A DNA stretch of 64,000 nt, from NCBI GenBank assembly GCA_035635555.1, contig DASQAT010000013.1:62001-126000 (forward strand), in the 5' to 3' direction. This document shows, piece by piece, positions 1-64,000 of the stretch. The notes under the pieces are model-generated. The model ran no database searches. It had not been told where the DNA came from and worked only from the letters and a program-made list of their open reading frames with translations. The DNA is from Candidatus Dormiibacterota bacterium. GTDB lineage: Bacteria; Acidobacteriota; Polarisedimenticolia; Gp22-AA2. Both the position numbers and the translations under genes were made by a program. Numbering within the stretch: the first letter of the stretch is position 1; every line of letters starts with the position of its first letter.

Positions 1-1
1 T

Positions 2-334
2 GTCTCGGAGCTCGTGGAGACCCTCTACCGGATCCGGGCCTCGCTCAACCAGGGGCTCGAACTGGACGGTGTCCTGCTCACCATGTACGACGAGCGCACC
101 AACCTGTCCCGTCAAGTGGTCGCGGACATACGCTCCTTCTTCAAGGAGAGGGTGTACCGGACCATCGTCCCGCGCAACGTCAGGCTGGGGGAAGCGCCCA
201 GCTTCGGCAAACCGATCATGCTGTACGACATCCGGTCCAAGGGTTCGGAGTCGTACCTCAACCTCGCCCGCGAGGTCATCAGGCGCTATGAAAAGACAGG
301 CACTCGGCAAAGGACTGAGCAGTCTCATCCCTGA
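2..334 (+). CDS. parA: ParA/Soj chromosome-partitioning ATPase, C-terminal fragment (cut by window edge)
   Basis: Only the last 110 residues are present; the reading frame is open from base 2, so the gene starts outside the window. The fragment carries the typical end of a ParA/Soj ATPase: a segment like GVLLTMYDERTNLS, then VYRTIVPRNVRLGEAPSFGKP, the usual substrate-switch and C-terminal part of the family. The Walker motifs lie upstream and cannot be checked. ParA moves chromosome origins together with ParB. The 3' end overlaps the parB start by 47 bases, so the two are almost certainly cotranscribed. Confidence 0.93.
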   Translation, partial: VSELVETLYRIRASLNQGLELDGVLLTMYDERTNLSRQVVADIRSFFKERVYRTIVPRNVRLGEAPSFGKPIMLYDIRSKGSESYLNLAREVIRRYEKTGTRQRTEQSHP

Positions 335-1154
335 GCCGGCCCAGCCGGCCGACGCCGGGCTGTTGATGCTCGACGTGAAGCGGATCCAGCCCAGCCGCTA
401 CCAGCCGCGCGTCGATTTCAGCGGCCTCGAGGGACTGGTCGACTCCATCCGCGAGAACGGCATCGTCCAGCCGATCATCGTGAGGCAGGAGGCGGACGGA
501 TACCGGCTCATCGCGGGGGAGCGCCGCTGGCGCGCCGCCCAGGTCGCGGGGATGGAGCGGATTCCGGCCATCGTCAGGAAGGTCGCGGACGACCGGCTTC
601 TCGAAATCGCCCTGATCGAGAACATCCAGAGGAAAGAGCTGAACCCGATCGAGGAGGCGCGAGCCTACGAGGTTCTCCTGCACGACATGAAGCTGTCCCA
701 TGCCGACGTGGCAAGGCGCGTGGGGAGGGATCGCTCCTCAATATCCAACTCGTTGAGACTATTGAAGTTACCTAATAAAATCCAGAGCCTCGTGAGGGAT
801 GGAAGTGTCTCCCTGGGTCACGCGAAGGTGATCATGGCAATTTCCGACGCGGAGACACAAATTAAGGTCGCCGACGAGGTGGTCCAGAACCTTCTCTCGG
901 TCCGCGAGACCGAGGAGAGGGTGGCCGGGCTGATCGACCGGAGCGGCAGGAAGGGGCGCAGGACGCCTCCGCTTCGAACCGCGGCCGTGGATCCGAACGT
1001 CGCGGCGGCCGCGGAAAGGCTGACGCGGGCGCTGGCCACGAAGGTGCGCATCGCGAGGAAAGGGAAGGGCGGCAGGATCGAGATCGACTTCTACAGCGAC
1101 GACGAGCTGCAACGACTCTACGAGTTCCTGTTGACCGCGGAAAAGGGGCACTGA
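288..1154 (+). CDS. parB: ParB/Spo0J centromere-binding CTPase
   Basis: A 288-residue protein starting MKRQALGKGLSSLIP, the classic ParA-interacting N-terminus of ParB. The N-terminal ParB/sulfiredoxin-like domain contains the CTP-binding GERRWRAA box, followed by NIQRKELNPIEEA. A helix-turn-helix (DVARRVGRDRSSISNSLRLL) would bind parS, and a C-terminal dimerisation segment closes the protein. Length is normal for the family. The start is placed at the ATG that gives this N-terminus, inside the 3' end of parA. No parS-like palindrome (TGTTTCACGTGAAACA type) was spotted. A short AT-richer patch near 740-800 lies inside the HTH coding region. Confidence 0.97.
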   Translation: MKRQALGKGLSSLIPEPAQPADAGLLMLDVKRIQPSRYQPRVDFSGLEGLVDSIRENGIVQPIIVRQEADGYRLIAGERRWRAAQVAGMERIPAIVRKVADDRLLEIALIENIQRKELNPIEEARAYEVLLHDMKLSHADVARRVGRDRSSISNSLRLLKLPNKIQSLVRDGSVSLGHAKVIMAISDAETQIKVADEVVQNLLSVRETEERVAGLIDRSGRKGRRTPPLRTAAVDPNVAAAAERLTRALATKVRIARKGKGGRIEIDFYSDDELQRLYEFLLTAEKGH

Positions 1155-1200
1155 AAGGGCCCGCCGCAGGGGGGCGGAAGCGATGAAGGGAGGATTCGTC

Positions 1201-1647
1201 ATGCCGTTCAGCAAGGACGCCTTGCTCAAGGACCACGTGGCCCAGGACGACATCAGCGGGTTCCTGGCGGAAGGGACGGAGATCCACGGGGAGATCCGCT
1301 TCAGGGATGTCCTGCGCGTCGACGGGAAGATCGGCGGCAAGATCATCTCGGAGAAGGAGCTGGTCGTAGGCGAGTCGGGCGAGGTCGAGGCGGACGTCGA
1401 CGTCGGGGTGCTGTCCGTGAGCGGCAAGGTGAGCGGGACGATCCACGTCAAGGAGAAGCTGGAGATTCATCCGACCGGCCGGGTCGTCGGTGATATCACA
1501 CTCGAGAAGCCGAACCTGGTGATCCACGAGGGGGGCGTGTTCGAGGGGAACATCGACATGAACGCCGGCAAGAAGAAGGATGTCCGCGACACGTCCTCCA
1601 AGGACGCGGACGTCGAGCCGATCAGGCGGCACGGCTCGACCAACTGA
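1201..1647 (+). CDS. Bactofilin (polymer-forming cytoskeletal protein)
   Basis: A protein of 148 residues with the repetitive right-handed beta-helix signature of bactofilins (DUF583): successive turns such as TEIHGEIRFRDVLRVDGKIGG, GEVEADVDVGVLSVSGKVSG and GVFEGNIDM, flanked by disordered charged ends. Bactofilins self-assemble without nucleotides into filaments that scaffold cell-shape or chromosome-segregation factors. The ATG at 1201 is preferred because GGAGG stands seven bases upstream; an in-frame ATG at 1183 would add six residues. It directly follows parAB, as in myxobacteria where bactofilins scaffold ParAB, so a segregation role is plausible but inferred. Confidence 0.9.
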   Translation: MPFSKDALLKDHVAQDDISGFLAEGTEIHGEIRFRDVLRVDGKIGGKIISEKELVVGESGEVEADVDVGVLSVSGKVSGTIHVKEKLEIHPTGRVVGDITLEKPNLVIHEGGVFEGNIDMNAGKKKDVRDTSSKDADVEPIRRHGSTN

Positions 1648-1651
1648 TCGC

Positions 1652-1669
1652 CGGCGTCCGGGGACGCCG
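1652..1669. terminator. GC-rich hairpin between convergent genes
   Basis: An inverted repeat CGGCGTCC/GGACGCCG sits between the end of the bactofilin gene and the end of the convergent PEGA gene. It has no T-run, so it is at best a weak or bidirectional terminator. Confidence 0.35.
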
Positions 1670-1677
1670 CGGCACCC

Positions 1678-2235
1678 TCAATCTGATTCCGAATCCGCCG
1701 GAGGCTCCTGGACCCGTTTCGAGGAACGGGGATCGAGTCCTTCTCCCTCACGCAGTTCGTAATGCACGCGGTAAGCCCTTCCTCCTTTCACCTCGAACTT
1801 CACGCGCAGCGTCTGGTAGCCGGGACGGCCAAGCTCCAGGGTGTGGGTCCCGGTCTTCAGCCACAAGGGGTACGCCCGCGAGTTGAAATCCCGCGCCTGG
1901 CCCACGTTCGTGCCGTCGACGATCACGTCCGCTTTCCGGGGGCTGACGTGCAGCTCCACCGGCGCAGCGTTGCGCGGCGGGAGCTGGGCGTAGCCGCCGT
2001 AGAACGGTGGACCGTACGCGTAGGAGATCCCCCAGCCGAAGCCGGAGTAGGGGTACCAGAAGGGGTCCCAGTAAAACGGACCTCCGAAGGCCGCCCGGAA
2101 GACAACCGCTCTCTGCCGAACGACCCCCGGACCCCGGACGGCGCCGCGGACGCCGGCCAGCGCCCGCGTGGTCCCGAAGAGCAGCAAGGAAGAGAGCGCC
2201 AGAGCCAGCGTCATGTGCTGTCGTGCGCGTCGCAT
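1678..2235 (-). CDS. Exported PEGA-domain protein
   Basis: A 185-residue protein with an N-terminal signal peptide (hydrophobic stretch around residues 8-28 ending near ALAGVRG), a Gly/Pro/aromatic-rich linker (FYWDPFWYPYSGFGWG), and a C-terminal PEGA domain of about 70 residues (VELHVSPRKADVIVDGTNVG to TLELGRPGYQTLRVKFEV). PEGA domains resemble surface-layer modules and usually occur on envelope proteins; no enzymatic role is expected. The start at 2235 is chosen because AAGGAG lies eight bases upstream and the signal peptide follows directly. Convergent with the bactofilin gene and separate from the atp operon. Confidence 0.85.
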   Translation of the reverse strand: MRRARQHMTLALALSSLLLFGTTRALAGVRGAVRGPGVVRQRAVVFRAAFGGPFYWDPFWYPYSGFGWGISYAYGPPFYGGYAQLPPRNAAPVELHVSPRKADVIVDGTNVGQARDFNSRAYPLWLKTGTHTLELGRPGYQTLRVKFEVKGGRAYRVHYELREGEGLDPRSSKRVQEPPADSESD

Positions 2236-2665
2236 CGCAACTTCTCCTTTCCAGTGCCGGGGGCGGCTGGAATCCCGTCTCGCGGCCTTGCCCGGCACAC
2301 CTGCTTTACACCCTGATGGTTCAGCAACCGGCGTGCCAGGAGGCCGCGCCGATGCTGCATTCTATGGAAGCCGGCCCAGGCGCGAAACCGGCGGAAATTC
2401 GCGGATCCGCAGAGAGTGAAAGCGGCGCGCCGATCGCATCGCGGGGCGGGCGCGGGGTCGGTCGTGCCGGCCGTCCTCCGATGCGTACGGCCTGACCGGT
2501 CGAGCGCGTCGGAATGGCGCTGTCGCCGCTCTCCAGGCCGGCGCTAACCCTCGCCGTCGTTGACACTTCGCCGGGGCGTATGCTACTTTGCGCCGTTCCC
2601 GAAGCATTTGCCTCCGGCGTCCTTCAAGTCCCGGCCGCCGGTCCTTCCCTGTCGGGAGAGCACGA
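2236..2665. other. Intergenic region between divergent PEGA gene and atp operon
   Basis: 430 bases without a convincing gene; both flanking genes read outward. It holds the atp promoter near its right end. Nothing else was recognised. Confidence 0.6.
2560..2589 (+). promoter_or_regulatory. Sigma-70 promoter for the atp operon
   Basis: TTGACA (2560-2565), 18-base spacer, TACTTT (2584-2589) with an extended -10 TG two bases ahead. About 70 bases separate it from the delta-subunit start. Confidence 0.75.
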
Positions 2666-3247
2666 GTGCAGCCAGTCGCCGTCGCGAAGCGGTACGCGCG
2701 GGCCCTCGCGGACTACGCCGAAACGAAGCCCGGAGAGGCCGGCCGGTCCGGCAAGAAGGACACGTCCAGTCTGGAGCCGCTTCTGTCCGAGCTGGCTCTG
2801 GTCCGCCGCGTCCTGGACGGCGATCCGAAGTTCGCTCGTTTCTTCGCCGATCCCTCGATCGACCAGAAGGACAAGAAGGCGGCCCTGGAGGCCATGGCGC
2901 GGAAGGGGAAGCTGAGCGACGCCATGCGCAATTTCCTCCTCCTGCTCGTCACCAACCGGCGCCTCGGGGCGCTCGGAGAGATCGTGCGGGCCTTCGAACA
3001 GGAGAAGGACGAACGGCTGGGAATCGTGTCGGCGGAGACCACGACCGCGGTGCCGCTGTCGGCGGCCGAGCTCAGGCGGTTGCGGGAGGCGCTGGAGACG
3101 ATGACCGGGCGAACCGTGAAGATCACACAGCGCGTCGACCCCGCCCTCCTGGGGGGCGCGCGCACGCGGATCGGGTCGAAGATCTACGACGGGACACTGA
3201 GGCGCAATCTCGAGGCCCTGCGCGAGAGGCTGGTCGGAACGCACTGA
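2666..3247 (+). CDS. atpH: F1F0 ATP synthase delta subunit
   Basis: A 193-residue delta/OSCP subunit, which links the F1 head to the peripheral stalk. The N-terminus VAKRYARALADYAE, the middle FARFFADPSIDQKDKKAAL, and the C-terminal VDPALLGGARTRIGSKIYDGTLRRNLEALRE are diagnostic. The GTG at 2666 is taken as start because it sits just before the conserved N-terminus with GGGAGAG upstream. It is the first gene of the atp operon; no b, c or a subunit gene precedes it, so the F0 genes must lie elsewhere. Confidence 0.95.
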   Translation: MQPVAVAKRYARALADYAETKPGEAGRSGKKDTSSLEPLLSELALVRRVLDGDPKFARFFADPSIDQKDKKAALEAMARKGKLSDAMRNFLLLLVTNRRLGALGEIVRAFEQEKDERLGIVSAETTTAVPLSAAELRRLREALETMTGRTVKITQRVDPALLGGARTRIGSKIYDGTLRRNLEALRERLVGTH

Positions 3248-3287
3248 GACCGGTGCGCGGCCGGGAATTTCCTGAGGAGACAGCGAC

Positions 3288-4814
3288 GTGGCCGAACTGA
3301 AGGCTGACGAAATCACCAGCGTCCTGAGGCAGCAGATCGAAGGGTTCAAGGCGGGCGTGGACGTCTCGGAAGAGGGGACGATCATCTCCGCCGGGGACGG
3401 CATCGCCCGCATCTACGGCCTGGAGAACTGCATGGCGGGGGAGCTCCTGAAGCTGCCCCACAACGTCTATGGCATGGCGCTGAACCTCGAGGAGGAATCG
3501 GTCGGCGCCGTGCTGTTCGGCGAGTTCTTCAAGGTCATGGAAGGGGACACCGTCAAGCGGACCAGGCGCATCATCGAGGTCCCGATCGGCGAGGCGCTGA
3601 TCGGAAGGGTGGTCAATCCGCTGGGCCAGCCGCTGGACGGCAAGGGGCCGATTGCGACGACCCGGACCGGACCCCTGGAGCGGATAGCGCCCGGTGTCGT
3701 CGATCGCCAGCCGGTGAAGGAGCCGCTGCAGACCGGCATCAAGGCGATCGACGCGATGATCCCGATCGGCCGGGGACAGCGGGAGCTGATCATCGGCGAC
3801 CGCCAGACCGGCAAGACCGCGATCGCCATCGACGCCATCCTCAACCAGAAGGACACCGGGGTCATCTGCATCTACGTGGCCATCGGCCAGAAGCGCTCCA
3901 CCGTGGCGCAGGTGGTCAAGACGCTCCAGGAGGGCGGGGCGATGGCCTACAGCATCGTGGTGAGCGCCTCGGCCTCCGAGCCGGCCACCCTGCAGTACAT
4001 CGCCCCCTACGCCGGCTGCGCCATGGGCGAGTACTTCCGCGACAACAAGAAGCACGCGCTCCTGATCTACGACGATCTCAGCAAGCATGCCGCCGCGTAC
4101 CGCGAGATCTCGCTGCTCCTGCGCCGGCCGCCCGGGCGCGAGGCGTACCCGGGGGACGTCTTCTATCTGCACTCGCGCCTCCTGGAGCGCGCCGCCAAGC
4201 TGAGCGATGCCCTCGGCGGCGGCTCGCTGACCGCCCTGCCGGTCATCGAGACCCAGGCGGGGGACGTGTCGGCGTACATCCCGACCAACGTCATCTCGAT
4301 CACGGACGGTCAGATCTACCTGGAGGGGGATCTGTTCTATTCCGGCATCCGTCCGGCGGTGAACGTCGGGATCTCGGTGAGCCGCGTCGGCGGCAACGCG
4401 CAGATCAAGGCGATGAAACAGGTCGCCGGCACGCTCCGCCTCGACATGGCGCAGTACCGCGAGCTGGCGGCATTCGCGCAGTTCGGGTCGGACCTCGACA
4501 AGGCGACACAGGCGCAGCTGGCGCGTGGGCAGCGGCTCACCGAGATCCTCAAGCAGCTGCAGTTCCGGCCGCTGCCGGTCGAGAAGCAGGTCATCGCCAT
4601 CTTCGCCGGGATAAACGGCTACCTCGACGACCTGGAGCTGCCGAAGATCCGCGTCTTCGAGGAGGCCCTCTACAAGTTTCTCGACGGCGCCGGCCGTCCC
4701 GTGGGACGCAAGCTTCTCGAGAAGAAGACGATCGACGACGAGATGAAGGCGGAGCTGCGCAAGGCCCTGGACGACTTCAAGAGCGATTTCGCGGCCAGGG
4801 TGGCGGCCGCCTAG
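3288..4814 (+). CDS. atpA: F1F0 ATP synthase alpha subunit
   Basis: A 508-residue alpha subunit of F1, the non-catalytic nucleotide-binding partner of beta. Visible: N-terminal [18 protein letters not shown], Walker [14 protein letters not shown], Walker B-like [13 protein letters not shown], and the family signature [23 protein letters not shown]. Full length. The start is GTG with GAGGAGA nine bases upstream. It follows atpH by 40 bases and precedes atpG by 20. Confidence 0.98.
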
Positions 4815-4834
4815 GGACACACTCCCAGCCAACC

Positions 4835-5737
<903 letters not shown>

Positions 5738-5766
5738 CGGTGGAGCTCAGTCCAAGGCGGGACGGG

Positions 5767-7843
<2,077 letters not shown>

Positions 7844-7853
7844 GAAAAAACCG

Positions 7854-8282
7854 ATGCCTCTGCCCGAATCGATCCACCTGGAAGTCGTGACGCCCGACAA
7901 GCGCGTGGTCAGCGAGGTCGTCGACGCGGTCGTCCTCCCCGGCAGCGAGGGGTCGCTCGGAGTCCTCCCCGGCCACACACCGTTGCTCACGACCCTGGGC
8001 ATCGGCGAGCTGGCGTACAGTCGCGGCGGCGCGAAGGGATACGTGGCCATCGCCTGGGGGTTCGCCGAGGTCCTGCCGGACCGGGTCAGCGTGCTCGCGG
8101 AGATCGCCGAGCGTGCCGAGGGGATCGACCGCGAACGGGCCGCCCTGGCCCGCGACCGCGCCCTGAAGCGTCTGCGCGAGCGCGCGACGGACACCGATTT
8201 CGAGCGCGCGCAGGTCGCCCTGCAGAAGTCGATCATCCGCCTCCAGATCAGTCAGGGGATCGGGCCGAACGAGCCTTCCTGA
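7854..8282 (+). CDS. atpC: F1F0 ATP synthase epsilon subunit
   Basis: A 142-residue epsilon subunit. The N-terminal beta-sandwich is recognisable from LEVVTPDKRVVSEVVDAVVL and PGSEGSLGVLPGHTPLLTTL, and the C-terminal two-helix arm is rich in Arg/Ala (ERAALARDRALKRLRERA). Epsilon inhibits ATP hydrolysis and couples F1 to the c-ring. It is the last recognisable ATP synthase gene; the next gene is a glycosyltransferase. Confidence 0.95.
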   Translation: MPLPESIHLEVVTPDKRVVSEVVDAVVLPGSEGSLGVLPGHTPLLTTLGIGELAYSRGGAKGYVAIAWGFAEVLPDRVSVLAEIAERAEGIDRERAALARDRALKRLRERATDTDFERAQVALQKSIIRLQISQGIGPNEPS

Positions 8283-8336
8283 GGCGCAGCCGGGTCCGTG
8301 CCCGGGCGGCCCCGCCCCGGCCCGCGAGGACGAAGC

Positions 8337-9125
8337 ATGCAGGCGCCGCCGAGACTCTCGATCGTCATTCCCGCCTACAATGAACAGGCCCGGATCCTCG
8401 GAAGCCTGAAGGCGGCGGAGGCCTATCTCCTCAAGGCCGAGGAGGCGGCCGAGATCGTGGTCGTGGACGACGGCAGCGGGGACGGCACCGCCGAAATGGT
8501 GGAGCGCTTCGCGCGCGACCGGCCTCAGGGCGGGCCGGTCTCGGCCAGGCTCCTTCGCAACGGCCGAAACCGCGGCAAGGGGTACAGCATCAAGCACGGG
8601 GTCCTCATGGCCCTGGGGGACCTGGTACTGATCTCCGACGCCGATTTCTCGACGCCGATCGACGAACTGCCGGTCCTGAGGCAGGCGGTGGAGAACGAGG
8701 GATACGGCATCGCGATCGGCTCCCGCGGGCTCGAGGCGTCGCGCGTGGAGATCCACCAGGCCGCCTGGCGGGAGATGATGGGGCGCGGATTCAACGCCCT
8801 GGTGCGCCTCCTGACCGGCCTGCCGTTCAGGGACACGCAGTGCGGCTTCAAACTGGCGCGCCGGCAGGAGGTCCTGCCGCTGTTCCGCGCCGCGCGCGTC
8901 GAGCGCTTCGCCTGGGACGTGGAGATCCTGTACCTGGCCCGGAAGGCGGGCGTGCGGGTGCGCGAGGTGCCGGTGCTCTGGCGAAACGCCGCGGGGACGA
9001 AGGTCAACGCCCTCATCGACCCGTTCGACATGCTCAAGGACATCGCGCGGGTTCTCGTGCGCGACCGGCTCGGACGATATGGGCGGCTGGGCGCACGGCC
9101 GGAAGGCGGGGACGCGAGGACATGA
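8337..9125 (+). CDS. GT2 glycosyltransferase, dolichyl/polyprenyl-phosphate glucosyltransferase type
   Basis: A 262-residue GT-A enzyme of the ALG5/DPM-like branch of GT2. Motifs: LSIVIPAYNEQARI at the N-terminus, VVVDDGSGDGT, the metal-binding DADFSTP, then FRDTQCGFKLARR and FAWDVEILYLARKAG, which are characteristic of polyprenyl-phosphate sugar synthases. There are no transmembrane helices in the C-terminus. It probably transfers a nucleotide sugar to a lipid carrier for envelope glycans. The ATG at 8337 is preferred because GAGGA lies seven bases before it; a GTG at 8298 would add a Pro/Arg-rich leader. Its stop overlaps the next start as ATGA. Confidence 0.85.
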   Translation: MQAPPRLSIVIPAYNEQARILGSLKAAEAYLLKAEEAAEIVVVDDGSGDGTAEMVERFARDRPQGGPVSARLLRNGRNRGKGYSIKHGVLMALGDLVLISDADFSTPIDELPVLRQAVENEGYGIAIGSRGLEASRVEIHQAAWREMMGRGFNALVRLLTGLPFRDTQCGFKLARRQEVLPLFRAARVERFAWDVEILYLARKAGVRVREVPVLWRNAAGTKVNALIDPFDMLKDIARVLVRDRLGRYGRLGARPEGGDART

Positions 9126-9616
9126 AGAGGCGGGGCTCCCCGGCGAAGATCGTGAAGGCGCCACGCGCCGCGGCCCGGGTGCGTCTCCAGCAGAAGCGCG
9201 GTCGCGCGGTCGTCTTCACGAACGGCTGCTTCGACCTCCTGCACGCCGGCCACGTGGCCCTTCTCGAGGCGGCCCGCGGCCAGGGGGATTTCCTGGTCGT
9301 CGGCGTGAATACAGATCCCTCTGTTCGCCGCCTGAAGGGGAGGGGCCGGCCGATCGTCCCGCTCCGGGAGAGGATGGAGGTCCTCGCCGCCCTGCGTTCC
9401 GTCGATTGCGTCGTCCCGTTCGCTGAACCGACACCCGCGCGACTCGTCGCTCGGCTTCGTCCGGACGTCCTGGTCAAGGGCTCCGATTACCGCGTGCCGG
9501 AGATCGTCGGACGCGAAGTCGTCCTGGCCAGGGGCGGAAGAGTGGTGACGGTGCCGTTGCGGCGCGGCCGCTCGACCACCGATTTGATCCGCCGGGTGCT
9601 GCGTGCGGCCCGCTGA
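9122..9616 (+). CDS. RfaE domain II-like nucleotidyltransferase (D-glycero-beta-D-manno-heptose 1-phosphate adenylyltransferase type)
   Basis: A 164-residue stand-alone cytidylyltransferase-like domain. The nucleotide-binding FTNGCFDLLHAGHVALLE (HxGH), VVGVNTDPSVRRLKG, VPLRERMEVLAALRSVD and VLVKGSDYRVPEIVGREVV match the C-terminal half of HldE/RfaE, which activates heptose-1-phosphate for LPS core synthesis; the kinase half is absent here. The substrate in this organism is not proven. Translationally coupled to the upstream glycosyltransferase (ATGA overlap), so the pair may act in one glycan pathway. Confidence 0.85.
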   Translation: MKRRGSPAKIVKAPRAAARVRLQQKRGRAVVFTNGCFDLLHAGHVALLEAARGQGDFLVVGVNTDPSVRRLKGRGRPIVPLRERMEVLAALRSVDCVVPFAEPTPARLVARLRPDVLVKGSDYRVPEIVGREVVLARGGRVVTVPLRRGRSTTDLIRRVLRAAR

Positions 9617-9662
9617 TCCGGAAGGGGCCCCGACCGGACCACGGTTCCGGGAGGGTCTGTCT

Positions 9663-12600
9663 GTGAGCTCCGTCCTTCATTCGCTTCTCGATTTCGCGGC
9701 GCGCGACCGCGAGGTACGCCCCGTCATCGAAGAGATGGCCCGCGACGGCGGGCGCCGCGTCGCGCTGGCCGGATTGAACCCGGCGGCGGCCGCGGTCCTG
9801 GTCGCGGGGCTGGTGGATCGGTCGCCGACAGGGAAGATCCTCCTCCTCGTCCCCGGGGAGAAGGAGTCGGAGCAGTTCCGCGCCGACCTGGACTTCGCGT
9901 CGACCGCCCGGCGGGGCGGGGGGGCGCGGGTGCACCTGTTCCCCTCTCTCGAAGCCGACCCCTACCAGGAGCTGTCGCCTCACTTGATGGTGGCCTGCGA
10001 GCGGGAGCAGGCGCTGCGCGCCCTGCGCGATCCGGGACCGGCCATCGTCGTCGTTCCGACGCGCGCCCTGATCTCCCCTCTCGCACCCGCCGAGGTCTTC
10101 GACGCTCACCGCTACGAGCTCCACGAGGGGCGTCCGCTGCGGCCGGACGAACTCTCCGAATTCCTCCTGGAGGCCGGATACGTCCGGGTCGACCTGATCT
10201 CCGCCATGGGGGAGTTCTCGCGTCGCGGCGGGATCATCGACTTCCATGCCCCCGGCGGCGTGGCACCGGTGCGCGTGGAGTTCTGGGGTGAAGAAGTCGA
10301 ATCGCTGCGCACCTTCGATCCGGCCACGCAGCGCTCGACCGGCCGGATCGGAAAGGCCTCCGTCCCTCCGGTGCGGGAGTACCCCTGGTCCAGGGCGGCG
10401 CTCGAGAAGCTGCGTGTCGTTCTGGAGTCGCGGCGGGCCTCACGCGGGACGAAGGCGCGGCGGCTCGCGGAGCACGACGACCTGGCGGCCCGCACCGAGA
10501 CGCTCCAGGCCGGCGGGACATTCGCCGGCTTCGAGGCCTGTGTCCGGCTGGTGGAAGAGCGTCCCGCGTCGCTCTTCGATTACGCCCCGCGCGCCCTCCT
10601 GGTCTCCTGGGAGGAGAGCCAGGTGCTGTCCGACCTGGAATCGGTCTACGTCGAGATGCACGCCTCCTTCGACCTGTCGGAGGACTACGGCATGCCCCCT
10701 CCGGAGGACCTGCTCCTGCCGCGCGACGAGCTCGGCCCCAGGGCCCGGCAGGCGCGCCTTCGATTGTCGGAGCTGGCCCTCGAGGAGGGACACGAAAGGG
10801 TGGTGCGCGTCCCCTGCGCCCCGGCCCGCGCCTACAAGGGGCGCATCCAGGACCTTGCTTCCGACCTGAAGCAGGCCCCGCCCGCGACCACGACGGTGTT
10901 CCTCATGGAAAGCGCCGGCCGGATCGAGAGGCTCAGGGAGGTCCTGCGGGAGTACGACCTCCCCGCCGCGGTGCTGGTGGAGGGGGAGGCGCAGGAGGCG
11001 GCACACGCGGCCCCCGCCTCGTCGCTTTTGATCGTCCCCGGCCGCCTGTCGCAGGGGTTCGTGCTGCCGGGCGCGGATCTCAGCGTCCTGACCGAGCGCG
11101 AGGTGTTCGGCGAGCACGCCGAGCACGAGACCCGCAGGCGGAAGGTGGCCGCCTTCAGCCCCGATTTCCGCGACCTCAAGGTCGGCGATCTCGTCGTGCA
11201 CGTCGACCACGGCATCGGGCGATACGCCGGGATCGCGCGCGTGGGAGAGGACGGGGCGTCCCGCGATTTCATGCTCCTGACCTACGAGGGGGGCGACCGC
11301 CTGTATGTCCCGGTCGACCGGCTGGATCTGGTGCAGCGTTACTCCGGCGTGGCGGGCCAGAGACCGCACCTGGACCGGCTCGGCGGTCCGGGATGGGAGC
11401 GCACGAAGAAGAAGGTCAGGAAGGCGATGCAGGAGATGGCGGGGGACCTCCTCGATCTCTACGCCGCGCGGGCCGCGGCGCGCGGCCATGCCTTCCCGGA
11501 GGACACCGCCTGGCAGAAGGAGTTCGAGGACGCCTTCCCCTACGAATTGACGCCCGACCAGGCGCGGGCGGTGACGGACGTCAAGGCGGACATGGAGAAG
11601 GAGGGGCCGATGGACCGCCTCATCTGCGGCGACGTCGGCTTCGGAAAGACCGAGGTGGCCATGCGCGCCGCGTTCAAGGCGGTCATGGACGGCAAGCAGG
11701 TGGCGGTCCTCTGCCCCACCACCGTCCTGGCGTTCCAGCACCTCAACACCTTCCGCGAGAGATTCTCGTCCTGGCCGGCGGTCATCGAGATGATCTCGCG
11801 CTTCCGCTCGCCGCGCGAGCAGAAGGCGATCCTGCAGGCGGTCGCGGCGCGCAAGGTGGACGTCCTGATCGGCACGCACCGGCTGCTGTCGAAGGACGTG
11901 AAGTTCCACGACCTCGGTCTTCTGGTCGTGGACGAGGAGCAGCGCTTCGGCGTGGCGCACAAGGAATCGATCAAGGCGATGAAGAAGGACGTGGACGTCC
12001 TGACCCTGACCGCCACGCCGATCCCGCGGACCCTGCAGATGTCCCTGGCCGGCATCCGCGACATGTCGGTCATCGAGACGCCGCCGGAGAACCGCCTGGC
12101 GATCCAGACCGCCATCGTTCCGTTCAGGGAAGGGGTGATCGCCGCCGCCATCCGCAGCGAGCTGAAGCGCGGCGGGCAGGTCTACCTCGTGCACAACCGC
12201 GTCGAATCGATCGGATCGATGGCGAACTTCATCCGGAGGCTTGTTCCGGAGGTCCGGCTGGGGGTGGCCCACGGCCAGATGAGCGAGGGGATGCTGGAGC
12301 GCACGATGCTCGCGTTTCTGTCCGGCGAGTTCGACGTCCTCCTGGCGACCACCATCATCGAGAACGGCCTGGACATCCCGCGGGTCAATACGATCATCGT
12401 CAACCGCGCCGACCGCTTCGGCCTGGCGCAGCTCTACCAGCTGCGCGGCCGCGTCGGCCGATCCGATCGCCGCGCCTACGCCTACCTCGTGGTCCCGGCG
12501 CGCAAGGCGCTGGCCGCGGTCGCCCGCCGCCGGCTGAAGGCGTTGCAGGAGTTCTCCGAGCTCGGTTCCGGATTCCGCATAGCCGCCATGGACCTCGAGA

Positions 12601-13253
12601 TCCGCGGCGCGGGGAACCTCCTGGGGGCCGAGCAGAGCGGTCACATCGCCGCCGTCGGGTTCGAGATGTACTGCCGCCTCCTCGAGAGGACCGTGCAGGA
12701 GATGAAGGGGGAGACGGTCCGCCCCGAGGTCAAGGCGCAAATCAACCTGGCGGTGGACATCAAGATCCCGGAGGACTACATCCCCGACTTCAGCGAGAGG
12801 CTCGTCCTCTACAAGAAGATCTCCTCGGTGGCCGGCGAGGAGGAGCTGGCGCGCATCCGCGACGAGATCCGCGACATTTACGGAGAGATCCCGAGACCCG
12901 CCGAGAACCTCCTGGCCCTGGGGGCCGTGCGTCTCCTGGCCGACCACCTGCAGATCCGCGCCATCGACTACGCATCCGGGCGCGTCCAGATCCGGTTTTC
13001 GGAGGAGGCCACGACCCACCCGGACGTCCTGGTGAGTCTCGCCTCGAGCCGTCCCGGCGTCAGTCTCACCCCCGCCGGGGTCCTGCGCCTCGATCTGGAC
13101 GGCGCCCTGGCCCCTCCCGGGACGATTCGGCCCGCCGTCGACCAGTGGCGCATCGCCGCGGTTCTCGACCTCTTGAAGTCGATCCGGACGGGTGATAGCA
13201 TGCGGCCTGCTTCGCAGCCTACCGCTGTCGGGCCACCCGCCGAGGACAGGTGA
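9663..13253 (+). CDS. mfd: Transcription-repair coupling factor Mfd
   Basis: A protein of about 1196 residues with the full Mfd layout. First comes an N-terminal UvrB-homology module (EADPYQELSPH, FSRRGGIIDFHAPGG), then the CarD-like RNA polymerase-interaction domain (GDLVVHVDHGIGRYAGI to YEGGDRLYVPVDRLDLVQRY). A RecG-type translocase follows: Walker A GDVGFGKTEVAMRAAFKAV, DEEQRFGV, TATPIPRTL, and the TRG-like QLYQLRGRVGRS. The C-terminal TRCF domain ends the protein. Mfd removes stalled RNA polymerase and recruits UvrA. The GTG at 9663 is chosen because GGGAGGG lies seven bases upstream. Confidence 0.97.
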   Translation: MSSVLHSLLDFAARDREVRPVIEEMARDGGRRVALAGLNPAAAAVLVAGLVDRSPTGKILLLVPGEKESEQFRADLDFASTARRGGGARVHLFPSLEADPYQELSPHLMVACEREQALRALRDPGPAIVVVPTRALISPLAPAEVFDAHRYELHEGRPLRPDELSEFLLEAGYVRVDLISAMGEFSRRGGIIDFHAPGGVAPVRVEFWGEEVESLRTFDPATQRSTGRIGKASVPPVREYPWSRAALEKLRVVLESRRASRGTKARRLAEHDDLAARTETLQAGGTFAGFEACVRLVEERPASLFDYAPRALLVSWEESQVLSDLESVYVEMHASFDLSEDYGMPPPEDLLLPRDELGPRARQARLRLSELALEEGHERVVRVPCAPARAYKGRIQDLASDLKQAPPATTTVFLMESAGRIERLREVLREYDLPAAVLVEGEAQEAAHAAPASSLLIVPGRLSQGFVLPGADLSVLTEREVFGEHAEHETRRRKVAAFSPDFRDLKVGDLVVHVDHGIGRYAGIARVGEDGASRDFMLLTYEGGDRLYVPVDRLDLVQRYSGVAGQRPHLDRLGGPGWERTKKKVRKAMQEMAGDLLDLYAARAAARGHAFPEDTAWQKEFEDAFPYELTPDQARAVTDVKADMEKEGPMDRLICGDVGFGKTEVAMRAAFKAVMDGKQVAVLCPTTVLAFQHLNTFRERFSSWPAVIEMISRFRSPREQKAILQAVAARKVDVLIGTHRLLSKDVKFHDLGLLVVDEEQRFGVAHKESIKAMKKDVDVLTLTATPIPRTLQMSLAGIRDMSVIETPPENRLAIQTAIVPFREGVIAAAIRSELKRGGQVYLVHNRVESIGSMANFIRRLVPEVRLGVAHGQMSEGMLERTMLAFLSGEFDVLLATTIIENGLDIPRVNTIIVNRADRFGLAQLYQLRGRVGRSDRRAYAYLVVPARKALAAVARRRLKALQEFSELGSGFRIAAMDLEIRGAGNLLGAEQSGHIAAVGFEMYCRLLERTVQEMKGETVRPEVKAQINLAVDIKIPEDYIPDFSERLVLYKKISSVAGEEELARIRDEIRDIYGEIPRPAENLLALGAVRLLADHLQIRAIDYASGRVQIRFSEEATTHPDVLVSLASSRPGVSLTPAGVLRLDLDGALAPPGTIRPAVDQWRIAAVLDLLKSIRTGDSMRPASQPTAVGPPAEDR

Positions 13254-14281
13254 GGAACCGGACGCCCCAGGAGAACGATCGAGCCCAGGTGCGCGGCCTG
13301 CGGCGATGTGCGTGCGCCGCGGCGGTTCTCCTCCTGCCGCTTTCCGCCTGCACCGGAAAGACCGGGTCGGCGCCCGAGGCGGGAGCCGCCTCGACACCGG
13401 CAACGACGCGCGCCCAGGCGATGCTCGACGCCCAGGTCATCGCCACCGTGGGGGGCGATCCCATGCCGCTCAAGGCGTTCGATCGCTACCTCGCCGACAA
13501 CGCCGGCGACTCCGAGGACGACGACGCCGAGCAGAGCAACGCCATCAAGAGCCGCCTCCTCGACCAGATGCTCGAAGAGCAGCTCCTGCTGCGGGCCGCG
13601 AAGGGGCTCGGCGTCACGGTGTCCGAATCGGAGATCGACGACTACCTGAGCCAGATCGGCGTCAGCGAAGGAGAGGCCGAGGTCGCCGGTTCGGAAGGGA
13701 AGGAGGCCTTCCGGGACAAGGTCCGCCAGAGCCTCGTCCTCCAGAAGGTGAAGGACAAGGCGGTCCTCAGCAAGGTCGAAGTAACGCCGGGGGAGGTCGA
13801 CGACTATCTCAAGAAGCAGCCCGAGACCGCCCGCGTTCCCCGTTCGGTTGTCCTGCGTCAGATCCTGATCGATGATAAGAGCCTGGCCGATAAGCTGTCC
13901 GCCCAGCTGGCGAAGGACCCTTCGAAGTTCGAGAGTCTGGCCCGGGACAACTCGGCGGCGCCGGACAAGGGGCAGGCCAGGGCCTTCGGCGAGGATGATC
14001 TGCCGGCCGAGATCAAGGAGGCCGCCTTCAAGCTGGAGCCGGGGCAGGTCAGCCCCGTCGTGGAATATGCCGGGATGTACCTCATTCTGCAGCAGGTGCG
14101 CACGATGGAGGCCAAGGATGCCGATCTCACGGACGTCCGCCGCCGCGCCCAGCTGGAGCTGTTCCGCAAGAAGGGGGAGCAGGCTCTCGAGCGCTACATC
14201 GCCGACCTCAAGAAGGACACGGAGATCCATGTCAATCGCGCCGTTCTTCCCTTCGACTACACGGGCGAGTACAGGAATTAG
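13250..14281 (+). CDS. Peptidyl-prolyl isomerase lipoprotein (SurA_N/parvulin family)
   Basis: A 343-residue protein. Its N-terminus has basic residues, a hydrophobic stretch and the lipobox LSAC at about residue 35, so it is predicted to be an exported lipoprotein. It has a SurA_N-like helical domain (KSRLLDQMLEEQLLLRAAKGL, VSESEIDDYL) and a parvulin-type domain near residues 195-290 (LRQILIDDKS, AFGEDDLPAEIKEAAFKLEP). It is probably a periplasmic or outer-membrane-anchored foldase. The GTG start overlaps the mfd stop (GTGA). The next gene starts inside its 3' end, and both belong to the same chaperone family. Confidence 0.88.
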   Translation: MRNRTPQENDRAQVRGLRRCACAAAVLLLPLSACTGKTGSAPEAGAASTPATTRAQAMLDAQVIATVGGDPMPLKAFDRYLADNAGDSEDDDAEQSNAIKSRLLDQMLEEQLLLRAAKGLGVTVSESEIDDYLSQIGVSEGEAEVAGSEGKEAFRDKVRQSLVLQKVKDKAVLSKVEVTPGEVDDYLKKQPETARVPRSVVLRQILIDDKSLADKLSAQLAKDPSKFESLARDNSAAPDKGQARAFGEDDLPAEIKEAAFKLEPGQVSPVVEYAGMYLILQQVRTMEAKDADLTDVRRRAQLELFRKKGEQALERYIADLKKDTEIHVNRAVLPFDYTGEYRN

Positions 14282-15428
14282 ACCCCCCGCCGCCCGCCTG
14301 CTCCTCCTGGCCCTCGTTCCCATCCTCGGCGTCATGACAGAGGCGCGGGCCGCAATCGTGGAGGAGATCGTCGCCAAGGTGAACAACCGCATCATCAGCA
14401 AGAGCGAGTTCGAGGAGCGCAGCTCCTACATCCTGAAGCAGATCTACCAGCAGTATTCCGGCGCCGATCTCGACAAGCACCTCCAGGACGCGCGCGAGAC
14501 GATGCTGGCCAACATGATCACCGAGCTCCTGCTGGTCGAGAGGTCCCAGACCCTCCTCGACCTCGACAAGGTGCGCAAGAACCTGGTGGATGATTTCCGC
14601 AAGCAGCAGAACATCGCGAGCGACGAGGATCTGGAGCGTCTCCTCAAGGAGCAGGGAATGACCCGCAAGGATCTGGAGGAGCAGCTCCTCCGCCTGGCGG
14701 TGCCGCAGGAGATCATCAATTACGAGGTGCGCCGGAAGATCAGCGTCAGCGATGCCGAGATCGGCCAGTACTACGATCGGCACCGGAAGGACTGGGAGAC
14801 GTCGCCGACGGTCACCTTCAACGAGATCGTCCTGTTCTACGAGGATGCCAACCGGCCCGAAGTGGTGTCACGCGCCGAGGGCATCGTCCGCGAGGCGCGC
14901 GGCGGGACGGAGTTCGGCGAGCTGGTGCAGAAGTACTCCGAGGCCCCGAGCAAGGAGAGCGGCGGCTTTCTCGGTCCCCTGTCCGCCGCCGACCTCCACC
15001 CGACGATCGCGGAAACGGCCTTCAAGCTCCAGGTGGGCGACATCGGCGACGCGATCGACACCGGCCACTCGCTCCACATCATCCGGCTGGTGGGAAAGAC
15101 GGACCGCGTGGTCAAGACCCACGACGAGGTCAAGGACACCATCGCGAAGGCGGTGCGCGAGGAGAAGTTCCGCCCGCGCTACGAGCGCTACATCAGGAAG
15201 CTGTGGAAGGAGAGCCAGATCGAGGTTCTGCCGAAATACGAGCAGTTTCTCACCTGGTCGCCGTTGAAGAGTGCGAAGGCGGGCGAGGAGAAGCTGCCGG
15301 TGGGCGCCCCAGGGGCGGAGCCGGAGGGTCCGGTCCCCTCCCCGGTCGGACCCGCGCCCGGGACGCAGGCGCCCGCCCCCCCACTCCCGGAGGCTCCGCC
15401 GGTGCCGGCCCCGTCACCGGCGCCATAG
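14229..15428 (+). CDS. surA: SurA-like periplasmic chaperone/parvulin peptidyl-prolyl isomerase
   Basis: A 399-residue protein. The hydrophobic core of a signal peptide (LLLLALVPILGVMTEARA) is followed by SurA_N (IVAKVNNRIISKSEFEER), then a parvulin domain at about residues 195-290 (SGGFLGPLSAADLHPTIAET, GDAIDTGHSLHIIRLVGK). A roughly 50-residue Pro/Ala-rich tail ends it. SurA escorts outer-membrane beta-barrels across the periplasm. No ATG/GTG lies at the hydrophobic segment itself; the nearest in-frame start is ATG 14229, which overlaps the previous gene by 53 bases and has GGAG just upstream, giving a long n-region. The start is therefore less certain than the product. Confidence 0.87.
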   Translation: MSIAPFFPSTTRASTGIRPPAARLLLLALVPILGVMTEARAAIVEEIVAKVNNRIISKSEFEERSSYILKQIYQQYSGADLDKHLQDARETMLANMITELLLVERSQTLLDLDKVRKNLVDDFRKQQNIASDEDLERLLKEQGMTRKDLEEQLLRLAVPQEIINYEVRRKISVSDAEIGQYYDRHRKDWETSPTVTFNEIVLFYEDANRPEVVSRAEGIVREARGGTEFGELVQKYSEAPSKESGGFLGPLSAADLHPTIAETAFKLQVGDIGDAIDTGHSLHIIRLVGKTDRVVKTHDEVKDTIAKAVREEKFRPRYERYIRKLWKESQIEVLPKYEQFLTWSPLKSAKAGEEKLPVGAPGAEPEGPVPSPVGPAPGTQAPAPPLPEAPPVPAPSPAP

Positions 15429-15487
15429 GCCGAGTTCCGTGCCGCCGCGCCGATGAGTCGCTGGAGGCTTGCGGGGATTCTTTGGAG

Positions 15488-15516
15488 TTGGCCTCCCGGC
15501 GATCCTGTGCTAGCAT
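15488..15516 (+). promoter_or_regulatory. Possible sigma-70 promoter upstream of the Hfq-like gene
   Basis: TTGGCC (15488-15493), 17-base spacer, TAGCAT (15511-15516). Each hexamer matches consensus at four of six positions. It lies in the 263-base gap after surA; nothing else was recognised in that gap. Confidence 0.45.
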
Positions 15517-15691
15517 GACGTTCAGGTAAACGTCCCCAGGTCTCAACCAGCCGGAACGATCTTTTCGATTCTGGTGCGAGTTCTGTACCGGGCGCTCGGG
15601 GCCCCGGTCAGGATCCTCGGGAACCAGCCGTAACTCCAAGCCCGGAGCGTGGCGCGGGCGTGACCGCGCAGAACGTGAGGGATGAAGGACC

Positions 15692-16084
15692 ATGCGTCGA
15701 TCCGACTTCGGCAACCAGGACCAGCCGCAGGATGATTTCAGGCAGGGAGCCGACCAGGCGAATCGCAAGCTGATCAGGCCCAACTTGTCGGAGCTCAAGG
15801 ACAGGCTGCAGCCGCGACAGCCAAGGCGCAAGCAGGTCCCCCCCGAGTCGACCAACGCGGAGGCCTTCTACTATCTCAAGCAGATGAACGCCCGCACTCC
15901 GATGATCGTCGTCCTCAAGGACGGCGAGGAGTTGCACGGCGTCATCGAGTGGTACGACCGCAGCTGCATCAAGGTCAACCGGGTGGGCGCTCCCAACCTG
16001 ATGGTGATGAAGGACTGCATCAAGTACATGTACAAGGCCGAGGAGCGGGACGAGAGCCGGGCGTCGCGTTCCGACGGGATCTGA
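15692..16084 (+). CDS. hfq: Hfq-like Sm-fold RNA-binding protein with N-terminal extension
   Basis: A 130-residue protein. About 55 hydrophilic residues precede an Sm domain (residues about 59-115): a short helix (AFYYLKQMNARTP), Sm1 strands MIVVLKDGEELHGVIEWYDR and SCIKVNR, and an Sm2-like VMKDCIKYMYK. This is the Hfq topology, but the usual Sm2 YKHAI is replaced by MKDCI, so the conserved His is missing. Ordinary Hfq lacks such an extension. Family knowledge suggests an sRNA/mRNA chaperone; RNA specificity may differ. AAGGA lies upstream of the ATG. pdxA follows 37 bases later. Confidence 0.8.
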   Translation: MRRSDFGNQDQPQDDFRQGADQANRKLIRPNLSELKDRLQPRQPRRKQVPPESTNAEAFYYLKQMNARTPMIVVLKDGEELHGVIEWYDRSCIKVNRVGAPNLMVMKDCIKYMYKAEERDESRASRSDGI

Positions 16085-16121
16085 GCGTCTCTCGACGCAG
16101 GATTCCCGCCAGGCCTCCCAG

Positions 16122-17171
16122 ATGAAGCCTGTCATCGCCGTGACCAGCGGCGACCCGTTCGGGGTGGGACCCGAAGTCGCGATCAAGGCAGCCACCGACG
16201 CGGCCGTACTGGCCGCCTGCCGGCCGCTCGTCATCGGCGACCGCGAGCACCTGCTGCGCGTGGCTCACGGGCTGCCAGGGGGCGTCGGCTCCGATCCGTC
16301 CACCTGGCCCGAGGTCTCCCGCTCGCCGCTCGGCTGGGGGTCGAAGCAGGGGGACGACATCCTGGTCGGTTCCTGGCCGTCCGGGCCGGCCTTCCACGAC
16401 ATGGCCGACCGGCCGGAGATTCCCCCGGCACCCGGACCGTCGGCCGCGGGAGGGCGCAGCGCGGTCATGTACGTCAAGCAGGCCGTGGCGCTCCTGCGCT
16501 CGGGCGCCGCGGCGGCGATGACGACGGCGCCGATCAGCAAGCAGGCGATGCACCTCGCGGGGTTGCGCTACCCCGGCCACACCGAGCTCCTGGCCACGCT
16601 CTGCGGTTTCGAGCCGGACGACGTCGCGATGATGTTCGTGACGCGCGATCTCAAGGTGGCCCTCCTGACGGTCCACCTCTCCCTGAGGGACGCCATCGCC
16701 TCGCTGTCGGCCGAGGCGGTCGTTTCGAGGCTGCGGCTCGTCGATTCGGAGCACCGCAGGCTTTTCGGCAAGGCACCGCGCATCGGTCTCTGCGCCCTCA
16801 ACCCCCACGCCGGCGAGGCCGGTCTGTTCGGCGCCGAGGAGAGGGACCTCCTGGCCCCCGCGGTCGCGGTGTCCCGAAGCGCCGGCCTGGACGTGGCGGG
16901 GCCGTTTCCGGCCGACACGCTGTTCGTGCGCGCCGCGCGCGGCGAGTTCGACGTCGTCCTGGCCCTGCACCACGACCAGGCCACGATCGCGATCAAGGCG
17001 CGCTCGTTCGGCAGCGCCGTCAACCTGACGCTCGGCCTGCCGTTCGTGCGGACCTCGGTCGACCACGGCACGGCCTACGACATCGCGGGGCAAGGGACGG
17101 CCGATCACGGGAGCCTGGTGGAGGCGATCCTGCTGGCGGCGAGGCTGGCGGCGATTGCCCGAGCGGCGTGA
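16122..17171 (+). CDS. pdxA: 4-hydroxythreonine-4-phosphate dehydrogenase
   Basis: A 349-residue PdxA of the pyridoxal-phosphate pathway, oxidising 4-phosphohydroxy-L-threonine. Visible: N-terminal VTSGDPFGVGPEVAIKA, the metal-ligand GHTELLATLCG, CALNPHAGEAGLFG, HHDQATIAIKARSFGSAVNL, and the C-terminal LPFVRTSVDHGTAYDIAG. A Pro/Gly-rich insertion around residues 60-115 makes it slightly longer than usual. It is convergent with the downstream monophosphatase, which ends two bases after the pdxA stop. Confidence 0.95.
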   Translation: MKPVIAVTSGDPFGVGPEVAIKAATDAAVLAACRPLVIGDREHLLRVAHGLPGGVGSDPSTWPEVSRSPLGWGSKQGDDILVGSWPSGPAFHDMADRPEIPPAPGPSAAGGRSAVMYVKQAVALLRSGAAAAMTTAPISKQAMHLAGLRYPGHTELLATLCGFEPDDVAMMFVTRDLKVALLTVHLSLRDAIASLSAEAVVSRLRLVDSEHRRLFGKAPRIGLCALNPHAGEAGLFGAEERDLLAPAVAVSRSAGLDVAGPFPADTLFVRAARGEFDVVLALHHDQATIAIKARSFGSAVNLTLGLPFVRTSVDHGTAYDIAGQGTADHGSLVEAILLAARLAAIARAA

Positions 17172-17172
17172 C

Positions 17173-18180
17173 TCAGGGGCGTTTCATCGACTCCCGCAGG
17201 ACGCGCAGCATCGCGGGGTGGACGTTCAGGTTGGCGGCGACGATGTCGCCGTTCTTCAGAAAGTCGTCGCGCCCCTGGAAGTCGCTGACCGCTCCCCCCG
17301 CCTCGCGCACCAGGAGGCTGCCGGCCGCGACGTCCCACGGCGACAGCGACATCTCCCAGAAGCCGTCGTAGCGGCCGCAGGCGACGTAGGCGAGATTGAG
17401 CGCGGCCGAGCCGTCCCTCCTGATGCCGGACGAGCCGAGGATGAACGAGCGGAACGAGGCCAGGTAGTCGTCGAGGCGATCGAGCGATCGGAACGGGAAG
17501 CCGGTGACCAGGAGCGCCTGCGACAGCTTCTCGGCGGGGGCGACCGTGATCGGCCGGCCGTTCAGGAAGGCTCCCCCGCCCCGCGCAGCGGTGAACATCT
17601 CGTCCCGCACCGGGTCGTAGACGGCCGCGGCGCGCATCCCCTGCGGATCGGCGAGGCCGACCGAAACGCAGAACAAGGGGTAGCCGTGGATGAAGTTGGT
17701 CGTTCCGTCGAGGGGGTCGATGTACCAGCGGTAGCCGCTCGTCCCCTCGGACGGCGGTGACTCCTCCGCCACAATGGAGTGATCGGGGAAGCGGTCGCGG
17801 ATCAGCGACACGATCGCCTCCTCGGCGCGGCGATCGACGATCGTGACGAAGTCGTTGCGCCCCTTCTCGTGGATCGGATAGGTGCCGCGCCTTCCCCAGT
17901 AGTCCAGGATCACCCGCGCGCCCGCGCGCGCGCAGTTGATGCAGGCGTTGAGATGGAAGTCGATGGTGGCGGGGGGGGCGCCCGGGTCCTGCAGGCGCCG
18001 CGGGCGGTTGCGCTCGACCGCCCGGCGGCGCGCCGCCGTCAGCGGAACCACGCGCCCGCCCTGCGTTTTCTTCCCCTTCCCATCGGCGGGCTTGGCGCGG
18101 GGCCAGCCGGCCGGCAGGCGGTTGCGACGCGCGCGCGGGCCGCGTCGCGCGGCCGCCCGGCTACGAGCCCTGCGGGCCAT
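17173..18180 (-). CDS. Inositol monophosphatase family protein (SuhB-like) with basic N-terminal extension
   Basis: A 335-residue protein. Residues from about 75 onward form a complete IMPase: KGRNDFVTIVDRRAEE, the metal site WYIDPLDGTTNFIHGYPLFC, and SPWDVAAGSLLVREAGG. It likely dephosphorylates inositol-1-phosphate or a related sugar phosphate. The first about 70 residues are very Arg/Lys/Ala-rich and without family similarity; either a basic tail or an over-long start. A later in-frame start would have to supply FHLNACINCARAGARV. It overlaps the xerC stop by 20 bases, so the two genes form an operon. Confidence 0.88.
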   Translation of the reverse strand: MARRARSRAAARRGPRARRNRLPAGWPRAKPADGKGKKTQGGRVVPLTAARRRAVERNRPRRLQDPGAPPATIDFHLNACINCARAGARVILDYWGRRGTYPIHEKGRNDFVTIVDRRAEEAIVSLIRDRFPDHSIVAEESPPSEGTSGYRWYIDPLDGTTNFIHGYPLFCVSVGLADPQGMRAAAVYDPVRDEMFTAARGGGAFLNGRPITVAPAEKLSQALLVTGFPFRSLDRLDDYLASFRSFILGSSGIRRDGSAALNLAYVACGRYDGFWEMSLSPWDVAAGSLLVREAGGAVSDFQGRDDFLKNGDIVAANLNVHPAMLRVLRESMKRP

Positions 18181-19162
18181 CGATCCTCCGCGGCGCCTTG
18201 CCGCTCTTCGCGCCGGTCACCGGCGCGGACGGGACGCCGCCCGAGTGCGGGTGGGAGCGCCGGTACACTTCGAGAAGCCGGCGCGTCGAGACCGCCGTGT
18301 ATTTCTGAGTCGTCGACAGGGACGCGTGCCCCAGGAGCTCCTGGATCGAGCGGAGGTCGGCCCCCGCGTTGAGCATGTGGGTCGCGAACGAATGCCGCAG
18401 GGTGTGCGGCGAAACCCGCTTCAGGAGGGCGGCGCGGCGCAGCCGCTCGTTGAGGATCCGGCGCACGCTGCGATCGGTCAGCCGCCCGCCGCGCGCGTTC
18501 AGGAACAGCGCGTCGCGCGCCTCCGCGCGCCCCACGCGATCCTCCGGCACGAGCTTCGGCCGGGCTCTCAGATACGACCCCACGGCCAGGACCGATTTCG
18601 ATCCGATCGGCACCAGGCGCTCCTTCCTCCCCTTTCCGAGCACGCGCAGCATCCCGTCCTTCGTCGCGCCGGACAACTCCAGGTCCCCCAGATCGGCGCC
18701 GACCAACTCGGCCACCCGCACGCCGCTGGCGTACAGGAGCTCGAGGATGGCCCGGTCGCGCAGGTCGCGCGGGCCGGTCCCGAACACGTTGTCCAGAAGG
18801 GATTCTACCTCAGCCTCGCTCAGGGCGTGGGGAAGCCGCTTCTCGAGCTTCGGTGTCGCGACCATCGCCGCCGGGTTCGCGGTCACGAGCCCCCGCCTGG
18901 CCAGGTGCCGGAACAGCGAGCGCAGCGAAGCGAGCTTGCGCGCGACCGTGGCGCGGCTGACGCCGCGCTCGTACAGATGGGAGAGGTACTCGCGGACGAC
19001 ATGGTGGTCGAGAGACAGAATGGCGTTGTCCCTCCCGGACACCAGGCCGGTCGAAAGAAACTCTCGGAACTCACTCAGGTCGGCGCGGTAGCAGCGCACC
19101 GTCTGGGGTGAGGCATTCAGGTTCTGCGCGAGGTGACGGAGGAACTCCTCCACGAGGTCCAT
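18161..19162 (-). CDS. xerC: Tyrosine recombinase XerC/XerD
   Basis: A 333-residue integrase-family recombinase. It has an N-terminal SAM-like core-binding domain (VEEFLRHLAQNLNASPQTVRCY) and a C-terminal catalytic domain with all residues in place: R149 in ASGVRVAEL, K177 in GKGRKERLVP, H253 and R256 in HTLRH, H279 in LLGHASL, and the nucleophile Y288 in TTQKYTAV. It resolves chromosome dimers at dif. A tail of about 35 residues beyond the usual end overlaps the downstream monophosphatase. Location away from mobile genes favours a housekeeping Xer over a phage integrase. Confidence 0.92.
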   Translation of the reverse strand: MDLVEEFLRHLAQNLNASPQTVRCYRADLSEFREFLSTGLVSGRDNAILSLDHHVVREYLSHLYERGVSRATVARKLASLRSLFRHLARRGLVTANPAAMVATPKLEKRLPHALSEAEVESLLDNVFGTGPRDLRDRAILELLYASGVRVAELVGADLGDLELSGATKDGMLRVLGKGRKERLVPIGSKSVLAVGSYLRARPKLVPEDRVGRAEARDALFLNARGGRLTDRSVRRILNERLRRAALLKRVSPHTLRHSFATHMLNAGADLRSIQELLGHASLSTTQKYTAVSTRRLLEVYRRSHPHSGGVPSAPVTGAKSGKAPRRIDGPQGS

Positions 19163-19274
19163 TCCGGAAGGATTCTACTTGATCGCCGAGATGGACAACG
19201 CTTCCCCTTCCCCCGGATGCTGCATGCTGCGCCGCCGTCCCCCGACGCCGTGGATATTCAGCCAGACACCTTTC

Positions 19275-19303
19275 TTGACAGGCGGCGCCGGGGGGCGTAA
19301 ATA
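19275..19303 (+). promoter_or_regulatory. Sigma-70 promoter for PEP carboxykinase gene
   Basis: Perfect TTGACA (19275-19280), 17-base spacer, TAAATA (19298-19303). A second -10-like TATAAT occurs at 19343-19348, but no good -35 stands 16-18 bases before it. Confidence 0.6.
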
Positions 19304-19359
19304 GAGGGCTCCACCCACATGGGGGCGGCGCTCAGACACCCGTATAATGAGGGGGTTGC

Positions 19360-20976
19360 GTGAACGGACCGTCGAGAGGGGCGGATTCCGCCGTCGGTAT
19401 CAAGAGCGGGGGTTCTCTTATCTCTTCCACCATCAATCTTCCTGTGAAGGCACGGTCGGTCGTGGCGCGACCCGCTCCCGAGGAGTTGCGCGTCCTGACG
19501 GAGCGGATGCCGAACTGCCTGAAGACCGGCCACGGGAATGTCAATGTCCAGACACGCGTGGTCGCGCGCAGCAAGGCCTCCACGTTCATCGTCACGGACG
19601 ATGCCGCCGCCTACAGGGGGCAGCCGACGATCGCTGTCGACGAGGCGACCCGGATGGCCCGCGCGCAGGACGACTACATCCGCGGGCGGGACATGGTCGT
19701 CGTCGACGGCTACATCGGGAACGACCCGCGCCTGCGCACACCCGCCCGCCTGATCATCGAGAGCAGCAACGCCAACATTGCCGCCATGCAGCAGATCCTG
19801 TACTACCCGCTCGAGAGCGGCGACGAGAGCGGCTTCGAGCCCCAGGTCACTGTGATCTACACGCCGAACCTCGAGGCGAAGGGGTATCCGAACGACCGGT
19901 TGATCGCCGTCGACCTCGAGCGCCGCGTCACGCGCGTCTTCAACTCGGATTACTTCGGCGAGTCGAAGAAGGGCGGCCTCAGGATGTGGAACAAGCTGGT
20001 CTACGACCGGGGCGGCCTGGCGATGCACGCCGGGTGCAAGATCATCCCGGTCGGGGGGCGGAACCGCGCCGTCCTCATCATCGGCCTGTCGGGGACAGGC
20101 AAGACGACGACCACCTTCTCCAAGCAGAACGACTCGAAACCGGTGCAGGACGACTTCCTTGCGGTCATGCCGGACGGCAGCATCCACGCCACCGAGAACG
20201 GCTGCTTCGCGAAGACCTTCGGCCTGGCCGAGGAGACCGAGCCGGCCATCTACCGGGCGGTGCTGAAGCCGACCTCGTACCTCGAGAACGTCTCGCAGAA
20301 GGAGGGCACGCTCGACTTCTTCGACACGTCCTACACCCAGAACGGCCGAGCCGTGTTCAAGATGGCGGATATCGACGGGGCCGGCGACGCGCGCTCCATC
20401 AAGAAGGCGGACATCCTCCTGATCCTGAACCGCAACGAGGACGTCATCCCGGCCGTGGCGCGGCTGACGGGAGCGCAGGCGGCCGCCTACTTCATGCTGG
20501 GGGAGACCAAGGGGACGAGCGCCGGCGGAGTCGAGGAGGCCGGGCGGTTCCTGCGCATCCCGGGGACCAACCCGTTCTTCCCGCTCGACCACGGCCTGCA
20601 GGGGAACCGTTTGCTGCAAATCATGAAGGCCAACCCGATGGAGGTCTACCTTCTGAACACCGGGAGAGTCGGCGGCGGCGAGGGGGACGCGCGCAGTCTC
20701 AAAGTGAAAATTCGACACAGCAGCGCCATCGTCCAGGGGATCGCCGAGGGGACGATCCGGTGGGACCGCGACCCTGACTTCGGCTACGAGGTGGCGTCGA
20801 AGGTCCCGGGGATCGAAGGGGACGACGAGCGCCTGCTCCGCCCGCGCGAGATGTACGCGCAGCAGGGGCGCGCCGACGAGTACCGGCGCATCGTCGAGCG
20901 GCTGCGCGGCGAGCGTCGCGAGTACATGAAGTCGTTTCCGCTGCTCGACCGTGATATCGTCGAATCCGTGTCCTGA
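19360..20976 (+). CDS. pckA: Phosphoenolpyruvate carboxykinase, ATP type
   Basis: A 538-residue enzyme converting oxaloacetate plus ATP to PEP, CO2 and ADP. The kinase-1a P-loop GLSGTGKTTTT (K248), the kinase-2 region around DSKPVQDDFLAV and the ATENGCFAKTF motif fit the ATP-dependent rather than GTP-dependent family. The N-terminal half is divergent but carries RMPNCLKTGHGNVNVQTRVV. Length is normal. The start is GTG at 19360 with GAGGGGG upstream. A monocistronic unit is likely because a separate promoter follows. Confidence 0.9.
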   Translation: MNGPSRGADSAVGIKSGGSLISSTINLPVKARSVVARPAPEELRVLTERMPNCLKTGHGNVNVQTRVVARSKASTFIVTDDAAAYRGQPTIAVDEATRMARAQDDYIRGRDMVVVDGYIGNDPRLRTPARLIIESSNANIAAMQQILYYPLESGDESGFEPQVTVIYTPNLEAKGYPNDRLIAVDLERRVTRVFNSDYFGESKKGGLRMWNKLVYDRGGLAMHAGCKIIPVGGRNRAVLIIGLSGTGKTTTTFSKQNDSKPVQDDFLAVMPDGSIHATENGCFAKTFGLAEETEPAIYRAVLKPTSYLENVSQKEGTLDFFDTSYTQNGRAVFKMADIDGAGDARSIKKADILLILNRNEDVIPAVARLTGAQAAAYFMLGETKGTSAGGVEEAGRFLRIPGTNPFFPLDHGLQGNRLLQIMKANPMEVYLLNTGRVGGGEGDARSLKVKIRHSSAIVQGIAEGTIRWDRDPDFGYEVASKVPGIEGDDERLLRPREMYAQQGRADEYRRIVERLRGERREYMKSFPLLDRDIVESVS

Positions 20977-21009
20977 GCCCGCTTGGGACGATCGCGGCCG
21001 GAAATTCGT

Positions 21010-21038
21010 TTGACTCCCGCGGGCGAATCACTTAGCAT
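21010..21038 (+). promoter_or_regulatory. Sigma-70 promoter for the small lipoprotein gene
   Basis: TTGACT (21010-21015), 17-base spacer, TAGCAT (21033-21038), about 50 bases before the lipoprotein start. Confidence 0.7.
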
Positions 21039-21089
21039 GTCGGGCGTTTATCCAACCCCATGACGCGTGGGAGAAAGGTGAACCACACC

Positions 21090-21341
21090 ATGACACATTC
21101 GAGGAAGCTCGTGGCCGGCTGCGCGGCCGTTCTCATCGTCCTGTCCGCCGTGGCGTGCGGCGGCCAGCCGGATCAGACCGCGGCTCCGGAACAGACGACG
21201 CAGGCCCCGGCCCAGCAGGCCGCTCCCGCCGACCAGGGCGCGGCTCCGGCCGCGGCCCCCGCCGAGGGCGCAGCGGCCCCGGCCGATGGCACCGCGCCGG
21301 CCCAGCAGCCACCGGCCCAGGGCGACCAGCCGCACAACTAG
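21090..21341 (+). CDS. Small Ala/Pro/Gln-rich lipoprotein
   Basis: An 83-residue protein starting MTHSRKLVAGCAAVLIVLSA with a lipobox ending SAVAC. The rest is a low-complexity Ala/Pro/Gln tail with no recognisable domain. It is probably a small, abundant lipoprotein or an envelope spacer; no function can be assigned. The ATG at 21090 is preferred over 21060 because AGGTGA precedes it and the signal peptide starts cleanly. It has its own strong promoter and a strong terminator, which argues for a real and well-expressed gene. Confidence 0.7.
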   Translation: MTHSRKLVAGCAAVLIVLSAVACGGQPDQTAAPEQTTQAPAQQAAPADQGAAPAAAPAEGAAAPADGTAPAQQPPAQGDQPHN

Positions 21342-21395
21342 TTTCCGCGGCCTGAGCGCGTCGCTTCGAATGGACGCGGCGCCAGAATCAAGATG

Positions 21396-21430
21396 AAGGG
21401 GGATAAGGGTTTCACCTTGTCCCCCTTTTT
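21396..21430 (+). terminator. Rho-independent terminator after the small lipoprotein gene
   Basis: Stem AAGGGGGA-t-AAGG (21396-21408) pairs with CCTT-g-TCCCCCTT (21415-21427) around a six-base loop, followed by a run of T. Confidence 0.92.
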
Positions 21431-21476
21431 CATTTCCGGGTCGCATCCACTCCCGGCCGGGTTATCCTGAAACGCG

Positions 21477-22037
21477 ATGCCGCTCACGATCCTCACGGTC
21501 GGACATTCCAACCGGTCGCTCGACGCCTTCGTGGCCATCCTGAAGGCCCACGGAGTCGAGTGCCTGGCCGACGTCCGGACGATCCCGCGCTCGCGCCACA
21601 ACCCGCAGTTCAACGCCGAGACGCTGCAGAAATCTCTGTCGATGGCCGGCATCGTCTACACCCGTCTGCCCCGTTTGGGGGGACTGCGCAAGCCGCGCAA
21701 GGACTCGCGCAATCTCGCCTGGCGCAACGACTCGTTCCGTGGCTACGCCGACTACATGGAGACGACCGAATTCGAGAAGGGGATCGCCGAGCTCCTGGCC
21801 CTCGCCCGGGATCGGCGCACGGCGATCCTGTGCGCCGAGGCGCTGTATTACCGCTGCCACCGGTCGCTCATCTCCGATGCGCTGGTGTGCCGCGGCGTCG
21901 AGACGGTCCACCTGATGGATCGCAGGAAGACCGCCGCACACCGGCTGACGCCGTTCGTGAAGATCGAGGACGGCAGGCCGACCTACCCGGCGGAGCAGGC
22001 GTCGCTTCCGCAGCCGGGCGCGGACTCCGAGGAATGA
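21477..22037 (+). CDS. DUF488 domain protein
   Basis: A 186-residue member of DUF488: N-terminal LTVGHSNRSLDAFVAIL, then LADVRTIPRSRHNPQFN, and the C-terminal AILCAEALYYRCHRSLISDA with the conserved Cys and His. The family is widespread, cytoplasmic and biochemically uncharacterised. Four bases of overlap with the following HAD gene suggest translation coupling. Confidence 0.92.
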   Translation: MPLTILTVGHSNRSLDAFVAILKAHGVECLADVRTIPRSRHNPQFNAETLQKSLSMAGIVYTRLPRLGGLRKPRKDSRNLAWRNDSFRGYADYMETTEFEKGIAELLALARDRRTAILCAEALYYRCHRSLISDALVCRGVETVHLMDRRKTAAHRLTPFVKIEDGRPTYPAEQASLPQPGADSEE

Positions 22038-22825
22038 GTCCCGCGGTCGCCCCGACGGCTTGGATCCCCGGCGTGCGCGGCGTCCTGTTCGACGTGGATG
22101 GGACCCTGCTCGACAACGATCGGCCGATCCCGGGAGCGCCCGGGACGCTCGAGCGGCTGCGCGCCCGGGGGATCTCCTTCCGCCTGACGACCAATACCTC
22201 CCGACGGCCGAGATCGGCGATCGCAGCCGTCCTGCGTAGCGGCGGCTTCGCGGTCGAGGACCGGGAGATCCTCGCCCCATGCGTCCTGGCGCGCCGTCTC
22301 ATCCTCGGGTCCGGGAGGACGCGCGTCGCGTTCCTGCTCCCGGCGGCGGCGCGCGAAGACTTCGAGGGCGTGGTCGAGGATGAGGAGCGCCCCGACTGGG
22401 TCGTCGTCGGGGACATCGGCCGTGACTTCACCTGGGAGCGTCTGAACCGGGCCTGTCGCTGGATTCAGGGCGGGGCGCGGCTTCTCGCCCTGCACAAGAA
22501 CCGGGTCTGGGACAACGGGGTCGACGGCGTCGTCCTCGACGCCGGGCCGTTCGTGGTGGCGCTGGAGTACGCGACCGGCCGGCCCGCCGAGCTCGTGGGA
22601 AAGCCGGCCCGCCCCTTCTTCGATCTCGCCCTCGCCGATCTGGGTCTGCCGGCGGGCGAGGTGATGGTGGTCGGGGACGACCTCGAGGCCGATTGTCGCG
22701 GCGGTGCCGCGGCCGGCTGCCGCACGGTGCTGGTCCTCAGCGGCAAGACGGAGCGCGCGGACGCGGAAAGCGCGCCGATCCGCCCCGACCTGGTTCTCGA
22801 CTCGGTTGCGGATTTGAGGGAATGA
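22034..22825 (+). CDS. HAD-superfamily hydrolase, NagD/LHPP-like (class IIA)
   Basis: A 263-residue phosphatase-like protein. Motif I is VLFDVDGTLLDND, motif II the TTNTSR segment, Lys and motif IV are at VGKPARPFFDLALADLGL and VMVVGDDLEADCRGGAAAG. The IIA cap lies between. Family members dephosphorylate small sugar or nucleotide phosphates, so a house-cleaning role is likely; the substrate is unknown. The ATG overlaps the DUF488 stop (ATGA) and has CGAGGA upstream. Confidence 0.88.
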   Translation: MSPAVAPTAWIPGVRGVLFDVDGTLLDNDRPIPGAPGTLERLRARGISFRLTTNTSRRPRSAIAAVLRSGGFAVEDREILAPCVLARRLILGSGRTRVAFLLPAAAREDFEGVVEDEERPDWVVVGDIGRDFTWERLNRACRWIQGGARLLALHKNRVWDNGVDGVVLDAGPFVVALEYATGRPAELVGKPARPFFDLALADLGLPAGEVMVVGDDLEADCRGGAAAGCRTVLVLSGKTERADAESAPIRPDLVLDSVADLRE

Positions 22826-22861
22826 CCCGCGCGGGCAGGCGGACGTCTCGATCGGGACTTT

Positions 22862-23455
22862 CTACAGAAGGTCGAGCACGCAGAGGTGATCGTAGAAGGC
22901 GTCGAAGTTCTGCTGGCCGGCGTCGGGGAACAGGCTCATGAGCTGACCGTAGACCTGGTGCAGCTTCTGGCTCGAGGACTTGAGGTACAGACCGCGCGAA
23001 CGGTAGACCTCGCGGTTGTCCTTGCCGGCGGCTCCGACCGTGAGCGCCTCGTTCCAGGTCTCGAAGAAGGCGCGCTGGTCGCGGATGGCATTGACCAGGA
23101 GCCGCTGCACCTCGCGCAGCCGATCGGGGGCCGGCAGGCCATCGAGGATCGCGACCAGCGAGTCGACGCGTCCCCTGTATTCCTGCACGGCCTTCCCTTT
23201 ACGACCCTCAGACTGGAACCAGGTCCAGGCCTGCATCTTCTCGACGATCGCGAGATCGACCAGCTCGAACAGGCGTGAGAGGTAGGCCGCCTCTTCCCGG
23301 GTGAAGCCCCGGGACGTCGGGTCGAGGCTGGCGTGGCGATGCTGCATCTCCTGGTACGCCTCCTCGACGGTCATCGCGGATACGGGAGCCGAGGCCAGGG
23401 CAGCCAGGCAGGCTACGGCCGCGAGCCCGGCCAGGCGATCAAGGATGGTCCGCAT
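22862..23455 (-). CDS. Exported protein of unknown function
   Basis: A 197-residue protein with a signal peptide (hydrophobic to about APVSA, residue 27). A helical mature part carries many Arg/Glu/Gln residues (VEEAYQEMQHRHASLDP, REVQRLLVNAIRDQRAFFE). No family was recognised. It is the last gene of a three-gene overlapping set on the minus strand; its start overlaps the end of the TPR protein gene by 17 bases and has AAGGAGG upstream. It presumably acts in the periplasm with its two neighbours. Confidence 0.75.
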   Translation of the reverse strand: MRTILDRLAGLAAVACLAALASAPVSAMTVEEAYQEMQHRHASLDPTSRGFTREEAAYLSRLFELVDLAIVEKMQAWTWFQSEGRKGKAVQEYRGRVDSLVAILDGLPAPDRLREVQRLLVNAIRDQRAFFETWNEALTVGAAGKDNREVYRSRGLYLKSSSQKLHQVYGQLMSLFPDAGQQNFDAFYDHLCVLDLL

Positions 23456-25214
23456 CGGTCCCCTCCTTCAGATTGCGGTCCGGAGGATGGTCACGTTCTT
23501 CGTGCAGGCTGCCGTAGATCGCCTCCCGGTACGAACGCTCCTTCTCGACGTCCCCGAGAAGGTGGTGAACGTCAGAAAGCTTCAGCATCAGGGCGGCGCC
23601 GGGCCGGCCGCGGCCGGCGCTCTCCTGGTAACGCGCCAGGGCCCGCGCGTAGTCCTTCTCGAGAAAGGCGGCGTCGCCGATCTTCTCGACCCAGGGGGCG
23701 GTGGGGAGGTTCATGCTGGCGAGGCGTGACGCCATGCGGGCGGCGTAGCGCCCGGCATCGGAATACGATCTCCGCGCGAGGAGGACGTGGTAGTACTCCT
23801 CGGGCAGGAGCGCCGCGTCGAGGCAGGAACGCCAGTCGGCCGGGTAGCGCGCTCTCACCCTGTCGACGAGCGGCAGATCCAGGTTCTTCGACAGGGCGAC
23901 CAGGGCACACTCGAGGCGTGGATCGTCGGCGACGCGCGCGGCGGAGGCGCGCAGCGGCTGCTCGGCCGAATCGAGGTCCGAGCGCGCCAGGCCGATCGTC
24001 GCCAGGAGAAGCGGCAGGCGCGGGTCGTCCTTCCAGGCGGCGTGCAAACCGGCGAGGCGGACATCGGCCTCGTTCCAGCGGCCCAGGGCCGCCAGGGACA
24101 GGACGGCCGACGTCTCGAACAGGGTTCCGCCGGGGAGGAGCTCCTTCGCCTTCGAGAAGCGCTCGAGCGCCGTGTCGGCATCGCCGCTCAGGAGCGCCCC
24201 GCATCCCCCCTTCCACAACAGGACCGACTGCAGGGCGCGCACCGAGGCAGGCGACCCCCTGTCGGAGATCCGCGCCGGCCTCCCGTCGATCAAGTCCTCC
24301 AGGACCGGCAGGAGGCCGTCGCCCTTCAGAGCCTCGATCGCGTCGGCGCCGAGGCCGAAATCGGCCAGGTCGATCGCCGGGAGGCAGGACGGCTTCGAGC
24401 TCAGACTCGTCAGGCCGTCGCTCCAGGTGTCGAAGAACAGCTTGCGACGGCCCGGGGCGACGAACGGTGCCATCGGGATCGGCCGGTCGACGGTCAGCAC
24501 GATATCGTCGACGAAATAGTCGACGTTGCTGGTGTCGTGACCGTTGTCGCCGATGAACGAGAACTTGTCGACGGGGGAGCCGGGCTCGTTGAATGCGTTC
24601 GGCTGGGTCTTCAGAGCGACGATCGGGTCGCTCCGCCCTTCTTCGCTGATCGCCAGGTCGTAGGTGCCGGCCGTCACGTCATACGCCAGATCGACCAGAT
24701 ACCACGCGAAGGGGCGGACCTGGATGAGCCGCATCGGGATGCTGTCCGAGTACTGGCAGAGCCAGCCGCCGCGCGTCTGCAGCCAGAACGCGATCCCCCC
24801 CTTCTTCATCGAGAACCATTCGGGACCGGCGAGGGCGACGTTGAGCTGCTCCCCCGGGTCGGCCACCAGGAGGGCGAAGTGGGCGTACAGGGTCCCCGAG
24901 TCGCGCAGCGGAAAGTATCCCTGCAGCTCGGGAAAGTTGCCGTCGCCCGCCACGTCCCGGATCTCCACCGAACGGTAGCCGCTGTACCGGAAGGCGCTCG
25001 ACAGATGGACCCGGCCCTTGGCCTTCTCGAACACCGCGAACGTGTCGGGGCCGGCGGCCAGGGTGTCGTCGTCGAAGGAGTAGGTGACCAGGGTGCTGGA
25101 CGCCGCCGGCGGGATCGGGGCTTCGGCCGCGCCGGTCGAAGGAGAGGCGGCCAACGTCAGGACGGCGGCGAGAGCGCCTGTCGCTAGAGGTGCGAGCGGT
25201 AGGTGTCGAGCCAT
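23439..25214 (-). CDS. Exported protein with beta-sandwich domain and TPR-like repeats
   Basis: A 591-residue protein. A signal peptide (residues about 1-30) is followed by a beta-rich region of about 190 residues resembling a concanavalin/laminin-G-like jelly roll (LVTYSFDDDTLAAGPDTF to SNVDYFVDDIVLTVD). The C-terminal half is made of TPR-like helical pairs (ALERFSKAKELLPGGTLFET, AAFLEKDYARALARYQESAG). No catalytic motif is evident. ATG 25214 is preferred over GTG 25223 because AGGAG stands eight bases before it. It overlaps the HEAT gene upstream by 31 bases and the small exported gene downstream by 17. Confidence 0.75.
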   Translation of the reverse strand: MARHLPLAPLATGALAAVLTLAASPSTGAAEAPIPPAASSTLVTYSFDDDTLAAGPDTFAVFEKAKGRVHLSSAFRYSGYRSVEIRDVAGDGNFPELQGYFPLRDSGTLYAHFALLVADPGEQLNVALAGPEWFSMKKGGIAFWLQTRGGWLCQYSDSIPMRLIQVRPFAWYLVDLAYDVTAGTYDLAISEEGRSDPIVALKTQPNAFNEPGSPVDKFSFIGDNGHDTSNVDYFVDDIVLTVDRPIPMAPFVAPGRRKLFFDTWSDGLTSLSSKPSCLPAIDLADFGLGADAIEALKGDGLLPVLEDLIDGRPARISDRGSPASVRALQSVLLWKGGCGALLSGDADTALERFSKAKELLPGGTLFETSAVLSLAALGRWNEADVRLAGLHAAWKDDPRLPLLLATIGLARSDLDSAEQPLRASAARVADDPRLECALVALSKNLDLPLVDRVRARYPADWRSCLDAALLPEEYYHVLLARRSYSDAGRYAARMASRLASMNLPTAPWVEKIGDAAFLEKDYARALARYQESAGRGRPGAALMLKLSDVHHLLGDVEKERSYREAIYGSLHEERDHPPDRNLKEGTDADHP

Positions 25215-25840
25215 CGCGTCCACTCCTGAAGCGCCGCCTCGCGAGCCTGCAGCGGTCCCGCGGGATCGAAATTCTTCGTCTGCCCCGTCTGGATCTGCAG
25301 CGCCTTCAGGGCGATCTCTCTAACCTGAAGCCTCTCGTCACTCAGGGCATCGATCAGCCTCTGATACAGGCGGAGCTTCTGGTCCTCGGTCAGGTGGATC
25401 TGATCGTTCGCCAGGGCACACGCCGCCTTGTCGCGGAACAGCGGGTTGCCGTCGTTGCGCATGTTGTCGACGAGCGTCTCGACCACGTCCGGGTCGTTGC
25501 TGACCCGCCCGAGGGCCCACTGGACCTGGAGCCGGAGGTTGGTGTCATCGGTGTGCACGTCGCGCATGAGGACGCGCTTGGCCTCCTCCGACCTCCATCC
25601 GAGGGAGTAGAGGGTCCAGGCGATGCTCGTGCGCCGCGTCTCATCGGAGCGCTCGTAGAGCGACGCGAGAACCGGCAGGACGCCGGGGCCGAGCGCCCGG
25701 AGCGCATCGACGTTCGGGCTGGGGAGGAGCAGCGCCGCGACCTGGCTCTCGCCCGGGGGCTGGGCCGCCGGGACGAGGGCCGGTGCCGCCGACACGGACA
25801 GAAACAGCGAGCCGGCGAGGATGTACCACACGCGAGTCAT
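25184..25840 (-). CDS. Exported HEAT-repeat protein
   Basis: A 218-residue protein with a signal peptide (AGSLFLSVSAAPALVPA) and a run of HEAT-like helical repeats (VLPVLASLYERSDETRRTS, LRLQVQWALGRVSNDPDVVE, RLQVREIALKALQIQTG). HEAT repeats serve as protein-binding scaffolds. It is the first gene of the overlapping exported trio, so it may form a periplasmic complex with the next two. No enzyme motif is visible. Confidence 0.75.
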   Translation of the reverse strand: MTRVWYILAGSLFLSVSAAPALVPAAQPPGESQVAALLLPSPNVDALRALGPGVLPVLASLYERSDETRRTSIAWTLYSLGWRSEEAKRVLMRDVHTDDTNLRLQVQWALGRVSNDPDVVETLVDNMRNDGNPLFRDKAACALANDQIHLTEDQKLRLYQRLIDALSDERLQVREIALKALQIQTGQTKNFDPAGPLQAREAALQEWTRWLDTYRSHL

Positions 25841-26006
25841 TCAGGCCCTCCGGGACGATCCCTTCGAATCTAGCGTCTTGAGATCGGGCGGGGCAAGGCG
25901 AAAAGCCGCACGGGGCGCGGCTTACAGGAACGTCATCGCGGGCGGTGAGGATTGGCGCAGGGGATGCCGCCTGGTACGGGCGCCTCTTGAAGATGATGGG
26001 GAGGGG

Positions 26007-27344
26007 CTACCTGGCGGGAGCGTCCGCCGGCACGGTCTGGCCGATGAACGCCTCGAGCTCGTCGAGGGCGCGGCGGACGAGCGCGGCCTTCTTCAGCTTC
26101 TTGTCGCGGATGTCGCGGTCGAGAGGCGGCAGGAGGCCGAAGGCGATGTTGGTCGGCTGGTAATGCGCCGCGTCGGCCGAGGAGATGTAGCGCGACAGGG
26201 CCCCGAGAGCGGTGGTCGCGGGGAAAATCAGGGGCGGCTGGTGCTCCGCCAGCCGGGCCGCGTTGACGCCGGCGATGAGGCCCGACGCCGCCGACTCGAG
26301 ATACCCCTCGACGCCCGAAATCTGTCCCGCGAAGAACAGGTCGCGGCGGCGGCGCGCCTGGAAGGTCGGCAGGAGGATCGCCGGCGCGTTGATGTAGGAG
26401 TTGCGGTGCACCTGGCCCAGACGGGGAAACTCGGCGTGCTCGAGACCGGGGATCATCCGGAACACGCGGATCTGCTCGGGGAACCTGAGGTGGTTCTGGA
26501 AGCCGACCATCGAGTAGAAATCGGCCGCCAGGTTGTCCTGGCGCAGCTGCACCACCGCGTGCGGCTGGCGGCCGGTGCGCGGGTCGACGAGGCCGACCGG
26601 CTTCATCGGCCCGAACGCCAGGGTCTCCTTGCCCCGGCGCGCCATCTCCTCGATCGGCAGGCACCCCTCGAAGTAGACGATCTCCTTCTCGAACTCGTGC
26701 GTCGGCGCCTCGGCCGCCCCCAGCAGGGCGGCGTGGAAGCGGTCGTACTCATCCTCGCTGAGCGGGCAGTTGAGGTAGTCCTCGCCCCCCTTCCCGTAAC
26801 GCGACGCCCGGAACACCTTCGACAGGTCGATCGTGTCGGCCTCGACGATCGGCGAGATGGCGTCGAAGAAGTAGAGGTATTCCCTGCCGGTGAACCGTGC
26901 GATCGCGGCGGCAATCGCCTCGCTGGCCAGGGGACCGGTGGCGACGATGCACAGCCCCTCCTCGGGGATGATCCGGACCTCCTCGCGCACGATCCGGACG
27001 TTCGGGAGCGCCTCGATCGCCTCGGTGACGCCGCGGGCGAAGCGCTCGCGGTCCACGGCCAGCGCACCGCCTGCGGGCACCCGGCAGGCGTCGGCCACCC
27101 GGATGATGAGCGAGTCGCAGCGACGCATCTCCTCCTTGAGGAGCCCTGACGCCGTGTCGAGGAGGTTCGATTTCAGGGAGTTCGAGCAGACGAGCTCGGC
27201 GAGGTCTCCCGTGGCGTGAACGGGGGTCGTCCGGACCGGACGCATCTCGTGCAGATCGACCTGGAGCCCGCGGCGGGCAGCCTGCCAGGCGGCCTCCGAC
27301 CCGGCCAGGCCGCCGCCGATGATGAGGACACGAGTTGCGATCAC
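26007..27344 (-). CDS. trmFO: Methylenetetrahydrofolate-tRNA (uracil-5-)-methyltransferase TrmFO
   Basis: A 445-residue FAD enzyme that makes m5U54 in the T-loop of tRNAs using methylenetetrahydrofolate. Visible: FAD-binding VLIIGGGLAGSEAAWQAARR, HEMRPVRTTP, ELVCSNSLKS, ACRVPAGGALAVDRERF, YLYFFDAISPIV, and a GQISGVEGYLESAASGL C-terminal FAD motif. The GTG at 27344 is chosen because the family N-terminus begins there and AAGGAG lies immediately upstream, though the spacing is short. Members occur in Firmicutes, Alphaproteobacteria, Deltaproteobacteria and Acidobacteria, which fits the host guess. Confidence 0.95.
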   Translation of the reverse strand: MIATRVLIIGGGLAGSEAAWQAARRGLQVDLHEMRPVRTTPVHATGDLAELVCSNSLKSNLLDTASGLLKEEMRRCDSLIIRVADACRVPAGGALAVDRERFARGVTEAIEALPNVRIVREEVRIIPEEGLCIVATGPLASEAIAAAIARFTGREYLYFFDAISPIVEADTIDLSKVFRASRYGKGGEDYLNCPLSEDEYDRFHAALLGAAEAPTHEFEKEIVYFEGCLPIEEMARRGKETLAFGPMKPVGLVDPRTGRQPHAVVQLRQDNLAADFYSMVGFQNHLRFPEQIRVFRMIPGLEHAEFPRLGQVHRNSYINAPAILLPTFQARRRRDLFFAGQISGVEGYLESAASGLIAGVNAARLAEHQPPLIFPATTALGALSRYISSADAAHYQPTNIAFGLLPPLDRDIRDKKLKKAALVRRALDELEAFIGQTVPADAPAR

Positions 27345-27427
27345 GACTCCTTTCGATGATGCGCCAGACCTTAGCGTATGCCGCTGCGGGGCGTCAAGCA
27401 ACGTCGCCGTGGAAGCGCCGTTCCGGC

Positions 27428-27436
27428 TGATACAAT
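27428..27436 (+). promoter_or_regulatory. Extended -10 element ahead of the SDR gene
   Basis: TGATACAAT gives a TGn extended -10 with TACAAT, 33 bases before the SDR start. No good -35 was found, as is common with extended -10 promoters. Confidence 0.4.
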
Positions 27437-27468
27437 GCCGCATCGCTCTTTCGAGCAGAGGAGACGCC

Positions 27469-28191
27469 ATGGCCGGCACGAAGAAGGTCGCCGTCGTCAC
27501 AGGGGCCAACCGCGGCATCGGGTTCGAGACCTGCCGCCAGCTGGCGAAGCACGGGATGAAGGTCGTCCTGACGTCACGGGACAAGGAAAAGGGGGGTGCG
27601 GCGGCGGAGCGCCTGCGGAGCGAGGGGCTGGACGTCGACTTCCTGCCCCTCGATGTGAGCGACGACCTCAGCGTTCAGGAGTTCGCCCGTCAGATCAAGA
27701 AGACCTACGGTCGAGTCGATGTCCTGGTGAACAACGCCGGGATCATGATCGACGGCAAGATCAGGGACACGGAGGCGGGGACCGGCGTCATGCAGGCGAA
27801 AGTCGAGACGCTGCGCCTCACTATGGAGGTGAACGTCTACGGGGCGCTGCGCGTCACGCAGGCGCTCCTGCCGCTGATGCCGAAGGACGGCGCCCGCATC
27901 GTCAATGTGTCGTCCGGAATGGGACAGCTCAGCGACATGAACGGAGGCTGGCCCGGCTACCGGATCTCCAAGACCGGTCTGAACGCCCTGACGCGCATCT
28001 TCGCAGACGAGCTGAAACAGACCGGGATCAGGGTCAACTCGATCTGCCCCGGCTGGGTCAAGACCGACATGGGGGGCGCGGGGGCCACGCGCTCGCCGCA
28101 GCAGGGAGCGGACACGATCGTCTGGCTCGCGACGGCGCCCGACGTGCCGACCGGCGGCTTCTTCAGGGACCGCAAGCCGATTCCGTGGTGA
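27469..28191 (+). CDS. Short-chain dehydrogenase/reductase (carbonyl-reductase-like)
   Basis: A 240-residue classical SDR. It has the NAD(P)-binding TGANRGIGFETCRQLA, DVLVNNAGIM, the catalytic Ser in IVNVSSGMGQ and the YRISK catalytic pair. NSICPGWVKTDMGG and a C-terminus ending FFRDRKPIPW follow, resembling CBR1/plant carbonyl reductases. NADPH preference is suggested by the Arg/Lys after the second strand (TSRDKEK). Substrate unknown. GAGGAG lies upstream of the ATG. Divergent from trmFO. Confidence 0.92.
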   Translation: MAGTKKVAVVTGANRGIGFETCRQLAKHGMKVVLTSRDKEKGGAAAERLRSEGLDVDFLPLDVSDDLSVQEFARQIKKTYGRVDVLVNNAGIMIDGKIRDTEAGTGVMQAKVETLRLTMEVNVYGALRVTQALLPLMPKDGARIVNVSSGMGQLSDMNGGWPGYRISKTGLNALTRIFADELKQTGIRVNSICPGWVKTDMGGAGATRSPQQGADTIVWLATAPDVPTGGFFRDRKPIPW

Positions 28192-28217
28192 TCCGCCGCC
28201 GGGAACCCGCGCGCGTC

Positions 28218-28246
28218 TTGAATACGGGACCGGCCGCTCCTATATA
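28218..28246 (+). promoter_or_regulatory. Sigma-70 promoter
   Basis: TTGAAT (28218-28223), 17-base spacer, TATATA (28241-28246), about 28 bases ahead of the next gene. Confidence 0.65.
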
Positions 28247-28273
28247 TTCCCTCGGCACAGTGGAGGCACCCGG

Positions 28274-28933
28274 ATGCAGGCCGGCCTCAAAGTTCTCATC
28301 CTCGTCGTCCTTCTCCTGATCGTGAGCGCTCAGGTCAGCGTGTCCGGCCGCGCGACGGCGGGCGTCAAGTACGGCGACGCGGTCCCGGGCGTCGTCCGCC
28401 CGTCCGACCTGGAAAAAATCAAGCGCGCCCTGCGGCTCGACCGCTTCTCGATCATCGCCGCGGTCCGGCTGGGGGCGGAGGAAGGGCGCGAGGTGATCGT
28501 GTCCGAGCCGCTGCCCGACGGGACGCTGAAGAAAGTGAAGGATGCATGCGACGCCGGCGGCTTCTGTCCCGACCCGGTCGGCTTCGTGGCGTCCCGCGTG
28601 CGCATCGTCCTCCTCCAGGACAAGGACGTCCAGACGCTGGTCGTCCTGAAGGACCAGGTGCTGGGGACCGGCGGGAAGCTCGTCCGCCTGCGCGATCTGG
28701 GTGTCGAGGGGGAGATCCTGGGCTGGAACGGCCGCCCGGACGCCTCCGACGGCCACATCGCCCTGAGCCTGACACCGATCACGGAAAACGAAGGCGGCGT
28801 GGTCGCCGCCAGTCTCGATCCGCCGCTTCTCATCCGCTTCAACCCGGAAGCCGGGCGTTTCCAGGTCTTCGACTGCGTGGCGGGAGACGGAGGGGAGCCG
28901 GACTGCGCCTTCCTCGGTGAACTCGGGGACTGA
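28274..28933 (+). CDS. Exported protein of unknown function
   Basis: A 219-residue protein with an N-terminal hydrophobic segment (LKVLILVVLLLIVSAQVSVSG) acting as a signal peptide or anchor. The mature part is of mixed alpha/beta appearance with two Cys pairs (ACDAGGFC and DCVAGDGGEPDC) that could form disulfides in the periplasm. No family was recognised. It has its own promoter and is convergent with topA. Confidence 0.7.
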   Translation: MQAGLKVLILVVLLLIVSAQVSVSGRATAGVKYGDAVPGVVRPSDLEKIKRALRLDRFSIIAAVRLGAEEGREVIVSEPLPDGTLKKVKDACDAGGFCPDPVGFVASRVRIVLLQDKDVQTLVVLKDQVLGTGGKLVRLRDLGVEGEILGWNGRPDASDGHIALSLTPITENEGGVVAASLDPPLLIRFNPEAGRFQVFDCVAGDGGEPDCAFLGELGD

Positions 28934-28968
28934 GGTTCCGAAAGGCGGCGGTGGCCGCGCGGGTCAGG

Positions 28969-31428
28969 TCAGGAGTTGACGGCCTTCTTGTAGCCGCACC
29001 CTTCGTGATCGCAGAACAGGGTCGTGCCGTCCTTCTTGGTGATCTTCTCGAGGACGTACGGGTTGCCGCAGGATGGACAGCGCTCGGCGACGGGGCGGTA
29101 CCAGGTCACGAAATCGCACTTGGGGTAGTTGTTGCAGCCGAAGAACACGCGGCCGCGGCGGGAGCGGCGCTCGACGATGCGACCGCCGCAGCCCTCGCGC
29201 GGGCAGTCGAGACCGACCTCCTTCAGCTTGATGTACTTGCACTCGGGATAGTTGGAGCAGGCGGTGAACTCACCGAAGCGGCCGTCCTTCACCGCCAGGG
29301 GCTTCCCGCACTGCGGGCAGGTCTCGTCGAGGATCCGGTCGGGCTTCTTGGTGATGGTGATCTTCCCTTCCTTGTCCATGGCGATCTTCTTCGTGTTGCG
29401 GCATTTCGGGTAGGCCGAGCAGGCGATGAACGGCCCGAAGCGCCCCTTGCGCAGGACCATCGGCGAGCCGCACTTCTCGCAGGTGCCATGGTCCTCGGGG
29501 ATCGCGGGCGCTTCGGCGGCCGACCCCGCGACGCCCGGTTTGCCGCCGCCGTTGACCACCGTGGCGATCTCCTGCGTGTTCTTGCAGTCCGGATAGCCGG
29601 AGCAGGCCATGAAGCGCCCGTAGCGCCCCCACTTGATGACCATCGGCTTGCCGCACTTTTCGCAGGTGCGATCGGTCGGCTCCTCCATCTTCTTGATGTT
29701 TTCCATGTTCGCCGTCGCCGCCTTGAGGTCCTTGACGAACTGCTTGTGGAATCCCTTCAAGGCGTCGACGTAGTCGAGCCGGCCCTCTTCGATCTCGTCG
29801 AGCTCCTCCTCCATGCGGGCGGTGTACTTGACGTCCAGGATGTCCTCGAAGTGCTGCACGAGGAGATCGGTGACCGTCAGCCCGAGCTCGGTCGGGACAA
29901 ACTTGCCGTCCTGCTTCTCGACGTAGTCGCGCGTCTGGATGGTGGACAGGATCGTGGCGTAGGTCGACGGGCGACCGATGCCGTTCTCCTCCAGCTCCTT
30001 CACCAGCGACGCCTCGGTGAAGCGGGGCGGCGGCTGGGTGAAGTGCTGCTTCGGATCGAGCTTCGTGAGCTTCAGGCGGTCCCCCTCGGCGAGCGGCGGC
30101 AGGGCGCGGTTCGCGTCGTCCTCGTCCTGGGCGTCCGGCGAGTCCTTCTTGCTCTTCTCGACGATGTCCTGGTACACGGCAAGATAGCCGGAGAACTTCA
30201 TCGTCGATCCGGTGGCGCGGAACAGGCAGGGTCCCGCCCCGATGTCGGCCGTCGTCACGTCGAACACCGCAGACTTCATCTGCGAGGCGACGAAGCGGTT
30301 CCAGATCAGGCTGTAGAGCAGGAACTCGTCCTTCTGGACATACTTCTTGACGAGGTCGGGCGTGAGCTCCATGGAGGTCGGGCGGATCGCCTCGTGCGCT
30401 CCCTGCGTCATCTTGGCGGTCTTGTAATACCGCGGCTCCTCGGGCAGGAACTCCGGGCCGTGCGCCTTGACGATGTAGTCGCGCACCTCCTGCATGGCCT
30501 CGGGGGCGATGCGGGTCGAGTCGGTCCTCATGTAGGTGATGAGACCGACGGTCCCCTGATCGCCGAGGTCCATGCCTTCATACAGCCGCTGCGCCAGCGT
30601 CATGGTCTTGCGCACGGTGAATCCGAGCTTGCGCGAGGCGTCCTGCTGCAGCTTGGAGGTGATGAACGGCGGGACCGGGTTCTTCTTTTTCTCCTTGGCT
30701 TCGACCGACCGGACGACGAAGGTCGCCTTGTCGAGGGAGGCGACGACCGAGTCGGTCTCCTCCTTGGACTTCAGATCCGCCTTCTTGTCGTCGACCTTGA
30801 ACAGCCTCGCCTCGAAAGGCGGCGGCTCCTTCGCCTCGAGGAGGGCGCCGAGCGTCCAGTACTCCTCCGGCTTGAACGCCAGGATCTCGCGCTCGCGCTC
30901 GACAACGATGCGCAGCGCAACCGACTGCACGCGCCCGGCCGACAGCCCCCGCCGGACCTTGTCCCACAGCAGCGGGCTGACCTTGTATCCCACCAGGCGG
31001 TCGAGGATGCGCCGCGCCTGCTGGGCGTCCACCCTGTTCGAGTCGATCTTCTGCGGCTCCTGGATGCCCTTCAGGACCGCCCGCTTGGTGATCTCGTTGA
31101 ACATGACGCGGTACAGGTTCTTGTTGGTCTTCTTCAGGATCTCGGAGAGGTGCCAGCAGATCGCCTCGCCTTCGCGGTCGGGGTCGGGGGCCAAGAAGAC
31201 CTTGTCGGCCGTCTCGGCCGCCTTCTTCAGATCGTCGATCACCTTCTTGCGTCCCGGCAGGATCTCGTAGGTCGGCTTGAAGTCGTGCTTCTCGTCCACG
31301 CCGAGACTCTTCTTCGGCAGATCGCGGACGTGTCCCATCGAGGCCTTCACGGTGAAGTTTCGGCCCAGGAATTTGTTGATCGTCTTCGCCTTGGCCGGGG
31401 ACTCGACGATGACCAGCGACTTGCCCAA
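28969..31428 (-). CDS. topA: DNA topoisomerase I with five C-terminal zinc ribbons
   Basis: An 819-residue type IA topoisomerase that relaxes negative supercoils. The TOPRIM domain begins SLVIVESPAKAKTINKFLG with acidic residues in APDPDREGEA. The active-site tyrosine is Y299 in GLITYMRTDSTRI. The C-terminus carries five CxxC...C zinc-ribbon repeats (from about residue 575 to the end), against three or four in many homologues. The start is TTG at 31428 with AAGGAG five bases ahead. Confidence 0.97.
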   Translation of the reverse strand: MGKSLVIVESPAKAKTINKFLGRNFTVKASMGHVRDLPKKSLGVDEKHDFKPTYEILPGRKKVIDDLKKAAETADKVFLAPDPDREGEAICWHLSEILKKTNKNLYRVMFNEITKRAVLKGIQEPQKIDSNRVDAQQARRILDRLVGYKVSPLLWDKVRRGLSAGRVQSVALRIVVEREREILAFKPEEYWTLGALLEAKEPPPFEARLFKVDDKKADLKSKEETDSVVASLDKATFVVRSVEAKEKKKNPVPPFITSKLQQDASRKLGFTVRKTMTLAQRLYEGMDLGDQGTVGLITYMRTDSTRIAPEAMQEVRDYIVKAHGPEFLPEEPRYYKTAKMTQGAHEAIRPTSMELTPDLVKKYVQKDEFLLYSLIWNRFVASQMKSAVFDVTTADIGAGPCLFRATGSTMKFSGYLAVYQDIVEKSKKDSPDAQDEDDANRALPPLAEGDRLKLTKLDPKQHFTQPPPRFTEASLVKELEENGIGRPSTYATILSTIQTRDYVEKQDGKFVPTELGLTVTDLLVQHFEDILDVKYTARMEEELDEIEEGRLDYVDALKGFHKQFVKDLKAATANMENIKKMEEPTDRTCEKCGKPMVIKWGRYGRFMACSGYPDCKNTQEIATVVNGGGKPGVAGSAAEAPAIPEDHGTCEKCGSPMVLRKGRFGPFIACSAYPKCRNTKKIAMDKEGKITITKKPDRILDETCPQCGKPLAVKDGRFGEFTACSNYPECKYIKLKEVGLDCPREGCGGRIVERRSRRGRVFFGCNNYPKCDFVTWYRPVAERCPSCGNPYVLEKITKKDGTTLFCDHEGCGYKKAVNS

Positions 31429-31495
31429 GTGCTCTCCTTGGCCCGTTTTCTGTCAGGACGCGGGCCGCGCTATCTTTTGAAAATATAGGCGACGG

Positions 31496-32623
31496 TCAAA
31501 TTTTGCAAGCCGTCGACGTGAATCGTCGTCCCGGAAGCTGCCGCGCGAGGCCGCGCAGCTCCAGTTGGAGGAGCGTCGCCAGGAGCGGACCGGGCGCCAG
31601 CCCGCACGTCTCGGCCAGCCTCTCGATGCCGACGCCGCGTGTCGCCGGCAGACGGGAAAGAACCCGGCGCTCGTCGGGCGACAGTCCCGTCGAATCCCGC
31701 GCGCCGGCGTCCGGCGCGACCTCCTCCTCAGCCGTCGATCGTTCCGGGCGCGAGGCGACGACCGCCCGCGCCGCGTCCGCGATCTGCGGCGCCAGGTCCT
31801 CCAGCACGTCCGCCGCGGTCCGGCAGACGAGGGCACCGCCGCGCAGGAGACCGTTCGTCCCCTCGGCATTCGGCTCGTCCACGGCGCCGGGGACCGCGTA
31901 TACCAGGCGCCCCTCGTCGGCCGCCAGCTCCGCGGTGATGAGAGACCCCGAGTCGCGCGCCGCCTCCACCACGACCGTGGCCCAGGACAAGGCCGCGATC
32001 ACCCGGTTCCTCTCCGGGAAGTGACGCTTCAGGGGCGAGGCGCCGAATGGGAGCTCCGTCACAACGGCACCCGTGCGCGCGATCGATTCGGCGAGCCGCC
32101 GGTGCTCGACCGGATAGATCCGATCGAGACCCGAGCCCAGAACCGCGATCGTGCGCCCGCCCCCCTCCAGGGCGCCGGCGTGCGCGGCCGCGTCGATGCC
32201 TCGCGCCAGGCCGCTCACGACCGTGTACCCGGACGCCGACAGCGCCCGCCCGAGACCGCGTGCCGTCGCGAGGCCGTGGAGTGTCGCGCGGCGCGAACCG
32301 ACGATGGCGATCGAGAGGACATCCTCGGGCCGCAGACCGCCCCACACGTACAGCAGCCAGGGCGGATCCGACGAAGCGCGCAGCATCGCCGGGTAGCGCT
32401 CGTCCTCGAGGGTCAGTACCGAGGCGCCATGGCTCCGCGCCCGGTGCAGCTCGGCGCGGGCCCCGGCCTCCCATCCTGGATGCAGCTCGGAGGTCAAAGG
32501 TTCCAGGAACGAAGACCAGCCGGCGCCTCCGCGTCCGGCCCCGGCGAAAATCCGCTGCCGCCTGCCGGGGCTGGCGGCGAAGTGCATGTTCAGTGCGGCC
32601 CAGAGCAGGGCCGAGCGGGACAC
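31496..32623 (-). CDS. dprA: DNA-processing protein DprA/Smf
   Basis: A 375-residue protein. The Rossmann-like DprA domain contains IAIVGSRRATLHGLATARGL, VVSGLARGIDAAAHAGAL, LGSGLDRIYPVEHRRLA, FPERNRVIAALSWATVVVEA and SGSLITAELAADEGR. A C-terminal winged-helix/DprA_WH segment begins after about residue 310. DprA loads RecA onto incoming single-stranded DNA during transformation. The GTG start follows GAGG. topA follows after 67 bases, a linkage seen in many bacteria; an AT-rich stretch with TATATT in that gap may carry a separate topA promoter. Confidence 0.94.
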   Translation of the reverse strand: MSRSALLWAALNMHFAASPGRRQRIFAGAGRGGAGWSSFLEPLTSELHPGWEAGARAELHRARSHGASVLTLEDERYPAMLRASSDPPWLLYVWGGLRPEDVLSIAIVGSRRATLHGLATARGLGRALSASGYTVVSGLARGIDAAAHAGALEGGGRTIAVLGSGLDRIYPVEHRRLAESIARTGAVVTELPFGASPLKRHFPERNRVIAALSWATVVVEAARDSGSLITAELAADEGRLVYAVPGAVDEPNAEGTNGLLRGGALVCRTAADVLEDLAPQIADAARAVVASRPERSTAEEEVAPDAGARDSTGLSPDERRVLSRLPATRGVGIERLAETCGLAPGPLLATLLQLELRGLARQLPGRRFTSTACKI

Positions 32624-32677
32624 GGAGCCTCGCAGCCGACGCGGGAAGGGCAGGACACTACCAGCGGCGGGCCGCGC

Positions 32678-32707
32678 TTGTCAAGGCAAGGGGAGTTGGG
32701 ATATAAG
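32678..32707 (+). promoter_or_regulatory. Sigma-70 promoter for the putative polysaccharide operon
   Basis: TTGTCA (32678-32683), 18-base spacer, TATAAG (32702-32707). It leaves an untranslated leader of about 100-150 bases before the first gene. Confidence 0.65.
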
Positions 32708-32859
32708 AGGCCGCCGACTCGAAAGCGGCGGGAAAGCGCGGGAAACACGGCGCTTGAGTCACCGCGACCTTCCCCATCCAGCCGATCCGGTCAGAGAGAA
32801 ATCACGGGAGTCCGACCGTCCTGCCGTCCGCGCGTTCGTCGCTTCGACTCGGGGCCCCC

Positions 32860-35694
32860 GTGCTCTGCGCCGCCCTCGGCGTCCTCGCGCCCTTCATGGG
32901 CCCGGACCGCCCGCCCGGAGGGACGACCAGCCCGGCCCCTCCTCCGGAGCGCTCCCTGTATGACGAGGCGGTCCGCCTTTACTCCGCCGGACGCTTCCAG
33001 GAGGCGTTGCAGGTGATCCACCGCGCGGCGGGAACGGGCGTGGAGACGACAGCGCTCCGCTCGCTCGCCGGCTGGTGCTGCCTCCGATCGGGAGCGGTTC
33101 GGCGGGCCGAGGCCGAGTTCCGCGCGGCGCTGCGGATCGACTCCGAGGCGGTCGATCCCCACGTCGGCCTGGGGTACGCGCGCCTGCGCGGAGGTTCACC
33201 GGCCGAAGCGGAAGGAGAATTCCGTTTCGCGCTGCGCGGGGAGGCCCGGAATCTCGACGCGCTGAAAGGACTCGGTCTCGCGCTCCGCGACCAGAAGAAG
33301 TACGCTGAAGCGGCGGAGGCGTTCAGTGACGCGCTGCGGCAGGAACCGGGCGATTCCGAGTCCAGGCATCTGCTCGGGCAGGTCCTCGCAGCGGCGGGCG
33401 CGTCGACGGAGTCGCGACCCCGCGGGCCCTCGAGCGAGACGCCGATGAATGTCGTCGCCCGGGCGCGGGACGGCCGGTTCTTCGTCCGCGACAGCGGACG
33501 CTTCCGGCCGCTGTTCGTGAAGGGAGTCAACATGGGGGTGGCGCTTCCGGGACGCTTCCCCGCGGAATTCCCGCAGGACGAGGCGACCTACGGCTCCTTT
33601 CTCTCGGACGTGTCCGGGATGGGGGCGAACGCGGTTCGTCTCTACACCCTCCTGCCACCGGCGTTCTACGCCGCGCTCGACCGGCACAACCGCGGGTCCG
33701 GAACGGGCGGGATCTGGCTCCTGCAGGGCGTGTGGACCGAGCCGCCGGCGGGGGACGACTACGACGGAGAGGCCTTCGTCCGGGAATTCAGGGACGAGAT
33801 CCGCCGCGTGATAGACGCCGTGCACGGCAACCTCGACCTCGGGCCGCGGCCGGGGCACGCACAGGGCGCGTACCGCGCGGATGTCTCGGCGCGCGTGCTC
33901 GGCTACGTGCTGGGGCGCGAGTGGGAGCCCCAGTCGGTGGCGACGTACGACGGCTGGTTCGCGAAAGGCGGCAGGGAGTCGTTCGCCGGGCCCTATTTCA
34001 CGGCCCGCATCGAATACGGCGCCACGCCGTTCGAGCTGTGGCTGGCCCGCACCATGGACTTCGCCGTGCAGTACGAGACCGACACCTACCGCCAGCAGCG
34101 GCCGGTGTCGTTCGTGAACTGGCCCACGCTCGATCCCCTGCGTCATCCGACCGAATCGACCGCCGCGGAGGAGGCCGCCCTGGTCCGCAAAATGGGTGAC
34201 GCGGAGGCCGCGGGGATGATCGAGGCCTACGACGAGTGCGAGGACTGCGTTTCCGTGGATGCGGCGCACATCGTGCCGACCGGGAGGGCGCAGGGCGGGA
34301 GCTTCGCCACCTACCACGCCTATCCTTATTATCCCGACTTCATGAATCTCGACCCCGGTTATGGCCAAGCGCGCGACTCGCGGGGTCCGAGCAATTACAT
34401 CGGCTACCTGCGCGACCTCAAGACGCACCACGGCGCCCAGCCGGTGCTGATCGGCGAGACCGGCGTCCCGAGCAGCCGCGGGGTCTCGCACCTGCAGCCG
34501 CAGGGGTGGAACCACGGCGGCCACAGCGAGCGCGAGCAGGGGGAGATCGACGCCCGGCTGATGATGGACATCGACGAGGCGGGTCTCGCGGGGGGCGTCC
34601 TGTTCGCTCTCGTGGACGAGTGGTTCAAGAGAAACTGGCTGGTGCTTGATTTCGAGACGCCCGCCGAGCGCAAGCCGCTGTGGCTGAACGTCCTGGATCC
34701 GGAGGAGGGGTACGGGATCCTCGCCGCCAGGCCGGGTCAGGCTGGATTCCGGGTGATCATCGACGGCAGGCCTTCCGACTGGACCGGCGTCGCACCGCTT
34801 CTGTCCCGGCGGGAGGGGGGGCCGGAGCGATCGTTCAAGGACGGCTACGATCGCGCGCGGACGCTGCGGGGAATCGAGGTGACCTCGGACGAGGCCTACC
34901 TCTACATCCGGCTCGACGTGGACCGCCTCGACAGCGACGGGGACGGCCTCCCCGACTGGGGCAAGGCGGCCTACCTGATCGGCATCGACACCTATGACGG
35001 TCGCCTGGGAGACCACCGGCTGCCGATCACCGACCCGGCGTCGTCGCCCGCCGGCCTCGAGTTCTGCGTCGTCCTCGACGGCCGGGACACCTCCCGTCTT
35101 CTGGTCGATGCCCCCTACGACATCCAGTCGAACCGCCACCGCCGCCCCTTCGCCTCGGTCGAGAATACCGACGGCCGCTTCGTGGAGATGAAGGTCGAGA
35201 CGAACCGAAGGCGTGTCGGGCGCGACGGCACCGTCTACCCGGCGCGTCAATCGAGCCGCTCGCCGCTCCTCCACGCCTCGATGGATCCTCGCGATCGCGA
35301 CTATTCGACCCTGGCCGACTGGCGCGTGGGAGTCGCAGAGAACCTGATCGAGATCCGCCTGGCCTGGGGGCTTTTGAACGTGACCGATCCGTCCTCGCGC
35401 TGCGTCCTGCACGACGATCCGGGGAATCTCCGCAAGGTCGGGTGCATCGAAACCGCGGGATTCCGTTTCTACGCAGTGGCGGTCAAGCCCGGAGGCACCC
35501 CCTTTGGACCGACCCCGTTCGACGCGCGCCTGGCCGACCGGCTGCCGCGGGGAGACCTCGCGAAGCCGTCCGATCTGCCGATGTACACGTGGCGGGGCTG
35601 GGACCAGCCCGCCTCGCGTATCGAGAAGAAAGAGACGTGGCCGATCCTGAAGCGGGCGTTCGAGTCGCTTCCGAAGCGGAACCCGGCGCCGTGA
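32860..35694 (+). CDS. TPR / glycoside-hydrolase-like TIM barrel / carbohydrate-binding fusion protein
   Basis: A protein of 944 residues from GTG 32860. Residues about 30-185 are TPR repeats (LYDEAVRLYSAGRFQEALQV, KYAEAAEAFSDALRQEPGD). Residues about 195-620 resemble a clan GH-A TIM barrel: FVKGVNMGVALPGRFP, GANAVRLYTLLPP, GYVLGREWEP (E354/E356, possible acid/base) and PVLIGETGVPSSRG (E533, possible nucleophile). Residues about 628-885 resemble a CBM9/DOMON beta-sandwich (FRVIIDGRPSDWTG, SDEAYLYIRLDVDRLDSD). The start is uncertain: no Shine-Dalgarno precedes the GTG, and in-frame codons just upstream would supply the Arg residues expected of a signal peptide (CTG 32821 is possible). First gene of a five-gene operon; overlaps the next by four bases. 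Confidence 0.72.
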   Translation: MLCAALGVLAPFMGPDRPPGGTTSPAPPPERSLYDEAVRLYSAGRFQEALQVIHRAAGTGVETTALRSLAGWCCLRSGAVRRAEAEFRAALRIDSEAVDPHVGLGYARLRGGSPAEAEGEFRFALRGEARNLDALKGLGLALRDQKKYAEAAEAFSDALRQEPGDSESRHLLGQVLAAAGASTESRPRGPSSETPMNVVARARDGRFFVRDSGRFRPLFVKGVNMGVALPGRFPAEFPQDEATYGSFLSDVSGMGANAVRLYTLLPPAFYAALDRHNRGSGTGGIWLLQGVWTEPPAGDDYDGEAFVREFRDEIRRVIDAVHGNLDLGPRPGHAQGAYRADVSARVLGYVLGREWEPQSVATYDGWFAKGGRESFAGPYFTARIEYGATPFELWLARTMDFAVQYETDTYRQQRPVSFVNWPTLDPLRHPTESTAAEEAALVRKMGDAEAAGMIEAYDECEDCVSVDAAHIVPTGRAQGGSFATYHAYPYYPDFMNLDPGYGQARDSRGPSNYIGYLRDLKTHHGAQPVLIGETGVPSSRGVSHLQPQGWNHGGHSEREQGEIDARLMMDIDEAGLAGGVLFALVDEWFKRNWLVLDFETPAERKPLWLNVLDPEEGYGILAARPGQAGFRVIIDGRPSDWTGVAPLLSRREGGPERSFKDGYDRARTLRGIEVTSDEAYLYIRLDVDRLDSDGDGLPDWGKAAYLIGIDTYDGRLGDHRLPITDPASSPAGLEFCVVLDGRDTSRLLVDAPYDIQSNRHRRPFASVENTDGRFVEMKVETNRRRVGRDGTVYPARQSSRSPLLHASMDPRDRDYSTLADWRVGVAENLIEIRLAWGLLNVTDPSSRCVLHDDPGNLRKVGCIETAGFRFYAVAVKPGGTPFGPTPFDARLADRLPRGDLAKPSDLPMYTWRGWDQPASRIEKKETWPILKRAFESLPKRNPAP

Positions 35695-37424
35695 TCCGCA
35701 TCCCTCCGGCCACGCTCGCCCTGATCGCTCTCGCCGCGGCGCCGGCCGCCGGGTCTCCCGTCCGGGCGGCAACACCGGCCGCCGCCGCGCACGAGTCTCC
35801 CGCAGCACCGGCCCCGGGCGACGCGGCCGCGCGTCCCCTGGCCGAGATGATCAAGGAGGCCGACGCCGCGTTCGCACGTGAAGACTTCGGAACGGCCAGG
35901 ACCCTCTACGAGCAGGTGACCCGGCTGCAGCCGGACAACGTCCGCGCCGTGCACCGGCTCGCGCTCCTGCAGTCGTGGGACGACGAACTCGAAGCGTCGG
36001 CGGCCAACTACCGCCGCGCCCTGGCCCTGGCGCCGGACGACTTCGACATCCGGCTCGGGCTCGCCCGTGTGCTGTCCTGGAGGCACGACTACGACGAATC
36101 GATCGCGCTGTACCGGGCGCTGCGAGAGACACATCCCGACGATGCGCGCGTCCTCCTCGGCCTGGGGAACTGTCTCTCGTGGGCCGGCCGCTACTCCGAG
36201 GCCGAGGCCGTCTTCAAGGACATGGAGGATCGCCGGATCGAGCCGGTCCAGGCGCACGCGGGCCGGGCGCGCCTGCGCGGCTGGCAGGGGAACCTGGACG
36301 AGGCGGAGCATTTCTGGCGCGACGTCCTGCGCGCCGATCCCGGCAACCTCGACGCGCGCATCGGCATGGCGTACGTGCACCACTGGCAGGGTCTCGACCG
36401 CACGGCGCGCGAGCAGGCCGACAACATCGTCCTCGACCATCCGGAGAGCAAGGACGCGAAGGAGCTGAAGGAGACGATCCGCCGGACCCTCCGCCCGCAC
36501 GCCGACGCGGACACCTTCCGGTACGGCGACACCGACTCCAACCGGGTGGACGGTGCTGTGGCGTCGTGCACGTTCATGGCCGAGCCGCAGACGTCCATCC
36601 GCATCGCCTACTCGACGTACGACGCCTCGTTCCGCTGCAAGGACGGGCGGTTCTGCGACGAGCCGGGTCTCGCCGTCGGCGACGCGATCGACACGCGGGC
36701 GCAGTCGCTCTCGGGCACGCTGACGTCGCGCGTGATCCGGCCGCTGACCTTCAACGCCCGCCTGGGCGCGGTCCGCGAGGAGACCTTCGGCGGAGGGGCG
36801 CGCCTGGTCGGAACGCTCGGCGGCTACCTGCGCTGGCAGGTCGGGCCGCGGTTCGCCGTGGGAACGAGCGGGGGGCGCGAGGCGTTCCTCGACACCGCTC
36901 CCCTCATCGACCGCGGCATCCGAACGACCGACGCGAACGCGCGCGTGGAGTTCCGCTACCGGCCCGCGTGGCTCCTGTCGGGGAGCGCCGGAGCCGCGTC
37001 GTTCTCCGACGGCAACGCGCGCCGCACCGCGGGCGCCGCGCTCGAGTGGCGTCTGCCCGTGTCCCATCCGTGGGTCTCGGGCACCTTCGACGTGCGCTAC
37101 CGCGGATTCAACGCCGACGAGGACAACGGCTACTTCGACCCGCTGCGCTACGACTCGGAGCTCCTGACCGTGGCGGTCCGGGACGACTGCCGCGACGGGA
37201 GGTTCTACTGGCATCTGGAGGGAACTTACGGGCGGCAGGCCTTCACGCTCGGTGCCGTCAAGCGTGACGACGCGGTGAGCGGCGGCAACGCCCTGGCGGG
37301 GATCAACTTCGCGAACGGGAGGGCGGCCTTCGAGGCGTCGTACGCGCGCAGCGACTACGCCCTGAACGTCGCGCAGGGATTCACGTACAGCCGGACGGGG
37401 TTCTACTTCCGGTTCCGGTTCTAA
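35691..37424 (+). CDS. TPR/outer-membrane beta-barrel protein (YaiO/BcsC-like exporter)
   Basis: A 577-residue protein. A signal peptide (PATLALIALAAAPAAGSPVRA) precedes six or so TPR repeats (residues about 50-260; for example DFDIRLGLARVLSWRHDYDE). The C-terminal part from about residue 280 has alternating strands, aromatic girdles and a final Phe (FYFRFRF), as expected for an outer-membrane barrel. The arrangement fits the YaiO or BcsC/PgaA logic: periplasmic TPR scaffold plus export pore. The GTG overlaps the previous stop (GTGA). An outer-membrane pore for the polymer made by the downstream GT2 is inferred. Confidence 0.8.
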   Translation: MIRIPPATLALIALAAAPAAGSPVRAATPAAAAHESPAAPAPGDAAARPLAEMIKEADAAFAREDFGTARTLYEQVTRLQPDNVRAVHRLALLQSWDDELEASAANYRRALALAPDDFDIRLGLARVLSWRHDYDESIALYRALRETHPDDARVLLGLGNCLSWAGRYSEAEAVFKDMEDRRIEPVQAHAGRARLRGWQGNLDEAEHFWRDVLRADPGNLDARIGMAYVHHWQGLDRTAREQADNIVLDHPESKDAKELKETIRRTLRPHADADTFRYGDTDSNRVDGAVASCTFMAEPQTSIRIAYSTYDASFRCKDGRFCDEPGLAVGDAIDTRAQSLSGTLTSRVIRPLTFNARLGAVREETFGGGARLVGTLGGYLRWQVGPRFAVGTSGGREAFLDTAPLIDRGIRTTDANARVEFRYRPAWLLSGSAGAASFSDGNARRTAGAALEWRLPVSHPWVSGTFDVRYRGFNADEDNGYFDPLRYDSELLTVAVRDDCRDGRFYWHLEGTYGRQAFTLGAVKRDDAVSGGNALAGINFANGRAAFEASYARSDYALNVAQGFTYSRTGFYFRFRF

Positions 37425-37455
37425 GACGCGAAGGGACGGAACGGGGGCCGACGGA

Positions 37456-37848
37456 ATGGCGACGGCGGTGCCGGGCCGGGAACGGATCCTGATCGCGGAC
37501 GGCGACCCGCTGGCGAGGCGCTTCGTGGGCGCGCTTTTGGCGAACAACGGCTATGAGGTGCACCTCGCCGAGGACGGCGACTCGGTTCTTCGGAGCGCCG
37601 TCTCGCTGAAGCCCCGTCTCCTGGTCATCGACCTCGTTCTCCCGGGCAAGGACGGCTTCGAGGTGCTGCACGCCCTGAAGGGGGAGCCGGCCACGGCCCG
37701 GCTTCCGGTGCTGATCCTTTCGGTGAAGGACCGCGAGGAGGACGTCGTCAAGGCTCTCAGCCTCGGAGCGGAGGACTACGTGAGCAGGCCGTTCAGCACG
37801 CGGGAGCTTCTGGCCCGCATCCGCAAGATCCTGGAAAGAACCGGGTAG
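37456..37848 (+). CDS. Stand-alone receiver-domain protein with altered conserved residues
   Basis: A 130-residue REC domain without an output domain. The phospho-acceptor D59 (VIDLVLPGKDGF) and S89 (LILSVKD) are present. The second of the two acidic metal ligands is Gly (ILIADGDP, G16), and the invariant Lys before Pro is Arg (DYVSRPF, R111). Such changes suggest altered or phosphorylation-independent signalling. No kinase is adjacent. It sits inside the polysaccharide operon, 31 bases after the barrel gene and five before the HEAT gene, so it may gate the synthase. Confidence 0.88.
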   Translation: MATAVPGRERILIADGDPLARRFVGALLANNGYEVHLAEDGDSVLRSAVSLKPRLLVIDLVLPGKDGFEVLHALKGEPATARLPVLILSVKDREEDVVKALSLGAEDYVSRPFSTRELLARIRKILERTG

Positions 37849-37853
37849 CCGCG

Positions 37854-39107
37854 GTGGAGCCGATGCGTCTCCTGATGGTCCGGGTCGTCGAGGGAGTCGG
37901 CGGGTTCCTCCTCCTGCTCACCGTGGCCATCGTCATCAACAAGGCGCTGCGGGAGATGGGGGAGAGGCTCGACCGGCGCAGGCGCGCCCTGCTCGAGCCC
38001 CTGGTGTTCGAGTACCTCGGTGCGGCCACGTCCAGGCCGCTCCGTGACGTCCTGCCGGAACCGCCGTCGCGGCGCGATCGGCGTCTGCTGGAGCGGATCC
38101 TCCTGGAATCGGCGCGTCTCGTGAAGGGAAGCACCCAGGAGCGGATCACCGCCGCCTTCGAGGGGCAGGGCGCGGTGCGCGAGGCGATCCGCGCCCTGGA
38201 AAGCGCCCGCTGGTGGAAGCGCGCCGACGCCGCCGAAAAGCTGGGCCTGATGCGAAGCAAGGCGGCCGTCGAACCGCTCGTCCAGCGGATGAACGATCCG
38301 GAGCCGGAAGTCCGCATCCGCGCGGCGCGCGCCCTGGGTCTCATCCGGGGCAGGACCTCGATCCGCCCGCTCGTCGGCGCCCTGGCCGATCCCAGCCGCT
38401 GGTCGGCCATCCGTGTCGCCGAGATTCTGATCAGCGTGGGCAGCGAGGCCGTGGACGAGCTGCTCGCGGCCTTCGACACCCTGCCGCAGAACGGCCGTGT
38501 CTCGGCCCTCGACGTGCTGGGCCGCATCCGGGGTCTGCGTGCCCTCGGGCTGATGAAGAGCTGCCTCCTCGATCCGCACCCCGACATCCGGGCGCGCGCG
38601 GCGCACGGGCTCGGCCTCATCGGCGACCCGGGAACCACACCGGATCTGGTCGCGGCGCTCCAGGACCAGGAGTGGCCGGTACGCGCCATGGCCGCCAAGT
38701 CGCTCGGCAGGCTCGGGGACCCGTCGGCCATCCTCCCCCTGCGGGAGGCGATGAAGGACCGCCGGTGGTGGGTACGCTACAACTCCGGTGAAGCGCTGCG
38801 CCACATGGGGAACGCGGGTCTCGAGGCGCTCACCGACATGCTGAGCTCGGACGATCCGTACGCCCGTCACATGGCCGTGGCGCAGCTCGAGGAGGGGCGG
38901 GTCATCGACCAGTTCGTCGCCGAATTGACCTCGAGCGACAGCCCCACGCGCGCCGCGGCCATCCGATTCATCGACAAGGTCACCGCGGCGGCGCGCATCG
39001 ACGAGCGCACGCGGCAGGCGGCCACGAGCGCTCAGGAGGGCGTGCGCCAGGCCCTGTCCCATATCCTCAGGGCGCCCGCGCCGCCCGGAGGCGGAGGCGT
39101 TCGATGA
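37854..39107 (+). CDS. Membrane-anchored HEAT-repeat protein
   Basis: A 417-residue protein. One N-terminal transmembrane helix (GVGGFLLLLTVAIVIN) precedes a basic linker and about eight HEAT/PBS-lyase-like repeats (WKRADAAEKLGLMRSKAAVE, VRIRAARALGLIRGRTSIRP, VRYNSGEALRHMGN). The repeats would face the cytoplasm beside the GT2 synthase. No enzymatic residues are seen; a scaffold or regulator linking the receiver to the synthase is plausible. The GTG at 37854 or the ATG at 37863 could be the start; GGAG precedes the latter. Overlaps the GT2 gene by four bases. Confidence 0.8.
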   Translation: MEPMRLLMVRVVEGVGGFLLLLTVAIVINKALREMGERLDRRRRALLEPLVFEYLGAATSRPLRDVLPEPPSRRDRRLLERILLESARLVKGSTQERITAAFEGQGAVREAIRALESARWWKRADAAEKLGLMRSKAAVEPLVQRMNDPEPEVRIRAARALGLIRGRTSIRPLVGALADPSRWSAIRVAEILISVGSEAVDELLAAFDTLPQNGRVSALDVLGRIRGLRALGLMKSCLLDPHPDIRARAAHGLGLIGDPGTTPDLVAALQDQEWPVRAMAAKSLGRLGDPSAILPLREAMKDRRWWVRYNSGEALRHMGNAGLEALTDMLSSDDPYARHMAVAQLEEGRVIDQFVAELTSSDSPTRAAAIRFIDKVTAAARIDERTRQAATSAQEGVRQALSHILRAPAPPGGGGVR

Positions 39108-40543
39108 CCTGGATCTCGATCCTGACCCTCACCGTCCTCGGGTTCAACCGCTGGGTGATCTACTACTTCGGACTCCTCAACGGCATCTATCTCCTGCTCT
39201 TTCTGGTGTCGTTCGTCGAAGTGATGCGTTTCGTCAAGCGGACGTTCTTCTCCGATTACGAGCAGATCCTCCGGTCCGACATGACCTGGCCGATCTCGAT
39301 GATCGTCCCGGCCTTCAACGAGGCGCGTTCCATCGTCGAGACCGTGCGCTCGCTTCTGGGAGTGAACTACGGTCAGTTCGAGGTCGTCATCGTGAACGAC
39401 GGTTCGACCGACGGGACCCTCGAGCGCCTCATCGAGACGTTCGAGCTGAAGCGCACCGACCGGATCTACCACCGCACCCTGCCGACCGGCCCGGTGCGCG
39501 GGATCTACTGGTCGCTCGAATACGCCAACCTGATCGTCGTGGACAAGGAATGGAGCGGGAAGGCGGAGGCGCTGAACACCGGCATCAACGTGTCCCGCTA
39601 CCCCCTGTTCTGCTCCGTCGACGCCGACTCGATCATCGAGGACAACGCGCTCCTCCGCGTCGTCAAGCCGTTCATGGAGCATCCTCAGGAAATGGTCGCG
39701 GCGGGAGGCATCGTGCGCATCGTGAACGGCTGCGAGGTGCGCGAGGGGCGCGTGCTGCGGATCGGCCTGCCGAAGAAGGCCCTGCCCGTCTTCCAGGTCG
39801 TGGAGTATCTCCGCGCGTTCCTCGGGGGGCGCATCGGCTGGAGCAGCCTGAGGTCCCTGCTGATCATCTCCGGCGCCTTCGGGCTGTACCGTAAGTCGGA
39901 GGTCATCGCCGCGGGCGGTTACGACTCGTGGTCCGAGACCGAGGACCTCGAGCTGGTGCTGAAGCTCCACGAGCACATGCGCAGGAGCGGACGGAAGTAC
40001 CGCATCGTCTTCGTCCCCGACCCGGTCTGCTGGACCGAGGTCCCGAGCACCTTCCGGGTGCTGGCGCGCCAGCGCAACCGTTGGCATCGGGGCATGCTGC
40101 AGAGCCTCTGGCGCCACAGGCGGATGATCCTGAACCCGGAGCACGGCGCCATCGGCATGCTCGGACTCCCCTATTTTCTGCTGTTCGAGACCCTCGGCCC
40201 CTTCGTCGAGATCCTCGGCTACGTCATGGTCGCCCTGTCCTTCTGGCTCGGAGTCCTGAATCTCGATTTCTTCGTGCTCTTCCTCATCTTCGCCATCTTC
40301 TTCGGCGTCTTCCTGTCCGTCGCCGCCGTCCTGCTGGAAGAGATCTCCTTCAGGCGCTATCCCGGCTGGGAGCATCTCGCCCGGCTGGTCCTCTACGGTG
40401 TCCTCGAGAACCTCGGCTACCGCCAGAGCCTCGCGCTGTTCAAGGTGAAGGCGTTCTGGGACTTCCTGCGCGGCCACCGCAAGGCCTGGGGGCGGATGGA
40501 GCGGGAGGGGTTCCGGGCGGCCGGGGAAAGACCCGCGGCCTGA
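39104..40543 (+). CDS. Processive family-2 glycosyltransferase (polysaccharide synthase type)
   Basis: A 479-residue membrane GT2 of the cellulose/hyaluronan/PNAG synthase type. An N-terminal TM helix (residues about 17-40) comes first. The GT-A core follows with ISMIVPAFNEARSIVETVRS, VVIVNDGSTDGT, WSGKAEALNTGINVS, DADSIIE (DxD), SETEDLELVLKL (TED acid) and ARQRNRWHRGM (Q/RxxRW, the mark of processive enzymes). Two to three C-terminal TM helices (LLFETLGPFVEILGYVMVAL, FFVLFLIFAIFFGVFLSVAA) finish it. No PilZ domain is visible. It probably polymerises and translocates a beta-linked glycan. ATGA overlap with the HEAT gene. Confidence 0.88.
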   Translation: MTWISILTLTVLGFNRWVIYYFGLLNGIYLLLFLVSFVEVMRFVKRTFFSDYEQILRSDMTWPISMIVPAFNEARSIVETVRSLLGVNYGQFEVVIVNDGSTDGTLERLIETFELKRTDRIYHRTLPTGPVRGIYWSLEYANLIVVDKEWSGKAEALNTGINVSRYPLFCSVDADSIIEDNALLRVVKPFMEHPQEMVAAGGIVRIVNGCEVREGRVLRIGLPKKALPVFQVVEYLRAFLGGRIGWSSLRSLLIISGAFGLYRKSEVIAAGGYDSWSETEDLELVLKLHEHMRRSGRKYRIVFVPDPVCWTEVPSTFRVLARQRNRWHRGMLQSLWRHRRMILNPEHGAIGMLGLPYFLLFETLGPFVEILGYVMVALSFWLGVLNLDFFVLFLIFAIFFGVFLSVAAVLLEEISFRRYPGWEHLARLVLYGVLENLGYRQSLALFKVKAFWDFLRGHRKAWGRMEREGFRAAGERPAA

Positions 40544-40544
40544 C

Positions 40545-41909
40545 CTAGCCCGCCAGGATCCTCTTGACCTCTCCCACGAGGTAGAGGGAGCCGCTGACGA
40601 CGACGAGAGCCCCGGGGGAAGCCTCGTCGAGGGCGAGCCGCACAGCCCCTTCGACCGACGGTGCGTGCCTGGTGTCGGAGTGCCGCTCGGCCGCCAGACG
40701 CGACAGCGTCCCCGGTGCCTCGCCGCGAGGGACGGGAAGCCCCGTGACGACCACCGTCTGCGCCAGCGGACACAGGATGTCGAGCATCTCGGCCACGGGC
40801 TTGTCCTTCATCGCCGCGAACACGAGGGTCGCCGGGCGGCCGGACTGGTACTCCTCCAGGTACGCCGCGAGAGTCGCGCAGCCGGCCGGGTTGTGGGCCC
40901 CGTCGAGGAGGAGATCGGGATGGGCGCGTATGAGCTCGAGCCGGCCAGGCCAGACGGCGTCGCGGAGGCCGGCCGCGATCGTCCCGGGGTCGATGCCCCG
41001 GACCCCGGCGGCGGCGAGCCGCTCGGCGACTAGGACGGCGGTCACTGCGTTCTCGACTTGATGAACCCCGCGCAGCGACAGGTGGAGCTCGGGATAGCGG
41101 CCGCCCGAGGGCGTGACCAGGGAGAATACGGGAGGATCGGGAAAACGGATCGGGCGGGCGGGGCGAGGGCCCGCGCCCCCGCGCCGCGCGGCTCCCCGGG
41201 TCGCATCTTCGAGGGGTCGGATCTCGCAGTCGAGGGTCGACGCCAGGTGGGCCCCGACTCGCCTGGCCTCGCCTCGAATCACTTCGAGCGCCGCGGTCTC
41301 CTGTCTCGAAACGGCAGCCGGTACGCCCGGCCGGAGGATGCCCGCCTTCTGGTAGGCGATTTCCCCGAGCGTCCCGCCGAGCCACTGGGTGTGGTCCATG
41401 GCGATCTGCGTGACGGCGCAGACCAGGGGAGTGACGACGTTGGTGGCGTCGAACCGGCCCCCCATCCCCACCTCGAGCACGACGATCGGCACCTTCCGCG
41501 CGCGGAAATGCAGGAAGGCGAGCGCGGTCGTGGCCTCGAAGTAGGTCGGCGGGTCGTTCCGCAGCAGGCGATCGGCCGCGATCACATCGCGCAGCTCGGA
41601 GGTGAGGGCGGCCAGCTCGGATGCGGCGATCGGCGCCTCTCCCACGACGATCCGCTCTTCGAACCGAACCAGGTGCGGCGAGGTGTAGACACCGGGCGCG
41701 TGCCCCGCCTGCCTCAGGATCGAGGCCACGTCGGCCGCGACGGAGCCCTTGCCGTTCGTGCCGGCGATCAGCACGGAAGGGTACGTCGCCTGCGGGTCAC
41801 CCAGGCGGTCGAGAAGCCTCCGGATCCGGTCCAGACCCGGACGAATGCCCAGGACCTCGAGGGAATCGAGGTAGGCGAGCGCTTCCTCGTAGGTCACGAT
41901 ACCCCGCAT
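40545..41909 (-). CDS. folC: Bifunctional folylpolyglutamate synthase/dihydrofolate synthase
   Basis: A 454-residue Mur-ligase-family enzyme. The P-loop IAGTNGKGSVAADVASIL, TSPHLVRFEERI, VVLEVGMGGRFDATNVV, MDHTQWLGGTLGEIAYQKAGI and LLLDGAHNPAGCATL are diagnostic. The start is placed at MRGIVTYEEALAYLDSL, where the family N-terminus begins, rather than further upstream. Third gene of accD-MFS-folC. It is convergent with the GT2 gene, one base apart. Confidence 0.93.
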   Translation of the reverse strand: MRGIVTYEEALAYLDSLEVLGIRPGLDRIRRLLDRLGDPQATYPSVLIAGTNGKGSVAADVASILRQAGHAPGVYTSPHLVRFEERIVVGEAPIAASELAALTSELRDVIAADRLLRNDPPTYFEATTALAFLHFRARKVPIVVLEVGMGGRFDATNVVTPLVCAVTQIAMDHTQWLGGTLGEIAYQKAGILRPGVPAAVSRQETAALEVIRGEARRVGAHLASTLDCEIRPLEDATRGAARRGGAGPRPARPIRFPDPPVFSLVTPSGGRYPELHLSLRGVHQVENAVTAVLVAERLAAAGVRGIDPGTIAAGLRDAVWPGRLELIRAHPDLLLDGAHNPAGCATLAAYLEEYQSGRPATLVFAAMKDKPVAEMLDILCPLAQTVVVTGLPVPRGEAPGTLSRLAAERHSDTRHAPSVEGAVRLALDEASPGALVVVSGSLYLVGEVKRILAG

Positions 41910-41964
41910 CGGCGAAGACCCTGAAGATCGTCCCCGCCGGAGAAGAGTATGCGCCCGGATCGAT

Positions 41965-43344
41965 TCATTCCGGATCGGGGTGGACACGCCCCTGGCGCGA
42001 GATCTCCTCGAGCGTCCGGCCGCGCGTCTCCTCGCCGAAGAAGACGACCGAAAGAGACCCCGCCGCCAGGACCGCGGCGAACATGACGAAGACGGAGGTG
42101 AAGCCGCCGCCTCCGCCCGCCATCAGCCTGCCGACGGCGAGCGGGGCCAGGAGGCCTCCGATGCGGCCGAAGGCGGCGGCAAACCCGGTCCCGGTGCCGC
42201 GCAGCCAAGTCGGATAGAGCTCGGGAGTGTAGCCGTACGTCACGCCCCAGGCCCCCAGGTTGAAGAACGACAGGAGGCAGCCCCAGAGGATGAGATCAGT
42301 CTCGGCGCGGGCGCTGCCGAAGAAGAACGAGCCGAGGGCGCAGAGAAGCATGAACGGAATGAGAGTCGCCTTGCGGCCGATTTTCTCGACCAGCCAGGCG
42401 GCGGTGAAATAGCCCGGGATCTGCGCCAGCGTGATGATGAGAGTGAACCGGAACGACGTGGCTAGCGGAAATCCCTGCCCGGCCAGCAGGGTCGGCAGCC
42501 ATGTGAAGATGCCGTAGTACGAGTAGGCCATCGTGAACCAGAGGAGCCACAGCATGACGGTGCGGCGCGCCAGATCCCCGCAAAAAAGGTCGCGCAGGCG
42601 GGGCGTCCGGCGCACCGTCGGGGCGGAGTCGGAGTCCGGCTGGAGGGGGGATCCCGCCGGGATACCGCTCTCCGCTTCGATCGATCGGATGACCGTCTCC
42701 GCCTGATCCAGCCGGCCGCAGGACGACAGATAGCGTGGAGATTCGGGAAGGGCGCGGCGGAGCACGATCAGATACAGAGCCGGCAGAGCCCCGATGAAAA
42801 ACGCGAGACGCCAAGGGAATCCGTGCCCGGTCATCTCGGCCCTGCGGGCCAGGATCTCGGCAATGATCGCGGCGGCGGCCCACCCGAAGGCCCAGAATGA
42901 TTCGAGGAGCACGACGAGCCGGCCGCGGTGCTTCGCGGGGGCGAACTCGCTGACGAGGGCGGCCGCGACCGGCAGCTCCCCCCCCAGGCCGAATCCGACC
43001 AGGAAGCGGAGGACGAGCAGGGACCAGAATCCCTGCGCCAGGGCGCACAATCCGGTGGCGATGCTGAACACCAGGAGGGTCGTCTGGAATACCGTCTTGC
43101 GGCCGAAGCGGTCGGCGAGGCTCCCGGCCACCGCCCCTCCGACGAACATGCCGGCGAGCCCCGCACTGTTGAGGAACGCGACGCGGTCGGGGGACAGGTG
43201 CCATTCCGACTTGAGGCGCGCCACGACGAACGACATGAGCCCGCCGTCCATGGAGTCGAACAGCCAGCCGAGTCCGCTCAAAAGGAGCAGCCGGTAATGA
43301 AAACCGGAGAGAGGGAGGCGGTCCAGCCGATCGGCGACCCTCAT
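41965..43344 (-). CDS. Major facilitator superfamily transporter (sugar-porter/AAHS-like)
   Basis: A 459-residue, 12-helix MFS protein. The loop 2-3 signature GSLADRFGRKTVFQTTLLVF, the loop 4-5 segment LRFLVGFGLGGELPVAAALV, the mid-protein LPESPRYLSSCGRLDQAE, and the second half AWLVEKIGRKATLIPFMLL and GTGTGFAAAFGRIGG place it near metabolite:H+ symporters (AAHS/NiaP-like). The substrate cannot be read from sequence. It sits between accD and folC with short gaps (16 and 55 bases), so it is probably cotranscribed with both. Confidence 0.88.
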   Translation of the reverse strand: MRVADRLDRLPLSGFHYRLLLLSGLGWLFDSMDGGLMSFVVARLKSEWHLSPDRVAFLNSAGLAGMFVGGAVAGSLADRFGRKTVFQTTLLVFSIATGLCALAQGFWSLLVLRFLVGFGLGGELPVAAALVSEFAPAKHRGRLVVLLESFWAFGWAAAAIIAEILARRAEMTGHGFPWRLAFFIGALPALYLIVLRRALPESPRYLSSCGRLDQAETVIRSIEAESGIPAGSPLQPDSDSAPTVRRTPRLRDLFCGDLARRTVMLWLLWFTMAYSYYGIFTWLPTLLAGQGFPLATSFRFTLIITLAQIPGYFTAAWLVEKIGRKATLIPFMLLCALGSFFFGSARAETDLILWGCLLSFFNLGAWGVTYGYTPELYPTWLRGTGTGFAAAFGRIGGLLAPLAVGRLMAGGGGGFTSVFVMFAAVLAAGSLSVVFFGEETRGRTLEEISRQGRVHPDPE

Positions 43345-43360
43345 GCGGGGGAGGGAACGC

Positions 43361-44410
43361 CTAGCTGACTTCGGGCGACGGGGTGATCTTGGCGCGGGCG
43401 GCGATCGGCGTGGGGAACGGCAGAGGCTCGCGCGTCCGCCCCGGCGGGCCGGAGGCGACGCTTCCCGACCCGCTCGCGGCTGCGCCCGGGGCGGTTCCAG
43501 AGCCGGCGGTGGACACGGGGGCGGTCGCGGCCGAGGGGGCCGCGGCGGCGAGAGCCTCCGTGTTGTACATGAAATTCAGACAACGGATGAGAACGCCGCG
43601 CATCTCGCGCCGCTCGACGATGAAATCGAGCATCCCCTTCTCCACCAGGAACTCCGAGCGCTGAAACTCGTCGGGGAGCTTCTCCCGGATCGTCTGTTCG
43701 ATGACCCGGGGCCCCGCGAATCCGATGAGCGCCTTCGGCTCGGCAATATTGATGTCTCCGAGCATGGCGAACGAAGCGGTCACGCCGCCGGTCGTCGGAT
43801 CGGTCAGGATCGAGATGTAGGGGACGCCGGCCTCGTGCAGCTTCCCGAGCGCGGCGCTGATCTTGGCCATTTGCATCAAGGAGAGGGCCCCCTCCTGCAT
43901 CCGCGCCCCGCCTGAGCAGGAGATCACCACGAGGGGAATGCGTTCGTCGAGGGCACGCTCCACGGAGCGGGTGACCTTCTCACCGACCGCCGAGCCCATC
44001 GACCCGCCCATGAAGCCGTACTCCATCACCGACATCATCACCTGGTGACCGCCGATAGCACCCCTGGCGTTGATGATGGCGTCATTGAGGCCGGTCTTCT
44101 CGCGATATTCTCGCAGGCGGTCCTTGTAGGGCTTCAGATCCCTGAACTTGAGGGGGTCGACCGAGTAGATGTCGGTATCGACCTCCTGGTAGCGCGCGTC
44201 GTCGAAAAGTGCGGAGAGCCGCTCCCGTGCCGAGATGCGGAAATGGTAATTGCACTTGGGGCAGACGTTGGCGTTCCGGAGGACTTCCTTCTTATAGATG
44301 ATTTCCTTGCAGCCGTTGCACTTGACCCACAGCCCCTCGGGGACCTGGATGCGCTTGTGCTCGACCGGCTGCTTGGGCTTCCTGATCTTTTTGAACCACG
44401 CGATTTCCAT
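43361..44410 (-). CDS. accD: Acetyl-CoA carboxylase carboxyltransferase subunit beta
   Basis: A 349-residue protein. The N-terminal four-cysteine zinc ribbon (CNGCKEIIY, VCPKCNYHF) and the carboxyltransferase fold (LVVISCSGGARMQEGALSLM, ISILTDPTTGGVTASFAMLG, GFAGPRVIEQTIREKLPDEF) are complete. An extra C-terminal tail of about 60 Ala/Pro/Gly/Ser-rich residues is unusual for AccD. The ATG at 44410 starts the family N-terminus (MEIAWFKKIRKPKQP). AccD works with AccA, B and C to make malonyl-CoA; the other subunits are not in the window. Confidence 0.96.
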   Translation of the reverse strand: MEIAWFKKIRKPKQPVEHKRIQVPEGLWVKCNGCKEIIYKKEVLRNANVCPKCNYHFRISARERLSALFDDARYQEVDTDIYSVDPLKFRDLKPYKDRLREYREKTGLNDAIINARGAIGGHQVMMSVMEYGFMGGSMGSAVGEKVTRSVERALDERIPLVVISCSGGARMQEGALSLMQMAKISAALGKLHEAGVPYISILTDPTTGGVTASFAMLGDINIAEPKALIGFAGPRVIEQTIREKLPDEFQRSEFLVEKGMLDFIVERREMRGVLIRCLNFMYNTEALAAAAPSAATAPVSTAGSGTAPGAAASGSGSVASGPPGRTREPLPFPTPIAARAKITPSPEVS

Positions 44411-44458
44411 CTCGTCACATCCCTCGAGGCGGGGGGCCGCGGCCAGAGAATGCCGTGG

Positions 44459-44487
44459 ATCATATCGCCACCGGCAGACACGGTCAA
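44459..44487 (-). promoter_or_regulatory. Sigma-70 promoter for accD operon
   Basis: Reading leftward: TTGACC (44487-44482), 17-base spacer, TATGAT (44464-44459), about 50 bases before accD. Confidence 0.75.
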
Positions 44488-44818
44488 GAACTGCCTTCCT
44501 GGACCGGCCGGTGGGCTCGAGCATACTTTGACGCCCCCTGACTGAACAGGCGCGGTACACCTATGGGACATGACCGGACGACGGCTGTACACGATTAACA
44601 AGACCATTATTATCAACAGTATAGATAGTCATCATCGCTTTTTATGGCGGTCTTCTGTTCGAAGCGTGTGCATTCGCTGGTCACGAGGGAATGGTCCGTA
44701 GATCTTCAGAGTGAACCATACACGTCGAGTTCAATACTCTGATCATGGCTGGTAACTATCACAAAATAAATTTGATATCCAGAATACGACAGGCTTGTAC
44801 AAGGGTGTTCATGGGTGG
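44488..44818. other. AT-richer intergenic region between accD promoter and sigma-54 promoter
   Basis: No gene was recognised. From about 44590 to 44790 it is clearly AT-richer than its surroundings. It lies where activator sites for a sigma-54 enhancer-binding protein would be expected, but no convincing repeated site was identified. Confidence 0.5.
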
Positions 44819-44834
44819 TGGCACCCCCCTTGCT
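44819..44834 (+). promoter_or_regulatory. Sigma-54 (RpoN) type promoter ahead of the c-di-GMP riboswitch
   Basis: TGGCAC (44819-44824), five bases, TTGCT (44830-44834): the GG (44820-44821) and GC (44832-44833) are separated by exactly ten bases, as sigma-54 requires, and the flanking bases match the -24/-12 consensus. Transcription would begin near 44845, just before the riboswitch. Confidence 0.75.
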
Positions 44835-44844
44835 CTAGTACGGG

Positions 44845-44930
44845 CGACCAGTCGTGAAGGCCAAACCATCCGCGAGGGTGGGACGGAAAGCCGCGGGTCT
44901 CTCGGAGACAGCCGGGTTGCCAGCTGGACG
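44845..44930 (+). promoter_or_regulatory. Cyclic-di-GMP-I (GEMM-I) riboswitch
   Basis: The conserved GEMM-I parts occur in order: GAAGGCCAAACC; a P2 stem CCATCC/GGGTGG closed by a GCGA tetraloop (44865-44880); GGGACGGAAAGCC, the usual GGGACGCAAAGCC with one change; GGGTCT; then AGCCGGGTTGCC. CCAG/CTGG (44848-44851 and 44924-44927) can close P1. The family binds cyclic-di-GMP (a minority bind cGAMP). No U-run terminator follows, so translational control of the downstream AGGAGG is more likely than termination. Confidence 0.85.
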
Positions 44931-44968
44931 GCCCAAACCGTTCGGTTGTCGGTCAGGAGGCAGGCACC

Positions 44969-46957
44969 ATGTCGAGAGATGCCCGGACTGTCCGCAACCA
45001 GGAAAATGGCCAAGCGTTCTGGGGCAATCTCTTCCGCGGCGCCACTCTGGCCCTGGCCACGGCTCTTGCCCTCGCACTGTCGTTCTCTCCTGTGCTTGCC
45101 GCGAAGGGCGGCAAGGCAGGAGTCGCTTCGGACCTGCAGGAGAAGGTGCAGAAGGAGTCCCCCTCCAACAGCGTCCGCGTTCTCGTCAACCTGAACGGCG
45201 GCGACCCTCTTGCCGTCGCCGGCAAGATCAAGGAGTTGGGCGGGAGGGTCCGCAGGCACTTCCGTAACGTCGGCGTGATGGTCGTGGATCTGCCGCTCGG
45301 GGCGGTGGACTCTCTCGCGCAGATCGAAGGTCTCGATTACGTCGCCCCTGATCGTCCTGTCACGGGTCTGGCGAGCCAGCTCGAAACGACGACCGGCGCG
45401 GCGCTTGCCTATGGTGGAACCACCAGCCTCTGGAATTTCTCCGGCATCGATGGTTCCGGCGTGGGCGTGGCGGTCCTCGACTCGGGAATCGACCCGTCCC
45501 ATGTCGATCTCCGGGACGAAACCAAGGGAATACGGCGGGTCGTGTTCTCCTGGGACTTCACCGGCCGCGGCAGCCTGGACGACCCCTACGGCCATGGCAC
45601 GCACATCGCCGGGATCATCGCGGGCGACGGCAGCGCCTCGTACACGGCCGGCCGCGACTACACCGGCATGGCGCCGGGCGCGAGCCTGATCAACTTCAAG
45701 GTCCTGGACGAGAGGGGTCACGGCTACATCAGCAGCGTCGTGGCCGCCATCGACCAGGCGATCTCGCTCCGGAACGTCTACAACATCAAGGTCATCAATC
45801 TGTCGCTGGCGGCCCCCCCGATCGATTCGTACGTCAACGACCCGATGTGCCGCGCGGTGGAGCGCGCCGCCAGGGCCGGCATCGTCGTGGTGGCCGCGGC
45901 CGGAAACTTCGGACAGGACTCGAACGGCAACAAGGTCTACGGAGGCATCACCTCCCCCGGCATCTCGCCGTCGGCGATCACGGTCGGCGCGACCTTGACG
46001 CGCGGCACCGACATCCGGTCGGATGACATCGTCGCACCGTACTCCTCGCGCGGCCCCACGCTGTCGCACACGACCGACCCCGTCTCGGGCCAGGTCGTGT
46101 ACGACGATCTCGCGAAGCCGGATCTGGTCGCCCCCGGCACGCGCATCGTGTCGCTCGAGCGCAGCAGCAACTACCTTGTGGCGAGCTATCCGGTCCTGCA
46201 TGTCGACACGGGGAACAACGTCAACAACAAGAGCCGCTACATGGTCCTGACCGGCACCTCGATGGCCACCGGCGTGGTCTCGGGAGCCGTGGCGCTGATG
46301 GCGCAGGCGAACCCCGGTCTGACTCCGAACCAGGTCAAGGCGATCCTGATGTACTCGGCCCAGATCATGGACGGTCCGGACCTCTTCGAGCAGGGTGCCG
46401 GAATGCTCAACGTGGACGGCGCCGTCCGGCTGGCGAAGTCGATGAGCCGTTACGCGTACGCCCTCCCGGCCGGCGCGACGCTCATGCCAGCGGGGCTGCC
46501 GACGCCGCAGAGCATCATCGCCGGCGAGACCTGCCTGTGGAGCCAGAGCCTGATCTGGGGTGGCGGAATGCTCCGCGGCGATGCGGCGCTGTCGAACCAG
46601 CAGCTCGCCTACGCGCAGTCGCTCATCTGGGGGATCGGTCGCTTTGATTCGTGGGGACTGGGCGTCACGTACTACGACGGTCTGTACTCCGATTCGTACG
46701 TCGTGTCCGGCAGTAACAACCAGTGGAATTACGTCACCTGGAGCGACGGCACACCCACCTCGAGCGGACTCATCTGGAACGAGCGCCTGTACGGCTCGGG
46801 TCTCATCTGGGGAAACCAGCTCATCTCGAACGACTTCTTCAATGTCGGACCGACAAGCCTGATCTGGGGTATCGCCGGCTATGGCGGCTACGACATGGGC
46901 CTCATCTGGACGCTGCGAGACTGCGGTCTCATCTGGGGGAACGCCGATGCCTGGTAA
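44969..46957 (+). CDS. Secreted S8 subtilisin-like serine protease with C-terminal LIW repeats
   Basis: A 662-residue protein. A signal peptide (residues about 20-45, ALATALALALSFSPVLAA) and an inhibitor-I9-like propeptide precede the subtilase domain with D171 (AVLDSGID), H209 (GHGTHIAG) and S431 (GTSMATGVVSG). From about residue 525 to the end, seven LIW repeats recur: QSLIWGGG, QSLIWGIG, SGLIWNER, SGLIWGNQ, TSLIWGIA, MGLIWTLR, CGLIWGNA. The role of the tail is unknown. AGGAGG stands eight bases before the ATG. The sigma-54 promoter and c-di-GMP riboswitch upstream imply lifestyle-dependent expression. The membrane gene follows at once. Confidence 0.92.
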   Translation: MSRDARTVRNQENGQAFWGNLFRGATLALATALALALSFSPVLAAKGGKAGVASDLQEKVQKESPSNSVRVLVNLNGGDPLAVAGKIKELGGRVRRHFRNVGVMVVDLPLGAVDSLAQIEGLDYVAPDRPVTGLASQLETTTGAALAYGGTTSLWNFSGIDGSGVGVAVLDSGIDPSHVDLRDETKGIRRVVFSWDFTGRGSLDDPYGHGTHIAGIIAGDGSASYTAGRDYTGMAPGASLINFKVLDERGHGYISSVVAAIDQAISLRNVYNIKVINLSLAAPPIDSYVNDPMCRAVERAARAGIVVVAAAGNFGQDSNGNKVYGGITSPGISPSAITVGATLTRGTDIRSDDIVAPYSSRGPTLSHTTDPVSGQVVYDDLAKPDLVAPGTRIVSLERSSNYLVASYPVLHVDTGNNVNNKSRYMVLTGTSMATGVVSGAVALMAQANPGLTPNQVKAILMYSAQIMDGPDLFEQGAGMLNVDGAVRLAKSMSRYAYALPAGATLMPAGLPTPQSIIAGETCLWSQSLIWGGGMLRGDAALSNQQLAYAQSLIWGIGRFDSWGLGVTYYDGLYSDSYVVSGSNNQWNYVTWSDGTPTSSGLIWNERLYGSGLIWGNQLISNDFFNVGPTSLIWGIAGYGGYDMGLIWTLRDCGLIWGNADAW

Positions 46958-46985
46958 GGCGATGGACACCCGGAGAGACGACGAT

Positions 46986-47699
46986 ATGAAAGGCAACGTC
47001 TTCATCGGTGTGGTGGCGGCAGCCGGCGCGGCGGTCCTCGGCCAGAGCCTCTATCATCTGGTCACAGGCGGGTTCGAAACGAAGGACCTGGCCTGGCTGG
47101 GGATCGCGCTCCTGACGCTTCTGGTCGGCCGGCTCTCCGTCAAGCTGCCGCTGCCACACTGCCGGGTGTCGTTCTCGGACGCCTTCATCTTTCTCTCGGT
47201 GATGGTTTTCGGAGGCGATCTGGCGACGCTGACCGCGGCCCTCGACGGCTTCGCCTCCTCCAGCCGCGCGAAGGGGGAACTGCACAAGAGGGTCTTCAAT
47301 ATCGCGGGCATGGCCCTGTCGATCAACCTGGCGGCGCGCGTGTTCGGTGCGCTGGCTCCTCAAGAGGGGCTGTGGGCGGCGCGCATGACCCTCGCGAATC
47401 TCCTTCTGCCGGTCGCGGCGCTGGCCCTGGCACAGTACGCTCTCAACACGGCTCTGGTGTCGGGCGTCGTGGCGCTCAAGGAACACCAGTCGGTCGTGGC
47501 GATCTGGCAGGAATCTTCGCCCTGGGCCGGCACGGCCTATCTGGCCGGCTCGGTTGCCGCCGCCATAGTTTTCCTTGTCGTCCGGGAGCTGGGGGTCGTT
47601 TCCACCTTCGCGATTCTCCCGTTCCCGGGTATCCTGTACCTTACCTACCGCGCCTGTCTGGATCGGCTGGTGAGGACGAAAGGGGGGATGACCCTCTAG
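46986..47699 (+). CDS. Polytopic membrane protein resembling the sensory N-terminus of c-di-GMP enzymes
   Basis: A 237-residue protein with about seven hydrophobic segments (KGNVFIGVVAAAGAAVLGQS, LAWLGIALLTLLVGRLSV, SFSDAFIFLSVMVFGGDLAT, and so on to ILPFPGILYLTY). The pattern resembles MASE-type membrane domains that precede HD-GYP or GGDEF modules, but no output domain follows in frame. The ATG at 46986 has CGGAGAG eight bases ahead; ATG 46962 is also possible. It lies 28 bases after the protease, so it shares that transcript, and a strong terminator follows it. Confidence 0.7.
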   Translation: MKGNVFIGVVAAAGAAVLGQSLYHLVTGGFETKDLAWLGIALLTLLVGRLSVKLPLPHCRVSFSDAFIFLSVMVFGGDLATLTAALDGFASSSRAKGELHKRVFNIAGMALSINLAARVFGALAPQEGLWAARMTLANLLLPVAALALAQYALNTALVSGVVALKEHQSVVAIWQESSPWAGTAYLAGSVAAAIVFLVVRELGVVSTFAILPFPGILYLTYRACLDRLVRTKGGMTL

Positions 47700-47747
47700 G
47701 CGAATGTGCTGAGTTGTTGAGCTGACACGCAGGCGACCCCTGCGGAT

Positions 47748-47782
47748 GCCGGCCCCGTGGCAGCGGGGCCGGCTCTTTTTTT
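47748..47782 (+). terminator. Rho-independent terminator
   Basis: Perfect 10-bp stem GCCGGCCCCG/CGGGGCCGGC (47748-47757 and 47764-47773), six-base loop, then TC and seven T. It closes the protease-membrane protein transcript. Confidence 0.95.
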
Positions 47783-48098
47783 GGAAGCCGGCCGTGTCTG
47801 GAGTGGTTCCCGCGAGCGCTGGCCGGATGAACCCTGTGTGCAGAATCCGCACAAACACATGAACGCGTGGCGCTGGCTGGACACGTCCCGCAAACGGCAA
47901 ATCTCCTCATCGCAACAGTTGAGCGGCCGTCGGCGGACCGCCGTTGCGGCGTGTACGGGAAGACCTCAGGAGAAGTGGAGATTCTCATCGCAGGCCGCGA
48001 CAGGCGATCATCATTTCATCCATATACGGTGCCGCTAACCGGCGTGTCCTCATCATTTGGGTACGGCCGGCCGGGGCCAGGGAAGGTGGGACGAGCCG
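47783..48098. other. Intergenic region upstream of second sigma-54 promoter
   Basis: 316 bases without a supported gene. No second GEMM motif was found here. It would be the place for enhancer-binding-protein sites of the following sigma-54 type promoter. Confidence 0.5.
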
Positions 48099-48113
48099 TG
48101 GCACGCCCGTTGC
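48099..48113 (+). promoter_or_regulatory. Sigma-54 (RpoN) type promoter ahead of the HD-GYP/GGDEF gene
   Basis: TGGCACG (48099-48105), four bases, TTGC (48110-48113); GG and GC are ten bases apart. Transcription would start near 48125, which rules out the in-frame ATGs at 48115 and 48121 as starts and favours ATG 48256. Confidence 0.72.
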
Positions 48114-48191
48114 GATGGTAATGAGTCCGACGGCGCTCCGTCCGGCTCCTTCCCCCCCCGGGCAGGCCGGTGGACGCCGCAGGGGTACCGA

Positions 48192-48227
48192 GCCGGCCGG
48201 ACCGTCCGGAGAGGCGGTCCGGCCGGC
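48192..48227 (+). promoter_or_regulatory. Perfect 13-bp hairpin in the 5' leader of the HD-GYP/GGDEF gene
   Basis: GCCGGCCGGACCG (48192-48204) pairs without mismatch to CGGTCCGGCCGGC (48215-48227) around a ten-base loop. No T-run follows. It ends 28 bases before the start codon, so it may influence translation or RNA stability. Confidence 0.6.
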
Positions 48228-48255
48228 GCACGCCACGGAGCAGCACAAGGAGAAC

Positions 48256-50391
48256 ATGCAGATCAGCGGACCGGGAGGAAGGCTCTATCTCATGGCCGTG
48301 GCGGCGGCCGGAGCGGCCCTGGCGGGGACCGCCGCGGCGGCGATGTCGCTCCTCCTGATCGGGCAGATCGGGATCGTTTCAAGCGTGATGGTCCCTCCAA
48401 TCCTGCTGCTCGCGGTCCTGGTCTATCGCTCGTACAAGCGGCAGGTTACGGAAAATCTGAAGCGGCTCGACGACCTGATGCAGGTGCATCTCTCCACCAT
48501 CGAGGCGCTGGCTCTGGCAATCGATGCGAAGGACCCGCATACGCAGGGACACACCCGACGCGTGCAGTCGTACGCGCTCGAGCTCGCGCGGAGGCTGCGC
48601 ATCGCCCGGCAGGACTACGAAGCGGTGCGCGCGGCGTCGCTCTTGCACGACATCGGCAAGCTCGCCATCCCCGACCACCTGCTGAACAAGCCCGGGAAGC
48701 TCTCGGACATCGAGTACCAGAAGGTGAAGGCGCATCCGGCGGTGGCTGCGGACATCCTGGCGAACGTGCACTTTCCCTATCCCGTCCTGCCGGCTGTGCG
48801 GCATCACCACGAGCGCTGGGACGGGTCGGGTTACCCCGACGGCCTGCGCGGAGAGGAGATCCCGCTCGCGGCGCGGATCCTCGCCGTCGCCGACTCGTTC
48901 GAGGCGCTGACCTCGGACCGCGCCTGGCGCGGGCGCAAATCTCCCGAAGAAGCGTGCAGCCTGATCGAGGCCTGGTCGGGGATCCAGTTCGACCCTGCGG
49001 TGGTGACCGTGCTGCGCTCGCACCTCCCCGAGGTGATCGGCGCCGTCAGCGCGGCTCCGGACCCGCCGCGGAACGCCGCCGCCGCGGCGCGGGCGCACCT
49101 CGAGGAGGCGCTGGCGCGTCTTGACTCGACCGGTATCTGGAACGGGACCCCTCCGGTTGCGGCGGATCCGGGCGGATTCGGCGACAGCCTGCACCGCAGC
49201 ATCGGTGCTGAGGGAACCCGGGTGCCCCAGGTCCCCGGCGGACCGGCGGGTACGTCTCCGCCCGCCGAGGGGCAGACGAGCGTCTGGCTGGAGAGGGACA
49301 CGACCGGCGCCATCGTCGGTCGCCAGACCTCGGTCCTGAGCAGCATCTCGTCGGCGCACAGGGAGGTCTACGCGCTCTATGAGATCGCCCAGACCCTCGG
49401 ATCGTCGCTGCGCCTTTCGGAAGTCCTGGACCTGGTGGCGACGAAGATCGGCCAGCTGGTGCCGTACCGCACCTGCGTCATTTATCTCCTGGAGGACGAC
49501 GGCGAGAGCCTGTCGGCGCGCTTCGTGTCCGGCGCGAACCTCGAGCACCTGCGCGGACGATCCGTGCGCCTCGGAGAGGGGATCACCGGATGGGCCGCGA
49601 GCCAGAGGAGCAACCGGTTCTCCAACAGCCCCGACCTCGATTTGTCGGGGGCCGAGGTCGACCTCTCGGAGTACTCGACCGTCGCCGCCTTTCCGCTGAT
49701 CCACGACGGCAAGGTCCTGGGGGTCATCACGCTGCACTTCCCGAAGGCGGTCCCCTGCCTGGACGATCACATCCGGATGATGGACATCATCGCCAAGCTC
49801 GCGGCCGCCGCCATCTTCAACGGCACCATCTTCGCCGAGACGCAGGAGTCGGCGCTCACGGACATCCTGACCAACCTGCCGAACTCGCGTTACCTGCGTC
49901 AGATCTTCGAGCAGGAGAAGGTGCGCTGCCAGCAGGCCGGCCAGCCGATGGCCCTCCTCGAAGCCGATCTCGACAGCTTCAAGGCGATCAACGACCGCTA
50001 CGGCCACAGCGTCGGAGATCGCTACCTTGCCGAAGTCAGCCGCGTCCTCAAGAGCCACCTGCGCGAGCGCGACATCCTGGTGCGTCTGTCGGGTGACGAG
50101 TTCGCGGCCCTTCTCCCCATGACCGGCTTCGCGCAGGCCGCGCTTTTGGCCGAGCGCCTGCAGCAGTCGGTCGACCTGTTCACGCTGCGTCTCGAGGAGG
50201 GGAAGGTGGCGCGCTCCGGTCTTTCGATCGGCATCGCCCTCTACCCGATGGACGGCGAGGGGTTCGAGGACCTCCTGGTGCGCGCCGATCACAACATGTA
50301 CCAGAACAAGGCGACCCGCAAGAACGCGCGCCTCGAGCGCGCCCCCAACATCGTCCCATTCCCGATCAAGAATCCGGGCAAGGCAGGCTAG
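48256..50391 (+). CDS. HD-GYP / GAF / GGDEF protein (dual c-di-GMP phosphodiesterase-diguanylate cyclase)
   Basis: A 711-residue protein. Two N-terminal TM helices (residues about 10-55) come first. The HD-GYP domain has H99, HD at 131-132 (HDIGK) and HHHERWDGSGYPDGL (183 onward), all intact. A GAF-like domain covers roughly residues 365-515. A GGDEF domain follows with DLDSFKAINDRYGHSVGD, the active-site variant SGDEF (612-616) and an inhibitory I-site RERD (603-606) at the canonical five-residue distance. Both c-di-GMP synthesis and breakdown therefore look possible. ATG 48256 is chosen because AAGGAG lies just upstream and the sigma-54 type start site lies before it. Confidence 0.9.
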   Translation: MQISGPGGRLYLMAVAAAGAALAGTAAAAMSLLLIGQIGIVSSVMVPPILLLAVLVYRSYKRQVTENLKRLDDLMQVHLSTIEALALAIDAKDPHTQGHTRRVQSYALELARRLRIARQDYEAVRAASLLHDIGKLAIPDHLLNKPGKLSDIEYQKVKAHPAVAADILANVHFPYPVLPAVRHHHERWDGSGYPDGLRGEEIPLAARILAVADSFEALTSDRAWRGRKSPEEACSLIEAWSGIQFDPAVVTVLRSHLPEVIGAVSAAPDPPRNAAAAARAHLEEALARLDSTGIWNGTPPVAADPGGFGDSLHRSIGAEGTRVPQVPGGPAGTSPPAEGQTSVWLERDTTGAIVGRQTSVLSSISSAHREVYALYEIAQTLGSSLRLSEVLDLVATKIGQLVPYRTCVIYLLEDDGESLSARFVSGANLEHLRGRSVRLGEGITGWAASQRSNRFSNSPDLDLSGAEVDLSEYSTVAAFPLIHDGKVLGVITLHFPKAVPCLDDHIRMMDIIAKLAAAAIFNGTIFAETQESALTDILTNLPNSRYLRQIFEQEKVRCQQAGQPMALLEADLDSFKAINDRYGHSVGDRYLAEVSRVLKSHLRERDILVRLSGDEFAALLPMTGFAQAALLAERLQQSVDLFTLRLEEGKVARSGLSIGIALYPMDGEGFEDLLVRADHNMYQNKATRKNARLERAPNIVPFPIKNPGKAG

Positions 50392-50511
50392 GAAACCACC
50401 CGCCCGCGTCGACCTTCCCCTCCAAACGCCTGCGCCGCCGGCCGTGCTACCCTCTCACGCCGTTCCGCCCGGTGTCGCTCTCCGTGCGCGGAATCGAAGA
50501 AGGAGGTGCGG

Positions 50512-51816
50512 TTGACCGTCTTCCGGAGGCTCGCCGGGCTCGCGATCGTCGCGTTCGCCGTGCTCGCTCTTCATTGCGCTGGGCCGGCGGTCGGCCGGTC
50601 GGCGTCCGCCGACCGGAGCGCCGTTCTGTTCATCGGCGATGGCATGGGACCGGCGTACGTGACGGTGACGCGTGTGGCGCGCGGCGGGCCGGGAAGCCGG
50701 CTGCGGATCGACGCGCTTCCCTACACGGCGCTGTCGCTGACGCACTCCGCCGACAGCCCGGTCACCGACTCGGCGGCGGCCGCCAGCGCCATGGCGTGTG
50801 GCCAGAAGACGGTGAACGGGGTCCTGTGCGAAGACGGGACTGCGATCTACCAGAAACGGGACGGCAGGAGGCTCGAGCCGATCGCCGTGTGGGCCCGCAA
50901 GCGCGGACTGCGCGTCGGCCTGGTCACCACGACCACGGTGACGCACGCCACGCCGGCTGCGTTCTACGCCAACGCGCGGGATCGGGACGACGAGGGGGGG
51001 ATCGCGAAACAGACGATCGGCTCCGGCTTCGATGTCATCCTGGGCGGCGGCCGGAAGTTCTTCCCGCAGGACCTGAGGGCGGAGGCTCAAAAGGAGGGGT
51101 GGACGATCGTCGAGACGGCCGAGGCGCTCCGCGCCATCGGCGACCTCGGCTCGCACGTGCTCGGTCTGTTCGCTGAAAGCCATCTTCCCTACCAGCCGGA
51201 GATCGAGGCGGCGAGGAAGAAGGGGACGGACGCGGGGGAACCGTCAGCCGCCCGGACGGCGCCGACGCTCCCGGAGATGTCGCGCTTCGCCATCGACATC
51301 CTCAAGGCGAGCGGCCGGCCGTTCTTCCTGATGGTGGAGGGGGGGCGCATCGATCACGCCGGGCACGACAACTGGGCCCGTACCCTCGTCGACGAGACCG
51401 CCGCTTTCGACGAGGCGATAGGCTACGCCATCGACACGCTCGATCCGAAGACGACCCTCGTCCTGGTCACGGCCGATCACGAGACAGGCGGCCTGGCGTT
51501 GAACGGCTACCCGGACGAGAAGGACGGGATCTGGTCGACCTACCGCGATCCTCAGGCCGGGAGAGGGGACGAGCCGTACCCGGTGGTGACCTTCACGAGC
51601 GGTCCCGGGACGAAGAGGCAGACGGAGAAGCCGCCGCACGGATCGGACGACCCCCGACCCTCCGGAATCTCCCTCGGCAGCGCCGCGCACACAGGAGTGG
51701 ACGTCGCGCTTTACGCCTGGGGCGCGGGGGCGGAGCGTGTGCACGGGACGCTCGAAAACACCGCGATCTACACGATCCTGAAGGACCACCTCGAAGGGCG
51801 GACGCCGAGGCCCTGA
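50512..51816 (+). CDS. Alkaline phosphatase (PhoA family)
   Basis: A 434-residue exported enzyme. After a signal peptide (RRLAGLAIVAFAVLALHCAGP) come VLFIGDGMGPAYVT, the phosphoserine site SPVTDSAAAASAMACGQKT, GGRIDHAGHDNWA, TADHETGG and HTGVDVALYAWG, the zinc and magnesium ligands of PhoA. It releases phosphate from monoesters in the periplasm. TTG 50512 is preferred: AAGGAGG stands five bases upstream, whereas the GTG at 50506 overlaps that ribosome site. No Pho box was identified. Confidence 0.92.
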   Translation: MTVFRRLAGLAIVAFAVLALHCAGPAVGRSASADRSAVLFIGDGMGPAYVTVTRVARGGPGSRLRIDALPYTALSLTHSADSPVTDSAAAASAMACGQKTVNGVLCEDGTAIYQKRDGRRLEPIAVWARKRGLRVGLVTTTTVTHATPAAFYANARDRDDEGGIAKQTIGSGFDVILGGGRKFFPQDLRAEAQKEGWTIVETAEALRAIGDLGSHVLGLFAESHLPYQPEIEAARKKGTDAGEPSAARTAPTLPEMSRFAIDILKASGRPFFLMVEGGRIDHAGHDNWARTLVDETAAFDEAIGYAIDTLDPKTTLVLVTADHETGGLALNGYPDEKDGIWSTYRDPQAGRGDEPYPVVTFTSGPGTKRQTEKPPHGSDDPRPSGISLGSAAHTGVDVALYAWGAGAERVHGTLENTAIYTILKDHLEGRTPRP

Positions 51817-51862
51817 GCCGGACGGCCCCGGCAAGTGCCATGCCGCGAACGCCGCGCGAGCC

Positions 51863-52726
51863 CTACGACGCGGCCCGCACGGTCGACTCCTCCCGTACGT
51901 GGTTCGTGGCCCGCCGGAACGCGGTTCTGTACGCCGCGAGCAGGAGGAGGCTCGCGCCGAAGGTCCCGACGATCGTGGCCCCCGTCGGAAGATCGAGAAG
52001 GAACGAGAAAGAGACTCCCGCCGCAGAAACGAGAGTGCCCATGGTCCAGCCGATGGCGAGACGCGGTCCCAGCCGTTCGGCGAACAGCATGGCGGCCACC
52101 GAGGGAACGATGAGGAAGCAGAAGACGAGCAGCACGCCCGCGATGGCCACGGAGGAAGTCACCACGAAGCCGAACGAAACATAGAACAGGAAATCCCAGA
52201 ACTTGACGTTCCAGCCGCGCTTCTCGGCCTCCGCCTCGTTCATCGAGATGAGCAGGAACCGGTCGCGGAAGATGTAATGGAACACGCCGACCAGCGAGTA
52301 GAGGACGGCGGTCTTGAAGAGCTCCGGCCAGGTGACCGACAGGATGTTTCCGACCAGCATCTCCTTCAGGTGCTCGGTCTCCTGGGTCGCCTTGGACATC
52401 AGCAGGATCGCGACGGCCGCCGAGACGGCATAGACGATGCCGATGATCGCTTCCTGCGGTATCCGCGTCTTGCGATGCACGCGCGAGACCGCGAAGATCG
52501 CGGCGCCGAGGAAAGTGAACCCCAGCGAGAACAGGTAGGCCTCGCCGGCGTGCAGGTCGTAACCGGCCAGATAGGCCACGGTGGTCCCGAGAGCGGCGAT
52601 CTGCGCAAGCGACAGGTCGACGAAGATCACGCCGCGCTCCACGACGTGCACGCCGAGGTAGGCGTGAATCCCGGTCAGGATCAGGCTGGCGACAAAAGCC
52701 GGCAGGAGGATCTCGAAGATGCTCAT
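51863..52726 (-). CDS. ABC-3 family metal permease (ZnuB/MntB-like)
   Basis: A 287-residue membrane protein with eight or so helices. It has family features such as FVASLILTGIHAYLGVHVVE, FVDLSLAQIAALGTTVAYL, RIPQEAIIGIVYAVSAAVAI and VAGVLLVFCFLIVPSVAAML-like segments (VAIAGVLLVFCFLIVPSVAA). Such permeases import zinc or manganese. The ATG overlaps the stop of the binding-protein gene (ATGA). No ATPase gene of the ZnuC type is adjacent. Confidence 0.9.
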   Translation of the reverse strand: MSIFEILLPAFVASLILTGIHAYLGVHVVERGVIFVDLSLAQIAALGTTVAYLAGYDLHAGEAYLFSLGFTFLGAAIFAVSRVHRKTRIPQEAIIGIVYAVSAAVAILLMSKATQETEHLKEMLVGNILSVTWPELFKTAVLYSLVGVFHYIFRDRFLLISMNEAEAEKRGWNVKFWDFLFYVSFGFVVTSSVAIAGVLLVFCFLIVPSVAAMLFAERLGPRLAIGWTMGTLVSAAGVSFSFLLDLPTGATIVGTFGASLLLLAAYRTAFRRATNHVREESTVRAAS

Positions 52727-53649
52727 GCCTTGGCCTTCATGGCGGCGACGAACGCGCCGATGTTGGAATCGAAGAGCGCGAAGTAGTCCTTGATTTCCGG
52801 CAGCCCCCCCACCGAGGGATAGAAGTTGAGCACGGTGGCGCCGGACTTCTCCCCGATGAACTTGGGAGTCTTGAGATCGAAGTACGGCTCGACGAGAATC
52901 ACCGGGATCTTGTCGGTCATGATCAGATTGATGATCTCCAGTGTGTGCGAAGGGGTGGGCGGGATGCCGGGCTTCGGCTCGACGTGTCCGGCGATGACGA
53001 GACCGAAGCGGCGCGCGAAGTTCGGCCACGAATCGTGGAAGGTCACGATCTTGGCCCCGTTATACGGCGCCATCTTTGCGGTCCACTCTTTTTCCTTCTC
53101 CGTGAGCCTGCCCTCGAAGGCCGCGAGGTTGGCCGCATAGGCCTCCCGGCCGGCCGGATCGAGCTCCGTCAGCTTCGCGGCGATCGACCTCGCGATGACG
53201 CGGCCGTTCTCGGGGTCCGTCCAGTAGTGCGGGTTCCCGTAGGGATGAACGTCCCCCATCGCCCGGGTCACCTGCTGCACGGGGCGGTTCAGGATTTCAC
53301 AGCCGGTCGACGCGTCGAGGTAACCGGGCGATCCGGGATGGATCTTTCCGTTGCGGCTCTGATCGAGGAGCGGCGGGAGGTAGCCGATCTCGAGCTCGAG
53401 CCCCGCGGCGACCAGCAGGTCGGCATGCGACAGCTTCAGGATGAACGACGGCTTGGCATCGACGAAGTGCGGGTCCTGGTATCCCTTCACGAGGGCGAAC
53501 GTTTCGATGCGGTTTCCGCCCACGGCGTCGGCCAGGGAGGCAAGATCCTGAAGAGTCGTGACGACCTTCAACGCGGCGAAGGCCGATGTGCCAGGGATTC
53601 CAGCGAGAGCGAAGACGAGACCGGCGAGTACGAGCCTTGTTGGTTTCAT
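52723..53649 (-). CDS. Metal-binding periplasmic protein (ZnuA/TroA, cluster A-I)
   Basis: A 308-residue solute-binding protein. A signal peptide (RLVLAGLVFALAGIPGTSAFA) is followed by the cluster 9 fold with probable metal ligands in QDPHFVDAKPS, PYGNPHYWTDPEN, IVTFHDSWPNFARRFGLV and near ILVEPYFD. There is no His-rich loop of classical ZnuA, so zinc versus manganese cannot be decided. ATG 53649 is preferred because TGAGG stands eight bases upstream and the signal peptide begins there. Second-last gene of the metal operon. Confidence 0.9.
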   Translation of the reverse strand: MKPTRLVLAGLVFALAGIPGTSAFAALKVVTTLQDLASLADAVGGNRIETFALVKGYQDPHFVDAKPSFILKLSHADLLVAAGLELEIGYLPPLLDQSRNGKIHPGSPGYLDASTGCEILNRPVQQVTRAMGDVHPYGNPHYWTDPENGRVIARSIAAKLTELDPAGREAYAANLAAFEGRLTEKEKEWTAKMAPYNGAKIVTFHDSWPNFARRFGLVIAGHVEPKPGIPPTPSHTLEIINLIMTDKIPVILVEPYFDLKTPKFIGEKSGATVLNFYPSVGGLPEIKDYFALFDSNIGAFVAAMKAKA

Positions 53650-53659
53650 CGATTGGACC

Positions 53660-54928
53660 TCAGAACGGATGGGCGCCATGGGCGCCGATGGCGAATTGAA
53701 GCTGAAGGAGCACCTCGTTGGCCGTCTCTCCGTCGGCGTACTCGCGCCGGCGAAGCTCGCCCCGGAGCTGGGAGAACTCGCTGGGCCAGAAGGTGAGAAG
53801 GACGGCCTTGCCGCGGTCGGTCTGCGCGGCGTCGTCGGCGTGCCCGGCCGCCTCGATGCGCGCCCCGGTGAACCAGCGCTTCGCGAGCTGGTACTCGCCG
53901 GAGAGGAACCAGCCGTCGGCCGTCTGGTCGCCGAGCGGATCCTCGCGGCGGCTGCGGATGAACTCGCCCCGGAACGAGGCGGAGCGGTACGTCGCCGTGC
54001 GCAGCGGTTTCCAGCGCAGCGTGGCGTCCACGCCCTCGAGACGCGTCTTCGAGCCCGCTGCCAGGCCGTTCGGTCCCTGACCGTACGAGAGACCGACCTC
54101 CAGGTTCGTCGCTTCGCTCAGATCCCCGAAGACGCGGTAGTGGCCGTTGTAGGCCAGGTCCCCCCTCTGGGGCGCCGCGAACAGCTCACCCGAATCACCG
54201 CGCAGGACCTGGACCGTCGCCTCGGAGAAGACATCGCCCAGCGGCAGGAGAAACGCGCCGGAGACACCGGTGCCGATCCAACCCTCCTCGCCGCCGAGAA
54301 GATTCACGATGGGCAGGGGCTCGTCGGGCCAGGGAAGGACGTGGAGGTGCAGAGGGTTGATCTTCCCGAAGGCGGTTCGCATCCGCCCGACCTTCGCGAG
54401 CGCTCCCCCCGGGAGTGACGTGAACGTGACGAACCCCTCCTCCACACCGACCCCCTCTTCGCCGAAAGACAGGAAGAAGTCGGCGCGGGCGTACGGGTCC
54501 ACGACCGCCTGGAAGGAGACCTCGGACTCGCGCAGGCTCGAGCTCGGCAGGTTCTCGGTGCCGTTGCTCCCGCCGACCCCGAGGTAATTGCCGATCACGG
54601 AGACGCTCGGATTGAAGTAGTTGGACGTCTGGGATGACACGGCGGCGGGCGCGGGTGCAAGGATCGGCCCGGGTGGCGGTGCTGTCGGCTGCACGGGCGC
54701 GGGGCCCGCGCCCACCTGGTCCCGCAACGCCCGGATCTGGTTCTTCAAGTCTTCGATCTCCCGCCGCAGCGCCTCGATCTCCTCCTGCGTGGTGGAGGCC
54801 GGCATCACAGCCTGGGCAACCGGCGCCGCCGTGGGCTGCGCCCCCTGCTCCTCCGCCAAGACGGTGGCCGCCGGAAGGCCGACCGCCATAAGGACCGCCA
54901 CCGCTCTGCATGACACTCTTGGTCTCAT
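53660..54928 (-). CDS. Outer-membrane beta-barrel protein with periplasmic coiled coil
   Basis: A 422-residue protein. A signal peptide (AVAVLMAVGLPAATVLA), an Ala/Pro-rich stretch and a heptad-type coiled coil (EEIEALRREIEDLKNQIRAL) precede a barrel of amphipathic strands ending in Phe (GAHGAHPF). The coiled coil plus barrel resembles trimeric porins of the OprP/DcaP kind or metal-regulated outer-membrane proteins. GGAGGAATC precedes the ATG. It lies just upstream of the metal-binding protein (11-base gap), suggesting it brings the same metal or its chelate across the outer membrane. Confidence 0.82.
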   Translation of the reverse strand: MRPRVSCRAVAVLMAVGLPAATVLAEEQGAQPTAAPVAQAVMPASTTQEEIEALRREIEDLKNQIRALRDQVGAGPAPVQPTAPPPGPILAPAPAAVSSQTSNYFNPSVSVIGNYLGVGGSNGTENLPSSSLRESEVSFQAVVDPYARADFFLSFGEEGVGVEEGFVTFTSLPGGALAKVGRMRTAFGKINPLHLHVLPWPDEPLPIVNLLGGEEGWIGTGVSGAFLLPLGDVFSEATVQVLRGDSGELFAAPQRGDLAYNGHYRVFGDLSEATNLEVGLSYGQGPNGLAAGSKTRLEGVDATLRWKPLRTATYRSASFRGEFIRSRREDPLGDQTADGWFLSGEYQLAKRWFTGARIEAAGHADDAAQTDRGKAVLLTFWPSEFSQLRGELRRREYADGETANEVLLQLQFAIGAHGAHPF

Positions 54929-55032
54929 GATTCCTCCGCTGAAGCAAGGTCGCTCGATGTCCACGCGGTCGGCCCATCCGGTTCCGGGATGGGTGGCTCC
55001 AGCCCGGGACGGTATGCCGCACCGCGACGACT

Positions 55033-55320
55033 TCAGACGATTGGGGACCCCGGGGGGGCGCGGAGAGGGCTGAGGTAGCGCGCGGACTTGCAGAGCGGCG
55101 AATCGGGTGGGAGTACGGCGATCAGGGTCGGTGCTTCCGCCGGGCGGCCGATACTGCCGGAAACCTGGGCCACCCCGGGGGAGGTGAGCGCCTTGCAGGT
55201 GGCGCAGTCGCGCTGCGTCGCGTGATGCGGCGCCGCGACATGGAGCATGGAGAGGGCCAGGAGCGCCAGGAGGATCGCGGCGCACCACCGGGTCAAGCCC
55301 GCCCGAAACGAAGGCTGCAT
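55033..55320 (-). CDS. Small exported CxxC protein (DUF2946-like)
   Basis: A 95-residue protein: one N-terminal hydrophobic helix (CAAILLALLALSMLHVA), then HHATQRDCATCKAL, a His-containing CxxC motif suited to metal binding, and a Pro-rich end. Similar small membrane or periplasmic proteins (DUF2946) accompany metal-uptake operons; membership is a guess from pattern. AAGGA precedes the ATG by seven bases. First gene behind the palindromic promoter. Confidence 0.6.
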   Translation of the reverse strand: MQPSFRAGLTRWCAAILLALLALSMLHVAAPHHATQRDCATCKALTSPGVAQVSGSIGRPAEAPTLIAVLPPDSPLCKSARYLSPLRAPPGSPIV

Positions 55321-55348
55321 CTCCAGGTCCTTATTCAGAGGGGGAAGA

Positions 55349-55363
55349 ATCGTACTGTACGAT
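55349..55363 (-). promoter_or_regulatory. Palindromic operator overlapping the -10 of the metal-uptake operon
   Basis: ATCGTAC-T-GTACGAT is a perfect 7+1+7 inverted repeat that covers the -10 hexamer, an ideal place for a repressor. The sequence does not match Fur, Zur or MntR boxes that I know, so the regulator is unknown. Confidence 0.7.
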
Positions 55364-55377
55364 CCGGTGATTGTCAA
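55349..55377 (-). promoter_or_regulatory. Sigma-70 promoter of the metal-uptake operon
   Basis: Reading leftward: perfect TTGACA (55377-55372), 17-base spacer, TACGAT (55354-55349). It drives the CxxC gene and probably the barrel, binding-protein and permease genes. The -35 lies over the stop codon of the neighbouring ATPase gene. Confidence 0.8.
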
Positions 55378-56168
55378 AGAGGGGCGATCGGGATGACGAA
55401 GGGTGCCCCCGTCACCGGGTCGCGCTCGATTCGCGCCTCCGTCTCGTAGACCTCGCGGAGGAGGCGCGGGGTCAGGACTGTCTCCGGCGGTCCGTCGGCC
55501 GCCAGGTGCCCGTCGTCCAGGACCATGAGGCGCGAGCCATAGCGCGCCGCCAGGTTCAGGTCGTGGCTCGTGGTGACGACCGTGAGGCCCTTGTCCCGGT
55601 TCAGCCGCGCCAGGATCTCGTAGATCTGCAGACGGTGCCTCAGGTCGAGGAATGCGGTCGGCTCGTCCATCAGCACGACGCGCGGCTGCTGGGCCAGGGC
55701 GCGGGCGATGAGGGCGCGCTGTCTTTCGCCGCTCGACAGCTCCTGCAGCCGCTTCTCCTCCCGGCCGGCCAGATCCATCTCGTGCAGTGCGGCTCGTGCC
55801 GCCGCGAAGTCCTCGGGCCGCTCAAGACTGAAGGGACCGAGGTGCGGCGCGCGACCCATGAGAGCGATCTCCAGCACCGTGAAGTCGAACAGCATCCGGC
55901 TCTCCTGGAACACCACCGCCATCTGTCGCGCCCGCTCGCGGGGGGGGATCGATCGCACGGGACGCCCGTCCAGGCTCACCTCCCCCGCCTGCGGCGCGAC
56001 GACACCGCTCAGGAGCATCAGGAGCGTGGTTTTTCCGGAGCCGTTCGGTCCGATGATCCCGGCGAATTCCCCCCGGGACACGGAAAGGGACAATCCTCGG
56101 AACAGGGGCGCCGGCGCGCTCGCGTGCGTGAAAACGAGCCCGTGCGCGGCCAGGATCGCGTCACTCAA
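55374..56168 (-). CDS. ABC transporter ATP-binding protein, FecE/BtuD type
   Basis: A 264-residue ATPase. Walker A is IIGPNGSGKTTLLMLLSG, the Q-loop region VVFQESRMLFDFTV, the signature LSSGERQRALIARAL, Walker B VVLMDEPTAFLDL, and the H-loop TTSHDLNLAA. The sequence type belongs to importers of siderophores, haem or cobalamin. Its start overlaps the permease stop by eight bases, so it partners that permease rather than the ZnuB-like one. Confidence 0.93.
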   Translation of the reverse strand: MSDAILAAHGLVFTHASAPAPLFRGLSLSVSRGEFAGIIGPNGSGKTTLLMLLSGVVAPQAGEVSLDGRPVRSIPPRERARQMAVVFQESRMLFDFTVLEIALMGRAPHLGPFSLERPEDFAAARAALHEMDLAGREEKRLQELSSGERQRALIARALAQQPRVVLMDEPTAFLDLRHRLQIYEILARLNRDKGLTVVTTSHDLNLAARYGSRLMVLDDGHLAADGPPETVLTPRLLREVYETEARIERDPVTGAPFVIPIAPL

Positions 56169-57177
56169 AGTACCCTCCTCCCGCCCGCCGGCGGTACAGC
56201 CAGAGGAAGAACGGTCCGCCGCACAGGGCCGTGACCACGCCGACCGGGATCTCGGTCGGCGCCATCACGGTGCGCGCCACGGTGTCGGCCACGATGAGGA
56301 AGATGGCGCCGGTGACCGCCGAGGCGGGTACGAGGAGCCTGTGGTCCGGGCCGAACAGGAGGCGGGCCGCGTGCGGCACGATCAGACCGACGAAGCCGAT
56401 CGGCCCGGCCACCGACACGACGGCGGCGGTGACGAGGGAGGCCAGCACGACGGTGACGATGCGCGTCCTCTCGACCGTGACCCCGAGCGATCGCGCCGCC
56501 TCCTCTCCCGCGGAGAGCAGGTTCAGGTCCCTGCCGTACAGGGCCAGGCCGACGATTCCCGCGACCAGGACGACGGACAGCCACAGGAGGAGCCCGTACT
56601 CCTCGATCGGGATCGTCCCGATCATCCAGAGCCGCACGCCGTGCAGCCGCGAGAACTCGACGACCGTCTCGATCAGAAGGATCAGCGCCAGGTAGACGGT
56701 ATTCATGATGACGCCGATGAGCAGCATCGGGTAGGAGACGATCCGGCCGCGGGCGCTCGACAGGAGAAACAGGATCGCCACGGTGGCGATCGCCCCGAGG
56801 AAGGCGGCCGTCTCGCGCACCGGCAGGACGGGCGCCAGGGCGGGCAGGCCGAGGGCGGTCGCCGCGAAGGCCCCGAGAGCGGCACCGCCCGAGACCCCGA
56901 GGATGTAGGGGTCCGCGAGGGGGTTGCGCAGGACCGCCTGGAAGACCGCGCCGGCCGCGCCGAGCGCCGCCCCGGCGAGAGCCGCCATCAGGATGCGCGG
57001 CAGACGGACGCGCAGGATCATCGCGCGCGCGGTCTCCTGGTCCGCCTCGTGCCGCAGGAGATCGAGGAGGGTGTACCGGCTGCTTCCGAGACTGGAGCAG
57101 ACCGCCGCCGACAGGGCGAAGGCCAAGAGGAGCAGGACGATCGACAACGACAGGCGCCTCGACGTGAGGGGCGCCAT
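56161..57177 (-). CDS. FecCD-family ABC permease (iron-siderophore/haem/cobalamin)
   Basis: A 338-residue protein of about ten helices with the FecCD marks: LRVRLPRILMAALAGAALGA, GAVFQAVLRNPLADPYILGVSGGAALGAF, GVTVERTRIV, GPIGFVGLIVPHAARLLFGPDHR and the C-terminal EIPVGVVTALCGGPFFLWL. ATG 57177 overlaps the stop of the upstream site-2 protease by one base (TGATG). No periplasmic binding protein is encoded nearby, so the ligand cannot be inferred. Confidence 0.92.
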   Translation of the reverse strand: MAPLTSRRLSLSIVLLLLAFALSAAVCSSLGSSRYTLLDLLRHEADQETARAMILRVRLPRILMAALAGAALGAAGAVFQAVLRNPLADPYILGVSGGAALGAFAATALGLPALAPVLPVRETAAFLGAIATVAILFLLSSARGRIVSYPMLLIGVIMNTVYLALILLIETVVEFSRLHGVRLWMIGTIPIEEYGLLLWLSVVLVAGIVGLALYGRDLNLLSAGEEAARSLGVTVERTRIVTVVLASLVTAAVVSVAGPIGFVGLIVPHAARLLFGPDHRLLVPASAVTGAIFLIVADTVARTVMAPTEIPVGVVTALCGGPFFLWLYRRRAGGGYFE

Positions 57178-58295
57178 CAGGAGCCGAGATCGGAGCGGAT
57201 TTTCAGGAGCCGCATCACGTCCCGGCGGCTCAGGATCCCGACGATGCGACCGTCGGCGACGACCGGCAGGCGGCCCACGTCGTCGCGCACCATCGCCTCG
57301 AGGGCCGCGGTGCATTGGTCGTCGGGTCCGAGCGGGCGCAGGCGCGCCGCCGGGGTCATGATCTGCCGGACCGGCGTGCGCACCCACTCGTCCCGCGGGA
57401 CGCTCTTGAGCTGGTCCAGGGACACCATCCCCGCGAACTGTTCCCCCGTGACGACCGGAAAACTGCCGCGGGGGTGACGGAAGAAGTAGTCGCGCGCCAG
57501 CTCGTCCAGGCTGGCGTGCTCGGGGACCGCGATCACCGGCTGCGTCATGATCTGCCGGACGCGGCAGCCGGAGAGCGTGTCCCGCATGAGGAGGGACTCG
57601 TACGAGGCCGAGGCCGCCTGGTTGAGGAAGATCCCGATGACCATGAACCAGAGCCCTCCGAGATTTCCGCCCTTGACCAGCTCGATCAGTCCCAGGCCCA
57701 TGAGCCCGAATCCGACCACCGACCCGGCGCGCCCCGCCTTGCGGGTCGCCGAGAGCAGGTTGCCGCTGCGCGCCCACAGCCAGGCGCGCAGGAGGCGGCC
57801 GCCGTCGAGCGGGAAGCCGGGAAGGAGGTTGAACAGCCCGAGAACGAGGTTCAGCGCCGACAGATACACCACCAGCTGCCGACCGCCCGGGACGATCGAC
57901 GGGAGCCCCGACAGCAGAATCGCGTAGAAGACGAAGGCCAGCGCGAAACTGGTCAGGGGCCCGGCGGCGGCGATGCGCACCTCCGACCTCGGGTCGGGCG
58001 GCTCCGACGCCATCTCCGACACGCCGCCGAACAGGAAGAGTCGTATGCGCGGAACGGAGACCCCGGCGCGCTGGGCGACGAGGGCGTGCGACAGCTCGTG
58101 GACCAGCACCGAGCCGAACAGGAGAAGAGCGGCGGCGACGCCGAGGACCCAGGCGGCACGCCCCTCGATGGGCGGCCGGGCCTGGGGAAAGTAGCCGGTG
58201 GCCAGGCTCCAGACGAGCAGAAAGAAGATGATGAGCCAGCTCGGATCGATCATGATCCTGATGCCGGCGATTCTCATCACGTTGAAGCCGCGCAT
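57177..58295 (-). CDS. Site-2-type intramembrane metalloprotease (M50) with two CBS domains
   Basis: A 372-residue membrane protease. The zinc motif HELSH (VLVHELSHALVAQRAG) and the second motif NLLPGFPLDGGRLLRAW lie within about six TM helices; two CBS domains follow (VRQIMTQPVIAVPEHASLDE, VRQIMTPAARLRPLG). CBS pairs usually bind adenine nucleotides and may set protease activity. Family relatives cleave membrane-bound regulators such as anti-sigma factors. It is translation-coupled to the FecCD permease and so is the first gene of that operon. Confidence 0.93.
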   Translation of the reverse strand: MRGFNVMRIAGIRIMIDPSWLIIFFLLVWSLATGYFPQARPPIEGRAAWVLGVAAALLLFGSVLVHELSHALVAQRAGVSVPRIRLFLFGGVSEMASEPPDPRSEVRIAAAGPLTSFALAFVFYAILLSGLPSIVPGGRQLVVYLSALNLVLGLFNLLPGFPLDGGRLLRAWLWARSGNLLSATRKAGRAGSVVGFGLMGLGLIELVKGGNLGGLWFMVIGIFLNQAASASYESLLMRDTLSGCRVRQIMTQPVIAVPEHASLDELARDYFFRHPRGSFPVVTGEQFAGMVSLDQLKSVPRDEWVRTPVRQIMTPAARLRPLGPDDQCTAALEAMVRDDVGRLPVVADGRIVGILSRRDVMRLLKIRSDLGS

Positions 58296-58319
58296 GGGGC
58301 CAGTCTAACCCAACGGAAG

Positions 58320-59336
58320 TCAGGAGAGGGCGTAGCGCTCTAGCAGAGGGTGGAACAGGTGATAACGACGGCTCCCGGCGAGATTGCGCCGGATCGATGC
58401 GACGGTGCGCGGGACGTAGTCGAGGTATTCGCACCGGCCCCGGGCGGCGGCCATGTAGCCGAAGGTGCCGAGGTCCTTGATGTTGCGCTGCAGGGCCATG
58501 AGGTCGAAATCGCGGCGGAATTCGTCGTCCGGAATGTCGAGAGAGCGGCCGAGATGGTCGATCATCCCGTCCACCAGGGTCTCTTCGAGATCGAGCGATG
58601 AGTCGCGCAACAGGGAGGCGGAATCGTAGGTGTAGGGTCCCATGCGGGCGTCCTGGAAATCGATGACGTGCAGCCGACCGCGATGGACCATGAGATTGCG
58701 CGACTGGAAGTCCCTGTGGCAGTACACGCGCGGCAGCCGGTCGCACGCCGAGGCCAGATCGGCGTAGAAGGCTCGCAACACCCTCTCGTCATCCGGTCCC
58801 GGGGTCATCTTTCTCTGGCCGATGATGTAGTGGCGGTGGAAGTGATCGAGCTCGAACAGGAAGCGGTCGCAGTCGAGTGCGCATGTCGCGGCGAAATCGT
58901 CCGGTCGGAGCGCGGCCTGCCCCTTTCTGTGGAGGAGGACGATGAGGTCGCAGGCCTCACGGTAGAGCCGTTCGGCCTCCCCGGAACGCCCCCGACGCCG
59001 CCCCGGATCGAGAAGATGCTTCTGCAGGGTGACGTCCCCGAGGTCCTCGGTCAGCACGAGCCCCAGGGACGGGTCGGATCCGAGTATGCGAGGAACGGGT
59101 GCTCCAATCGACGCGAGCACCCTGTGATTGCTGAACAGGGGTCCGGCCGGGTTCAAGGGCTCGGGATGGACGATCAGGACGGCGGTCTTCTTCCCGGACG
59201 AAACGCGAAAAAACCGCCTGGTGGAGGCGTCTCCGACGATCTCCGCCACCCTGAGCGGGGAGCCGAGGGACTTCTTGAGGAAGGCCAGGGCGGCAGGGGC
59301 GATCAGGGCAGGAGCCTGGCCTGTCGCACCCTTCAC
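58320..59336 (-). CDS. Aminoglycoside-phosphotransferase-fold sugar kinase (AmgK-like)
   Basis: A 338-residue APH-family kinase. N-terminal lobe AEIVGDASTRRFFRVSSG and LVLTEDLGDVTLQKHL, the Brenner motif VYCHRDFQSRNLMVH, and the metal site LHVIDFQDARMGPYTYD are intact. The pairing with a sugar nucleotidyltransferase upstream matches AmgK-MurU, the kinase/uridylyltransferase pair of cell-wall recycling. The GTG start overlaps the nucleotidyltransferase stop (GTGA), so both act on the same metabolite. Substrate (MurNAc, GlcNAc or another sugar) is not proven. Confidence 0.85.
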   Translation of the reverse strand: MKGATGQAPALIAPAALAFLKKSLGSPLRVAEIVGDASTRRFFRVSSGKKTAVLIVHPEPLNPAGPLFSNHRVLASIGAPVPRILGSDPSLGLVLTEDLGDVTLQKHLLDPGRRRGRSGEAERLYREACDLIVLLHRKGQAALRPDDFAATCALDCDRFLFELDHFHRHYIIGQRKMTPGPDDERVLRAFYADLASACDRLPRVYCHRDFQSRNLMVHRGRLHVIDFQDARMGPYTYDSASLLRDSSLDLEETLVDGMIDHLGRSLDIPDDEFRRDFDLMALQRNIKDLGTFGYMAAARGRCEYLDYVPRTVASIRRNLAGSRRYHLFHPLLERYALS

Positions 59337-60427
59337 AAGTTGATCATCCAGCAGCCGCCCAGCCGCTCCATTCTCTGCTTCTTTCCCTGGTATCCCTCGG
59401 CCCGCAGGAAGATCTTGTTGGTCAGGCTGACGCCGGCGGGCACGAAGACCCCGGAGGTGACGATGCACTCCGACAGCCGGGATCCATCTCCGACCCGGGC
59501 CCCGTCCCAGACCAGGGTCGAGCGTACGGAGCACCCCTTGCCGATCGTCGCCTGCCGGCCGATGATGACTCCCCCCAGGAGGGAGCTCTCCGGGCCGATG
59601 CTCGCTCCGCGGGCGAGGAAAGCCGGCGGCTCGATGGCCACCTCCTTCGGGAGGGGGACCCGGTCCAGGTAGACCCCCTCCGAGACCTGGATCGCCGCGA
59701 GACCGGGGTCCTTGATGCCACTCAGGAGAGCGAGCGATCCCTCGAGATAGAGACGCGGGTTCCCCAGCTCCTTCCAGAAACCGGTGTGGACGAAACCCTT
59801 GATGACCCTCCCGGCGGTGATCAGCCGGGGATAGATATCGCTGTTGATCTCGGATTTCCCGGACGGGATCGCGGCGAAGATGTCCGGTTCAAGAACATGG
59901 ATGCCTGCGAAGAAATACCTGCCGGTGCCCGGATCCGATGAGCCGGATGGATTCCCGGCGATTCGAACGATCCGGTCGCGCTCGTCCATCTCGACCGTGC
60001 TGTAGCCGGACTTCGGGTCCTGCGGTATGAGCACCATGGTCGCCAGCGCAGCCGACTCGCGGTGCTTCTTCAGGGCCGCGGAGAGGTCACAGTCGCCGAT
60101 GCTGTCGCTGTTGATCATGAAGAAGGGGGCCGACTCCTTGAGGAAGGTCTCGGCCTTCTTCAGGCCGCCCGCCGTGCCGAGGATGACGGGCTCGTCGGAG
60201 TAATGGACCTTGACTCCATACTTCTTCCCGTCGCCGACCAGCCCCCTGATCGACTCGGGATGGTAGTGGAGGTTGATCATGGCTTCCTCGACACCGTGAC
60301 GCGCCAGGTGCTCGAGGACATGGGCGATCATCGGACGATTGATCAATGGAAGGGAGGGCTTGGCACGTTCTTCGGTCAGGGGCCACATGCGCTCCCCCAT
60401 GCCCGCTGCCAGTATCATCGCCTTCAT
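59333..60427 (-). CDS. Sugar-1-phosphate nucleotidyltransferase with left-handed beta-helix tail
   Basis: A 364-residue protein. The N-terminal GT-A-like domain begins MKAMILAAGMGERMWPLTEE with KPSLPLINRPMI and the metal site MINSDSIGDCD. From about residue 250 hexapeptide-type turns appear (SIGPESSLLGGVIIGRQATI, GKGCSVRSTLVWDGARVGDG). It activates a sugar phosphate to an NDP-sugar. It is longer than MurU (about 225 residues), because MurU lacks the beta-helix. Coupled to the kinase that follows. Confidence 0.88.
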   Translation of the reverse strand: MKAMILAAGMGERMWPLTEERAKPSLPLINRPMIAHVLEHLARHGVEEAMINLHYHPESIRGLVGDGKKYGVKVHYSDEPVILGTAGGLKKAETFLKESAPFFMINSDSIGDCDLSAALKKHRESAALATMVLIPQDPKSGYSTVEMDERDRIVRIAGNPSGSSDPGTGRYFFAGIHVLEPDIFAAIPSGKSEINSDIYPRLITAGRVIKGFVHTGFWKELGNPRLYLEGSLALLSGIKDPGLAAIQVSEGVYLDRVPLPKEVAIEPPAFLARGASIGPESSLLGGVIIGRQATIGKGCSVRSTLVWDGARVGDGSRLSECIVTSGVFVPAGVSLTNKIFLRAEGYQGKKQRMERLGGCWMINL

Positions 60428-60533
60428 GATGTTATTTCACCATAAGTCGGCGGCTCGACATTTTCTGAAAGCCGCGCGGGGCGGGCCTGTGGAAAATCAG
60501 GGTATGGAAAATTGACCTGATCAGAGTGGGGGT

Positions 60534-60556
60534 TTTCTTGAGATAAAGACAAGAAA
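60534..60556. repeat. AT-rich inverted repeat in an intergenic gap
   Basis: TTTCTTG (60534-60540) and CAAGAAA (60550-60556) form a perfect 7-bp inverted repeat. A second one, GATCAA/TTGATC with a four-base gap, lies at 60584-60599. They occupy the 179-base gap between the CYTH and nucleotidyltransferase genes. No T-run makes either a clear terminator. Confidence 0.45.
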
Positions 60557-60606
60557 TCACCGCGAATAATGGCCACGGATCGTGATCAAATCATTGATCG
60601 CCCTGA

Positions 60607-61164
60607 TCAAGATGCCTCGAACACCATGTCCTTCAGCGGCAGACCGCGCGACTTCAGATATTCCTGGTACAGGGCCAGGTAACTCTTCACGATGTAATCC
60701 GTTGCTTTATACCCAAGCCTAACGGCGACCTCGTCGATCAGGGGTTTTGCCCCCTCGAGCTCCAGGAAAACCCCGATAGGAGTCTCATCGATCGTGATGA
60801 TGAGACCCGAGTACTGGTAGACGGCGCGATATTTCTGATAGCGGAACAACGGCCGCATGCCGAGGCGGGAAAGGATCATCGCCACCGTCTCACCCGACGA
60901 GATGACGACCTCCATCTCATCGCGCACCTTGGCCCCTCCTTCGACACGCGGGGCCTCCTTGTAGGTGAGGGTCGATTCGCGTTTCAGGATGCGCACGCGC
61001 AGCATCGACTGGTTCATCTTGAGAGAGAAGTTGGGAAAGTCGTAGAGCTGGTTGTCCTCGAGCTCGCGCGGGTGGACCTCCTTCGCCCCGATCTGCTTCA
61101 GGAGAGCCGGGACCTTCGCCGGATCCTCGACCCGCAGCTTGATCTCGACCTCGGTCTTCTTCAT
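60607..61164 (-). CDS. CYTH-domain protein (class IV adenylate cyclase / thiamine-triphosphatase type)
   Basis: A 185-residue CYTH protein. The N-terminal EVEIKLR is the ExExK signature. LRVRILKRESTLTYKEAPR supplies basic residues for the triphosphate, and an acidic LELEGAK (ExE) is present near residue 145. The fold forms a tunnel that binds triphosphates and metal. CyaB-like cyclase and triphosphatase activities cannot be told apart by eye. GGAGG stands ten bases before the ATG. Divergent from the next gene. Confidence 0.88.
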   Translation of the reverse strand: MKKTEVEIKLRVEDPAKVPALLKQIGAKEVHPRELEDNQLYDFPNFSLKMNQSMLRVRILKRESTLTYKEAPRVEGGAKVRDEMEVVISSGETVAMILSRLGMRPLFRYQKYRAVYQYSGLIITIDETPIGVFLELEGAKPLIDEVAVRLGYKATDYIVKSYLALYQEYLKSRGLPLKDMVFEAS

Positions 61165-61212
61165 CGATGACCGTCCTCCTCGCCGCCCGTGTACCTTATC
61201 ATAGGCATCCGT

Positions 61213-61482
61213 ATGGGAAAGACCACCAAGGCGACCCTGGTGTTCCTGGTCCTGTTCATCGGGATCGTGGTCTACCTCAGCACGCGCGTCGCCCACCACG
61301 AATGCCGGGTCTGCGTCACCTTCAACGGCCAGACCCTCTGCCGCACAGCCGCCTCGGGTACGGACAAGGCGGCGATCGAGAGCGCCGTGACCAGCGCCTG
61401 CAGCGGCCTGGCCTCGGGGATGACCGAGTCGATCAAGTGCGAGAACACCCGGCCCGACAGCGTCGAGTGCGCGGAGCGCTGA
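61213..61482 (+). CDS. Small membrane-anchored protein with two Cys pairs
   Basis: An 89-residue protein. One N-terminal TM helix (TLVFLVLFIGIVVYLSTRVA) is followed by a short exported domain with HHECRVCVTFNGQTLCRTAA and later Cys residues, likely disulfide-bonded. No family was recognised. ATG 61213 is preferred because it gives a compact n-region (MGKTTKA); a GTG at 61189 would add eight residues. Confidence 0.65.
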   Translation: MGKTTKATLVFLVLFIGIVVYLSTRVAHHECRVCVTFNGQTLCRTAASGTDKAAIESAVTSACSGLASGMTESIKCENTRPDSVECAER

Positions 61483-61527
61483 GGGAGACGGAAAACGACC
61501 CAGGAGCGTAATCTCCCTTCTCAATCC

Positions 61528-62001
61528 TTGTCGTTAGGTTCGCGAAGAACAGTGTGCATCTATGCTGCAGCTGTTCTGATGTGGGCGCTCACTGCTGCTC
61601 GATGTGTCGACGTCAAATTAGAGACTGGGACGATGGTCGGGGCGAAGGCCTCCGCGGAGGAAGCGGTTAGGTTGTACCACCAGAGATTCAACGAGGAGAG
61701 ATTTTCGGACATATTCGATAGTTCGGATGCTGCGTTTCGTACCGCCGCTTCCAGAGCCGATACGATCAATCGAATGAAAGAAGACCGGGTCCGCCTCGGA
61801 AGAATCGTGGAGACGGAAGTCGTTGGGGCGTCCTGCATACCCTTCCAGATTAGGTTGGTGATACATTCGAAGTATGAGAGATCCAATTTCACGGAGTTCT
61901 TCCTGTTTCGAATCAGGGGAGCGCGGGCGGACCTTCTGCGCTATGAACGGACCGAGGGTCTGATAATTCCAAGCTCGGATTCTTTACAAAAGTGTCCGTA
62001 A
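61528..62001 (+). CDS. Exported protein resembling DUF4019/DUF3887, of atypical composition
   Basis: A 157-residue protein with a signal-like N-terminus (SRRTVCIYAAAVLMWALTAARC) and a domain with SAEEAVRLYHQRFNEERFSD followed by IFDSSDAAFRTA, the pattern of small exported DUF4019-type proteins. The start is uncertain (TTG 61528, GTG 61552 or ATG 61579; no clear Shine-Dalgarno). GC content and codon use are visibly lower than in the preceding 60 kb, which marks the change to accessory DNA. Confidence 0.6.
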   Translation: MSLGSRRTVCIYAAAVLMWALTAARCVDVKLETGTMVGAKASAEEAVRLYHQRFNEERFSDIFDSSDAAFRTAASRADTINRMKEDRVRLGRIVETEVVGASCIPFQIRLVIHSKYERSNFTEFFLFRIRGARADLLRYERTEGLIIPSSDSLQKCP

Positions 62002-62264
62002 CCGTTGTGAACGAGCACCCTGATCAAGTCTCCGCGGCCGAGATCGAGATGGTCCTCGTGGACCAAGTCCGCGACACGAGGTTCGAGGATCAGCAAGCCA
62101 GTGAGGCCCGCGCCCTAGCGGCCCCGATCTGGGAGGTGCTCCTCGTGCTCGAGAAGGAGAGGATCCTAAAACTCCTGGTCGAGCGGATCGAATACGACGG
62201 CAGGACGCTTGCGGTCAGGGTTCGGGTCCCGGCGCTCGTTGGCGAGGTCAGGAAGGCGTCATGA
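61992..62264 (+). pseudogene. C-terminal remnant of a large serine recombinase
   Basis: A 90-residue open frame. Its part APIWEVLLVLEKERILKLLVERIEYDGRTLAVRV matches the extreme C-terminus of large serine recombinases (the segment usually reading like PVWEAL..E..RVL.LLVERVDYDG). The catalytic resolvase domain, the recombinase domain and the zinc ribbon are absent, so this is a decayed end of an integrase rather than a working enzyme. Four-base overlap (ATGA) with the broken S24 gene. Confidence 0.6.
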
Positions 62265-62744
62265 GCAGTTCGATCCAGACCGTGACCTACGAGCTTCGCA
62301 GATCCGACCTGTCTCAATCCCCCCCTCAAGGGCGCGGCTGGGTACTTCGGCAATGGAGACGCCGTGGAGCCTGAGACGTGGATGGAGCCGGACGGTCTGG
62401 GGCTGCTCGACGATCGTATGTTCGTGGCGCGCGCCGTCGGTCGGTCCATGGAGCCCGCCATCCACGACCGAGACTTCGTCGTGTTCCGGAGCAACCCGGT
62501 CGGGACGCGCCAGAACAAGATCGTGCTCGCGCAGTACCGGAGGCCGGCTGACCCCGAGACTGGAGGATCCTTCTCGGTGAAGAAGTACTCGTCGGGGAAG
62601 CGGCCCGATCCAGAGACGGACTGGCGCCACACCCGAATCATGTTGTCGCCGCTCAACCGCGAGTACCAACCGATCGTGATTCCGGGGAATCAGGCGGAGC
62701 ATTTCCAGATCCTCGCAGAGCTTGTGGCCGTGCTCGGAAGATAG
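62261..62744 (+). pseudogene. S24 (LexA/CI-type) peptidase with a frameshift at a C7 tract
   Basis: From ATG 62261 the frame reads MSSSIQTVTYELRRSDLSQS and then stops soon after a run of seven C (62319-62325). Removing one C joins it to PLKGAAGYFGNGDAVEPETW and the peptidase domain that continues to 62744. That domain has the catalytic Ser in VGRSMEPAIHDRDFVVF and Lys in SFSVKKYSS, then LSPLNREYQPIVIPG. No DNA-binding domain is present. A working product could still start at GTG 62364 (126 residues), or arise by slippage on the C7 tract. A sequencing error is equally possible. Confidence 0.7.
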
Positions 62745-62916
62745 GAGACGACCACTGGTGAGCTTCGACCTGCCCAGCGCCATTTTGGACTCGACCACGG
62801 CGCAGCGGGTGGCGCGCGCGGCGACGTGTCGATCTACGACCTCCAGCTCCGAAGGACGCCCGGGAGCAGCGATCGGCGGCCCGGTGGGGGCTCGTCATGG
62901 AAGGAGTGCATCCTAG

Positions 62917-63519
62917 GTGACGTTTCCCGGTCGAGCGGACGAGATCGCGCTCCATGAGCGTGTTCTGGCCGGAGATCCCGTCGCCCCTGTCGATGTCTTC
63001 AAGGCTTGGATGGATCCGCTCGTGAATGCCCTGCGGGCGGATCTTCGTTGTTCAGACGACGAGGCCTACGACAGCGGCATCGATGCCGTGCTTGCGTATC
63101 TGGAGGAGCCCGGGAAGTACGATCGAGGCAAAGGTCGGCTGAGCAGCTATGTGATGGACATCGCAAAGAAAAGAGCCATAGATCGGCTGCGGACTCGCAC
63201 GGCCGCCGAGCGCCGCGATGACGGGTATGCCGCAGCTGTCGACCTTCGCACGATGAATCCGAAGGATGTTCTAGAAGCGGAGGTCGAGGCGAGGGAGCTA
63301 TGGCAGAAGGTCGAAAATGCAGTTCCAGACGAGCGCGACCGGCGGATGCTCAAGCTCATCCTCGAGGGCGAGCGCTCGACGGACGCCTTCGCCGAGGCGC
63401 TCGAACTGGGCGTCCTTTCGCCGCTCGCTCAGCGCCGTTTGGTCAAGCAGCATCGCGACCGGCTGATGAAGGTGCTCGAGCGCCTGGGAACGAGGTTGGG
63501 CCATGACGAAGACGCCTAG
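62917..63519 (+). CDS. ECF-like RNA polymerase sigma factor
   Basis: A 200-residue sigma-70-family protein. Region 2 is recognisable: VFKAWMDPLVNALRADLRCS, then YDRGKGRLSSYVMDIAKKRA followed by IDRLRTR (core-binding and -10 recognition). A helical C-terminal part (LMKVLERLGTRL) would correspond to region 4, but a clear HTH is hard to see. The start is GTG with AAGGAG ten bases upstream. The next gene overlaps by 17 bases. Position in an atypical region suggests a sigma factor dedicated to an accessory function. Confidence 0.75.
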   Translation: MTFPGRADEIALHERVLAGDPVAPVDVFKAWMDPLVNALRADLRCSDDEAYDSGIDAVLAYLEEPGKYDRGKGRLSSYVMDIAKKRAIDRLRTRTAAERRDDGYAAAVDLRTMNPKDVLEAEVEARELWQKVENAVPDERDRRMLKLILEGERSTDAFAEALELGVLSPLAQRRLVKQHRDRLMKVLERLGTRLGHDEDA

Positions 63520-63865
63520 CTGGCTCGACCACGCGGCGCGCCACAGCAGCGAGCGCCCCTGGACGTTGGGAGCGGTGCTGGAAGAGTACAGCCGCGTGGA
63601 AGGTGTGACGCGCGCGGAGACCGCCTCGTTCCTCGGTTGTGACGTCGATTCACTCGCCTGGCTTTCGCTCTGTCGAAAGCCTGCACCCGATCAGTTTTTG
63701 GAGGACGTCTCGCGGATCGCCGAGCGATTTCAGATCGATGGGCTCAAGCTCGCGCAGCTCATTCGGCGCGTCGATGCCATCGTCGTCCTGCGCCGGACGA
63801 CCACGGCAGAGGAGGAGACGTTGCTCCTTGCAGCGCGCGACCGCGACGAGGAGACGGAAGAGTGA
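63503..63865 (+). CDS. Small helical protein of a sigma-factor cassette
   Basis: A 120-residue, mostly helical protein (WLDHAARHSSERPWTLGAVL, VTRAETASFLGCDVDSLAWL, FLEDVSRIAERFQIDGLKLA) with an acidic C-terminus. The middle resembles an XRE-like helix-turn-helix, but the match is loose. It overlaps the sigma gene before and the next gene after (GTGA), a tight cassette that suggests a regulator or anti-sigma partner. Confidence 0.6.
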   Translation: MTKTPSWLDHAARHSSERPWTLGAVLEEYSRVEGVTRAETASFLGCDVDSLAWLSLCRKPAPDQFLEDVSRIAERFQIDGLKLAQLIRRVDAIVVLRRTTTAEEETLLLAARDRDEETEE

Positions 63866-64000
63866 GCCGCAACTGGCTAGACGAAGCCCTTCGGGCGGCT
63901 GGGCTTCGATCCGAATCCAGCTTCCCGCGGGATCTGATGGCCGACGTTGTGATGCAGCTGCCGGTGTCCATCGTCCCGCTGGCTGGCCTGTCGGCGCACG
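63862..64000 (+). CDS. Third gene of the sigma cassette, N-terminal fragment (cut by window edge)
   Basis: Starts with GTG overlapping the previous stop and reads MSRNWLDEALRAAGLRSESS, then FPRDLMADVVMQLPVSIVPL before the window ends. Its opening NWLDEALR resembles the SWLDHAAR opening of the preceding protein. No domain can be named from 46 residues. Confidence 0.55.
   Translation, partial: MSRNWLDEALRAAGLRSESSFPRDLMADVVMQLPVSIVPLAGLSAH

What the first reader, a model, noticed from the sequence alone, without database searches (positions are those of the whole stretch)
32678..40543. Uncharacterised polysaccharide synthesis and export operon with hydrolase, porin, degenerate receiver and HEAT scaffold
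Seen: five genes on one strand with overlaps or gaps of at most 31 bases behind one promoter; a GT2 with processive motifs, a TPR-barrel pore and a TPR/GH-A-like fusion. Known: cellulose, PNAG and alginate systems combine a GT2, a TPR/barrel exporter and a hydrolase. Here a receiver and a membrane HEAT protein replace PilZ-type control, which I do not recognise from those systems.
Basis: partly seen in the sequence, partly recalled or inferred. Interest (0 to 1): 0.75.

Follow-up and report, generated by a model that had tools for sequence, protein, structure and literature searches.

The report
GT2–HEAT polysaccharide synthesis and export operon
An acidobacterium carries a compact five-gene unit that very probably makes, trims and exports a sugar polymer, and its core (a sugar-polymerising enzyme nearly always paired with a membrane-anchored HEAT-repeat protein and usually a signalling receiver) turns out to be an apparently undescribed module spread over at least nine bacterial phyla.

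Summary
Five same-strand genes (32860-40543; overlaps of 4, gaps of at most 31) sit between dprA and folC behind a TTGTCA-N18-TATAAG promoter conserved in three relatives. They encode a TPR/clan GH-A glycosidase, a TPR/16-strand outer-membrane barrel (best folds BcsC, PgaA, PelB), a receiver, an N-anchored HEAT protein and a GT2 with DxD, ED and QRxRW motifs.

The unit is conserved. HEAT lies directly upstream of the GT2 in 74 of 76 testable relatives from nine phyla and in nearly all 34 Acidobacteriota relatives re-checked. A receiver is present in 55 of 67. The GH family (both catalytic Glu invariant, 27/27) recurs beside the GT2 in Acidobacteriota, a gammaproteobacterium, Bacillota and Actinomycetota. 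The TPR/barrel occurs in 29 of 51 diderm and 0 of 29 monoderm loci.

Corrections: the receiver is canonical in nearly all relatives, so its degeneracy is clade-specific. Control is not free of c-di-GMP: in Bacillota the receiver is fused to GGDEF, often with a hybrid kinase in the operon.

Best reading: a synthase-dependent exopolysaccharide system in which HEAT is an obligate synthase partner taking receiver input. Polymer, processivity and HEAT role are inferred. No published description was found. New variant of a known kind.

The parts
32678..32707 (+). sigma-70-like promoter TTGTCA-N18-TATAAG
   Evidence: single match in window, 0 expected; both hexamers conserved in L009, L012 and L010 with diverged spacer
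32821..32859 (+). probable N-terminal extension of g1 from a CTG start (GGGAG at 32806-32810 upstream), completing a signal peptide
   Evidence: in-frame conservation with L009 and L010; no ATG/GTG/TTG in frame upstream of 32860. Uncertain
32860..35694 (+). g1: TPR domain (about aa 30-181) + clan GH-A TIM barrel + C-terminal beta-rich domain (CBM9-like by eye only); acid/base E354, nucleophile E533
   Evidence: Pfam TPR only; AF2 model of aa 190-944 pTM 0.89; Foldseek/VIA best GH157, Z 29.4; both Glu invariant in 27 homologues
35691..37424 (+). g2: signal peptide, TPR solenoid (aa 50-266), 16-strand outer-membrane barrel (aa 270-576), C-terminal Phe
   Evidence: Foldseek best hits BcsC 9b8a/9b8h, PgaA barrel 4y25, PelBC 9h80
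37456..37848 (+). g3: stand-alone receiver; D59 and S89 kept, G16 in place of second acid, R111 in place of Lys
   Evidence: Pfam Response_reg 7.5e-24; residue table
37854..39107 (+). g4: N-terminal transmembrane helix (about aa 4-22) followed by Arg/Lys-rich linker and HEAT solenoid
   Evidence: Pfam HEAT_2 1.4e-37; hydropathy: TM near N-terminus in 66 of 72 homologues
39104..40543 (+). g5: GT2 synthase, N- and C-terminal TM helices, motifs ND98-99G, D173AD175, TED281, Q323RNRW327
   Evidence: Pfam Glycos_transf_2, NCBIfam best PgaC/IcaA 122.8 bits, below its cut-off 422; motif residues in >=78 of 79 homologues

Best explanation
The operon encodes a synthase-dependent exopolysaccharide machine. 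Shown by sequence/structure: an inner-membrane GT2 with processive-synthase motifs; a membrane-anchored HEAT-repeat protein obligately linked to it; a receiver; a secreted TPR-linked clan GH-A glycosidase with both catalytic glutamates; a TPR-16-strand barrel of the BcsC/PgaA/PelB fold. Inferred mechanism: the GT2 polymerises a nucleotide-sugar (probably UDP-Glc or UDP-GlcNAc, as no precursor genes are in the operon) and pushes the chain across the inner membrane; the cytoplasmic HEAT solenoid docks on the GT2 as its obligate partner (the place PgaD, BcsB or PilZ takes elsewhere) and receives the receiver, whose state switches the synthase on or off; g1 cuts or transglycosylates nascent chains in the periplasm and g2 exports them. 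In monoderms the same core works without the barrel, and in Bacillota the receiver also carries a diguanylate cyclase and sits beside a hybrid kinase.
For: HEAT directly upstream of GT2 in 74/76 testable loci (one of the two misses, L086, has a HEAT-cluster gene there), gap <=50 nt in 67/74 and overlapping in 38/74. Almost all of 34 Acidobacteriota relatives re-checked show the same. Receiver in 55/67, canonical in relatives. GH within the same cluster in Acidobacteriota, a gammaproteobacterium, Bacillota and Actinomycetota; among 41 close genomes GH is in 16 of 23 with the GT2 and 1 of 18 without. GH Glu residues invariant 27/27 and placed after beta-4 and beta-7. Barrel fold. TPR/barrel 29/51 diderm vs 0/29 monoderm loci, Fisher p 3e-8, as an outer-membrane exporter predicts. 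GT2 catalytic and QRxRW motifs; P0005 aligns to PgaC 24.6% over 333 aa, E 5e-23. Bacillota receivers fused to GGDEF 15/17.
Against: No biochemical evidence; processivity, polymer and direction of regulation are untested. Many diderm loci (22/51, some on short contigs) show no nearby TPR/barrel. Twelve of 67 loci lack a detected receiver. In this clade the receiver has lost the second acid, so phosphorylation here may be weak or absent. HEAT-GT2 contact was not modelled. Loci were gathered by GT2 similarity and are not independent.
Confidence: 0.72

Rival explanations
1. The GT2 is a non-processive or lipid-linked transferase that decorates a lipid carrier or surface glycan, and the GH and barrel handle a glycan made elsewhere.
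For: Bacterial GT2s with 3-5 TM helices include lipid glycosyltransferases; the usual motif in relatives is GED, not TED; some relatives (L017, L018, L021, L022, L024) carry next door a membrane protein whose sequence looks to me like a phosphatase/polyprenol-kinase fusion (no Pfam hit).
Against: QRxRW is kept in 79/79; best curated model is PgaC/IcaA; linkage with a TPR-barrel of the synthase-dependent exporter fold and a periplasmic GH.
Confidence: 0.18
2. The unit is a surface-glycan modification or degradation cluster (the GH acts on foreign beta-glucan and the barrel is an uptake porin).
For: Closest GH fold is GH157 endo-beta-1,3-glucanase.
Against: Obligate GT2-HEAT core; the barrel is of the exporter type (BcsC/PgaA/PelB), not SusCD or an uptake porin; no sugar transporter or catabolic gene in the operon.
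Confidence: 0.06
3. The receiver acts only as a transcription or protein-interaction adaptor unrelated to synthase activity, and HEAT is merely an assembly scaffold.
For: Lost second acid and K->R in the window protein.
Against: Canonical residues nearly everywhere else; the receiver stands next to HEAT and lacks a DNA-binding domain; fused to GGDEF in Bacillota.
Confidence: 0.3

Closest known systems
PNAG synthase system (PgaABCD)
   Same: GT2 nearest to PgaC/IcaA (24.6% identity, E 5e-23); TPR + barrel exporter like PgaA (TIGR03939 TPR part 6.7e-21; fold 4y25); secreted hydrolase domain in the operon
   Different: No PgaB-type deacetylase, no PgaD; HEAT and receiver in their place; hydrolase is clan GH-A, TPR-linked; all model scores far below curated cut-offs
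Bacterial cellulose synthase (BcsABZC)
   Same: Logic synthase + periplasmic hydrolase + TPR barrel; best structural hits of g2 are BcsC
   Different: No PilZ on the GT2 and no BcsB; GT2 only 20% identical to BcsA over 362 aa, E 2.6e-5; hydrolase not GH8
Psl hydrolase PslG / GH157 endo-beta-1,3-glucanase (clan GH-A; PslG from own knowledge)
   Same: Clan GH-A TIM barrel with Glu after strands 4 and 7
   Different: About 15% identity to LaGH157; acid/base Glu preceded by R/I/V/T instead of the usual Asn; extra TPR domain and C-terminal beta-domain
E. coli yaiO-yaiP-yaiS locus
   Same: GT2 plus YaiO-type barrel; a Bacteroidota member of this module has a YaiO Pfam match
   Different: No HEAT, receiver or GH-A enzyme; GT2 26% identical to YaiP over 250 aa

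Membership tests
Synthase-dependent EPS system (definition in PMC7112194) | inner-membrane polysaccharide synthase (GT2 with processive motifs) | tested here: met
   motifs in >=78/79, TM helices, best model PgaC; activity not tested
Synthase-dependent EPS system (definition in PMC7112194) | TPR domain coupled to outer-membrane pore | tested here: met
   16 strands after TPR solenoid, BcsC/PgaA/PelB folds
Synthase-dependent EPS system (definition in PMC7112194) | periplasmic modification/hydrolase enzyme | tested here: met
   GH-A fold and catalytic Glu pair; location by probable signal peptide only
Synthase-dependent EPS system (definition in PMC7112194) | c-di-GMP-binding regulatory domain or co-polymerase | tested here: inconclusive
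   Pfam found no PilZ/GGDEF in the window operon; PilZ proteins elsewhere in the genome; GGDEF fused to the receiver in Bacillota; HEAT may be the co-polymerase
PNAG (Pga/Ica) | PgaC/IcaA equivalog and PgaB deacetylase | tested here: not met
   122.8 bits against cut-off 422.3; no deacetylase in g1 by Pfam
Cellulose (Bcs) | BcsA equivalog with PilZ, BcsB | tested here: not met
   TIGR03030 38.2 bits against 699.1; no PilZ or BcsB in the five genes
GH157 | sequence membership in GH157 | tested here: inconclusive
   fold Z 29.4, rmsd 2.9, 312 aligned, 15% identity; no GH157 profile used
Canonical receiver | two acids, phospho-Asp, T/S, Lys | tested here: not met
   window: D15 G16, D59, S89, R111; canonical in most relatives

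The most novel reading that the evidence does not exclude
A further class of synthase-dependent polysaccharide machine, shared by monoderms and diderms, whose synthase is gated through a dedicated membrane HEAT protein by a phospho-receiver rather than by direct c-di-GMP binding, with its own unclassified clan GH-A hydrolase family.
Probability: 0.4. Interest if true: 0.8.

Novelty: new variant of a known kind. Interest (0 to 1): 0.62.

Why it matters
Five polymers were counted as synthase-dependent in a 2020 survey (PMC7112194), all tied to c-di-GMP-type control. A GT2-HEAT-receiver core found in nine phyla would add a widespread, undescribed route to exopolysaccharide and a new kind of synthase partner, with a matching GH-A enzyme whose specificity could reveal the polymer.

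Tried and rejected
Replacement of c-di-GMP control: rejected as general, since Bacillota versions carry GGDEF. Degenerate receiver as a system feature: rejected. Filing under PNAG or cellulose: curated cut-offs not reached. The 392-aa membrane protein found beside the GT2 in Bacteroidota and fused to the GH in Bacillota was sought in the window's genome: no match, though without a positive control. Literature searches for HEAT + GT2/EPS systems gave nothing relevant in the held open-access library (the HEAT mention in PMC12419801 concerns beta-catenin); subscription papers and preprints are not covered. The GT2 tree with PgaC, BcsA, YaiP outgroups was a quick tree with saturated outgroup branches, so it does not prove one clade; it shows that GT2s group mainly by phylum.

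Full report
Observation. The window lies in a 4.28-Mb, 59-contig assembly (G000:C13:62001-126000) whose nearest GT2 relatives are Acidobacteria gp22 MAGs. Upstream on the opposite strand lies a dprA-like gene (31496-32623) and a topA-like gene; downstream, convergent, a folC-like gene (names by eye). Gene-call neighbours show the same flanks in close relatives. The promoter TTGTCA-N18-TATAAG at 32678-32707 occurs once in 64 kb with none expected, and both hexamers are kept in L009, L012 and L010 with a diverged spacer. No GTG/ATG/TTG precedes 32860 in frame, but the frame is conserved from a CTG at 32821 in L009 and L010, so g1 may start there.

g1. Pfam sees only TPRs. The model of aa 190-944, built on 25 homologues, has pTM 0.89; it has a (beta/alpha)8 barrel with E354 just after strand 4 and E533 at the end of strand 7, the clan GH-A arrangement. 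Both are invariant in 27 homologues spanning Acidobacteriota, a gammaproteobacterium, Bacillota and Actinomycetota. The best structural match is GH157 endo-beta-1,3-glucanase (Z 29.4, 312 aligned, 2.9 A, 15% identity), then GH2 beta-glucuronidases. The residue before the acid/base Glu is R, I, V or T, not Asn. Substrate is therefore open; beta-linked glycan is a fair guess.

g2. Signal peptide, TPR solenoid, 16 beta-strands and a C-terminal Phe (mean pLDDT 73.6, the later strands poor). Top Foldseek matches include BcsC with and without cellotetraose, the PgaA barrel and PelBC. Global TM-scores are modest (0.34-0.39), so the statement is about fold type.

g3. The receiver keeps D59 and S89 but has G16 and R111. 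L009 and L010 have G or S at the second acid and keep Lys; nearly all other relatives are canonical. Because this is one MAG, R111 could be strain-specific or an error.

g4. HEAT solenoid behind one N-terminal TM helix followed by an Arg/Lys-rich stretch, so the solenoid is probably cytoplasmic (inference). 66 of 72 homologues have the TM.

g5. GT2 with NDGS, DAD, ED and QRxRW motifs conserved in 78-79 of 79. The nearest curated model is PgaC/IcaA, well below its cut-off.

Conservation. 80 GT2 relatives were fetched. Where at least 1.4 kb upstream was available, HEAT is directly upstream in 74 of 76; receiver in 55 of 67. The HEAT-GT2 gap is 50 nt or less in 67 of 74 and overlapping in 38. In a separate set of 34 Acidobacteriota relatives loci almost every one again has HEAT upstream; L116 and L117 (the divergent 41% paralogues) have their HEAT match on the far side or further away. 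These loci partly duplicate the first set. Within 41 close genomes the GH occurs in 16 of 23 with the GT2 and 1 of 18 without. In a phylum sample, 63 of 297 Acidobacteriota genomes have the GT2 at E <= 1e-60. The 79 GT2s come from nine named phyla and group largely by phylum (quick tree).

Diderm/monoderm test. If g2 is the outer-membrane exporter, monoderms should lack it. TPR/barrel-type genes lie within 6 kb in 29 of 51 diderm loci and 0 of 29 monoderm loci (p 3e-8; relatedness not corrected). Monoderms retain GH, receiver, HEAT and GT2.

Regulation. In Bacillota the receiver protein is usually Hpt-REC-GGDEF-REC (15 of 17 with GGDEF, 10 with Hpt), and in L073 a PAS hybrid histidine kinase lies between it and the GH. 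So a phosphorelay, and in that phylum c-di-GMP, belongs to the ancestral setting; in the window only a partly degenerate receiver is left, with no kinase in the operon. The likeliest mechanism is receiver docking to HEAT, and HEAT gating the GT2. The docking steps are inference.

Comparison. Three of four defining parts of Gram-negative synthase-dependent systems (PMC7112194) are met; the fourth, c-di-GMP binding/co-polymerase, is replaced or hidden. That survey does not mention HEAT or receivers. PNAG and cellulose membership fail at curated cut-offs. Hence a new variant of a known kind.

Limits. No activity, polymer or complex evidence; gene calls in GC-rich loci are rough; the literature check covers open-access papers only.

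Noticed in passing
L073:362-3574, L042:424-1602, L056:11449-12537: A membrane-anchored extracytoplasmic family of 360-400 aa with no Pfam match stands alone beside the GT2 in Bacteroidota/Ignavibacteria and Brevibacillus, and is fused N-terminally to the GH in Bacillota.
   Followed up: partly
L017:12680-14908, L021:12683-14155, L022:8843-10315: A membrane protein family without Pfam match sits downstream of the GT2 in Polarisedimenticola and Myxococcales; by eye it resembles a dual-specificity-phosphatase-like part plus a polyprenol/phytol kinase-like part.
   Followed up: no
L027:4000-6420 (-): Sulfatase-fold (LTA synthase/phosphoethanolamine-transferase-like) membrane protein near the HEAT-GT2 pair, seen in eight loci.
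   Followed up: no
L116, L117: A second, divergent GT2 paralogue (41% identity) in two class-level relatives, with the HEAT match not directly upstream.
   Followed up: no
window 32821-32860: Possible CTG start codon for g1, conserved in frame in two relatives.
   Followed up: partly

What the first reader, a model, noticed from the sequence alone, without database searches (positions are those of the whole stretch)
32860..35694. Triple fusion TPR - GH-A-like barrel - CBM9/DOMON-like, with doubtful start codon
Seen: three separable regions, with candidate catalytic glutamates E354/E356 and E533 at the positions expected of clan GH-A. The GTG start lacks a ribosome site, and in-frame codons upstream would complete a signal peptide. 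This domain order is not one I recognise from known polysaccharide systems.
Basis: partly seen in the sequence, partly recalled or inferred. Interest (0 to 1): 0.5.

Follow-up and report, generated by a model that had tools for sequence, protein, structure and literature searches.

The report
Unnamed sugar-cutting enzyme of exopolysaccharide operons
A secreted protein with three parts (a docking part, a sugar-cutting barrel that no protein-family library I searched names, and a sugar-binding part) sits in an operon that probably makes and exports a slime-like polysaccharide, and its relatives often lie beside the same kind of polysaccharide-making genes in many groups of bacteria and in one archaeon.

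Summary
ORF 32860-35694 has N-terminal TPRs, a (beta/alpha)8 barrel and a C-terminal beta-sandwich (AlphaFold2 pLDDT 95.1). E354 follows strand 4 and E533 lies on strand 7, as in clan GH-A; in 76 aligned rows they are Glu in 74 and 75, E356 in only 54. The barrel's best structural match is GH157 (Z 33.4), whose mutated E224 aligns with E533. The C-terminus is CBM9/DOMON-like. Pfam and NCBIfam name neither part. The true start is probably upstream, best candidate CTG 32821.

The gene heads a tight operon: GH, TPR/beta-barrel outer-membrane protein, receiver domain, HEAT, GT2. In 149 same-phylum genomes all 20 GH carriers have the GT2, against 16 of 129 others. GH plus HEAT-GT2 recurs across phyla and in Halovivax. 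I infer a secreted enzyme that trims or transfers nascent exopolysaccharide near the pore, like PgaB's hydrolase part. Substrate and activity are untested; HEAT-GT2 also exists without the GH, and two of 76 rows lack a catalytic Glu.

The parts
32821..32859 (+). Probable N-terminal extension from CTG 32821 that supplies an Arg-containing n-region before the hydrophobic stretch of a signal peptide
   Evidence: No ATG/GTG/TTG between the stop at 32755 and GTG 32860; CTG 32821 is 233 codons before the barrel motif, as are ATG codons in L016, L018, L020, though start-type codons at 220-221 also occur in relatives; block identical in same-genus L010; hydrophobic residues 7-26 counted from the CTG. 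Inferred, not proven.
32860..35694 (+). ORF of the finding: TPR - GH-A-like barrel - CBM9/DOMON-like protein (944 aa from GTG)
32953..33402 (+). TPR region (about residues 32-181)
   Evidence: Pfam TPR_16 48.8 bits against cut-off 32.7, TPR_2, TPR_19
33499..34701 (+). (beta/alpha)8 barrel, unnamed family, nearest solved structure GH157
   Evidence: AlphaFold2 pLDDT 95.1; VIA-align Z 33.4, rmsd 2.5 over 319 residues to 9g4n_A, 16% identity; 67 of 68 members have no Pfam match at E 0.01, one matches GH113 at E 0.0028
33919..33921 (+). E354, candidate acid/base, just after strand 4
   Evidence: Glu in 74 of 76 rows; strand 4 is model residues 152-157 and this is residue 160
34456..34458 (+). E533, candidate nucleophile, on strand 7
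   Evidence: Glu in 75 of 76 rows; strand 7 is model residues 335-340 and this is residue 339; aligned with LaGH157 residue 224, which reads Glu in 9fz9 and Ala in the E224A chain 9g4n (mutant named)
34615..34629 (+). DEWFK motif after strand 8; matches DGWWK of LaGH157
   Evidence: D and W in 76 of 76 rows, K in 74 of 76; alignments
34714..35691 (+). C-terminal CBM9/DOMON-like beta-sandwich
   Evidence: AlphaFold2 pLDDT 94.9; CBM74 Z 13.4, glucodextranase Z 11.9, CBM9 Z 9.2 and 8.8, DOMON-like enzyme subunits 2ivf_C and 7b04_C Z 9.0 and 8.6; profile match to CBM9 1i82, E 0.0041
35691..37424 (+). TPR plus beta-barrel outer-membrane protein, PgaA-like in layout; with GTG 35691 taken as start it overlaps the stop of the GH gene by 4 bases
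   Evidence: TIGR03939 74.2 bits (cut-off 366.65); PgaA_barrel 18.1 bits (cut-off 27); hydrophobic residues 1-19 from that start
37456..37848 (+). Stand-alone response-regulator receiver domain
   Evidence: PF00072 84.5 bits
37854..39107 (+). HEAT-repeat protein with one N-terminal hydrophobic stretch
   Evidence: HEAT_2 128.2 bits; hydrophobic residues 4-22
39104..40543 (+). Processive-type family 2 glycosyltransferase, 4-base overlap with the HEAT gene
   Evidence: Glycos_transf_2 76 bits; TIGR03937 PgaC 122.8 bits (cut-off 422.3); QRNRW at residue 323 (QxxRW as a mark of processive GT2 is recalled) and three hydrophobic stretches

Best explanation
The gene encodes a secreted protein of a synthase-dependent exopolysaccharide operon. 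Shown: the three folds (two by prediction, TPR by Pfam), the two conserved glutamates at the clan GH-A positions, and the operon with a TPR/beta-barrel protein, a receiver domain, a HEAT protein and a GT2. Inferred: the GT2, with the membrane-anchored HEAT protein, makes and moves a polysaccharide chain across the inner membrane. The TPR part holds the enzyme near the outer-membrane pore and the CBM9-like part grips the chain. The barrel cuts or transfers beta-linkages by a two-glutamate retaining mechanism, which sets chain length or frees chains for export. It works like the hydrolase part of PgaB or like BcsZ (recalled) but belongs to neither family.
For: Barrel with E354 after strand 4 and E533 on strand 7, Glu in 74 and 75 of 76 rows. 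GH157 is first by Foldseek (E 1.2e-14) and by VIA-align (Z 33.4, 30.2, 29.7; GH2 next at 28.1), its E224 aligned to E533. CBM9/DOMON-like C-terminus. Tight gene spacing with two 4-base overlaps. Same module elsewhere: of the 49 of 80 loci with at least 8 kb on each side, 37 have the GT2, 34 the HEAT gene and 33 an adjacent HEAT-GT2 pair. Of the 29 loci without a GT2 I searched the genomes of 15: 14 have it elsewhere, and all 15 places found have a HEAT match alongside (13 at 136 bits or more, two at 72.8 and 29.6). In 149 genomes of the phylum 20 of 20 GH carriers have the GT2, against 16 of 129 others (Fisher p 2e-15; by genus 12 of 12 against 13 of 88, p 5e-9; relatedness not corrected). A stand-alone polysaccharide deacetylase lies in 8 of 80 loci (Pfam checked for two, L053 and L064; the other six by profile). 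In L063 one ORF joins GH and outer-membrane protein.
Against: No activity, substrate or localisation is known. The residue before E354 is Arg, Ile, Val or Thr in 74 of 76 rows, not the Asn usual in clan GH-A (recalled). The HEAT-GT2 pair occurs without the GH in 7 of 60 relatives, five of them 97-100% complete. The second Paenibacillus copy lacks E354, and the Planococcus copy lacks both glutamates yet keeps its place beside HEAT and GT2. In 12 of the 49 loci with long flanks no GT2 is near. Substrate clues conflict: GH157 cuts beta-1,3-glucan, while the GT2's best named match is PgaC and deacetylases point to an N-acetylated sugar.
Confidence: 0.62

Rival explanations
1. It is a transglycosylase rather than a hydrolase: it moves chain ends to branch, lengthen or crosslink the polymer at the cell surface.
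For: The same two-glutamate chemistry would serve; GH17 glucanosyltransferases are tied to GT2 enzymes, and the strand-7 motif GETGVPS resembles theirs (both recalled).
Against: Nothing in the model or alignment tells transfer from hydrolysis; a GH157 enzyme, of the nearest fold, is reported as an endo-beta-1,3-glucanase (PMC10229575, passages).
Confidence: 0.15
2. It is a non-catalytic polymer-binding scaffold: TPR, barrel and CBM-like part together guide the chain to the pore.
For: The TPR module of PgaA is suggested to bind PNAG and guide it (PMC9384988, abstract); the Planococcus relative lacks both glutamates and a Paenibacillus copy lacks E354; Arg instead of Asn precedes E354.
Against: E354 and E533 are Glu in 74 and 75 of 76 rows, and invariant in the 68 rows of A3, which leaves out the plasmid-collection rows that hold the exceptions.
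Confidence: 0.13
3. It is an ordinary secreted beta-glucanase for feeding on outside polysaccharide that merely sits beside synthesis genes.
For: Its nearest structural family, GH157, includes an enzyme of fungal beta-glucan use in gut Bacteroides (PMC10229575, passages).
Against: Linked to GT2 and HEAT genes across phyla in several gene orders; 20 of 20 GH carriers have the GT2; overlapping stop and start with the outer-membrane protein.
Confidence: 0.08

Closest known systems
GH157 endo-beta-1,3-glucanases (LaGH157, PDB 9g4n/9g5g/9fz9; BcellWH2_01931)
   Same: Barrel fold (Z 33.4, rmsd 2.5 over 319 residues), E224 aligned with E533, and a D-x-W-[FW]-K motif after strand 8.
   Different: About 16% identity; profile E only 0.0073 and 0.0041, with no single stretch of independent E below 0.29; Foldseek's own whole-length superposition is poor (TM 0.34, rmsd 24); TPR and CBM9-like parts; lies in a synthesis-type operon instead of a glucan-use locus.
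pgaABCD (PNAG) system: PgaA, PgaB, PgaC
   Same: TPR/beta-barrel outer-membrane protein, GT2 best matched by PgaC, and a secreted hydrolase-like protein; in other lineages also a polysaccharide deacetylase.
   Different: PgaC and PgaA equivalog cut-offs are missed by far (122.8 of 422.3; 74.2 of 366.65); the hydrolase is of another family; HEAT and receiver genes are added; no deacetylase in the window operon.
Gram-positive Pel clusters with CotH, poly-phosphate polymerase and DUF4956 (PMC7112168, passages seen)
   Same: In the Planococcus relative the same three accessory genes stand directly before the barrel gene.
   Different: There the partners are pel genes; here barrel, HEAT and GT2.
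CBM9 / DOMON-like and CBM74 beta-sandwiches
   Same: Fold of the C-terminal domain (Z 8.6-13.4); weak profile match to the CBM9 of Thermotoga xylanase 10A (E 0.0041).
   Different: No Pfam match at E 0.01 in any of 68 members; ligand unknown.

Membership tests
Clan GH-A | (beta/alpha)8 barrel | tested here: met
   AlphaFold2 pLDDT 95.1, eight strands in order; best structural matches are GH157 and GH2 barrels (50 rows shown)
Clan GH-A | Catalytic Glu at the ends of strands 4 and 7 | tested here: met
   Model residues 160 (E354) and 339 (E533); Glu in 74 and 75 of 76 rows
Clan GH-A | Asn before the acid/base (usual, with exceptions; recalled, not strictly defining) | tested here: not met
   Position 159 is Arg in 54 rows, Ile 12, Val 6, Thr 2, Pro 1, Asp 1
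Clan GH-A | Retaining glycoside hydrolysis | not testable with these tools
   Needs an assay
GH157 | Clear sequence similarity to family members | tested here: inconclusive
   Profile against PDB: E 0.0073 and 0.0041 for 9fz9; single-sequence search finds no GH157; CAZy models not on hand
GH157 | Nucleophile equivalent to LaGH157 E224 (its role as nucleophile inferred from the E224A mutant title) | tested here: met
   Aligned with E533; E224A named
GH157 | Endo-beta-1,3-glucanase activity | not testable with these tools
   Needs an assay
CBM9 (C-terminal domain) | CBM9-type beta-sandwich | tested here: met
   7nwo Z 9.2, 1i82 Z 8.8; CBM74 and glucodextranase score higher
CBM9 (C-terminal domain) | Sequence match to a CBM9 model | tested here: inconclusive
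   1i82 at E 0.0041 by profile; 0 of 68 members match any Pfam family at E 0.01
PNAG system (pgaABCD) | PgaC and PgaA equivalog scores | tested here: not met
   122.8 of 422.3 and 74.2 of 366.65 bits
PNAG system (pgaABCD) | PgaB (deacetylase plus its hydrolase) in the operon | tested here: not met
   No such match among the seven window proteins scanned; the genome's PF01522 deacetylases lie on other contigs

The most novel reading that the evidence does not exclude
This is a founding member of an undescribed glycoside hydrolase family in clan GH-A which, with the HEAT-GT2 pair, marks an uncharacterised kind of exopolysaccharide synthase machine shared by many bacterial phyla, both Gram-positive and Gram-negative, and by a haloarchaeon. 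The HEAT protein takes the place of the accessory subunit (PgaD, BcsB or Alg44 type, recalled), and N-terminal adapters (TPR in many diderms, another domain in Bacillota) fit the enzyme to the envelope.
Probability: 0.5. Interest if true: 0.68.

Novelty: new variant of a known kind. Interest (0 to 1): 0.56.

Why it matters
The best-known exopolysaccharide operons (cellulose, PNAG, Pel, alginate) carry an enzyme that cuts or alters their own polymer (recalled in part; PMC9384988, abstract). It gives a concrete handle (two glutamates, one gene) for finding what polymer Acidobacteriota, Gemmatimonadota, Thermus, Deinococcus, many Bacillota and a haloarchaeon make with it.

Tried and rejected
GH-less relatives: I suspected that the ~640-800-aa genes without Pfam match near GT2 and YaiO replaced the GH. 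Alignment A6 shows that L112, L113 and L114 share a membrane protein of another kind and that the L109 and L111 ORFs are unrelated, probably wrong frames; dropped. The A3 profile finds no GH in those seven genomes and three more except one weak fragment in G036 (E 1.4e-4).

A first deacetylase profile was contaminated by fused GH ORFs and hit nearly every GH ORF. I replaced it by one built from eight stand-alone genes chosen from that list; so the eight match it by construction. Beyond them it hits L078 (88.6 bits) and, weakly, the tails of L064, L075 and L066 (29.1-20.5 bits) and three L091 ORFs (21-23 bits). Pfam finds nothing in the L064 tail, so fused deacetylase tails are a hint only.

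The outer-membrane-protein profile also picks up plain TPR proteins (for example L079, L104 in Bacillus), so I do not rest on its counts.

GH17 was considered from the GETGVPS motif (recalled); no GH17 row is among the 50 shown, which excludes nothing. PHROGs gave nothing. A sigma-70 scan did not flag the TTGTCA-18-TATAAG pair seen by eye at 32678-32707. A degenerate DNA pattern found nothing in two genomes. PDB codes 9FZ9, 9G5G and 9G4N are in no held paper. Literature searches around the module gave no description of it in the listings, abstract and passages I saw; one listed paper that holds 'HEAT repeat' and 'exopolysaccharide' (PMC12419801) I did not open.

Full report
What is there. ORF 32860-35694 (+) encodes 944 residues from GTG. 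Pfam finds TPR repeats in about residues 32-181 and nothing after. Searched alone, barrel and C-terminal parts have only one chance-level Pfam match each (E 0.31 and 0.15). Among 68 relatives one matches a Pfam family at E 0.01 (GH113, E 0.0028). NCBIfam (68 barrels) and Pfam on the C-terminal part (68) give none.

Fold. AlphaFold2 with a 68-row alignment gives pLDDT 95.1 and pTM 0.95 for residues 195-944. Strands 1-8 of the barrel are at model residues 26-30, 64-67, 92-97, 152-157, 222-226, 289-292, 335-340 and 384-387. E354 (model 160) follows strand 4; E533 (model 339) lies on strand 7. Foldseek and VIA-align put GH157 from Labilibaculum antarcticum first (E 1.2e-14; Z 33.4, rmsd 2.5, 319 aligned), before GH2 enzymes at Z 28.1 and below; Foldseek's own superposition over the whole length is poor (TM 0.34, rmsd 24). 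A profile search reaches the same protein by sequence (E 0.0073; 0.0041 with the barrel alone), aligning E533 with residue 224, Glu in 9fz9 and Ala in the mutant 9g4n. These profile scores are modest and rest on two weak stretches. The C-terminal domain folded alone (pLDDT 94.9) matches CBM74, glucodextranase, CBM9 and DOMON-like subunits at Z 13.4 to 8.6, above the immunoglobulin-like rows at 7.0 and below. CBM9 1i82 also matches by profile at E 0.0041.

Conservation. In 76 aligned rows E354 is Glu in 74 and E533 in 75; E356 is Glu in 54 and Asp in 15. So E354 is the better acid/base candidate. It is preceded by Arg (54 rows) or Ile/Val/Thr (20), not by the Asn usual in clan GH-A (recalled). 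The exceptions are the second Paenibacillus cellulosilyticus copy (no E354) and Planococcus maritimus (neither Glu).

Start. There is no ATG/GTG/TTG between the stop at 32755 and GTG 32860, and no Shine-Dalgarno-like sequence before that GTG. Of eleven relatives printed, three of the same order have an ATG 233 codons before the barrel motif and a fourth at 231. In the window CTG 32821 lies at 233 and completes a signal-peptide-like start. But start-type codons at 220-221, the distance of the GTG, occur in five of the eleven too. A same-genus relative shares the CTG block, though it has its own GTG five codons further up. An upstream start is likely; which codon stays open.

Operon. With GTG 35691 taken as its start, the next gene, a TPR/beta-barrel outer-membrane protein (to 37424), overlaps the GH stop by four bases. 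Then come a receiver domain (37456-37848), a HEAT protein (37854-39107) and a GT2 (39104-40543, overlapping the HEAT gene by four bases) with QRNRW. folC follows on the other strand at 40545. The GT2's best named family is PgaC, 122.8 bits against a cut-off of 422.3.

Spread. By record titles these are Acidobacteria, Gemmatimonadetes, Deltaproteobacteria/Geobacteraceae and Thermodesulfobacteriota, Nitrospirota, Abyssobacteria, Cyanobacteria, Thermus, Bacteroidota, Bacillota, Myxococcales, WOR-3 and the archaeon Halovivax asiaticus. Plasmid records add Deinococcus radiophilus, Paenibacillus and Planococcus. Of 49 kept loci with at least 8 kb on both sides, 37 have the GT2 (400 bits or more), 34 HEAT (100 bits or more) and 33 an adjacent pair; over all 80, 51, 48 and 46. 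Of the 29 loci without a GT2 I searched 15 genomes: 14 have one elsewhere, and all 15 places found show a HEAT match alongside, two of them weakly (29.6 and 72.8 bits).

Co-occurrence. In 60 relatives, the window's genome included, the GH is in 17, the GT2 in 26, HEAT in 23 and the outer-membrane protein in 17, each at its own cut-off. Sixteen of 17 GH carriers have both GT2 and HEAT; the other, G011, has its GH on a 5.6-kb contig. Seven of the 43 without GH have HEAT and GT2; a profile search of these and three more finds one weak fragment. In 149 genomes of the phylum, all at least 90% complete, the GH is in 20 and the GT2 in 36, including all 20. By the listed places 18 of the 20 have GH and GT2 on one contig within about 4 kb. 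Fisher p is 2e-15 by genome and 5e-9 by genus, without correction for relatedness.

Variation. TPR-like N-termini were detected in 33 of 80 loci. A Bacillota-type ~390-aa domain is marked by a DKTVP-like motif in 23, and L087 and L102 have N-termini of similar length without it; that domain has no Pfam match in the one example scanned. In the window's own genus L011 and L012 show no TPR hit. Five loci (L064, L065, L066, L075, L078) carry a 316-346-aa C-terminal extension; a deacetylase profile hits it clearly in L078 and weakly in three others, and Pfam finds nothing in the L064 one. Stand-alone deacetylases sit in 8 of 80 loci, two confirmed by Pfam. L063 has GH and outer-membrane protein in one ORF. 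One Bacillota example carries a receiver-GGDEF protein before HEAT and a histidine kinase after the GH. Planococcus has poly-phosphate polymerase, DUF4956 and CotH genes before its barrel gene; these are also found beside pel operons (PMC7112168, passages).

Reading. The closest working model is the PNAG system, where PgaA's TPR region raises the deacetylase and hydrolase activities of PgaB and is suggested to guide the polymer (PMC9384988, abstract). I think this protein does the hydrolase job for another polymer, held in place by its own TPRs. What is shown is anatomy, conservation and linkage; catalysis, polymer, localisation and partner contacts are inferred. The polymer may be a beta-glucan (from GH157) or an N-acetylated sugar (from PgaC-likeness and deacetylases); the evidence does not decide.

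Noticed in passing
window 32678-32707: TTGTCA-18-TATAAG, sigma-70-like by eye, upstream of the operon and largely conserved in a same-genus relative; the consensus scan did not report it.
   Followed up: partly
L027:9830-15161: Paenibacillus cellulosilyticus carries two tandem barrel genes; the second keeps the E533 equivalent but has lost E354.
   Followed up: partly
L028:4470-12824: Planococcus maritimus plasmid: poly-phosphate polymerase, DUF4956 and CotH genes directly before the barrel, HEAT and GT2 genes; the barrel protein has lost both catalytic glutamates; a qatC defence gene lies downstream.
   Followed up: partly
L026:9488-14522: The module (TPR-barrel, HEAT, GT2) is on plasmid pRadio2 of Deinococcus radiophilus.
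   Followed up: no
L063:9377-13957: GH and outer-membrane barrel run in one ORF in a Gemmatimonadota MAG; a similar but frame-broken case is L084.
   Followed up: partly
G012, G021, G026, G030, G032, G034, G036: Related genomes with HEAT-GT2 (YaiO barrel protein found beside it in three of those scanned) but no GH.
   Followed up: partly
L071:9896-18294: Haloarchaeon Halovivax asiaticus has the barrel gene followed by a histidine kinase, with GT2 and HEAT about 5 kb away on the other strand.
   Followed up: no
window 33196-35808 (-): 870-aa antisense ORF over most of the GH gene, as is common in high-GC coding DNA.
   Followed up: no
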